Of a stretch of DNA of 41,773 nt, positions 1 to 41,773 are shown one piece after another (position 1 is the first letter of the stretch; each line of letters begins with the position of its first letter). Origin of the DNA: Candidatus Nomurabacteria bacterium (GTDB lineage Bacteria; Patescibacteriota; Minisyncoccia; Phycocordibacterales; UBA9973); the NCBI GenBank assembly GCA_943359365.1, contig CALRHG010000003.1, forward strand, positions 1 to 41,773, read 5' to 3'. The notes below the pieces were generated by a model that had not been told where the DNA came from, did no database searches, and saw only the letters and a list, made by a program, of their open reading frames with translations. The position numbers were made by a program, and so were the translations under genes.

Positions 1-73
1 GCAAACCTCTTTTCTTAGTATTAAATGAACCGCAATTCGGACACTTTTTGTGTTTTTTTAGTCATGGTAGCTA
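1..73 (-). pseudogene. Partial zinc-ribbon ORF at window edge (LKKHKKCPNCGSFNTKKRGL), possibly a transposase N-terminus
   Basis: Reverse complement reads CPNCGSFNTKKRG, like the Zn ribbon of IS1/IS1595-type transposases; the only nearby ATG (65-63) is in another frame and a TGA precedes the ribbon frame. Confidence 0.3.
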
Positions 74-235
74 AAATTTAGCACTTCTAGCTATATACAG
101 CAATGATGAAATGGTCAAAACAGGCCGTTGTTTTTGTACCTTATGCCAATTATTGTTAGAATTATCGGCGCACTGAAACCTTTTCGATTATTTTTCATGT
201 TATAACTATACAACTTAAGCAACTATATGTACAGC

Positions 236-2380
236 TTACTTCGCAATCTGGGCAGCTTCGTCGAATTTAACAGAGAGGAGTTTGGAGGCGCCGTTACTGC
301 CTATGGTTACTCCGTAGAGCACGCCGGCGCGGGACATGGTCTCGCGGTTGTGGGTGACGACGACGAGCTGGGAATGCTTGGAAAGTTTTTCCAGCATGTC
401 GCCGTATTTGCGTGAATTTGATTCGTCGAGCGCAGCGTCTGTCTCGTCGAGCACCAGAAACGGCGGCGGGTTGACTTGAGACATGGCAAACAGGAGCGCG
501 ATAGATGTGAGCGAGCGCTCGCCGCCGGAGAGCGCATGCAATTCTTTGACTTTTTTATGCGGAAGTGAGACATTTATTTCTATACCCTGCTCAAAAGCAA
601 TTTCCTTCGTCTCGCCATAGCCTTCGGCGGAGGCGGATTCGTCGAGTCCTTCCAACTCTTCATCTCTTCTTCGCTTCTTACTTTCAACCACGATACTCAA
701 AGTTCCAGTTCCCCCGCCAAACATCAGCGCGAAAAATTCCTGGAATTCTTTATTTATTTTTTTCACGCCTTCCTTAAACTCTATGTCTATTTTTTCTTTC
801 AAGTCCGCGATGAGTTTCTGTAAAGCTTCCATGCTCTTGGCTAGGTCTTCCATTTCTTTCATGAGAAATGCGTCCCGCTCTGAAACTTCTTTGAATTCTT
901 TCATTACCTCTGCACCATTACCCATGCCCGCGTCTTCCAATTTTATCTTCAAGCGCTCAATTTTTCTTTTTTGTTCTTCCGGATTATTTTCTGTATTCCC
1001 TTCCATTTGGTAGTTCTTGTAAGACAATATCTCTTGCCCGATTAGCGCCACGCCTTCTTTGATTTCATTATGGAACGCTTCTTCTCTACTTTTCAAATTA
1101 TTTTCCTTTATACGCACCATCTCCAAAGCAGAAGAAAGCTCCTGCTGCTTGACCTTATGGCTGAATTTCTCTCGCTCCAAGTCGCGCAGGGCTTCCATCT
1201 GCGTATTTATTGCCTTTTTTAGCTCTTCTATCTGATTCGCCAAATCTTTTTCCTTGTTTTGAAAGTCCGCTACTTGCGCCAAAATGCCCGCTTGTGAATT
1301 TTTCAATTCCAGCAATTCTTGCTCGTTATGCTTCTGACTCTCGATCTGTTCTTGGCTCGTATCCCCAAGTTCTTTTCCGCAAGTCGGGCATCTGCCGGAA
1401 ATTTTGACCCTGTTTTGTTTCGCTTCGATCATCCCCTCAATTCGGCCTAGTTTTCGCTCTAGATCCCCTTTCGTGCCACGAATTTCGTTTAACTGCTGTT
1501 CAACTGCTTTCAGCTCTTCAATTTTTTTGTTTCCTTTGCCTGAATTAGCATCTTCAGTGTCAGAAATTTTCGCGGTTACGCTTTTTAACTCTTCAGAAAT
1601 TTTGTGTTTTTCTTTAGATAAATTCTTTTTTTCATTCTCTAAATAGATACTTTCCTTTTTTAAGTACTCTCGGTAAAGTGTCGCCAATTCCATTTGCATT
1701 TCTTTAGCTTTTTCAAATTTCTCTACCTGTTTCTTGAGAAAATTAAGATGTGGCGCATTTTCTCGGCGGAGCATCGTCACCTCTTTCATATTTTCCTCCG
1801 TACGCTCCAGCTTCCTCGTGCTGTCTTTTATTTTGTACTGATAAATTTTTAATCCCAGCGCGTCTTCCACCATTTCCTTTCTGTCTTTTGGATTGGCATT
1901 CAAAATCCTGTCCGCCTCGCCCTGCGAAATAATATGGTGCCCCGAGGAGCCGATATTGACCGATGCCAGAAGATTATGAATATCTCGGAGTCTAACATCC
2001 GTATTATTTAAACTATATTTATTTAATCCGTCCGAAAAAACTTCGCGGGAAATGCTGATTGCGTCATAATTTAAATTTATATTTTCGCCTCCGTCGTTTT
2101 CCAGCTTGAAAATTTTGTCGGCATTATTGAAATGAATCGTGACGCTCGCGCGCGAGCCCTTGGGTAAATTCTTTGATCCTTTAAAAATCATGTCTGAACC
2201 GGATTTTCCACGCATAGATTTCATCGACTGCTCGCCCAAGACGTACCGAAAAGCTTCTACCACATTGGATTTGCCGGAGCCGTTCGGGCCCACCACGCAA
2301 ACGATGGGGCTCTCAAACTCCAAAACAGTCTTTTGAGCAAAAGACTTAAAGCCGTTTAATTCCAATGTTTTCAGCCGCAT
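236..2380 (-). CDS. smc: Short SMC-like ATPase (714 aa) with central CxxC hook motif
   Basis: N-term MRLKTLELNGFKSFAQKT..GPNGSGKSN, C-term LSGGERSLTS and FLVLDETDAALD; coiled coil with central RCPTCGKELGD. Confidence 0.85.
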   Translation of the reverse strand: MRLKTLELNGFKSFAQKTVLEFESPIVCVVGPNGSGKSNVVEAFRYVLGEQSMKSMRGKSGSDMIFKGSKNLPKGSRASVTIHFNNADKIFKLENDGGENINLNYDAISISREVFSDGLNKYSLNNTDVRLRDIHNLLASVNIGSSGHHIISQGEADRILNANPKDRKEMVEDALGLKIYQYKIKDSTRKLERTEENMKEVTMLRRENAPHLNFLKKQVEKFEKAKEMQMELATLYREYLKKESIYLENEKKNLSKEKHKISEELKSVTAKISDTEDANSGKGNKKIEELKAVEQQLNEIRGTKGDLERKLGRIEGMIEAKQNRVKISGRCPTCGKELGDTSQEQIESQKHNEQELLELKNSQAGILAQVADFQNKEKDLANQIEELKKAINTQMEALRDLEREKFSHKVKQQELSSALEMVRIKENNLKSREEAFHNEIKEGVALIGQEILSYKNYQMEGNTENNPEEQKRKIERLKIKLEDAGMGNGAEVMKEFKEVSERDAFLMKEMEDLAKSMEALQKLIADLKEKIDIEFKEGVKKINKEFQEFFALMFGGGTGTLSIVVESKKRRRDEELEGLDESASAEGYGETKEIAFEQGIEINVSLPHKKVKELHALSGGERSLTSIALLFAMSQVNPPPFLVLDETDAALDESNSRKYGDMLEKLSKHSQLVVVTHNRETMSRAGVLYGVTIGSNGASKLLSVKFDEAAQIAK

Positions 2381-2388
2381 ACCGAACT

Positions 2389-2394
2389 ATTATA
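2389..2394 (-). promoter_or_regulatory. -10 TATAAT, 8 nt upstream of smc-like ATG
   Basis: TATAAT-agttcggt-ATG on minus strand. Confidence 0.6.
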
Positions 2395-2421
2395 GCAGTA
2401 AATTAAAAGCAAAAATAGTGA

Positions 2422-3117
2422 CTAGTCCAGCCAATTTTTGGCTTTGAGGGCGGCTAGGGCGGCGGATTGTTCGGCTTCTTGCTTGGACTGTCCTTTGCCT
2501 TCGGCTATCAGGCTCGGCCCGAAATAAATACCAACAGTAAAATTTTTGTCGTGGTCGGGACCGGATTCTTTCAGAACTTTGTAGGCGGGCGTAAAGTTGA
2601 CGAACTCCTGCGCTTTTTCCTGCACTAAAGATTTAGCGTCGCGCCATAATTTTTTGGAAACTATTTCTTCCGTTTTTGGAAGCAAATTTTTGTGTATAAA
2701 TTTTTCCGCCGCTTCTATGCCTTGATCAAGAAAAAGTGCGCCGACGTATGCTTCGTATGTATTCGCTAAAATATACTGCCTAGCCTTGCCGTTGTCTTTT
2801 GCCTCGCCTTTGGATAAAAGCAGGTAATCATTCATGCCAATCTTGGTCGCAACTTCGGAAATAATCACTGCATTCACGAGAGCTGAGCGCAACGCAGTTA
2901 ATTCCCCTTCCGTATAAGTCGGATATTTTTTATATAAAAAGTCGGTGACGATAAGCTCCAGCACCGCGTCGCCCAAGAATTCTAGACGTTCGTTGTGCGA
3001 CAATTTAGTCGTGGGATTTTCATTTATATAGGAACGATGAATAAAAGCCTGCTCTAAAAGGCTTTTATCTTTAAAGATTATTTTTGTTTTTTTCTCGAAG
3101 TTTGAAAAATTTATCAT
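2422..3117 (-). CDS. rnc: Ribonuclease III
   Basis: ERLEFLGDAVLELIVTDFLY signature, C-terminal dsRBD (GKGQSKQEAEQSAALAAL). Confidence 0.95.
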   Translation of the reverse strand: MINFSNFEKKTKIIFKDKSLLEQAFIHRSYINENPTTKLSHNERLEFLGDAVLELIVTDFLYKKYPTYTEGELTALRSALVNAVIISEVATKIGMNDYLLLSKGEAKDNGKARQYILANTYEAYVGALFLDQGIEAAEKFIHKNLLPKTEEIVSKKLWRDAKSLVQEKAQEFVNFTPAYKVLKESGPDHDKNFTVGIYFGPSLIAEGKGQSKQEAEQSAALAALKAKNWLD

Positions 3118-3126
3118 ATATTTACT

Positions 3127-4074
3127 TTATAACTTTTTACTACTAGTTATTTCTACAGCTTTGGCAATCAGCGGAATAATGTCGTTATAAATTCGGAGCT
3201 CTGGAACCTCTGCCATCTCAAACCATCGCGCCCCGTCGAGCCCGCCGGACTTTTCGAGCTCTAGCTCTTTATACTCGCTATGGGCTAAAAAGTAAATCAC
3301 TTTCTTTAAACTCTTGTCCTTTTCCGGATGCGTCGCGACATATTCATTTGTTCCGAGTTGCTCTTCTATCTTTACATCAAGTCCGATTTCTTTTTTGAGC
3401 GCCTTCACTGTGCCTTCTTTGAGATCGCCTCCCGCTTCAATCTTTCCTTTTGAAAGGGTCCAATAACCAAAAACATCGTGCACGAAAGCAAATAGAATAT
3501 TGTTATCTTTTTTTGCATAAACTAGCGCCCCGCCCAGATTTTCCACCGGCAATTTTGAAATATCCACCGGCTCCTTGGGTTCTTTTGGATTGATAGAATT
3601 TTTCTTTTTTTCTGTTGTTTTTTGGTGTTCTTTATCCGGCTCACCAATCTCTTTATATACCGCCCCCAGCACACCGTTCACGAACTTGCCGGAATTTTCC
3701 CCGCCGAAGGTTTTCGCGAGCTCAATCGCTTCATTTATCGCCACTTTCGGAGGGACTTGCGAACGGTCGCCGAAAAGGAGCTCAGTGAGCCCGATGCGTA
3801 AAATATTTCTGTCTACGATGGAAATCTTATCTATCGGCCAGTCAGGTGCCGCTTTTTCTATAATTTTATCAATCGTAGAGTGTTTCTTCAAAACATCACC
3901 CAAAAGTTTCAGCACAAAATTATCGTCCTCGAGTCCGGGGGCGAATTCTTTTAAATTTCTGTCGAGAACTTTTTTAAGATTTTCATCTATTGTCGTGCTC
4001 TTTTTAGTAGGTGAGAAATCCCACTCAAAAAGCGTCTGGAGCACTATTGATCTTGAAAGGTGCCTGTTAGCCAT
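3127..4074 (-). CDS. nusB: NusB fused to C-terminal Nudix-like domain; start likely MANRHLSRS
   Basis: N-term NusB (SRSIVLQTLFEWDF, DRNILRIGLTELLF, VAINEAIELAKTFGGENSGKFVNGVLGAVYKE); C-term Nudix fold sequence GGALVYAKKDN..GYWTLSKGKIEAGGDLKEGTVKALKKEIGLDV. Confidence 0.85.
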   Translation of the reverse strand: MANRHLSRSIVLQTLFEWDFSPTKKSTTIDENLKKVLDRNLKEFAPGLEDDNFVLKLLGDVLKKHSTIDKIIEKAAPDWPIDKISIVDRNILRIGLTELLFGDRSQVPPKVAINEAIELAKTFGGENSGKFVNGVLGAVYKEIGEPDKEHQKTTEKKKNSINPKEPKEPVDISKLPVENLGGALVYAKKDNNILFAFVHDVFGYWTLSKGKIEAGGDLKEGTVKALKKEIGLDVKIEEQLGTNEYVATHPEKDKSLKKVIYFLAHSEYKELELEKSGGLDGARWFEMAEVPELRIYNDIIPLIAKAVEITSSKKL

Positions 4075-4096
4075 AAAACTAATATAAAATTGCAAA

Positions 4097-4327
4097 TTAC
4101 TTCTTCTCTTCCGCTTTCTTTGCCTTTGCTTTCTTTTGTTTCTTTTCGGTCTTTTTGACTAGGTCAAGGACTTTATTGCCTCGGTAAAAACCGCAGGCGG
4201 AGCAGACTGTGTGGCGTCTTTTCAGGGCTTTGCAATTTTCGCACTTTGAAAAACTCGTACTCGCCAAAGCGTGGTGAGAACGGCGGTTTCCTGTATGCGA
4301 TCTTGTGCTTCTCATTCGTACTACCAT
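4097..4327 (-). CDS. rpmF: Ribosomal protein L32
   Basis: MRSTRSHTGNRRSHHAL..CENC..RRHTVCSACGFYRGNKVL. Confidence 0.93.
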   Translation of the reverse strand: MVVRMRSTRSHTGNRRSHHALASTSFSKCENCKALKRRHTVCSACGFYRGNKVLDLVKKTEKKQKKAKAKKAEEKK

Positions 4328-4333
4328 AGTGTT

Positions 4334-4339
4334 TTTATA
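4334..4339 (-). promoter_or_regulatory. -10 TATAAA, 6 nt upstream of rpmF ATG
   Basis: TATAAA-aacact-ATG on minus strand. Confidence 0.5.
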
Positions 4340-4387
4340 CTAGCATATTAAAGCCGAAAAGCAATTTTTAAATAAAAAATAGTATGT

Positions 4388-4393
4388 TATGAT
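4388..4393 (+). promoter_or_regulatory. Extended -10 TGTTATGAT, 7 nt upstream of thrS ATG (4401)
   Basis: TGT-TATGAT-acaaaac-ATG. Confidence 0.5.
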
Positions 4394-4400
4394 ACAAAAC

Positions 4401-6149
4401 ATGGAAAAAGCGGATAAATTGAGCAATATTAGGCATACATTAGCGCACCTATTAGCAGCTTCAGTTCGCGAGCTTTATCCGGGTGCGCAGAATGCCATAG
4501 GCCCCGCAGTAGACGACGGCTTTTATCAAGATTTTGGTTTGCCTAGCCCTATCTCCCTAGAAAATCTGCCAAAAATAGAAAAGAAGATGCGGGAACTTTT
4601 GAAGACATGGAAAGAATTTGAGAAAAAAGATGTTACTCCAGAAGAAGCGAAAAAAGAATTTGCGTGGAATCCTTACAAAGTTGAACTAATCGAAGAATTC
4701 GCCAAAGAAGGCAAAAATCTGACATTCTACACATCGGGCGGTTTCGTCGACCTTTGCAAAGGCGGACATTTAGAAAAACCAAACAAAGAACTGCCTGCTG
4801 ATGCTTTCAAGCTCGACCGTGTAGCCGGAGCCTACTGGCGCGGAGATGAGAAAAACAAAATGCTCACTCGCATTTACGGACTGGCATTTGAAACAAAGGA
4901 AGAGCTAGAAAAACATATTAATCAGCGTGAAGAAGCAAAAAAAAGAGACCACAGAAAAATTGGGCGTGAATTGGACTTGTTTGTTTTTTCAGAACTAGTC
5001 GGCGTAGGCATGCCGCTTTTTACGCCGAAAGGAAATGTTGTGAGAGAGCAAATAATCGGTTTTTCCCGTGAATTAAATAATGAACTTGGTTTCGGCGAAG
5101 TGCATACTCCAAACATAAACAAGGGAGAATTATTTAAAATTTCGGGACATTATGAAAAATACAAAGAAGATATGCTCTCCGTCAGTTCTCAATATGTATC
5201 TGATGAAATGTTTTTGAAGCCAATGAACTGTCCTCAGCACACTCAAATTTTCGCTTCACAGCCGAGAAGTTACCGAGATTTGCCGATTCGATATTCAGAT
5301 TTTGCCGTACTATATAGAGACGAAAGGCCTGGAGAAATGTCGGGCTTGACAAGGCTTCGTTCTTTTTCGCAAGACGACGGACATACATTTTGCCGCGAGG
5401 ATCAGATAAAAGAAGAAATAAGCAGCATATTGTCTGCCGTACAGAAAGCGCTTAAAACATACAAAATCGATTATTGGATGCGTTTGTCTCTACGCGACCC
5501 GAATAAAAAAGAAAAATATCTGGGAGATGACAGCGTTTGGGAAAAATCTCAGGCAATCATGAGAGAATTGCTCAAAGAAAAAAATATTAAAAACAAAGAA
5601 GCAGAAGGTGAAGCTGCATTTTACGGGCCGAAAATAGATATTATGGCTGTGGACGCCATCGGCCGCGAATGGCAGATATCGACAGTTCAACTCGACTTCA
5701 ATCAGCCTTCACGCTTCAAATTGGAATACACTGCCGATGATGGAACAAAAAAAACTCCCGTCATGATACACCGCGCGCTTATCGGCTCTCCAGACAGGTT
5801 TCTAGGAATCTTGATAGAGCACTACGCTGGAGCTTTCCCTCTCTGGCTCGCTCCGGTGCAGGTGAAAATTATTCCTGTGCGCGAAAACCACAACGAATAC
5901 GCGAAAGGAATTTTTGAATTCCTGAAAGAAAATAATGTTCGGGCAGAATTTGATGACAAAGACGGAAACCTTGGCGGAAAAGTCCGTGATGCGAAAAATA
6001 ATAAAATCCCCTACTGGATAGTCATCGGCGACAAAGAAATAGAAGTCAAAAAAGTTACCCTAGAATCCCGCGACTCCGGCAACCTCGGGCAAATTTCGAA
6101 AGAAGATTTGATTGCAAAACTTTTAGAAGAAATAAAAAACAAGAAATAA
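4401..6149 (+). CDS. thrS: Threonyl-tRNA synthetase lacking N-terminal TGS domain
   Basis: Editing-domain HTLAH and CKGGH motifs, class II motifs (FLKPMNCPQHTQIF, RDERPGEMSGLTRLRSFSQDDGH), C-terminal anticodon-binding domain; starts directly at the editing domain. Confidence 0.95.
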   Translation: MEKADKLSNIRHTLAHLLAASVRELYPGAQNAIGPAVDDGFYQDFGLPSPISLENLPKIEKKMRELLKTWKEFEKKDVTPEEAKKEFAWNPYKVELIEEFAKEGKNLTFYTSGGFVDLCKGGHLEKPNKELPADAFKLDRVAGAYWRGDEKNKMLTRIYGLAFETKEELEKHINQREEAKKRDHRKIGRELDLFVFSELVGVGMPLFTPKGNVVREQIIGFSRELNNELGFGEVHTPNINKGELFKISGHYEKYKEDMLSVSSQYVSDEMFLKPMNCPQHTQIFASQPRSYRDLPIRYSDFAVLYRDERPGEMSGLTRLRSFSQDDGHTFCREDQIKEEISSILSAVQKALKTYKIDYWMRLSLRDPNKKEKYLGDDSVWEKSQAIMRELLKEKNIKNKEAEGEAAFYGPKIDIMAVDAIGREWQISTVQLDFNQPSRFKLEYTADDGTKKTPVMIHRALIGSPDRFLGILIEHYAGAFPLWLAPVQVKIIPVRENHNEYAKGIFEFLKENNVRAEFDDKDGNLGGKVRDAKNNKIPYWIVIGDKEIEVKKVTLESRDSGNLGQISKEDLIAKLLEEIKNKK

Positions 6150-6662
6150 TTATAGTAAATGGGGATGAAATTCTTTTACAACAAAGTGAAAAGCTTCTCC
6201 AAAATCTTTTGGGTGGTCTTTTAATTCTTTTTTGAGTTCGTCTACTGTAAAGTATCTGCAACTTTCTACTTCGTGATTCAATACTGGCTTTTCGTCGGAA
6301 AATACTTTATACATTATAAAATAATGATTCTCTTTCCTGCCGATAACTTCTCTGTTGTAAATTACTTTGCCCATAAATTCGTATTTGAAATCTTTCAGCC
6401 CAAGTTCTTCCAAGGTTTCTCTCTTTAAGGCATCAATATCATCTTCCCCGGCCGAAACATGCCCGCCCATAGGAGAAACATATTGCCCGGCATCTTGCCT
6501 GTCCGGCGCTTGTTTTACCAACAACCAGCGGTTTTTGCTATCAACAACTTGAGCTATTACGCACTTATGAAGCAAGCCTTCTGTGTGTGCATCTTTCTTT
6601 AAAGCAACTTTTATAAAATTACAATTTTCATCAACTATATCTACTTTTTCATCTATAGACAT
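6150..6662 (-). CDS. Nudix hydrolase
   Basis: Canonical Nudix box GGHVSAGEDDIDALKRETLEELGL. Confidence 0.88.
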   Translation of the reverse strand: MSIDEKVDIVDENCNFIKVALKKDAHTEGLLHKCVIAQVVDSKNRWLLVKQAPDRQDAGQYVSPMGGHVSAGEDDIDALKRETLEELGLKDFKYEFMGKVIYNREVIGRKENHYFIMYKVFSDEKPVLNHEVESCRYFTVDELKKELKDHPKDFGEAFHFVVKEFHPHLL

Positions 6663-6679
6663 ATTGGATTTAATGCTTC

Positions 6680-8785
<2,106 letters not shown>

Positions 8786-8834
8786 TTACATTGGCTAGCG
8801 CAAAAACTCTCAAATATCCTTATTTTTGGCAACT

Positions 8835-8871
8835 AAAAAAGCCAGCGCAGTCCTTCCGGAGCAACGCTGGT
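8835..8871 (-). terminator. Intrinsic terminator downstream of the 109-aa orphan gene
   Basis: minus strand ccagcg..cgctgg followed by cTTTTTT. Confidence 0.65.
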
Positions 8872-8999
8872 CTTTTCGATTCGAGCAGATAAGGTGCTCG
8901 CTCCTTCATTAGAGCCCGTCTCGAGCATCCGTAAATGCGGAACTCTGGGAATGAGCTTTGTTGAACTTAGCGATGCGCTTGCGCGCATTTTGTAAGAAC

Positions 9000-9323
9000 T
9001 TATTTGATTTCATGATTTTCTTGCTCGATTTCCGCTGGCATCGACTCCTCTAGGCACTTCATAACACCCACATAAGCTTCATGGGTAATAAGGCATTGCC
9101 TAAATGCTTCCTCTAAAGCTTCGTTGACATTCGTCATGTTCTGCCCATCGAAGTCTTCTGACCCTTTGAATCTGACCTCTTTCTGATCCGCTAAAGAAAC
9201 ATGGACTCGGCCACTAGAGTACGAAATTTGAATCGTGGCTATGTGAAGTTCCTTTTTTGTAAGCAGCTCAATAATTTCCGGTTTTAACACACATTCCTCC
9301 ATTATTAGATTTTCAACGACCAT
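9000..9323 (-). CDS. Hypothetical protein, about 107-109 aa
   Basis: ORF with SD gaggtg 5 nt before ATG at 9323; no recognised family. Confidence 0.6.
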   Translation of the reverse strand: MVVENLIMEECVLKPEIIELLTKKELHIATIQISYSSGRVHVSLADQKEVRFKGSEDFDGQNMTNVNEALEEAFRQCLITHEAYVGVMKCLEESMPAEIEQENHEIK

Positions 9324-9359
9324 ATCCACACCTCGAACAATTCGAGGCTGGTGGATATG
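9321..9359 (-). promoter_or_regulatory. Inverted repeat (9 bp + 7 bp) covering RBS and start codon of the orphan gene
   Basis: catatccac-a-cctcgaa-caa-ttcgagg-ctg-gtggatatg. Confidence 0.7.
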
Positions 9360-9483
9360 TTTCTAGTGTTTCTTGGAGACTACAAACGCATTCAGCAACC
9401 TCAAATTATTTTGGGTAAGGAGGAGGCCAAGGAGGTTATTAAATTTTAAGTTTATATTTTTCATGTTGTTTTTAAGTAAAAAG

Positions 9484-9516
9484 AAGAAAACCAGCCCTTG
9501 GAAGGCTGGTTTTCTT
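9484..9516. terminator. Strong bidirectional hairpin terminator
   Basis: aagaaaaccagcc-cttggaa-ggctggttttctt, A/T tracts on both sides. Confidence 0.8.
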
Positions 9517-9738
9517 TGTAAGTGTTTGTTTTAAGTGTTTTTACAGCGAAATATCAGCCTTCAATTATTTGAGGCTGAGGAGGAGGGCTCCAGTATTAAT
9601 TTGCTGTGTTTTTTGCTTCACGATTAGATAATAGCATTTACCGAAAAATTGTAAATACATAAATGTGGAAAACCATTCCTATCTAATTTTCTAGCATATG
9701 CGGAAATCTTAGATAAGCATTATTTATAGAAATAAAAT

Positions 9739-11520
9739 CTACCTCACCTGCCAACTTTTGGCTTTAATCTTTTCCGCAATTTTTTCCATAATTTTATTTA
9801 TTTCTTCGTCGGTCAGAGTTCTTTCGTACGACTGAAAAACTAATCTGAAAGCATAAGAAACTTTTCCGTCTTTCTTGAACTCATCAAAAAGCTCCGGACC
9901 TTTTATCACCATGTCACCCATGTTTTCTTTAATTATTTTTAGCACTTCAGTGCTTTTTACATTTTCTGGGACAAACACGGCAATATCTCGCGCGATGAAT
10001 GGGAAGAGGGACCACATCTTGAATTTAGCTTCTAGGTTCGAGCTTCTAGGTTCTAAGGGAAAATCTTTTGGCATATCCTTACAAAATTCTTCCAATTTTA
10101 TTTCTTTTATTTCTTTTTTATCTCCATAAGCAACATGCATTTCTTCCCCGCCTTTTTTAAATATAGTCCCAATCTCAAAAACTTTCACCTTGTCGATTCC
10201 TAAAAACGGAGCATTAAGTTGGTTTAATTTTATGCTTTCTTTTAGCCCGTCAGCCAGATTTGTTCTCAGAAATTTCTTATCCGAGGCGCTATTTTGCACT
10301 TCTACTTCACCCTTGTTAGCAAAAGCGTAGGTCATCACCTCCGAGTATCCTTCAGAAAGCAATTTATTTCTCGCCCAAGTTATTTTCGCGTAAGTCTCAT
10401 TTACCTTCGGCTTGAAATTTATTTTAGGAATATTTCCCTTCACTTTGTCATACCCGAGGATCCTGACCACTTCTTCCGCCATATCTTGTTCGGTAGCCAA
10501 ATCTAGGCGCATCGGCGGGACAATAATATCGAAAACTCCTTTTTTTAATACGTATTTAAATAAGTATCTTTTTAAAATATCTTCTATCTCTTTGTCGGAG
10601 ACTTTTAGTCCTAAAATATTTGAAATTCTATCCGTGGAAAAATAAAACTTACTCTCCTTTTGTTTATCTGGATATACATCTACGATATCTTCAAACTGAG
10701 CCTCGGGACACATTTCTAAAATGAGCGCAGAGAGTTCGCGCATTGCATACGGAATTAATTCCGGAGATAAATCATTCTCAAATCTTTTTCGTCCTTCGGT
10801 AAACATATTGAGGGTCTGCCCCATTTTCCTGACGGATACTGGATTAAAATTATCAATCTGTAAAATTATGTTCTTTGTATTATTATCCAATTCAGCCAAG
10901 GTTCCTCCCTTTACGCCGGTACCTATCGCATTCCCTTCCGCATCGTAAATAGCGACCATGCCTTTTTGCAACTCTTTTTGAGCTCCGCCCAGAAAAGAAA
11001 TTTTCTCGCCATCTGAAGTGTTTATATCAAGCTTGAGTCCTTTGACTTTGTCCATGTCAAAAACATGGCTTGGCTGGCCGCAATCAAACATAACTATATT
11101 GGTAGCATCCACGATGTTATTTATGCTCCTTTGTCCGATTGATTCTAAATGTTGAACTACCCAGTCCGGAGACGGACCAACTTTTATATTCCGAACAATC
11201 CTGGCAGCATCTCTGCGGCATTTCTCCGTGTTAATTTCAACTTTTAATTTTGTCGGCCCTGATTCCGAAATTTTGTATTTCGGAGTAGGATCTACATATT
11301 TTATATTGAGCAACGAAGAAATTTCGCGAGCCATGCCTTGATGGCTGAGCAGATCATGCGCGCGGTTCGGCAATATTTTTACGTCAAGAATAAAATCGCC
11401 GTCCGGCAATTTTTCAACGGTCTCCACTTCCGCCAAGTGATATGTCAAAATATCAGCTATCTCTTCCGCCTTTGGCGCATCGGGCACATACCATTTAAGC
11501 CAATTGTAAGAAATTTTCAT
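9739..11520 (-). CDS. pheT: Phenylalanyl-tRNA synthetase beta subunit, short form without EMAP-type tRNA-binding domain
   Basis: MKISYNWLKWYV..., B3/B4 and B5 regions, C-terminal FDX-ACB (FPFIARDIAVFVPENV); ETVEKLPDGDFILDVKILPNRAHDLLSHQGMAREI skips the inserted tRNA_bind domain. Confidence 0.93.
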   Translation of the reverse strand: MKISYNWLKWYVPDAPKAEEIADILTYHLAEVETVEKLPDGDFILDVKILPNRAHDLLSHQGMAREISSLLNIKYVDPTPKYKISESGPTKLKVEINTEKCRRDAARIVRNIKVGPSPDWVVQHLESIGQRSINNIVDATNIVMFDCGQPSHVFDMDKVKGLKLDINTSDGEKISFLGGAQKELQKGMVAIYDAEGNAIGTGVKGGTLAELDNNTKNIILQIDNFNPVSVRKMGQTLNMFTEGRKRFENDLSPELIPYAMRELSALILEMCPEAQFEDIVDVYPDKQKESKFYFSTDRISNILGLKVSDKEIEDILKRYLFKYVLKKGVFDIIVPPMRLDLATEQDMAEEVVRILGYDKVKGNIPKINFKPKVNETYAKITWARNKLLSEGYSEVMTYAFANKGEVEVQNSASDKKFLRTNLADGLKESIKLNQLNAPFLGIDKVKVFEIGTIFKKGGEEMHVAYGDKKEIKEIKLEEFCKDMPKDFPLEPRSSNLEAKFKMWSLFPFIARDIAVFVPENVKSTEVLKIIKENMGDMVIKGPELFDEFKKDGKVSYAFRLVFQSYERTLTDEEINKIMEKIAEKIKAKSWQVR

Positions 11521-11528
11521 ACAGAATT

Positions 11529-12251
11529 TTAATTTGAAACCTGGTTAAGCCGCAAATCGCCCTGATAAAAAAGCCGGACGTCGGGAATGCCCCACTTGAC
11601 CATAGCAATACGATCCAGTCCGCCGCCGAAACAAAAACCTTGCACTTTTACGGGGTCTAAACCCATACCGCGAATAACTTCCGGATTAGTCATTCCCCCG
11701 CCCATCATCTCCAGCCACTTACCTTTGAATTTAGCGAATACTTCTATTGATGGCTCGGTAAAAGGAAAAAAGCTCGGGCGAAACTCGATTTCTATGTCGT
11801 CTCCGAGCATTTTTTTATAGAAATTAGTAAGTATGCCTTTCATGTTGGCGAGGTTTACTCCGTCCTCTATCGTACCCAGCATAGAACCGTCTATCTGAAA
11901 AAATTGCATTTCATGGGTAGCGTCAGTCGCTTCGTTGCGGAAAACTTTACCGACAGAAATAAAAGCCGAAGGCATTCTGCCCGCCTTGGCTGCTTGTTCT
12001 GTCGCCCAAGCTGTCACGCCGGTTGTGTGTGTTCTTAAAACTTTCCCCCGCTCCTCCTTAATCCAAAAAGTGTCTTGCATGTCTCTGGCTGGGTGATCTT
12101 TCGGCATATTTAATATGTCGAAGTTGTACCATTCGGACTCCAGCTCCGGTCCGAGCGCAATTTCAAAACCCATATCGGCAAAAGCTTTATAAGCCTCGTT
12201 TGCCAAGATAGAAAGCGGATGTTCGGTAGCTTGTTTTTTCTCTTTTTCCAT
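11529..12251 (-). CDS. pheS: Phenylalanyl-tRNA synthetase alpha subunit, catalytic core only
   Basis: HPLSILANEAYKAFADMGFEIALGPELESEWYNFDILNMPKDHPARDMQDTFW; GFCFGGGLDRIAMVKWGIPDVR; no N-terminal coiled-coil. Confidence 0.94.
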   Translation of the reverse strand: MEKEKKQATEHPLSILANEAYKAFADMGFEIALGPELESEWYNFDILNMPKDHPARDMQDTFWIKEERGKVLRTHTTGVTAWATEQAAKAGRMPSAFISVGKVFRNEATDATHEMQFFQIDGSMLGTIEDGVNLANMKGILTNFYKKMLGDDIEIEFRPSFFPFTEPSIEVFAKFKGKWLEMMGGGMTNPEVIRGMGLDPVKVQGFCFGGGLDRIAMVKWGIPDVRLFYQGDLRLNQVSN

Positions 12252-12256
12252 GTTTT

Positions 12257-13195
12257 TTATTGTACCAAATCCGCTTCGACTGGGCTAATCTTGCGTCCGT
12301 GGCGAGAAAACACACATCCGTTTGGACAAAAAGCTTTGCCTTCATTCTTTTGCAGACATTCAACGCAGGCGATAAAGTGCCTGTGACAAACTGGGTTTGC
12401 GCAATTTACATAATTTTCCGATTGCTCTTTGCAGGCATCACACATGCCGACTATTTTGTGTTTTGCATCATCGGTATAAAAGCCCATAGTCACTCGCCCG
12501 TCAAAAACATAAAGCTTGCCTTTGAAATCCTCATTAGGATATTTTTCCATGTAACTCACTATGCCTCCGTCAAGCTGATACACATCTGTAAACCCTTGTG
12601 TAACCAAAAATCCGGAAGCTTTTTCGCAGCGCACCCCGCCGGTGCAAACCGTTAGCACCGTTTTATTTTTCAAATGCTTGATCTGTTCCACCACTTTCGG
12701 CAAATCGCGAAAATTTTCAATCGGCGGCAAGATGGAATTCTCAAAATGCCCTACTTTGTGCTCGTAAGCATTTCGCATGTCGACAATATAAAATTCTCGT
12801 TTATTTTTTATCCATTCATGAAGTTCTTCCGGCTTTAAATGTATCCCCGTAATCTCGTTCGGATTTATGTCGCAAGTGCCTAAATGTAAAGAAACTATTT
12901 CTTTGCGGACTTTCACTGAAAGTTTCGGAAAAGCATCGCCTGTGCCAGCGCTTAATTTAAAATGAATATTTTGAAATCTTCCATCTTTCTTGTTCTTCTG
13001 GAGCTCTTTAATATATTCTTGTATATTTTCTTTTGTGCCTTCATAAGTAGCATTTATGCCTTCAGTGGCAATTATACACCTGCCTCTCAAACCCAGCTTT
13101 TCGCAAGTTTCTCGCTCTCTCTTAGCCACCGCCTCCGGATCAGCAATATGAACATATTTATAGAAAAGAATAACCCTATATTCCATAGAGTTCAT
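12257..13195 (-). CDS. trhO: Rhodanese-like tRNA uridine hydroxylase TrhO (YceA family)
   Basis: CIIATEGINATYEG, CTGGVRCEKAS active-site loop, C-terminal Cys-rich segment. Confidence 0.9.
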   Translation of the reverse strand: MNSMEYRVILFYKYVHIADPEAVAKRERETCEKLGLRGRCIIATEGINATYEGTKENIQEYIKELQKNKKDGRFQNIHFKLSAGTGDAFPKLSVKVRKEIVSLHLGTCDINPNEITGIHLKPEELHEWIKNKREFYIVDMRNAYEHKVGHFENSILPPIENFRDLPKVVEQIKHLKNKTVLTVCTGGVRCEKASGFLVTQGFTDVYQLDGGIVSYMEKYPNEDFKGKLYVFDGRVTMGFYTDDAKHKIVGMCDACKEQSENYVNCANPVCHRHFIACVECLQKNEGKAFCPNGCVFSRHGRKISPVEADLVQ

Positions 13196-16050
13196 CTTAT
13201 ATATATTTTAGACATTTCGCAATACTCACACTCAGTATTTTTGCCGTACGAATTGTAATGGCAAACGCGCGCTACCCATTCGCCGGACTTTACTAATTTG
13301 TCGTAATCTTCTATGTCCTTAATCAGAAGTTCGATTTCTTCGGGAGTCACGGCATGCCTATATATACTCTCTTTCGGATTTTTAGCTTCCAGAAATTCCA
13401 GCCTGCTTTCGGCAACTTTTACATTGTTCCATTTGGGCGTGCCTTGCAGTAGGTAGGTATACATTGCGAGCTGACGAGCCAAGCCGGAAAGCCGGCCTTC
13501 TTCGTCTCTTTTATTTACCTCGCTTTTTTTCTTCGGACTGCCGGTCTTGAAATCTGTGACCCTAACTTCTTTTCCACTCAATTTTTCTATAAGGTCAATC
13601 CGACCGTAAATTTTCAAGTGCGGAAAGCGCTTGTCGGCAAAAGATACCGGTTGTTCATTTTCACGATTCGTTAATATATCGGAGAGACGGCTTTTTGCCC
13701 AAGCAGAAACTATCCGAGCCACTTCTTTGTCTTCCGGCAATACCTCTTTATTTTGTTTTAAAATCTGATCAATGGCTTTATGCACTTTGTCCCCGAAAAT
13801 CAGACTCTCGCTCGGCGCTTCCGGAATCTGCAATAGACTGCGGAAATACCATTTCCAAGAACATTCGTAAAAATTATTCAGGAGCGACATGGATACATTT
13901 CTTGTTGTATATTTTGCTCTTGCCAACTTTGTCACTTCTGACAAATCATTATTTTTTGCGACAGCTTTTTCAGAAATTTCAGCCTTTTTCTTTTCAAAAA
14001 CTTCAGCAGGCAGCTCCGAGATTATTTTCGCCAATTCCAACTCCGTGCCTTTATGCGACGCGGTCGAATACGAAAGAGTGCAAAATCTTTTGGCTCGGGT
14101 TATGGCTACGTAAAGTTTTCTTTTAATAGCATCTATATCCCGCTCTTCCACCCGCTCCGCAATATTCTCCGGTAGTGCAAAGCCGAACTTTTTGCCGCCG
14201 CCAAGAGACTTTTCATCCATGTGAGCTATCCAAACGAAATCAAACTCAAGCCCCTTTGAACCGTGCAAAGTCAACACCTTTATGCCATCTTTGGGCTTTG
14301 CCACGATCGGTATAAATTCGTTAAAAGAAGCCAGTTTTTCGAGATACACAGTAAATTCATCGAGTGTGAGACTCGGATTTTTTTCTAGCTCTTTATCCAA
14401 AAGTCCGATAATAGTGTCTAAAATTTCTTGTCCAGAAACAAGAGTATAGGCAAGTTTGTTTCCTTCTTCTAGAAAAAGCTCTGCGCCGATAGTTTGGAGT
14501 AATGTTTTTATATCCTCTTTTTCAAAATCTTTTTTCCATTTTGCAAGTTTCGCCGCCCACTTGTCTACCCCAGCCGCATCAGGCAAAAGTTTGGCCGGTC
14601 TGTTTAGAAATTTGTCCAAAGAAAAATCCCGCATGTATTCGCCCGCAATAAACTTGGACGCTTCCATTGGTTCAGTTCCTGAAGTTTCGTCGAAGAAAGA
14701 TAAAGCCAAAGAAACAGAATCACCGTTACTAATTATTTTTAAAACTCGCAAATATGCATACGCCTCGTCTTGATCAAAAAGACTCAAGGATTCAACTACA
14801 CCAGTCGAAAGCCCCGCTTTATGCAGTATACCGATAGCGCGGCGTACTTGTGCATTTTTGGGCAGTAATATGGCGCACTCATTTGCCTTCACGTTTTTTT
14901 CAATTTTCTCTTTAATATCGAGAGCAGCCGCGATGATTTCCTCTTCAGGATTATTTGCTTCAACCAGTTTTATCGAGTGGAACTCTTTGCTGTTGCTCTC
15001 TAGCTTTTGATCTGACATTACGCTCTGGAGAATCTGGTGCGAAGCGTCTAAAATAATTTGAGTAGAGCGATAATTATCCACGAGAGTGATGAGCTTCGCG
15101 CCTTTAAATGTCTTTTGAAAATTTTTAAAATATTCGATGCTCGCCCCGCTAAATCCGTAAATAAGCTGACGGTCGTCCCCCACCACGAAAATATCCGGCT
15201 TCTCGAGCGAAGACCAGACTTTGGTTAAAAATTCATTCTGCACCCGCGAAGAATCCTGGTGTTCGTCCACCAAGACATACAGATACCGTTCGCGGATTTG
15301 CGCTAGCGTTTCTTCTGAAGTTTCTATTAGCTTAACCAGCGCCTCGAGCACATCGTCATAATCGAGAAGATTTTTTTCTTTTTTAGATTTTTCATAAAGC
15401 TCGATAAATTTTACTACCTCTTGGCTGCGCTCCAGACTTTCAATTTCTTTTTGAGTTTCTTTTTTCATTTCGCCCTTCGAAACGCCCTTGGTAGAAATAC
15501 TAGCTTCGTCCCGCTCTAAAAATCTTATTTCTTTTTCCACTGCAGAGCCAAAATCTTTAGCTGTAATTCTCTCCCGTTTTAAAAGAGAAATGAGGGATTT
15601 CAAGTCTTCGAAATATCGCATGCTGTCGCTCCTCGGCCGCAGATACTGCCAGTCATTGCTATTTAAAATTTCATCAAACAATATCGCTCGGTCTAAAGAC
15701 TCCAAAAGTTTCGGAGCTTTTTTTAATCCGAGGTGCTTATAATTTTCTTCGATTACTTTCATGCCAAAACTATGAAAAGTAAAAACATTCACAGAATTTC
15801 CGGCCTCGCCGATATATCGCACGAGGCGTTCTTTCATGGCGCCCGCCGCCGCGTTGGTAAAAGTGAGGCACAAAATACCGTCCGGCTTGATGTCGGTTTT
15901 CTTAAGTATGTTCCCAATCCGCAACGCCAAAATCTGCGTCTTGCCCGTGCCCGGCCCCGCAACGACCATCACCGGCCCGTCAATAGAATCCACCGCGTCC
16001 TTTTGGGCTTTATTCAGCTTTTTGTATTCTTGATCAAAAACAGAACTCAT
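13192..16050 (-). CDS. UvrD/Rep-family helicase with C-terminal PD-(D/E)XK nuclease domain and possible Fe-S cysteines
   Basis: LNKAQKDAVDSIDGPVMVVAGPGTGKTQ, VGDDRQLIYGFSGA, LTLHGSKGLEFDFVW, YVAITRAKR; C-term VTDFKTGS and CHYNSYGKNTECEYCEMSK. Confidence 0.9.
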   Translation of the reverse strand: MSSVFDQEYKKLNKAQKDAVDSIDGPVMVVAGPGTGKTQILALRIGNILKKTDIKPDGILCLTFTNAAAGAMKERLVRYIGEAGNSVNVFTFHSFGMKVIEENYKHLGLKKAPKLLESLDRAILFDEILNSNDWQYLRPRSDSMRYFEDLKSLISLLKRERITAKDFGSAVEKEIRFLERDEASISTKGVSKGEMKKETQKEIESLERSQEVVKFIELYEKSKKEKNLLDYDDVLEALVKLIETSEETLAQIRERYLYVLVDEHQDSSRVQNEFLTKVWSSLEKPDIFVVGDDRQLIYGFSGASIEYFKNFQKTFKGAKLITLVDNYRSTQIILDASHQILQSVMSDQKLESNSKEFHSIKLVEANNPEEEIIAAALDIKEKIEKNVKANECAILLPKNAQVRRAIGILHKAGLSTGVVESLSLFDQDEAYAYLRVLKIISNGDSVSLALSFFDETSGTEPMEASKFIAGEYMRDFSLDKFLNRPAKLLPDAAGVDKWAAKLAKWKKDFEKEDIKTLLQTIGAELFLEEGNKLAYTLVSGQEILDTIIGLLDKELEKNPSLTLDEFTVYLEKLASFNEFIPIVAKPKDGIKVLTLHGSKGLEFDFVWIAHMDEKSLGGGKKFGFALPENIAERVEERDIDAIKRKLYVAITRAKRFCTLSYSTASHKGTELELAKIISELPAEVFEKKKAEISEKAVAKNNDLSEVTKLARAKYTTRNVSMSLLNNFYECSWKWYFRSLLQIPEAPSESLIFGDKVHKAIDQILKQNKEVLPEDKEVARIVSAWAKSRLSDILTNRENEQPVSFADKRFPHLKIYGRIDLIEKLSGKEVRVTDFKTGSPKKKSEVNKRDEEGRLSGLARQLAMYTYLLQGTPKWNNVKVAESRLEFLEAKNPKESIYRHAVTPEEIELLIKDIEDYDKLVKSGEWVARVCHYNSYGKNTECEYCEMSKIYIR

Positions 16051-16817
16051 TTTTCTATTCTACTCCATTTGCCAATTTTTGTCCTTTTGATAGAAAGCGC
16101 CAGAGCCGGAACCCCTATTTTTTCTCCGAGCGAGTCTGCTATCGCCCTCACATATGTCCCACTGCCGCATTTTATATGGAAATCCGCTACAAAAAATCCT
16201 CTGTTCAACCCTGAGTGTTGAACACTGAGATTCTTGCGCCAAATTTTTAGAATTTCTTTTTGGCGGAAATCTCCTTTGACTTTGGCGATTCTGCGCTCGA
16301 TATTTTCTAAAAGTTTTTTTCTGCTTATCTTTTCTATTCCAAAAAATTTTAAACTTTTCACATTTACTTCATGCTCTGGGTTTTTCACTTTCTTCCCCGC
16401 CCGAGCATAACTAAAAAGCGGCTTGCCGTCGACAGTTTTCGAAGAATACATAGGGTAGCTTTGCATAAATTTACCCGTAAAAAATTTCAGGTTCTTTTTT
16501 ATTTTTTGCTCCAGCTCTGACATTCCGACATTCTCAAGAATGTAGGAATGTTGTACTTTGCCTAAAATATCGTACGTGTCTGTGGAAAAACCGAACAGTA
16601 TGCTGAATTTGTATTCTTTGGAAAGTTTTAAATATTTTTCTTTTTCGTGAACCGCATCGCCAGCGAGCACCAACAAGAGCCCAGAGGCTAAGGGGTCAAG
16701 CCTACCCGCATATGTCATCTTCGCATCTTTATACTCTTTATTCTTTTTGCGAAAACTCTCCAGCGCCTCGAGCGGAGTCTCCCCTTCTTTTTTGTTTAGC
16801 AGTAAGATTTTTTTCAC
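16047..16817 (-). CDS. truB: tRNA pseudouridine(55) synthase, GTG start overlapping the upstream stop (TAGTG)
   Basis: KKILLLNKKEGETPLEALESFR..MTYAGRLDPLASGLLLVL; the long ORF upstream of GTG overlaps the DoxX-like gene. Confidence 0.88.
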   Translation of the reverse strand: MKKILLLNKKEGETPLEALESFRKKNKEYKDAKMTYAGRLDPLASGLLLVLAGDAVHEKEKYLKLSKEYKFSILFGFSTDTYDILGKVQHSYILENVGMSELEQKIKKNLKFFTGKFMQSYPMYSSKTVDGKPLFSYARAGKKVKNPEHEVNVKSLKFFGIEKISRKKLLENIERRIAKVKGDFRQKEILKIWRKNLSVQHSGLNRGFFVADFHIKCGSGTYVRAIADSLGEKIGVPALALSIKRTKIGKWSRIEK

Positions 16818-17260
16818 TAAGATTTTTGAAGCGGATGCAAATGCGCTGCGATAGCTACAGCTGTAGCAATAATGACAAGATTTTTTATAATGTACTGCCC
16901 TTCTAAAGTGGGCACTAGAAAACCACTCCATGTAACTTCCGGCAAAAGAAACAGCGGCATAAATGTAGTAATCATGTGTAAAAAAAGCAGAGGAATCACA
17001 ACACGCACTAGATTCGGAAAAATAAAAAGTATTCCGATCAAGCATTCAAACAAACCGAAAAGAATGATAAAGGTATCGAAAGACATAAAGCCGATAGTTT
17101 GCTCAAAAAGACTTTGCACTAGAGAATTCGCGGGAGATAAACCGATAACTTTCAAAATTCCAAACCAAAAGAAGATAACAAAAAGCCCAAATCGCGCGAC
17201 CGGCATCGAAATCCGCCTGAAAAAATGTATAAGTTTGATGTCTATGTTTCTGATTTGCAT
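16817..17260 (-). CDS. DoxX-like membrane protein
   Basis: Start MQIRNIDIKLIHFFRRISMPVARFGLFVIFFWFGILKV; four hydrophobic segments; ORF upstream of this Met runs into the tRNA gene. Confidence 0.7.
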   Translation of the reverse strand: MQIRNIDIKLIHFFRRISMPVARFGLFVIFFWFGILKVIGLSPANSLVQSLFEQTIGFMSFDTFIILFGLFECLIGILFIFPNLVRVVIPLLFLHMITTFMPLFLLPEVTWSGFLVPTLEGQYIIKNLVIIATAVAIAAHLHPLQKS

Positions 17261-17266
17261 AATCAC

Positions 17267-17272
17267 ATTGTA
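17267..17272 (-). promoter_or_regulatory. -10 TACAAT, 6 nt upstream of doxX-like ATG
   Basis: TACAAT-gtgatt-ATG on minus strand, just downstream of the tRNA. Confidence 0.5.
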
Positions 17273-17283
17273 ACAAAAAAGGC

Positions 17284-17371
17284 TGGCGGAGGGTAGGAGA
17301 TTCGAACTCCTGGTGAATTGCTCCACACACGCTTTCCAAGCGTGCGCACTAGACCGCTATGCGAACCCTCC
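17284..17371 (-). tRNA. tRNA-Ser(GGA), CCA encoded
   Basis: GGAGGGT/ACCCTCC acceptor, GCA/TGC D-stem, CACGC-TTGGAAA-GCGTG anticodon arm, AGGAG-TTCGAAT-CTCCT, long variable arm. Confidence 0.95.
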
Positions 17372-17387
17372 CAAAAAAACATCTATA

Positions 17388-19873
<2,486 letters not shown>

Positions 19874-19877
19874 ATGA

Positions 19878-20417
19878 TTACTCTACCCAATTAAATAAAT
19901 TTTCGGAAAAAGTTATGTTGTAACTGCCGGAACCCTGAGTCCATTCAACTTTGGAAAAAATTCTTACTTCATTCAAATTTGACTCAGTCGTTGTCATCCA
20001 AACCTGACGGATAAAACCGGAATCATCCCCGCTATTAGTGCTATAGCTCCCGTCACTTATAGAAAGTCTGCAGTTATTGGAGCCACCGCACACGAAAACA
20101 TCATGGGGGAAAACCGTATCAAAACCGCATCCATTGGTTGCGTTACATGGATTCATGACAACTTTAAAACGATCCCAGCCTTCCTGGCTGGTGTCGTCAT
20201 AATAAAGCACATACGTGTCGCGTATGTTTCGGACGTATTCAATACCTTCTTGCGCCAAATATGAGGCTATGATTTTCTGTCTGGCATAAATGGTACTGGA
20301 AATACCTTCAGTAAGAACTGCGAACAGTCCTAAAATTGATACGGTAAAAATCGAGACGGCGACAAGCGTCTCTATGAGAGTAAAACCTCCATTTTTTTGT
20401 TTAAAATATTTGCTCAT
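19878..20417 (-). CDS. Minor pilin, PilV-like
   Basis: GGFTLIETLVAVSIFTVSILGLFAV prepilin signal; overlaps upstream gene by ATGA. Confidence 0.75.
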   Translation of the reverse strand: MSKYFKQKNGGFTLIETLVAVSIFTVSILGLFAVLTEGISSTIYARQKIIASYLAQEGIEYVRNIRDTYVLYYDDTSQEGWDRFKVVMNPCNATNGCGFDTVFPHDVFVCGGSNNCRLSISDGSYSTNSGDDSGFIRQVWMTTTESNLNEVRIFSKVEWTQGSGSYNITFSENLFNWVE

Positions 20418-21064
20418 ATATCTAGGACCCTTTGTGACACCGAAGTCTGCAGGGAAAATGGCGTTTCGACATTTTTATAAAATATCGTTCCGACTAATCG
20501 AATGGTCACAAAAGGCTGCTGCTCGTTCCCGCCCGGAGGCTCGGCGCCCAAAACGGAAAATCCGGAAACAGAACTGAGATCCACTTCCTCCGGATTCAAT
20601 TGCGTCCAAATTAGCCCTCCATCAGTAGACTTGCTTATGTCATAAGTATCGCCTCCATCGGCAGTTTCAATTTTATATGCCCATTGGTCAGTCCCGTTCG
20701 GATCGGCATTTGGACTCGGAGAGGCAGGCGTGAATCCATAAGCTTCCTCAAAAACTATGGCTCTGCCGGAGTCGCAACTCCTCGAAGTATTTAGATCAGA
20801 GTCCTGAGCCTCCGACTGGTTCCAATCGCTGTAGCATCTGTAATTAGTTCCCGTTCGCAAGTTTCTGCCTATGTCTTCCATAACGAAACTCAAATTATCC
20901 ATGATGGAGCGCATGTCTCGGGATTTTTCATGAACCAAGTTAGCGTTTAAAAGCGCGCCCATACCTGTCATAATAATAACCAGAAAAAGAGAAACAGCGA
21001 TCATCGTCTCTATTATGGTGTAGCCAGTATTTTTATTTTTTTTAATTCGTAATTCGTAATTCAT
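20414..21064 (-). CDS. Minor pilin, PilW-like
   Basis: TGYTIIETMIAVSLFLVIIMTGMGALL. Confidence 0.7.
   Translation of the reverse strand: MNYELRIKKNKNTGYTIIETMIAVSLFLVIIMTGMGALLNANLVHEKSRDMRSIMDNLSFVMEDIGRNLRTGTNYRCYSDWNQSEAQDSDLNTSRSCDSGRAIVFEEAYGFTPASPSPNADPNGTDQWAYKIETADGGDTYDISKSTDGGLIWTQLNPEEVDLSSVSGFSVLGAEPPGGNEQQPFVTIRLVGTIFYKNVETPFSLQTSVSQRVLDI
21044..21064. repeat. Heptamer tandem repeat (aattcgt x2 plus aattcat) forming the PilW-like start codon region
   Basis: aattcgt aattcgt aattcat. Confidence 0.7.
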
Positions 21065-21070
21065 AATTTT

Positions 21071-21646
21071 TTAATTAACCTGTATTCTGCCCGAAGGAGA
21101 AACTATTATTCTCGCAGTTGCAGGATTTGTTCCCGGAGAAGAAATCGTAATTTCTACATCGCTAACGCACGTCATTAAAGCTCGGGAATCCGGGCGGCGA
21201 AAAACAATACTTAAGGTCTGAATTGGATCTACTCCGCATTTCAAGCCTGATATGAAATTGTTTTTTGTAATAGTGGGCTGGTCTAAAATCAAATCAGAGT
21301 CATCATAAAAATCACTATCATCAAGATTCGCAAAATAAGTAAAATGTTTATCATCAACGCCGGGAGTAGTAATATTAAAATAAACTCCATAAGACGGTCT
21401 AGACGCAAAGGCTTGCGTGGTGAGTTTCCCCGACAATGCTGATTTCTGCGCTTCGACAATTTTCAAGGCAATATCGCTCCCTAGATTTTTTATATCGACT
21501 TTTGCCTGGAATTCCCCATAATTAAACATGGCGACAGCAGACAGCGCGGCAAAAATAGAAAGAACGACGATGAGTTCTACGTAAGTCATCCCCGCCTGAC
21601 GGCGGGCAAGCCCCTGATTTATTTTTGCTTTAAATAATTTTTTCAT
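21071..21646 (-). CDS. Minor pilin, FimT/GspH-like
   Basis: AGMTYVELIVVLSIFAALSAVAMFNYGEFQAKVD. Confidence 0.72.
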   Translation of the reverse strand: MKKLFKAKINQGLARRQAGMTYVELIVVLSIFAALSAVAMFNYGEFQAKVDIKNLGSDIALKIVEAQKSALSGKLTTQAFASRPSYGVYFNITTPGVDDKHFTYFANLDDSDFYDDSDLILDQPTITKNNFISGLKCGVDPIQTLSIVFRRPDSRALMTCVSDVEITISSPGTNPATARIIVSPSGRIQVN

Positions 21647-21649
21647 AAA

Positions 21650-22435
21650 CTAAAAGCTGGATGGAAAAATATTCAGCTCGCAAATAAATGCCAAAAACGC
21701 GCCCAAAACCAGAAACGGCGCGAAGGGAATTTCGCTTTTCATTCCTAATTTTCCCTTCTTCCTGATTTTAGACAACATGATCAAAAATATCCCGACTATT
21801 GCTCCGGACCAAAAAGCGAGCACCAAGCCGGAGAACGCAAAAGGCAGGCCGAGCAGCCAGCCCAAGCCGAGAGCGAGCTTGGCGTCCCCGAGGCCCATCC
21901 ACCTGCCTCCGGACACGAGCCAGAACAAAGCAAAGGGCAAGGCGATGAATATACCCGATAAAAAATTAAATATGTCGGGAGTATGAAAGAAAAATAAACC
22001 GATAAACGCGAGAGCGCCAAAAATAAAAACCAGCGTATCCGGAATTATTTTATGCTTTAAATCATAAACTGCGATAACTAAAAGGATGGAAAACATGACA
22101 GCATAATAATCATACGCAATAAAAAATCCGTATGTATCAATAAAAAATAAGTCTTGGAATTTTAGAAACAATGCCGCAAAAACTAGACCGGAGATAAATT
22201 CAACTATAGGATACTGGATAGAGATTTTTGTTTTACAAGTTCTGCATCTACCTTTTAATGTCAGAAAACTAAAAAGCGGAATAAGCTCGTACCATTGCAG
22301 CTGATTTTGGCAGGACATGCACGCGCTCCTGCCCCCAAAAGATTTATTCGTATTGAGCCGGTAAATTACAACATTCAAGAAACTGCCAATAATGGCGCCA
22401 AATAGAAAAAAGATAATTGTAAGCAGTAATACCAC
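21650..22435 (-). CDS. pilD: Prepilin peptidase (GTG start)
   Basis: GAIIGSFLNVVIYRL, CMSCQNQLQWYELIPLFSFLTLKGRCRTCK, MGLGDAKLALGLG. Confidence 0.92.
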   Translation of the reverse strand: MVLLLTIIFFLFGAIIGSFLNVVIYRLNTNKSFGGRSACMSCQNQLQWYELIPLFSFLTLKGRCRTCKTKISIQYPIVEFISGLVFAALFLKFQDLFFIDTYGFFIAYDYYAVMFSILLVIAVYDLKHKIIPDTLVFIFGALAFIGLFFFHTPDIFNFLSGIFIALPFALFWLVSGGRWMGLGDAKLALGLGWLLGLPFAFSGLVLAFWSGAIVGIFLIMLSKIRKKGKLGMKSEIPFAPFLVLGAFLAFICELNIFPSSF

Positions 22436-22441
22436 AACCTA

Positions 22442-22447
22442 ATTGTA
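22442..22447 (-). promoter_or_regulatory. -10 TACAAT, 6 nt upstream of pilD GTG
   Basis: TACAAT-taggtt-GTG on minus strand. Confidence 0.5.
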
Positions 22448-22476
22448 TCATAACCCTCAAAAAATCCGAACGATGA

Positions 22477-22989
22477 TTATGGACAAGAGAAGGCAAGGTT
22501 CCCAAGAGAGATTGATTCTTTTGCCGCTCCGGTAGAGTCTACACACCAGCCAGAGCTAGGAGTCGTCGGAGATTTTAAAGATGTGATAGCCGCCCAGGCT
22601 GTTGCATTCGCATGACAAACTGAATAGAAATTAGAAGTGCCTGAAGCATTATAAACCCATGCATTGTTTTGAGTAAAACCGTAACCGGCGCCAGCGACAA
22701 CAGCAGGATTGAGTCTCTGAGCAGCGTTCATTATAATATCCAGAACCCCGCCACCAACAGTATCAGTAGCACACATACCCTGATAAGTATTTGTTGGTAC
22801 CTGATCCTCGTAAAACAAAGCGGCTTGAGGACGCATATTGCCCATCGCAGCCTTGATAGCCGCATCGATAGCTTTGTCTCTGGCTGTGCTAAGGGACGCC
22901 AAGACGACAGAAGCCAAGATACCGATGATAGCAATCACCACTAAAAGTTCGATAAGAGTGAAACCTTTCTTTGAATTAATTTTCTTCAT
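22477..22989 (-). CDS. Type IV pilin
   Basis: KKGFTLIELLVVIAIIGILASVVLASLSTAR; C-term WCVDSTGAAKE. Confidence 0.88.
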   Translation of the reverse strand: MKKINSKKGFTLIELLVVIAIIGILASVVLASLSTARDKAIDAAIKAAMGNMRPQAALFYEDQVPTNTYQGMCATDTVGGGVLDIIMNAAQRLNPAVVAGAGYGFTQNNAWVYNASGTSNFYSVCHANATAWAAITSLKSPTTPSSGWCVDSTGAAKESISLGNLAFSCP

Positions 22990-23016
22990 GAATCCTTATT
23001 TATTTTTATACCCTAA

Positions 23017-23538
23017 CTAGCTAGCTGCACAAACACCGCTTGCAACTTTTGCGTCAAGAGTAGCCTGTACTTGATCTGCAACCGCAACTTCTCTTGCTGC
23101 ACCAGTACTATCGACACACCATGCCTTCAAAGGAGTTTTGAGGTGAACAGCGACTGCCCAGGCAGTACCGGCGACAAGACCGTTACAGCTTGTCAATCCG
23201 CCACTTGCGGTCTTAGCAGCAGCAACTTGGGCAACAATAGCTGCAAGCGTAAATATATTTGTCGATGCAGCCGCCGTAGGACAAGCGCCGGAAACAGCTG
23301 CAGGAAGAGAGGCGGTGCATGTACCGCCTGCGGCGTAACATCCTCCTTGAGTATCGTATTGCAATTCAGCATTTACCCTCACTCCCGCTAAGTTTGCTTT
23401 CACGGCGGCATCAGCACCTTTGGAACGCGCAGTGTTAAGCGAAGCAAGCACGACAGAAGCCAAGATACCGATGATAGCAACCACAACCAAGAGTTCGATT
23501 AATGTAAAACCCGACTTAAACTTTTTGCTGAAATTCAT
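23017..23538 (-). CDS. Type IV pilin
   Basis: KSGFTLIELLVVVAIIGILASVVLASLNTARSKG; C-term WCVDSTGAARE. Confidence 0.88.
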   Translation of the reverse strand: MNFSKKFKSGFTLIELLVVVAIIGILASVVLASLNTARSKGADAAVKANLAGVRVNAELQYDTQGGCYAAGGTCTASLPAAVSGACPTAAASTNIFTLAAIVAQVAAAKTASGGLTSCNGLVAGTAWAVAVHLKTPLKAWCVDSTGAAREVAVADQVQATLDAKVASGVCAAS

Positions 23539-23596
23539 CTTTTATAAGAATTTATTATATTAATAATTAAGACTTGATTCTCGTATCTGTGGGACA

Positions 23597-23965
23597 TTAA
23601 CAGCCAGTTCCAGAGAACGCAATCGAAGAGTCAGTAACAGTGGCGCTAGTGCAGCTTCCTCCTTTTCCGGCAGTAGGAGTGATGGTAGCAGTACCTCCTC
23701 CTGAACCGTCACAAGTATTGTTGGCAACAGTACCAAAAGTAGAACCTATAAGACCTGTTATAGCAGTAGATGCAGCTTTACCATCACAAAAAAGGGTTAT
23801 ACTCGTGCGCACTTGAGTCATCTCAGCTTTAAAGGCGGCAGTCTGCCCCTTTGTTCTAGCAGTGTTAAGTGAAGCAAGCACGACAGAAGCCAAGATACCA
23901 ATGATAGCCACCACCACCAAGAGTTCGATAAGCGTAAAACCTTTTTTGAAATTAATTTTTTTCAT
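23597..23965 (-). CDS. Type IV pilin, short
   Basis: KKGFTLIELLVVVAIIGILASVVLASLNTARTKG. Confidence 0.86.
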   Translation of the reverse strand: MKKINFKKGFTLIELLVVVAIIGILASVVLASLNTARTKGQTAAFKAEMTQVRTSITLFCDGKAASTAITGLIGSTFGTVANNTCDGSGGGTATITPTAGKGGSCTSATVTDSSIAFSGTGC

Positions 23966-24013
23966 AATTTGTACTTTACTTTATAATTTTTCCGACTAAA
24001 TTTTAATGCTTGA

Positions 24014-24050
24014 ATTATATCATAGTACAGGCAAGAGAGTTATCCACAGG
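24014..24050 (-). promoter_or_regulatory. Pilin promoter: -10 TATAAT (24014-24019) with DnaA-box-like TTATCCACA (24040-24048)
   Basis: Exact 9-mer match to TTATNCACA upstream of TATAAT. Confidence 0.45.
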
Positions 24051-24057
24051 GTAGGGT

Positions 24058-25266
24058 TTAGCTTATCCCTCCCGCCAGATTGTAAATAGGCATCAGCACC
24101 GACACCAGCAGTATCCCCACTCCCAGACCCAGAACCACGATCATGACCGGCTCGATCAATCCGACCAGGGTATCAATCGCATCATCCACTTCACGCCGAT
24201 AGAAATCGGTTAAAGTTTTCAAAATAGTGCCTATGGAGCCAGTTTCCTCGCCCACTAAAACCATTTGTACCAAAATCCCCGGGATTTCGACTTTGTGTTT
24301 GGAAAAGGCGACAGAGAGCGCCAGGCCGGACTTTACTCCGTCAGCCACGGACATCAAAACTTCTTTGTACACGCGGCTGCCGACCACATCAGCCGTAATA
24401 TCTATCGCTCGAACGATCGGCACGCCGGAAGAAAGCATGGTATTTAAGTTGTCGGTGATTCTGGAAAGATAGAGTTTTTTGTAAAGGTTCCCGATAGCCG
24501 GCAGAGAGAGCTTCATGGAATCAAGATATATCTTCCCTCTTTCCGTGGAAGCCAGACGCCAGAGCCAGATACCGAGAAGAACCATAAAAATCACCATGAT
24601 GAAGCCATAGTTAACAAAAATATTGGAAATGGTGATAACGACTGTAGTATAGAAAGGCACATCCTGCCCGGAGTCGAGAATAATACTGGAGAGTTTTGGA
24701 ATAACCACGACAAACATCAAACTCATCACCACAATAAAAGTTATGACCACGAACACCGGGTAGATAAGCGCATTCCTGGTTTTAGACGTGAGAGAATACT
24801 GCCGATCCAGATATTCGGCCAGATAGAGAAATGTCTGGTTGAGTTTTCCGGTTTCCTCGCCCACCTTGACCATGTTTATATAAAAACTGGAAAATATATC
24901 CGGGTGCTTGGCAAGCGCGCCGGAAATAGAAAGTCCCGCCTGCAAGTCGTCTCCGATAGCGGTCAGCTTCTTGCCCAAAAGTGGATTTTCGGTATTACCC
25001 GCGAGTATAGTAAAGGCTTTGAGCGCGGAGATTTGCGATTCAAACAACGTCGCTATCTGGCGCGAAAGAATGACGATATCTTTATTTTTAACCTTTTCAA
25101 AAAAAGAAACCTCGAAACTAGACTTTTTTTCTGTTTCGTCTTTGATGGAAATAATCACCAACCCGCGCCTCTGCAGACCGCTGATGGCTATGTCGCGGTT
25201 GGGCGCATCAATCTCGCCCTCTTTGTTGACTCCTTCATCATCTATGGCTTTGTATTTGAATAGCAT
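24058..25266 (-). CDS. pilC: T4P inner-membrane platform protein
   Basis: Two T2SSF repeats; FSSFYINMVKVGEETGKLNQTFLYLAEYLDRQ. Confidence 0.92.
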   Translation of the reverse strand: MLFKYKAIDDEGVNKEGEIDAPNRDIAISGLQRRGLVIISIKDETEKKSSFEVSFFEKVKNKDIVILSRQIATLFESQISALKAFTILAGNTENPLLGKKLTAIGDDLQAGLSISGALAKHPDIFSSFYINMVKVGEETGKLNQTFLYLAEYLDRQYSLTSKTRNALIYPVFVVITFIVVMSLMFVVVIPKLSSIILDSGQDVPFYTTVVITISNIFVNYGFIMVIFMVLLGIWLWRLASTERGKIYLDSMKLSLPAIGNLYKKLYLSRITDNLNTMLSSGVPIVRAIDITADVVGSRVYKEVLMSVADGVKSGLALSVAFSKHKVEIPGILVQMVLVGEETGSIGTILKTLTDFYRREVDDAIDTLVGLIEPVMIVVLGLGVGILLVSVLMPIYNLAGGIS

Positions 25267-25270
25267 ATGA

Positions 25271-26329
25271 TTACATCATGCGTTCGAGACCCTTAGGGTT
25301 TAAAGAATACTGATGGGCATTTTCTATGGAAATCTCTCCCGCGCGGACGAGCTCCATCAGCGAGTGGTTCAAATCTATCATGCCGGACTCCATACCCGTT
25401 TCTATGACGACATCTATTTCATGGGTGCGCTTCTCGCGGATCAAATTTGATACTGCGTTATTGTTGAGCAGAAGCTCATACGCGGGCACCAGCCCGCCGG
25501 TAATCCTCGGGATCAGCCTCTGAGAGAAAATTCCCAGAAGCGAAGCCGCCAGCTGGGTGCGGATCTGATCCTGCTGGTTTCCGGGAAAAGAGTCGATAAT
25601 TCTGTCTATAGTCTGAGAGGCATTGTTCGTATGTAAGGTAGAAAGCACCAAATGCCCCGTCTCAGCGGCAGTCACCGCGGTGGCAATCGTCTCGGGATTA
25701 CGCATTTCCCCGATCATGATGACATTCACATCTTCGCGAAAGACGGATTTGAGCGCGATGTGAAAATCCTTCGTATCAATGCCGACTTCGCGCTGGTTGA
25801 TCATAGATTTATTGGGAACATATACGTGTTCGATCGGATCTTCGATAGTTACGATGTTAGCGGCCTGTTCGTTGTTGATGAGATCAACCATGGCGGAGAG
25901 AGTGGTAGACTTTCCCTGCCCCACAGGACCCACCACCAAAAAAAATCCCTGCTTCTTGCGAGACAAATCAGCCAGAATAGCCGGCAGATGCAGCTCCGGA
26001 AGAGTTTTAACTTTTGGCACCAACCGAAAAACTATGCAGATCAGCCCTTTTTGAAAAAAAGCGTTTCCGCGCAATCTCGCCTCCCCGCGAAAATCATAAG
26101 AAAAGTCTGCCTCCTGATTTTCCAAAAATGCATCGATTTTCGCTTTTGCTAATATTTGTCCCAAAATTCCAAGCATGTCTTCTTGGGTAAAAACCGGATG
26201 CTTCACTAGGAATATCAGCTCGCCGGCGACACGAATAGCCGGCACGCGGCTGGTACCCATATGTAAATCCGATCCGCCCTCGCGGATGACAGTCAAAATA
26301 AGTTCTTCAAGTTTGGCTTTGTAATCCAT
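25271..26329 (-). CDS. pilT: Retraction ATPase
   Basis: GPVGQGKSTTLSAMVD, VTIEDPIEHVY, GEMRNPETIATAVTAAETGHLVLSTLHTN. Confidence 0.92.
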   Translation of the reverse strand: MDYKAKLEELILTVIREGGSDLHMGTSRVPAIRVAGELIFLVKHPVFTQEDMLGILGQILAKAKIDAFLENQEADFSYDFRGEARLRGNAFFQKGLICIVFRLVPKVKTLPELHLPAILADLSRKKQGFFLVVGPVGQGKSTTLSAMVDLINNEQAANIVTIEDPIEHVYVPNKSMINQREVGIDTKDFHIALKSVFREDVNVIMIGEMRNPETIATAVTAAETGHLVLSTLHTNNASQTIDRIIDSFPGNQQDQIRTQLAASLLGIFSQRLIPRITGGLVPAYELLLNNNAVSNLIREKRTHEIDVVIETGMESGMIDLNHSLMELVRAGEISIENAHQYSLNPKGLERMM

Positions 26330-26734
26330 TTATTTCATTGGAACTGGGTTTTTCTTGCCTAAAATTTCCACCACCTGATTGATAACTTCCACCGGGGTAG
26401 AATTCGCCTTTACGATATAGCCCGCCACTCCGAGCTGGTTGCCTTGATCAATGTCAGACTGCTGGCTTTTGTTGGATAAAACTATTTTCAGGCAATTCGG
26501 GCACAATTTTTCCGTATTTATTTTTGCCAGCATTTCAAAACCGTCCATTTCCGGCATGATTATATCCATGAGCATGACCTCGGGAGCGAGTCCGCCTTTT
26601 AGTTTTTCTATCGCCTCGGCTCCGCCGCCCGCCGTATGAACTTCGAAATTATTCTGGCTGAATTTGAGCGCATACATATCCAAAAGAAAACTGTCGTCGT
26701 CGACTATTAAAATTTTTCTCTTTTCGCCTTCCAT
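26330..26734 (-). CDS. Stand-alone receiver-domain response regulator
   Basis: KILIVDDDSFLLDMYALKF, VMLMDIIMPEMDGFEML, YIVKA. Confidence 0.88.
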   Translation of the reverse strand: MEGEKRKILIVDDDSFLLDMYALKFSQNNFEVHTAGGGAEAIEKLKGGLAPEVMLMDIIMPEMDGFEMLAKINTEKLCPNCLKIVLSNKSQQSDIDQGNQLGVAGYIVKANSTPVEVINQVVEILGKKNPVPMK

Positions 26735-26769
26735 AAATTTCTGGTTACCTTACTAACAACTGCTGATTA

Positions 26770-26812
26770 ATTATACTACATAATAACTTTTAATTGAATA
26801 GGCTGTGTATAA
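26770..26812 (-). promoter_or_regulatory. Promoter of receiver-pilT-pilC: -10 TATAAT (26770-26775) and DnaA-box-like TTATACACA (26804-26812)
   Basis: tgtgtataact on plus strand; TATAAT on minus. Confidence 0.45.
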
Positions 26813-26832
26813 CTTTGCTATTTTATCAGTTT

Positions 26833-27375
26833 TCAATAATTCTTGTAGTAATCCGATATTCGGTAAAACACAGAACCATTGAGGTCCGTTGTCCAGGTAA
26901 TCTTGCCGCAGTCCAAGTTTTCATCTCCGTCAAAAATTTTGCTTAAAGCGCGACCGATTGTATCCGGAACGCCTCGAGCATGAATATTTACCCCGCGATA
27001 GACAGTTCCTCCGTCCCCGCAAACAACTTGGTCAAGATCGTTATCAAACCCATAGACAGTTCCCCCGGGAGGTTTGGGGGCGGAAGGCAGAAATTTTCCC
27101 AGACGAGCGGGGTTCGTCACCAGCATGTCAATGTCGGGGTTACCGCCTACCCCGAAGTCCGTTTCGGGCCACCATTCGGAGATGTTTTCCTCATCCGCGA
27201 GTAGCAGAAAAGCCTTTTCCATCTCCTTAAAGTCAGCGGCAATTTTTGCAGTTTTGACTTTTTCCCGGGCGCTGTTCAAAGAAGCCATTACCACAGAAGC
27301 CAAAAGGCTGATGATAGCGACGACGACTAGAAGTTCTATGAGAGTGAATCCTCGCCTTGATTTATGATCAAACAT
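26833..27375 (-). CDS. Type IV pilin-like protein
   Basis: RRGFTLIELLVVVAIISLLASVVMASLNSARE. Confidence 0.85.
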   Translation of the reverse strand: MFDHKSRRGFTLIELLVVVAIISLLASVVMASLNSAREKVKTAKIAADFKEMEKAFLLLADEENISEWWPETDFGVGGNPDIDMLVTNPARLGKFLPSAPKPPGGTVYGFDNDLDQVVCGDGGTVYRGVNIHARGVPDTIGRALSKIFDGDENLDCGKITWTTDLNGSVFYRISDYYKNY

Positions 27376-27381
27376 AAAGTA

Positions 27382-27387
27382 ATTATA
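27382..27387 (-). promoter_or_regulatory. -10 TATAAT, 6 nt upstream of pilin-like ATG
   Basis: TATAAT-tacttt-ATG on minus strand. Confidence 0.55.
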
Positions 27388-27414
27388 CTATATCGTAGAC
27401 TTACAAACAGAGCC

Positions 27415-28089
27415 TTAGACTCTGTCTGGAAGGATATCTTCTTCCGTAAGAGAAGTTTTTCCTCTTTCTTCTCTGATAATTGAAATAATTTCATCACAGT
27501 GTTTTTTAAAATTCTTACTACCGCCAAAAATTTCTAAGATTCTTCCCCCTTCTTCTTTTGACACAACTTTAAAATTATTATTCTCATATTCACAGTCACT
27601 GGCGAAAATAAGATGCATTTTATTTTTTGGAATATCATGAACACCATAATTTTTATTCGCATACCCAAGAATTTTGTTAAAATAACCTTCATTATTTAAA
27701 TGATGCGATTTGAAAGGCCCTTGAAAAAGCGACCCTGAACGCTCATTTTTTACATTAAAGTAATAAGTGTACCCGCCTTGCAGTTTTTGCATAAATTTAG
27801 CTATCCCACCATCCACTAATTGTTTCAACAAGAAATGAAAATGATTTGGGTTTAAGCAAAGAGCAACAATAGCGACCAATGGATCTTTGGAAAACAGAGC
27901 CTTAGACTCTGATTTTAGTTGAGAATTTCTAAAATCTCTTATGCTTCCTACTCCCTCCATTTGGTTAAAATCGCTGATACTTTCAATAAAACGATCTACG
28001 TCTTTTTTATCGTTAAAAATATCCCGCTTATCTACTCCGCGATTGTAGATATGATAATATTCCCCTGTTATAATTGGCTGTTTTCTCAT
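27415..28089 (-). CDS. REP-associated tyrosine transposase (Y1_Tnp / RAYT)
   Basis: GEYYHIYNRGVDKRDIF, HUH motif NPNHFHFLL, GGYTYYFN catalytic Tyr region. Confidence 0.88.
   Translation of the reverse strand: MRKQPIITGEYYHIYNRGVDKRDIFNDKKDVDRFIESISDFNQMEGVGSIRDFRNSQLKSESKALFSKDPLVAIVALCLNPNHFHFLLKQLVDGGIAKFMQKLQGGYTYYFNVKNERSGSLFQGPFKSHHLNNEGYFNKILGYANKNYGVHDIPKNKMHLIFASDCEYENNNFKVVSKEEGGRILEIFGGSKNFKKHCDEIISIIREERGKTSLTEEDILPDRV
27894..27911. repeat. Internal in-frame copy of the RAYT repeat
   Basis: acagagccttagactctg inside the transposase ORF, encoding SESKAL. Confidence 0.85.
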
Positions 28090-28136
28090 ACGATAAGTAT
28101 AACATATTCCGAACAGAGTCTAAGGCTCTGTAAATT

Positions 28137-29876
28137 TTACTCATTCTCGTTGCTGAAATTGTAGACTTCGGCCCAGGGGATAGCGCCTTGCAAAGATTTG
28201 AGCATCGCGTCTTCGCGCATCATCAGCATTCCCTTCTTGCGGGCTACCTTATAAATATCGCCGTTAGTCGGGCTTTTCAAGATCACATTCTGCATTTCTT
28301 TGTCTATTTTAAACATTTCAAAAATAGCGACACGGCCGCGGGTGCCGGAAGGACAATCGCTCGAAGGAACCGTCTCGTACATTTCTCCCTTGACTCCGAT
28401 TTCTTTTTTAAATTCTTCGGGCAAATCTTTGGTCTGCTCTTCGATCTGCATTTTTATGCTCTCGTCCATCGGAACAAGTTTTTTGGAAGAAGAGCAAGTC
28501 ATTCGAGCCAGACGCTGAGCGATAGACAAAATAAGCGTCGGCGCGATCAAATACGGATCAACTCCCATGTCTACCAGTCGGGGTACGGCGCCGATGGCAT
28601 TGTTTGTGTGAAGCGTCGAGAGGACGAGGTGCCCGGTCAAAGCCGCCTGAATAGCCAGCTGGGCTGTTTCCTTGTCGCGGATTTCTCCGACCATGATTAT
28701 ATCCGGGTCTTGGCGGAGAATGGAACGCAGTCCGGAAGCGAAAGTGTAGCCGATTTCCGGCATCATCTGCGACTGGTTTATGTCCGGCATGTGGTATTCC
28801 ACCGGATCTTCCAGCGATATGATGTTGCTTTTTTCTTTATCGAGCTCATTCATCATCGAATATAAAGTGGTGGATTTTCCGGATCCGGTCGGGCCGGTAA
28901 TCAAAATAAGCCCGTAAGGCTTCTTCAGGGCTTCCCGCACGAGGCCGAGATTGATCTCAGAAAGTCCGAGCTGATCCAAAGGCTTGACTCCTTTTTCAGA
29001 ATCAAGTATTCGCATCACGACTTTCTCCCCGTAATACGCCGGCATGGTAGAGACGCGAAAATCAATTTTGCGCCCGTCAATATTTGCGCTGAAACTTCCG
29101 TCCTGCGGTTTTCTTTTTTCATCGAGCCTGAGCTTGGCTAAAATTTTTATGCGCGCCACTATTCCGCTGTAAATATTCGGCGGCAAAACTATGGTGGTAT
29201 GGAGCGTCCCGTCCACGCGAAAGCGCACTTTTACTTTTTCTCCGCCAAATTCGATATGGATGTCTGAAGCGTTGCCTTCGATGGCATTGCGCAGTATTAC
29301 GGCGACTATTTTTATGACCGGCGCGTCTTCGACTATTTTTCCTTCCTCGCCTGATTTTATATTTTTAATCTCCTTGGTTAAATTTTCCTCATTCAGAGTT
29401 TTTACCTCGTCTTCTTTAATTTCAGAGAGTGCTTCTTCCACCTGAGTTCCAAGACCCTTGTAAGCCTGCATGACCCTATCGTAATCACTTTTAGAAATCA
29501 GATATATTTTGAAAGGAATCCCGAGCTTGGCGGAAATAAATTGGAGCGCGTCCATGGTCTCGACATTTTCGCCGTCCGTGACGCCCACTTCGAGCACGTT
29601 ATCCGCAAGTTTGATCGGAGCAAAACGATAATGCGCGGCGGAGTCTTCGGAAATATATTTCAGGGCATCAAAAGAAGGCTCCTCCATGGAAAGCTTTTTG
29701 ACCGGCATTTGCAGATACTCCCCCTTAGCTTTGAGGATTTTATCCTCTGCCACTCCGGACTCGATCAGAGCCTCATCTAAATTCCCATTGTATTTTTCTT
29801 GCGCGCGGTTTTTGATCTCGCCTACTTGGCTCCTCTCGATTGCTCCTTCTTTAATTAACTCTTCTAAAAAACTCAT
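28137..29876 (-). CDS. pilB: T4P extension ATPase
   Basis: GPTGSGKSTTLYSMMNEL, SLEDPVEYHMPDINQSQM, LRSILRQDPDIIMVGEIRDKETAQLA. Confidence 0.94.
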   Translation of the reverse strand: MSFLEELIKEGAIERSQVGEIKNRAQEKYNGNLDEALIESGVAEDKILKAKGEYLQMPVKKLSMEEPSFDALKYISEDSAAHYRFAPIKLADNVLEVGVTDGENVETMDALQFISAKLGIPFKIYLISKSDYDRVMQAYKGLGTQVEEALSEIKEDEVKTLNEENLTKEIKNIKSGEEGKIVEDAPVIKIVAVILRNAIEGNASDIHIEFGGEKVKVRFRVDGTLHTTIVLPPNIYSGIVARIKILAKLRLDEKRKPQDGSFSANIDGRKIDFRVSTMPAYYGEKVVMRILDSEKGVKPLDQLGLSEINLGLVREALKKPYGLILITGPTGSGKSTTLYSMMNELDKEKSNIISLEDPVEYHMPDINQSQMMPEIGYTFASGLRSILRQDPDIIMVGEIRDKETAQLAIQAALTGHLVLSTLHTNNAIGAVPRLVDMGVDPYLIAPTLILSIAQRLARMTCSSSKKLVPMDESIKMQIEEQTKDLPEEFKKEIGVKGEMYETVPSSDCPSGTRGRVAIFEMFKIDKEMQNVILKSPTNGDIYKVARKKGMLMMREDAMLKSLQGAIPWAEVYNFSNENE

Positions 29877-29883
29877 AGTTGAA

Positions 29884-30291
29884 TTAAGGGGTTAAGGGCG
29901 CTCCCGCAGGTCCGCCTGGAGTCAAGGGAAGAGTAGATTCTTCCGATAGGACAATATCGTTTCCAAGCGGAGCAAACGGATTCGGCCTGCCTTCGGTGCC
30001 GTCCGGAGTAAGAGTAATGCTGTGAGAGCCGTCAAGACTCGCAAAAGCAGGTTCAGAAAAAATAGCGTCGTCTAATCTGATATTTTTGACAGACAATAGC
30101 AAAGTCAAAAATTCTTGGGCAACCGCAGAATTATTTTTGGGAGTTGCGGCTGCCGCCCCTGGCACGCCAGGAACTGTCGGAGAAGAAACCAAAGGAGCGG
30201 TAGCGGCAGGCTTTTTTATCACGAAAAAATAAACCAAAACAAGCACTACTCCGATTGCGACGAATATTAATATGTTTCTTAATTTTGGCAT
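29884..30291 (-). CDS. Small single-TM pilus-locus protein, possible PilP-like
   Basis: N-terminal TM anchor, Pro/Ala linker, GRPNPFAPLG; position after pilO. Confidence 0.45.
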   Translation of the reverse strand: MPKLRNILIFVAIGVVLVLVYFFVIKKPAATAPLVSSPTVPGVPGAAAATPKNNSAVAQEFLTLLLSVKNIRLDDAIFSEPAFASLDGSHSITLTPDGTEGRPNPFAPLGNDIVLSEESTLPLTPGGPAGAPLTP

Positions 30292-30292
30292 T

Positions 30293-31012
30293 TTAATTTT
30301 TTAACCAGTAAGTTTTAATTTTAAAATTATATTCATACGACTGCTGCGCATTCGCGCCGGGGCTTCCTGTATTTCCGGTACCGGTACTTGAAGAAAATTG
30401 AATCGAAGCCACGTCGACGATTCGGAGGTTGCTTTCCAAATCCTTGGTGAAATTAAGAAAGTTACTGTAAGTGGCTGTCGTAGAAAACTCCAAATCCCAT
30501 ATTCCGTAGTCTTTGCGCGGACCTTGCGCGGAAGCAGCCGGAGGCGTACCCGCCGGAACCGGAGCGGCATTGGCAGGTTTGGAGGTCGCAGTACCCGTAG
30601 CCGTCGCCGCTCCGCTTGCCGTGCTGTACTTCACATTTTTGAGCGCCATGCCGTAAGGCAATGCTATCTGCTCTATTTCCAGAATCAAGCGTATGTTGTC
30701 AATATTTTCCGGCAGAAGTTTACTGATCTTTTCCAAGTTGGCCGGATCAATAGCATTTTGCTTGACAGTTAATTTATCTCTTTCGACTTCCAAAGATTTG
30801 GAGTTATCCAGAGCTTTATTATAAGACGCCAATTTCTCCTGCAGTGCGACAATCCCGGGAGACGCGAGATCCGGGGAATCATAAATAGGTTTGCCGAACA
30901 TGAAAAAAACGGCAGCGCTGATTCCTATTAAAATAACCGGCATCAAAAATCTCATCATAAAATTAACTTTCTGTCGCAAGTATCTTCTTATAATTAACAA
31001 AACTCGGATCAA
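30293..31012 (-). CDS. pilO: PilO-like protein
   Basis: Single TM then coiled coil and LLPENIDNIRLILEIEQIALPYGM; pilMNO order. Confidence 0.7.
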   Translation of the reverse strand: MIRVLLIIRRYLRQKVNFMMRFLMPVILIGISAAVFFMFGKPIYDSPDLASPGIVALQEKLASYNKALDNSKSLEVERDKLTVKQNAIDPANLEKISKLLPENIDNIRLILEIEQIALPYGMALKNVKYSTASGAATATGTATSKPANAAPVPAGTPPAASAQGPRKDYGIWDLEFSTTATYSNFLNFTKDLESNLRIVDVASIQFSSSTGTGNTGSPGANAQQSYEYNFKIKTYWLKN

Positions 31013-31568
31013 CCGTGAATTCTAAATCGAAAAGAACATTGCCCTTGTCATCAAGCGTCAGGTTGGAAAAAACAGGATCGATCAAATTTTTATTTAGAGC
31101 AAAAAGGTCGGACTGAAGAGCCACTGAACGGTAACCGACAGCCGTGCCGCTCATTTTTATAGTTACACTTGTGTTTTTTGCATCTTTGTCAGTTCCGAGA
31201 GTGTAGTCAAATTTGGTGTAGCGGACAGTTTTCATCGTAATCTCGGAAAGCGCCTGAAAAACAGGAGTTACGGCCACATGTTTATCTAAAATTTCAGTCG
31301 ACGCTTTCAATCGCTTGTCGAGAAGCTGCAGCTCTGTTAGTTTAGAAGGCTCAAAGCTATTTTTGGCTAGATTCAGACTATTCTCTTTTTCTAAAATACT
31401 TTTTTTTATGCTCTCCCGATACAAAAAAAGTCCGCCGGTTCCTAGAAGCACAGCCAGCAAAAGAATGAAAGAAATAACAGTAAAAATACTAATGGAGCGG
31501 ACCGGAGTCACGCGTTCTTCCACCATTGGTTTTTTGGGTATAAACGATGTTTGAAAATTCGGCTCCAC
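30963..31568 (-). CDS. pilN: PilN-like protein (GTG start)
   Basis: Single TM, coiled coil, position between pilM and pilO. Confidence 0.65.
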   Translation of the reverse strand: MEPNFQTSFIPKKPMVEERVTPVRSISIFTVISFILLLAVLLGTGGLFLYRESIKKSILEKENSLNLAKNSFEPSKLTELQLLDKRLKASTEILDKHVAVTPVFQALSEITMKTVRYTKFDYTLGTDKDAKNTSVTIKMSGTAVGYRSVALQSDLFALNKNLIDPVFSNLTLDDKGNVLFDLEFTVDPSFVNYKKILATES

Positions 31569-31576
31569 TATACACT

Positions 31577-31620
31577 ATTATATTACAGAAACAAAGTTTC
31601 GCGAAACAAAATGTGTATAA
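31577..31620 (-). promoter_or_regulatory. pilN promoter: -10 TATAAT (31577-31582), palindrome GTTTCGCGAAAC (31596-31607), DnaA-box-like TTATACACA (31612-31620)
   Basis: Direct reading of the 68-nt pilM-pilN gap. Confidence 0.5.
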
Positions 31621-31636
31621 CTCAGTCTTTTGAAGG

Positions 31637-32773
31637 CTATTGAAGCTTCCTGAGAGCTAAACCGAGCGCGACGGCGAATTCGGAGCCCATCGTTTCCAGC
31701 ACTTTGGACAGAAACTCCGGTGCGTTGACCTTGGAAAATGGCAGCCCTACCTCTATTTCTACCCGAAAATTGCTTGCTGAGGCTTCTTTGAGTCCCTTCA
31801 AGAGCGACCCGCCGCCGGAAAATATTATTTTGCTGATGGTTCTGTTGTATTTTTTTTCATATCCCAAGAGAACGTTGTTGGTCTCGGAAAGAATGTAGTC
31901 CACGTGAATCTTAATGATGTCGGATAAACTTTTCTCCGCCGGATTTCCGAAAAGGCCGAATTCCTTTTTCATTTTTTCCGCTTCACTAAAAGGTATGCTT
32001 AAAGATTTAGAAATAGAGTCGGAAATATCGGCTCCTCCACGGTCCACCGTGTGGTAGCTTTTCACCATGCCGAATTCAATGATGGAGAGTTTGGTGCGCG
32101 ACGCACCAAAGTCGATTAGCAGGACCGGAGAAAGCTCGTGCTCGAAATTCGCTCTGATCGAAGAAAATATTTCAATCTCAAAAAAAGACGCATTCATCTG
32201 ACTCTCGCGCACGATGGAACGATATTTGGAAGTCGCGTCATTTTGAGTGGCCACGACGAGCACATTAGTTTTGTCTACTGGCTTTTGCGGAACTGCCGCT
32301 ACCGCATTATTTTCGGTGATGCTCATTTCTTCGAAAGAAGCTTCTTTTTTCGGCAGAATAAAATAATCAAGAGAGACTTCGGTAATGGGCACCGGAATAT
32401 ATTTGCGGGCTTCAGTGGAGACGATTTCCGCCATTTGTTTTCCCTCCACGTGGATTGGAAGCTCAATCGTAAAAATCAGGCTTGACTGCACGGGAATAGA
32501 GAAACCCGCCGAAGTGCTGATCACTCCGGATTGTTTCAAAACCTCTTTGAGAGCTTCGGCCAATTTTTCCACCGGCAGATTGGTGACGCGACCCACGTCA
32601 AGACTCCCGTAAGGGCCGAGAGCTATCGCTCCGTATGTTTCGAGAATTGCTCGGCCTCCTTTTCTTTTTATCTCCACAACCTTGATCGCGGAAGAGCCGA
32701 TATCAATGCCGACAGCGCTACTGTCAGCGCCGCCTCCGAAGCCTGAGAAGATTTTTTTCAATGGATTATCCAT
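31637..32773 (-). CDS. pilM: PilM-like actin-fold protein
   Basis: AVGIDIGSSAIKVVEIKRKGG, LLIDFGASRTKLSIIEFG, IIFSGGGSLLKGL; start at MDNPLKKIF. Confidence 0.92.
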   Translation of the reverse strand: MDNPLKKIFSGFGGGADSSAVGIDIGSSAIKVVEIKRKGGRAILETYGAIALGPYGSLDVGRVTNLPVEKLAEALKEVLKQSGVISTSAGFSIPVQSSLIFTIELPIHVEGKQMAEIVSTEARKYIPVPITEVSLDYFILPKKEASFEEMSITENNAVAAVPQKPVDKTNVLVVATQNDATSKYRSIVRESQMNASFFEIEIFSSIRANFEHELSPVLLIDFGASRTKLSIIEFGMVKSYHTVDRGGADISDSISKSLSIPFSEAEKMKKEFGLFGNPAEKSLSDIIKIHVDYILSETNNVLLGYEKKYNRTISKIIFSGGGSLLKGLKEASASNFRVEIEVGLPFSKVNAPEFLSKVLETMGSEFAVALGLALRKLQ

Positions 32774-32776
32774 TTG

Positions 32777-32789
32777 TGCTAGGATTATA
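32777..32789. promoter_or_regulatory. Overlapping divergent -10 elements: TATAAT (minus, pilM) and TGCTAGGAT (plus, comFC)
   Basis: 22-nt gap between the two start codons. Confidence 0.45.
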
Positions 32790-32795
32790 TCATAT

Positions 32796-33461
32796 ATGGC
32801 GTTTTTAAACACTCTACTGGATATAATCTTTCCTGCGCGCTGCATATCCTGCGGAAAAAATGGCAAGGATTTTTGTATCGAATGCATCTCTGACGCGCCC
32901 GCCGCAGAACGCGAGACGGCCAAATGGATTTTTCCCCTGTATGATTATCGCCACCCGCCGATTAAAAAGGCTCTGTGGCTGCTCAAATACAAAGGCAAGA
33001 AAAGATTGGCAAAAGCTTTTGCGGAAATTTTGTATGAAAAAATTATGGAAGAACTCTCCGAACTTTCGGTGATGGAAAATTTCAGGGATGCTATTTTAAT
33101 ACCCATTCCCCTCTCAAATAAAAGATACCGCGAGCGAGGATACAATCAGGCGGAATTGATTTGCAGAGAGTTGGTTAAAATAAATCATCTACGCTATGGC
33201 GTAGATATGCAATTAGAAAAAAATATTTTAATCAAACCAAGAGAAACAGAGCATCAGGCGCGAATCAGGGACCGCAAAGAGCGCCTAAAAAATATTGTCG
33301 GATCTTTTGCGATAAAAAATGAAAGTGAAAATAAAATAAAAAACAAAAATATAATTTTGATAGATGATATTACCACCACAGGAGCGACCCTAGCCGAAGC
33401 CAGAAAAATTTTAAAGCAAGCAGGTGCGAGAAAAATAATAGCCTTCACCGTGGCGCATTAA
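32796..33461 (+). CDS. comFC: ComFC-type phosphoribosyltransferase family competence protein
   Basis: CISCGKNGKDFCIECI, YDYRHPPIKKALWLLKYKGKKRLA, IPIPLSNKRYRERGYNQAELI, IILIDDITTTGATL. Confidence 0.9.
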   Translation: MAFLNTLLDIIFPARCISCGKNGKDFCIECISDAPAAERETAKWIFPLYDYRHPPIKKALWLLKYKGKKRLAKAFAEILYEKIMEELSELSVMENFRDAILIPIPLSNKRYRERGYNQAELICRELVKINHLRYGVDMQLEKNILIKPRETEHQARIRDRKERLKNIVGSFAIKNESENKIKNKNIILIDDITTTGATLAEARKILKQAGARKIIAFTVAH

Positions 33462-33486
33462 GATATGATAGTATTAGTTAGCAACT

Positions 33487-34062
33487 ATGATGGAGCTTTT
33501 GATTACATATAAATATCTTATCGTCGTCCCGCTGGCTATTATCGAAGGTCCGATCATTTCCGTGATCTCCGGCTTTTTGACGACGCTCGGGGTTTTTAAT
33601 CTGCCGCTGGTATTTTTGGTGCTGGTCTTGGGCGACATTGTCGGGGACGCCATACAGTACAGCCTCGGATATTGCGGAAAAAGATTCTGCGGAAAAAAAG
33701 TTCTGAATTATTTCAAAGTAAACGATGAGAATTTAGAGAAAGCAAAAATATATTTCAGCAAAAATCATACAAAAGCGATCATTGCTTCCAAGCTGATGTA
33801 CGGCGTCGGATTTTTCGGACTGGTGGCAGCCGGCATGCTGCGCGTCCCTTACCCCAGGTATTTCAAAACTTGCGCGATCATTTCCGTCATCCAGTCGACG
33901 GTGATGGTCACTGCCGGAATATTCTTCGGGCAGGCATATGTGGTCATCGGAAAATATTTTGATTATTATGCGGCAATCACGAGCGTAGTAGCTCTCTTCA
34001 TAGTATTTTTCATTTTATTCAGAAAATATAAAAATAAGGTTGCTAAAAAAATAGAATTATAA
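33487..34062 (+). CDS. DedA / SNARE-associated family membrane protein
   Basis: EGPIISVISGFLTTLGVFNLPLVFLVLVLGDIVGDAIQYSLGY. Confidence 0.8.
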   Translation: MMELLITYKYLIVVPLAIIEGPIISVISGFLTTLGVFNLPLVFLVLVLGDIVGDAIQYSLGYCGKRFCGKKVLNYFKVNDENLEKAKIYFSKNHTKAIIASKLMYGVGFFGLVAAGMLRVPYPRYFKTCAIISVIQSTVMVTAGIFFGQAYVVIGKYFDYYAAITSVVALFIVFFILFRKYKNKVAKKIEL

Positions 34063-35237
34063 TGCAAGCGCCGCAGAAGAAACTGAATATCGCGATGGTG
34101 TGCGACCCTATCGGCAACAACAAATCCGGCGTGGTAGTTTCTACCATGCGTTTTTCAAAATTATTAAAAGAACGCGGGCATCATGTTATTTTTATCGGCG
34201 CAAAATCAAAAGAGCACAGAGATCACAGCTATCATGACGGCGTAAAGGCTTACCGCTACCGCAGCCTGCCGGTGCCAAGGTCAGGAGGCTGGAATCTGGC
34301 TTTTCCTACAGTTAAGGAACTAAAGAAAGTTTTTCAGGAAGAAAATATAGAGGTGGTTCACATAATCCTACCGATGTCGGGCGCTATCGCGGCGATCAAG
34401 GCGGCCAAAGCTCTCGGAATAAAAATTGTGGCGCATTCTCATTCCCAGCCGGAAAATTTATTCATGGATATGCCAAAGTTAATTCAGCCTTTGCTCGGCA
34501 GACTCTGGAACAAATACCTGACTTGGATTTACGGCAAGTCAGATATATTGATTTACCCCACAGAGATGGCGCACAGTTTACTTGAAAAATTAAATAATAA
34601 AAATCACCCGTCGGCGGTAATAAGCAACGGAATAAATTTAAAAGAATTTAGACCTATGCCGATTGGTAACTTCTGCGAAAGATTTAATATACCCGAAAAT
34701 ACAGTAAAATTATTATTCGTCGGCCGGCTCTTTCCGGAAAAATCAATTGACACACTAATCAAAGCGATACCTTTCATTGTTAAAAAACATCCGGACACGC
34801 ATGTGATGATAGTCGGCGGCGGACATCAAAGAGCCAAACTGGAGAACCTTGTGCAGAGCCTCAACATCGGCAGATACGTAACTTTTCTAGGGTTGGTGGG
34901 TGAGGAAGATAAAATATTGGCATACAACGCGAGCGACATATTCGTCCTGCCTTCCTTGGCTGAGCTCGAAGGTATGGTGGTCCTCGAAGCCATGGCTTGC
35001 GGCAAGCCGATCATCATCGCTGACGCGCCCATGAGCGCGTCGCGATATTTTGTAGACGGCAACGGATTCTTGTTTAAAACTAAAGATCATGAGGATTTGG
35101 CGCATCAAGCTTTGAAACTAATTACGGACGCAGAGCTGCGCAAAAAGCTGGGCGAGGCTAGCCTCGAGAAAAGTAAAAATTATGATATAGAGCGCAGTGT
35201 AGATTTATTAGAGAAAGTTTACCGGAACGAAAAATGA
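34062..35237 (+). CDS. GT4-family glycosyltransferase
   Basis: GNNKSGVVVSTMRFSKLLKERGHHV, LLFVGRLFPEKSIDTLIKAI, LPSLAELEGMVVLEAMACGKPII. Confidence 0.9.
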   Translation: MQAPQKKLNIAMVCDPIGNNKSGVVVSTMRFSKLLKERGHHVIFIGAKSKEHRDHSYHDGVKAYRYRSLPVPRSGGWNLAFPTVKELKKVFQEENIEVVHIILPMSGAIAAIKAAKALGIKIVAHSHSQPENLFMDMPKLIQPLLGRLWNKYLTWIYGKSDILIYPTEMAHSLLEKLNNKNHPSAVISNGINLKEFRPMPIGNFCERFNIPENTVKLLFVGRLFPEKSIDTLIKAIPFIVKKHPDTHVMIVGGGHQRAKLENLVQSLNIGRYVTFLGLVGEEDKILAYNASDIFVLPSLAELEGMVVLEAMACGKPIIIADAPMSASRYFVDGNGFLFKTKDHEDLAHQALKLITDAELRKKLGEASLEKSKNYDIERSVDLLEKVYRNEK

Positions 35238-36049
35238 AAGAATTTTATTTAAAAAATGAAATATATTACAGGACGAATGAATTTGAGCCGGAGAGGCCGA
35301 CTTTGGTCTTCGTCCACGGGCTTTCCGGCTCATCTTCCGCCTGGCTGCCCTACGAAAAAATATTCGAAAATAAATATAATCTGGTGACTTTCGACATTCG
35401 CGGGCACGGAAGGTCGAAAAAATTTCCAAACTATCCTGATTATGAAATCAAAAATTTTGCGGAGGATTTGCACGAACTAGTTTCTCATCTAAATATATCT
35501 AAATTTGTCATGATCAGCCATTCATTTGCGAGCCTGATCGCGGCAGAATATATAAAACAACATCCGGAAAACGTTTCGGCGGCTGTTTTTCTTTCGCCGA
35601 TTTTTGACTTAGAAAAAAGCTTCCTATCTAAAATTTCTCGGCTCATACTCGCGCTTTCTAAAATTTTCAGCTGGGTGCCTTTTAAGTCCAAGGTAGGGCA
35701 TCACGTCAACTACGCTAAATTCCCGAATTCCACCGACTGGAGCCCGAGGAGATGCTACGCGGATATTTCCAACACTACCCTGCGGACTTACTCTTATTGT
35801 TTAAGACAATCGGTCCAAAAAGAGCAGGAGCATTTTTTAGAAAAAATAAAAGTGCCGACTCTGATCGTGCACGGAGTGAAAGACACGATGTCGCCCGTAA
35901 AAAATTCTGTCGCTATTTCTAAAAAAATAAAAAATTCCGAGCTGGTGCTCATTGCCAAAGCCGATCACATCGTAGTGCTGAATAATATAGAGGAAGTATC
36001 GGCGATAATCGAATCTTTCGTATCCAAAAACAAACATATTTTGTTTTAA
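35234..36049 (+). CDS. Alpha/beta hydrolase
   Basis: LVFVHGLSGSSSAW, FDIRGHGRSKKF, MISHSFASLIAAEY, C-term KADHIVVLNN. Confidence 0.88.
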   Translation: MKEFYLKNEIYYRTNEFEPERPTLVFVHGLSGSSSAWLPYEKIFENKYNLVTFDIRGHGRSKKFPNYPDYEIKNFAEDLHELVSHLNISKFVMISHSFASLIAAEYIKQHPENVSAAVFLSPIFDLEKSFLSKISRLILALSKIFSWVPFKSKVGHHVNYAKFPNSTDWSPRRCYADISNTTLRTYSYCLRQSVQKEQEHFLEKIKVPTLIVHGVKDTMSPVKNSVAISKKIKNSELVLIAKADHIVVLNNIEEVSAIIESFVSKNKHILF

Positions 36050-36063
36050 AATAAATAATCTGC

Positions 36064-36069
36064 TAGAAT
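36064..36069 (+). promoter_or_regulatory. Extended -10 TGCTAGAAT, 6 nt upstream of ATG
   Basis: TGC-TAGAAT-catatt-ATG. Confidence 0.5.
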
Positions 36070-36075
36070 CATATT

Positions 36076-36714
36076 ATGAAGTCTTATAAAATACATTTTT
36101 CTGACCGAGTTTTCGTCCTTTCTTTCCTCTCCGGCGCCCTACTGCTTGCGATTAGCATGGTCGCGCAATTTTATTCAAGCATTTATGCCACAAACGTATC
36201 GAGCGGCCACGTGACCGACATCGTCCTTTCCAACACCAAAGCGTATGACTTGGACGGCACTTTTATTTGGGGCACGGTGATCCTTTTTTTTGTAGCGCTC
36301 CTCGTAGGCATGAGCAGGCCAAATTATCTGCCCTTCATGATGAAAAGTATAGCGATCTTTACGATAATCAGATCGATTTTTGTCAGCCTTACGCACATCG
36401 GGCCGTTTATAGACCGGATAGAAATCCGTTCGGTTATTTTTGCAGATCGTTTTTGGGAAACTATCTTCGTCGGCAATGACCTTTTCTTTTCGGGACACAC
36501 GGGGATACCTTTCCTCTTGGCGCTCATCTTTTGGCATAACAAACCTCTGCGCTTCCTATTCCTCGGCTTTTCCGTTATGTTCGCAATCGTCGTTTTGCTC
36601 GGGCATCTGCACTATTCCATAGACGTTTTGGCGGCCTACTTCATTACTTACACGATTTTTATCATGTGTAAATATTTATTCGAAAAAGACTGGCAGTTGT
36701 TTTTGAAAAAATAA
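36076..36714 (+). CDS. PAP2_C / sphingomyelin-synthase-like membrane protein
   Basis: NDLFFSGHTGIPFLLALIF and LLGHLHYSIDVLAAYFITYTIF in a multi-TM protein. Confidence 0.72.
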   Translation: MKSYKIHFSDRVFVLSFLSGALLLAISMVAQFYSSIYATNVSSGHVTDIVLSNTKAYDLDGTFIWGTVILFFVALLVGMSRPNYLPFMMKSIAIFTIIRSIFVSLTHIGPFIDRIEIRSVIFADRFWETIFVGNDLFFSGHTGIPFLLALIFWHNKPLRFLFLGFSVMFAIVVLLGHLHYSIDVLAAYFITYTIFIMCKYLFEKDWQLFLKK

Positions 36715-36743
36715 AAAAGAAAACTCTTTCTTGGCATACTTTT

Positions 36744-37970
36744 TTAGTTCCACATATCCCAAATCATGCCGGCGATGTTTTTTGGCTTGCCTTCGAGCGC
36801 GTAGTAATGCAGGTCGATAAAAGGCAGCGTGTTGCATTCGATAATCCCCCATTTTTGCGAGGATGCATCTTTGGTCGGGTCCGGAATAATTGCATCAAAG
36901 CCCACCACCGACAAGCCCGTCACTTTTGCGGCTTTTTCAAAAATTGGGATAAAACTCGGATGGAGACTGCCGATCATTTCTATGGTTTTTCCCCCGAATA
37001 ATCTGCCTATGCGATGCGAGAGAGGTAAATTTATTCCGGCGGGCAAAATATCAGAAATTGCAAATCCGGCCCGGCCCAGATGGTCATGCAATTCTTTGGA
37101 AATACGCACAGGTTCAACCCTGTTTTGCCTTTTTTTGTCTAAATCTTCTATTAATTCTTTGATAGTTTTCTTGCCGTCGCCCGCGAGTGTGGGAGCAATC
37201 CCCCGGTAAAATCCCGCGAGAGTACCAGCAACCAAAGTCGCCCGGCAGACACTGCCGGAGAGATGTTCTTCTACGACCAGATACGGACATATTTGCGCTG
37301 TAATATCAATGCCATCTTTGAAATGCTGTAAGCTGTGGATATTTGTGATGGTATGCCTGCCGCGAGAGCCTACCCGCGGTTTGACGATTACCGGTTTTGT
37401 AAATTTATAAAATACCTTCTCCGCATTTTTAGAACTAAAAAAAGACAAAGGAGAGAGTTCGGAATATGCCGGAATAGGAATATTCTGCTTCCCGAATTCT
37501 TTTTTGAGCATGATTTTATCATCCCAATTTTTGCTCATGTCTATAGATTCCGGCCTTATGGGAATGCTTTCAAAATAAAAATATTTTTCTTTATGTTTAT
37601 CTTGATTTTTTATCTTGAGCATCGCCCGATATTGGTCGAGCGGCTTACCCAAGAATATTACCTGCTCCATAATTATCCCCCTCCTCTTTGCTTCTTCCCA
37701 GATGATTCTCGAGCGAAAAGTGGCTGACCTCTCCACATCTCCGGAGAATTTCGCAAGGCGCAAAAATACTAATGTTCTAAATAAAAATTCGGGAACCAGA
37801 TCAACGAAATCTTTTACAAAAAAGGGCACATATTTTATAAGTTTTTTAACGTGATTATCGAGAGTAATAAAGATCATGTTCTCGAAAAAAGAAAAAGCGT
37901 GGTTCACGGGAGCATCTCCACAATAAGAACACGAGCTTTTTTTAACATGTGGTTCGTTTACTTGCATCAT
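36744..37970 (-). CDS. ATP-grasp ligase, cyanophycin-synthetase/GshAB-like
   Basis: KPVIVKPRVGSRGRHT, VVEEHLSGSVCRATLVAGTLAGFYRGIAPTLAGDGKKTIKELI, GIIECNTLPFIDLH; N-term CSYCGD. Confidence 0.8.
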   Translation of the reverse strand: MMQVNEPHVKKSSCSYCGDAPVNHAFSFFENMIFITLDNHVKKLIKYVPFFVKDFVDLVPEFLFRTLVFLRLAKFSGDVERSATFRSRIIWEEAKRRGIIMEQVIFLGKPLDQYRAMLKIKNQDKHKEKYFYFESIPIRPESIDMSKNWDDKIMLKKEFGKQNIPIPAYSELSPLSFFSSKNAEKVFYKFTKPVIVKPRVGSRGRHTITNIHSLQHFKDGIDITAQICPYLVVEEHLSGSVCRATLVAGTLAGFYRGIAPTLAGDGKKTIKELIEDLDKKRQNRVEPVRISKELHDHLGRAGFAISDILPAGINLPLSHRIGRLFGGKTIEMIGSLHPSFIPIFEKAAKVTGLSVVGFDAIIPDPTKDASSQKWGIIECNTLPFIDLHYYALEGKPKNIAGMIWDMWN

Positions 37971-37977
37971 AATTCAG

Positions 37978-38007
37978 AAAAAGACAGCCGAGATTACTAG
38001 GCTGTCT
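37978..38007 (-). terminator. Hairpin-T-tract immediately upstream of the ATP-grasp start
   Basis: agacagcc-tagtaatctc-ggctgtct-TTTTCT on minus strand. Confidence 0.75.
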
Positions 38008-38010
38008 CTT

Positions 38011-38046
38011 TTATATCTTTCGAAATACTTTTTGTAAATAAGTCAC
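38011..38046 (-). CDS. Possible 11-aa leader peptide (GTG start; MTYLQKVFRKI)
   Basis: SD-like aaaggag 10 nt upstream, stop 3 nt before terminator hairpin. Confidence 0.25.
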   Translation of the reverse strand: MTYLQKVFRKI

Positions 38047-38144
38047 TTTTAGTGGTCTCCTTTAATCATAAAAATTATTGAGTTTTAAATTGATAATAAC
38101 CGACCAATCTATTGTATCACACTTTTTAATCTAACAAGTCCTTG

Positions 38145-38960
38145 TTATTTGCTCTGGTTTATGACCTCTTTTATCTGGTCTATTATTTCATTAGGGGTAA
38201 CTGTAGCTTTCACCAAGAAACGCTCCGCTCCGAGGCTCTTACCTTTTTCAATATCTGCCGCTTGCCCCAGATTGGAGAGGAGAATGACCGGTATGTGCTT
38301 GATTTTCGGGTCGCTCTTAATGCGCCTCAGGATTTCAAAGCCGTCCATGCCGGAGAGAATAATATCAAGCATCACAATATCCGGCATCTCTCGATCAATA
38401 ATTTTCAAAGCGTCCTCGCCTTCGCTCGCGTGGAAAAAAACACATTTAGTTGAAGCAAATTTTCGGGCGATGATGTCGTTGAGAAATTGATCATCTTCCA
38501 CCCAGACTATTTTCTTACCTTCTAGGCTGGCCCCGCTTTCTTTTTGATTAATCGCTCCTTCTAAAGATTTTACGGAAGCGGAAGATTCTTCGCCCTTTGT
38601 AATCTGCGCCCGCACTTTTACCAAAACTTCCTCCGGATCAAACTGAGCTTTGACCAAGTAGTCTTTGACCCCGAGAGCGAGCGCCCGATTGATCTCGACC
38701 GGCTGGCCGGAATTGGAAACAATAATGACCGGAATTTTCGCCAAGACCGGATCTTTCTGCTGAGCTTCCAGTATCTCGTAGCCGTTCATGCCGGGTAGAA
38801 TAATATCGAGCAGTATCAAATCCGGCCCGAAAGATTTCATCTTGGCAAAACCTTCCGATCCGTCCCGCACTAGCACAGCTTCAAAGCCTTCATTCTTGAG
38901 CTTCTGCAAAAGCACATCACCCAGGAACACGTCGTCTTCAATTATTAAAATTTTCTTCAT
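38145..38960 (-). CDS. Dual receiver-domain response regulator without output domain
   Basis: Two REC domains: KILIIEDD..LILLDIILPGMNG..YLVKA and KIVWVEDD..IVMLDIILSGMDG..FLVKA. Confidence 0.92.
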   Translation of the reverse strand: MKKILIIEDDVFLGDVLLQKLKNEGFEAVLVRDGSEGFAKMKSFGPDLILLDIILPGMNGYEILEAQQKDPVLAKIPVIIVSNSGQPVEINRALALGVKDYLVKAQFDPEEVLVKVRAQITKGEESSASVKSLEGAINQKESGASLEGKKIVWVEDDQFLNDIIARKFASTKCVFFHASEGEDALKIIDREMPDIVMLDIILSGMDGFEILRRIKSDPKIKHIPVILLSNLGQAADIEKGKSLGAERFLVKATVTPNEIIDQIKEVINQSK

Positions 38961-38971
38961 GTTTTTTTAAA

Positions 38972-39823
38972 CTAACCAACATTACTTTGTAATGGCACAG
39001 TAAAGTAAAAAGTCGTCCCCTTGCCCTCCTCTGTTTCAAACCAAATCTTTCCGCCATTTTTTTCGACAACAGTTTTCGCGATGTATAAGCCAAGACCTGA
39101 ACCGTCCGTTTCTTTTTTGAGAGCATTGCGCGCTCGGAAAAATTTGCTGAAAACTTCTCCCTTCTGATCTTCGGGAATACCGATGCCGCTGTCAGCAATG
39201 GAAACTAGCAGATATTCGCCGTCTTGTTTTACATCAATGTATATCTTCCCTCCGTCTATTGTATATTTAATAGCATTTTCCAGCAAGTTCTGCAGAACTG
39301 CGCGCATCGTTTCCGGATCGACATACGCCTGCGGCAAGTTTTCAAACTTATTTTTGTAAATAATCGAGATGTTGCGCTTGGAAGCCGTCGGCGCAATTTC
39401 AAAAAGCACATTGTGCATCAAGTCTATAATATCAAGATGCTTGAATCCGTAGTGCACTCGGCCGGACTGGATGCGGTCGGCGACCAGCATGTCATTCACC
39501 AAGGTGATCATGCGGGCGTTGCTCTCATAAATTTTCATCAAAAAAGTTTTTTGCTCGTTGTTGAGCTCGCCCATGTCGCCGCTTAAAAGCATGGAGAGCG
39601 TCCACTTCACGCCGGAGAGCGGAGTACGCAGCTGGTGCGCTACTACAGAAATAAAGTCGGACTTGACGCTGTCGAGCTCCTGCAGTTTTTCGTTGGCGCG
39701 GGTCAGCTCCAAATCTCGGCGCACGAGCATCCTCGCGCTTTTTTCCTGATCGACCAAGAGACTCTTCAGCTCCGCGGTTCGCTCTCTGATTTTTTGCTCT
39801 AATTCGCTTTCGTTCTCGCTCAT
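38972..39823 (-). CDS. Soluble histidine kinase
   Basis: SVVAHQLRTPLSG HisKA, LQNLLENAIKYT, DSGIGIPEDQ, GSGLGLYIAKTVVEKNGG; no TM segment. Confidence 0.93.
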   Translation of the reverse strand: MSENESELEQKIRERTAELKSLLVDQEKSARMLVRRDLELTRANEKLQELDSVKSDFISVVAHQLRTPLSGVKWTLSMLLSGDMGELNNEQKTFLMKIYESNARMITLVNDMLVADRIQSGRVHYGFKHLDIIDLMHNVLFEIAPTASKRNISIIYKNKFENLPQAYVDPETMRAVLQNLLENAIKYTIDGGKIYIDVKQDGEYLLVSIADSGIGIPEDQKGEVFSKFFRARNALKKETDGSGLGLYIAKTVVEKNGGKIWFETEEGKGTTFYFTVPLQSNVG

Positions 39824-39828
39824 AGTAA

Positions 39829-41040
39829 TTATTCCCCGATGATGACAATAACCACCGTTTCATTATGAAAAGCCGAATTGCATTTTTCAATATTGCGAAC
39901 TTCCCCGCCAAGAGGCGCCTGTTCGCCGTAAGTATAAAAACCGATGAGCGGAACTTTGTTGCCGATGACTTGCTGAATCGCGCTGATTTCGTCGCCGGAT
40001 TTATTTCCGAAAAGTTTGTTGCGGGCGATGCAATTGAAAATGACCACTGCTTTCGGACTCCCGCCGTCGAGCTGCTTCATCGCATCTTCTGCCGCAATCT
40101 TCGCCACTTTCACCGCCTCTTCGCGACTGCCTACCATCAGACGAATTTCAGAACCTTCTGGAATTTCCGCCGCGCAAGTAATCGAACCCTCTTTGTTGAC
40201 CGTAATCGGGTCGCGGATGAGGAGCTCGTCGCTGCCTTCCACTTTCATGCCGAGCGGATAAGTGACCGCAAGCTTTGCCAGCGTCTCGGTGCGGAGCACT
40301 TTCGCTTCCTCCTCGCCGAAATAATCTTCGTAAATTTTTATCGCCGGAGCGCCATTGATCTCATGCACGACTGCGCCTTCGGACTTGGTGACCTTCATCG
40401 GTTCGCCGACAGGAATCCAGCCATGTTTCACCCCGATACCGATTTTGAAATTGCCGGCCATGCCAAGGCCTACTATCGCGCCAGAATACACTTTATCATT
40501 CATGTACTGATATGTTTTTTTGAAAAGAAAATCATCGCCCGAAGCCCCGCCCACCACCGGAAAATGCGCGCCCAGAGAATCCAACACTCCGAGAACGGTG
40601 TCGGCTCCGTTGCCCGCAAGCACATCCGGTATCATCATAAAAGCTTTAAGGCCATCTTTCGCCTGTTCTTTTACTTTATCGGCCGCGACTTTTCCGGCCG
40701 CACGCGGACCCGCCGCGATATTTTCTCCGACACCAACGAAATATTTTATATCCGGAGACTTAATAGCCATAATGGTGACAGACCGATGCAATTTAATAGG
40801 TCCCGTCGTATTGATCTCTCCGGAAGTCGATGAGCCGATGAGGATCGCACTTTTGTTCACTGATCGAATCCCGTCAAGCATCTTCTGCTGGTCGAATTTA
40901 ATTGAAGCAAAAACAATCAGAAGATCCGGACTCCTGTCGCCTAATTGTTCCAGCGCATCTTCGCACGCATTCACTCCGACCGCATAAGAATCATCCCCAT
41001 AAGCCGTACCCACACTCGCTTTTATTCCTTGTTCACTCAT
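39829..41040 (-). CDS. FIST_N/FIST_C domain sensory protein
   Basis: LIVFASIKFDQQKMLDGI, ILIGSSTSGEI, FPVVGGASGDDFLF, PLIGFYTYGEQAPLGG. Confidence 0.85.
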   Translation of the reverse strand: MSEQGIKASVGTAYGDDSYAVGVNACEDALEQLGDRSPDLLIVFASIKFDQQKMLDGIRSVNKSAILIGSSTSGEINTTGPIKLHRSVTIMAIKSPDIKYFVGVGENIAAGPRAAGKVAADKVKEQAKDGLKAFMMIPDVLAGNGADTVLGVLDSLGAHFPVVGGASGDDFLFKKTYQYMNDKVYSGAIVGLGMAGNFKIGIGVKHGWIPVGEPMKVTKSEGAVVHEINGAPAIKIYEDYFGEEEAKVLRTETLAKLAVTYPLGMKVEGSDELLIRDPITVNKEGSITCAAEIPEGSEIRLMVGSREEAVKVAKIAAEDAMKQLDGGSPKAVVIFNCIARNKLFGNKSGDEISAIQQVIGNKVPLIGFYTYGEQAPLGGEVRNIEKCNSAFHNETVVIVIIGE

Positions 41041-41126
41041 AAAAATAAATAGTTAATTTGTAACTGCTTAATTATACAACTATCGGCAAATACTAACAAC
41101 ACTCACCCATATACGTATATAAATAC

Positions 41127-41456
41127 TTATATATTTCCCCCATACATTTCCTTTTTTATTTTTTGCAACTCGGCGATTGTTTTTGGATCGGTAATTTTTA
41201 GAAAGCGGGCGAATTTTTTGCCTTCTTTGGCGACATCTTCCATGAACATTCCGATGGGCCGAATATCGAAAAGTTTTCCGGCCTTGTAGACCGAGGATTC
41301 ATATAGAGGGCGATACACTACGAAATATTTTCCCTCTTCTTCCGTATGATGCCCGACGCCGACGACTTCGTAGGCGTAGTTATTTACCGGCCCTTTTGGA
41401 TCATGCTTGTAATGATAATAGAAGCCTTTTTCGGGAATTTTGTTTGGAGCTTTCAT
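41127..41456 (-). CDS. DUF1653-type protein
   Basis: YEVVGVGHHTEEEGKYFVVYRPLYESSVY..KLFDIRPIGMFMEDV. Confidence 0.7.
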   Translation of the reverse strand: MKAPNKIPEKGFYYHYKHDPKGPVNNYAYEVVGVGHHTEEEGKYFVVYRPLYESSVYKAGKLFDIRPIGMFMEDVAKEGKKFARFLKITDPKTIAELQKIKKEMYGGNI

Positions 41457-41463
41457 AAATTAA

Positions 41464-41469
41464 ATTATA
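41464..41469 (-). promoter_or_regulatory. -10 TATAAT, 7 nt upstream of DUF1653 ATG
   Basis: TATAAT-ttaattt-ATG on minus strand. Confidence 0.5.
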
Positions 41470-41498
41470 TCACTAAGCAGGTTCAAACTTTGTCCAAC

Positions 41499-41590
41499 TG
41501 GCGGAGCCGGGCGGATTCGAACCGCCGAGGGGTTTTGAAGCCCCTGCCTCTTTAGCAAAGAGGTACGTTAGACCGCTCTGACACGGCTCC
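41499..41590 (-). tRNA. tRNA-Ser(GCT), CCA encoded
   Basis: GGAGCCG/CGGCTCC acceptor, CCTCT-TTGCTAA-AGAGG anticodon arm, GGCGG-TTCGAAT-CCGCC; D-stem looks weak. Confidence 0.92.
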
Positions 41591-41680
41591 ATATGTAATC
41601 AATTACGTAATTAATTACTTAATTACTCTAGCATACTCGCACCTTTTTTCCATTTTTTGTGTTAAACTCCCAATGTATTT

Positions 41681-41770
41681 GGACAGATGGGTGAGTGGTT
41701 TAAACCAGCGGTTTACTAAACCGCCGTTCCCTTAAAAGAACCGTGGGTTCGAATCCCACTCTGTCCGCCA
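41681..41770 (+). tRNA. tRNA-Ser-like class II tRNA with anticodon ACT, CCA encoded
   Basis: GGACAGA/TCTGTCC acceptor, GGT/ACC D-stem, GCGGT-TTACTAA-ACCGC, variable arm GTTC..GAAC, GTGGG-TTCGAAT-CCCAC. Confidence 0.9.
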
Positions 41771-41773
41771 AAA

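What the first reader, a model, noticed from the sequence alone, without database searches (positions are those of the whole stretch)
27407..28131. RAYT transposase flanked by inverted palindromic repeats and carrying a third, translated copy
Seen: acagagccttagactctgt at 27407-27425, reverse complement at 28113-28131, and an 18-nt copy at 27894-27911 inside the ORF encoding SESKAL. The transposase stop codon (TAA) lies within the left repeat. The protein has the HUH (NPNHFHF) and Tyr motifs of Y1 REP-associated transposases. Established: RAYTs mobilise REP palindromes. A repeat inserted into its own transposase is unusual and could be self-targeting, autoregulatory, or simply a tolerated insertion.
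Basis: partly seen in the sequence, partly recalled or inferred. Interest (0 to 1): 0.66.

Follow-up and report, generated by a model that had tools for sequence, protein, structure and literature searches.

The report
Transposase gene containing its own target
In a group of tiny uncultured bacteria, a DNA-cutting transposase gene carries inside its coding sequence a translated copy of the short palindrome that also marks its two ends, and across dozens of relatives this inner copy changes in step with the end copies, so the enzyme may keep rewriting part of its own gene.

Summary
It is not a one-off insertion. In 148 relatives from CPR/Patescibacteria (plus one gammaproteobacterial symbiont among them), the palindromes differ widely between elements. 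Yet the copy inside the gene matches the flanks of the same element: summed score 2636 versus a maximum of 1655 in 10,000 permutations. The inner copy sits at only two places, codon ~60 (site A, 84 elements) or codon ~150 (site B, 20; 8 elements have both), in fixed reading phases. In the window's clade the inner palindrome changed type at least 21 times and agrees with the flanks in 26/29 and 26/31 cases. Imperfect stems are often shared identically between inner and outer copies, and the inner copy is no more divergent than the flanks are from each other. Best reading: a third cognate site of the transposase, probably homogenised with the ends by enzyme-mediated palindrome exchange. A regulatory role is possible, since the upstream copy overlies the promoter -35 region, but unproven. 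I found no description of this in the literature searched. Related palindromes also sit in-frame in atpD.

The parts
27415..28089 (-). RAYT-like Y1/HUH single-strand transposase ORF, 224 aa
   Evidence: Foldseek best PDB match 4er8, E. coli RAYT with REP hairpin, E 5e-4
28113..28131 (.). upstream palindrome (U), acagagtctaaggctctgt on +; 5 nt from the PilB stop codon; overlies the -35 region of the RAYT promoter
27894..27911 (.). internal palindrome (I, site A), translated as SESKAL (residues 60-65)
27407..27425 (.). downstream palindrome (D); supplies the stop codon TAA at 27417-27415
28096..28101 (-). putative -10 box TATACT between U and the start codon
   Evidence: sequence; -10-like box in 72 of 85 elements against 24 expected
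27835..27843 (-). HUH motif, H83-F-H85
27661..27663 (-). probable catalytic Tyr143 (assigned by invariance and spacing from HUH)
   Evidence: invariant in A1; inference

Best explanation
The element is a RAYT-like ssDNA transposase gene with three (sometimes four) copies of its own recognition palindrome: one over its promoter, one at its stop codon and one translated inside the gene at a surface loop. The inner copy is a genuine third site of the same enzyme, not a protein motif. All copies within one element are kept the same by palindrome-for-palindrome copying, most likely catalysed by the transposase (hairpin cleavage and strand transfer), with only in-frame outcomes surviving. Shown: position, phase, matching, repeated joint turnover, shared imperfections. 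Inferred: that the enzyme binds it and does the copying. A likely but unproven use is negative autogenous control (upstream copy on the promoter, inner copy in the early coding region), or a third hairpin in the transposition complex.
For: Own-element matching: inner versus own flanks 2636 against a permutation maximum of 1655; 88/148 elements at >=17, against 1.4% of cross pairs. Of 44 disjoint nearest pairs, own beats cross in 35, ties in 5, loses in 4. Position: 84 at nt 125-225, 20 at 400-500, 1 elsewhere; phases 40+36 of 80 at site A and 19 of 20 at B. At least 21 changes of inner type on the clade tree, agreeing with U 26/29 and D 26/31. 25 of 40 imperfect inner stems share identical arms with a flank. 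Odd-one-out counts U 10, D 7, I 7 of 78, so the inner copy is no looser than the ends, while four-fold sites differ by 39-77% in the twelve closest pairs. U over the -35 region. Palindromes related to these elements sit in-frame in atpD in two genomes at one loop.
Against: No biochemistry. About 12% of close relatives with intact flanks have lost or degraded the inner copy, and 29 of 38 distant relatives with flanks have none, so it is not essential to all such elements. The outer foot of the stem is less conserved in the inner copy. Shared imperfections could instead reflect sequence-specific recognition of mismatched bases. Elements were chosen for a detectable inner copy, which biases that comparison.
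Confidence: 0.6

Rival explanations
1. Neutral passenger: a palindrome inserted in-frame into a tolerant loop of an ancestral gene (a few events: site A in two phases, site B). It is then overwritten again and again by enzyme-dependent exchange from the flanks, with no benefit to the element.
For: In-frame palindromes also in atpD and in a variable N-terminus. Site A is the least confident loop of the model. Relative orientation of U, I and D varies. Scattered degraded inner copies.
Against: The inner copy is as tightly coupled as the two ends are to each other and is kept in 70 of 80 close elements with flanks, and no copy is found in other parts of the ORF beyond one weak match.
Confidence: 0.3
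2. The palindrome acts as an mRNA hairpin in the coding region that attenuates translation or stability of the transposase message.
For: The inner copy lies early in the message in the site A clades; the stems are mostly well paired.
Against: Non-Watson-Crick pairs in the sense strand show no G.U bias (21 G.T against 35 A.C). Site B copies lie late in the gene. Identity to the flanking DNA would not be needed.
Confidence: 0.06
3. Protein-level selection for the SESKAL-like peptide, the DNA match being secondary.
For: Within a clade some residues recur (KAL, LG..A.KL).
Against: The peptide changes with the flanking non-coding DNA.
Confidence: 0.02

Closest known systems
RAYT / TnpA-REP transposases and REPtrons (E. 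coli rayT, PDB 4er8; PMC2817692, PMC8266576)
   Same: HUH+Y1 fold, palindromes on both sides, DNA hairpins as presumed substrate
   Different: No GTAG tag seen at the palindromes; palindromes are private to each element and low-copy; 224 aa; a translated internal copy, absent from E. coli rayT (best internal match 9)
TIRYT genes with element-specific terminal inverted repeats (PMC3733652)
   Same: Y1 transposase genes with private, partly self-complementary flanking repeats that may overlap the gene ends
   Different: The section read describes flanking repeats only, none inside the gene
IS200/IS605 TnpA (IS608, ISDra2)
   Same: Y1 HUH chemistry and subterminal hairpins
   Different: Shorter proteins; weaker structural match
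Rickettsia palindromic elements and intragenic REPs (as described in PMC3733652)
   Same: Palindromes inserted in-frame in genes and translated
   Different: Not tied to the gene of a cognate transposase, and no concerted evolution with flanks in the passages read

Membership tests
RAYT (REP-associated tyrosine transposase) | Y1_Tnp domain with HUH motif and a single catalytic Tyr about 58-67 aa downstream | tested here: met
   PF01797 above cut-off; H83/H85 and invariant Tyr143; spacing range from PMC6006769
RAYT (REP-associated tyrosine transposase) | NCBIfam REP_Tyr_transpos equivalog score of 80 or more | tested here: not met
   25.3 bits against cut-off 80
RAYT (REP-associated tyrosine transposase) | structural match to TnpA-REP bound to a REP hairpin | tested here: met
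   4er8 is the top hit, E 5.4e-4, TM 0.43/0.56
RAYT (REP-associated tyrosine transposase) | flanking palindromes in inverted orientation | tested here: met
   U-D match in 80 of 98 close relatives; relative orientation varies among relatives
RAYT (REP-associated tyrosine transposase) | GTAG tetranucleotide tag next to the palindromes | tested here: not met
   no conserved GTAG in the contexts of U or D in the two main clades
RAYT (REP-associated tyrosine transposase) | high-copy dispersed REP population in the genome | tested here: not met
   5 exact copies, 3 of them in the element; a related palindrome class has 0-7 copies per genome
RAYT (REP-associated tyrosine transposase) | cleavage of the cognate ssDNA hairpin | not testable with these tools
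   needs purified protein
IS200/IS605 element | mobile as a discrete unit with a clean empty site | tested here: inconclusive
   relatives lack the RAYT plus the adjoining pilin gene at this locus, so the RAYT alone is not resolved as the inserted unit

The most novel reading that the evidence does not exclude
A self-rewriting transposase gene: the enzyme's DNA target is part of its own coding sequence, and each change of target specificity is written into the protein-coding copy by the enzyme itself, giving a built-in third site used for autogenous control or element integrity.
Probability: 0.35. Interest if true: 0.82.

Novelty: new variant of a known kind. Interest (0 to 1): 0.7.

Why it matters
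How RAYT-like enzymes and their palindromes stay matched while both diversify is, to my knowledge, an open question. Here each element holds three or four copies under different constraints (promoter, stop codon, reading frame) that turn over together. This gives a natural record of specificity switching and a direct test of whether the transposase itself homogenises its sites. It is also a case of DNA target sequence dictating part of a protein's amino-acid sequence in a conserved way, and the family is common (98 of 147 genomes of the window's family hold a match at E <= 1e-20).

Tried and rejected
Protein-motif explanation: rejected by covariation with non-coding flanks. mRNA-hairpin explanation: no G.U bias. 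High-copy REP family: not so. Clean RAYT-only empty site in the pil operon: not obtained, because relatives lack both the RAYT and the adjoining pilin. Relatives in viral contigs and plasmids: none found. Centring a genome search on the gammaproteobacterial symbiont: not accepted by the tool, so spread outside CPR rests on one locus, L046. In-frame stops flagged as '1 TAA': on re-translation only L038, L042 and L134 of the close elements show stops before the terminal one. Literature: a handful of RAYT/REP papers surfaced repeatedly; in the papers searched by term and the section read I found no internal copy in RAYT genes. I did not read all of them in full, and preprints and most subscription journals are not held.

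Full report
What is there. The window is contig C3 of a 664-kb, 46-contig draft genome. Its nearest transposase relatives are from Candidatus Nomurabacteria, so a CPR/Patescibacteria origin is inferred. The ORF 27415-28089 (-) encodes a 224-aa Y1/HUH transposase, with H83/H85 and a probable catalytic Tyr143. AlphaFold gives pLDDT 81.5, and the top Foldseek match in the PDB is 4er8, E. coli RAYT bound to a REP hairpin.

The inner copy is a family trait. A paralogue in the same genome (contig C11, L009) has three palindromes at the same three places, but with a different sequence, AGTGCCTAAGGCACT. I collected relatives from public genomes and from whole-genome searches of the family and phylum (with regions). 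149 distinct elements resulted, and among the nearest disjoint pairs that carry inner copies none exceeds 86% protein identity. In most close relatives the gene contains a palindrome matching that element's own flanks. The sequences are very diverse: AGATAGCGCC..., CAGTGCCTCAGGCACTG, ACTTGGGAGCTCAGCTCCCAAGT, GTCGGGTGTCCAACACCCGA, TGTAGACGTCCGACGTCTACA, TGACAGGGACTTAGTCCCTGTCA and others. A gammaproteobacterial symbiont element (L046) has it too.

Statistics. For 148 elements, the sum of best inner-to-own-flank matches is 2636; the largest of 10,000 permutations is 1655. 88 elements score 17 or more, against 1.4% of non-own pairs. Among 44 disjoint nearest pairs, own matching beats cross matching in 35, ties in 5 and loses in 4. 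Matches of 15 or more fall at nt 125-225 of the ORF (site A) in 84 elements, at nt 400-500 (site B) in 20, once in between, and nowhere else; 8 elements have both sites. The palindrome centre has one codon phase in one group (40) and another in a second group (36) at site A, with 4 exceptions, and one phase in 19 of 20 at site B. This indicates a few ancestral in-frame positions inherited since. Site A is the least confident internal loop of the model, just before the HUH strand, and site B follows the helix with the probable catalytic Tyr.

Concerted change. A tree of the window's clade, built without the palindrome-coded columns, needs at least 21 changes of inner palindrome type. The inner type equals the upstream type in 26 of 29 elements and the downstream type in 26 of 31. 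25 of 40 inner copies with imperfect stems have identical arms in at least one flank, which points to copying rather than selection for pairing alone. In 78 elements with all three copies, 44 are identical; where one copy differs it is U in 10, D in 7 and I in 7. Silent four-fold sites differ by 39-77% in the twelve closest pairs, so the match is not leftover similarity. Caveat: this comparison uses elements chosen for a detectable inner copy. Among close relatives with matching flanks, 70 of 80 have one.

Regulation clue. In 72 of 85 elements a -10-like box lies between U and the start codon (24 expected), mostly 11-31 nt after the centre of U. This puts the -35 region in the U palindrome. 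U-to-I spacing at site A is mostly 205-249 nt (median 220), and I-to-D at site B has median 208. The G.T/A.C make-up of the stems gives no sign of selection on the sense RNA. The outer foot of the stem (CC..GG in the window's clade) is better kept in D than in I, so the inner copy could be bound without being cut; this is inference.

Mobility of the palindromes. Solo copies are few. In this genome an inverted pair of related palindromes sits in-frame in atpD (C13:7006-7039). Relatives have a short unrelated sequence there, except one (G089), which has a different palindrome pair at the same loop, of the type found around the site B element of the window's genome. One exact copy of the window palindrome lies in-frame in a variable N-terminus (C1:8008). 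So palindromes of this kind do enter coding sequences at tolerant loops, which is a natural origin for the inner copy.

What remains open. Nothing here shows that the enzyme binds or cuts the inner hairpin, or that the inner copy is useful. Degraded inner copies in several elements and its absence from most distant relatives show that it is dispensable for some. A neutral passenger rewritten by exchange is the main rival (0.3). E. coli rayT, with flanking REPs and no internal copy, shows that the inner copy is not general to RAYTs. By membership tests this is RAYT-like in fold and flanks, but it fails the NCBIfam cut-off, the GTAG tag and the high-copy REP criterion, so I file it as a RAYT/TIRYT-like variant rather than a standard RAYT.

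Noticed in passing
L225 (G000:C13) around contig positions 7006-7039: In-frame inverted palindrome pair (agcgccttaggctct-ccgg-agagcctaaggcgct) inside atpD; most relatives lack it, and G089 (L236) has a different double palindrome at the same loop.
   Followed up: partly
L223 (G000:C1) contig positions 8008-8022: Exact copy of the window palindrome in-frame in the variable N-terminus of a conserved ORF without a Pfam match.
   Followed up: partly
window 26833-28131: RAYT plus a pilin gene lie between pilB and a response-regulator gene; in most relatives examined the response regulator follows pilB directly.
   Followed up: partly
L226 (G000:C40) contig positions 1159-1196: REPIN-like inverted pair of a related palindrome at the end of an ORF.
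   Followed up: no
L045 (Moranbacteria), ORF nt 182-228 and 699-749: Internal and downstream copies are both dimers, each forming a perfect palindrome of about 46-50 nt.
   Followed up: no
L046 (Thiodubiliella, gammaproteobacterial symbiont): Same architecture outside CPR, with 23- and 25-nt matches between the inner copy and the two flanks.
   Followed up: partly
L085, L086, L154, L156, L160, L161, L163, L169: Elements with inner copies at both site A and site B.
   Followed up: no
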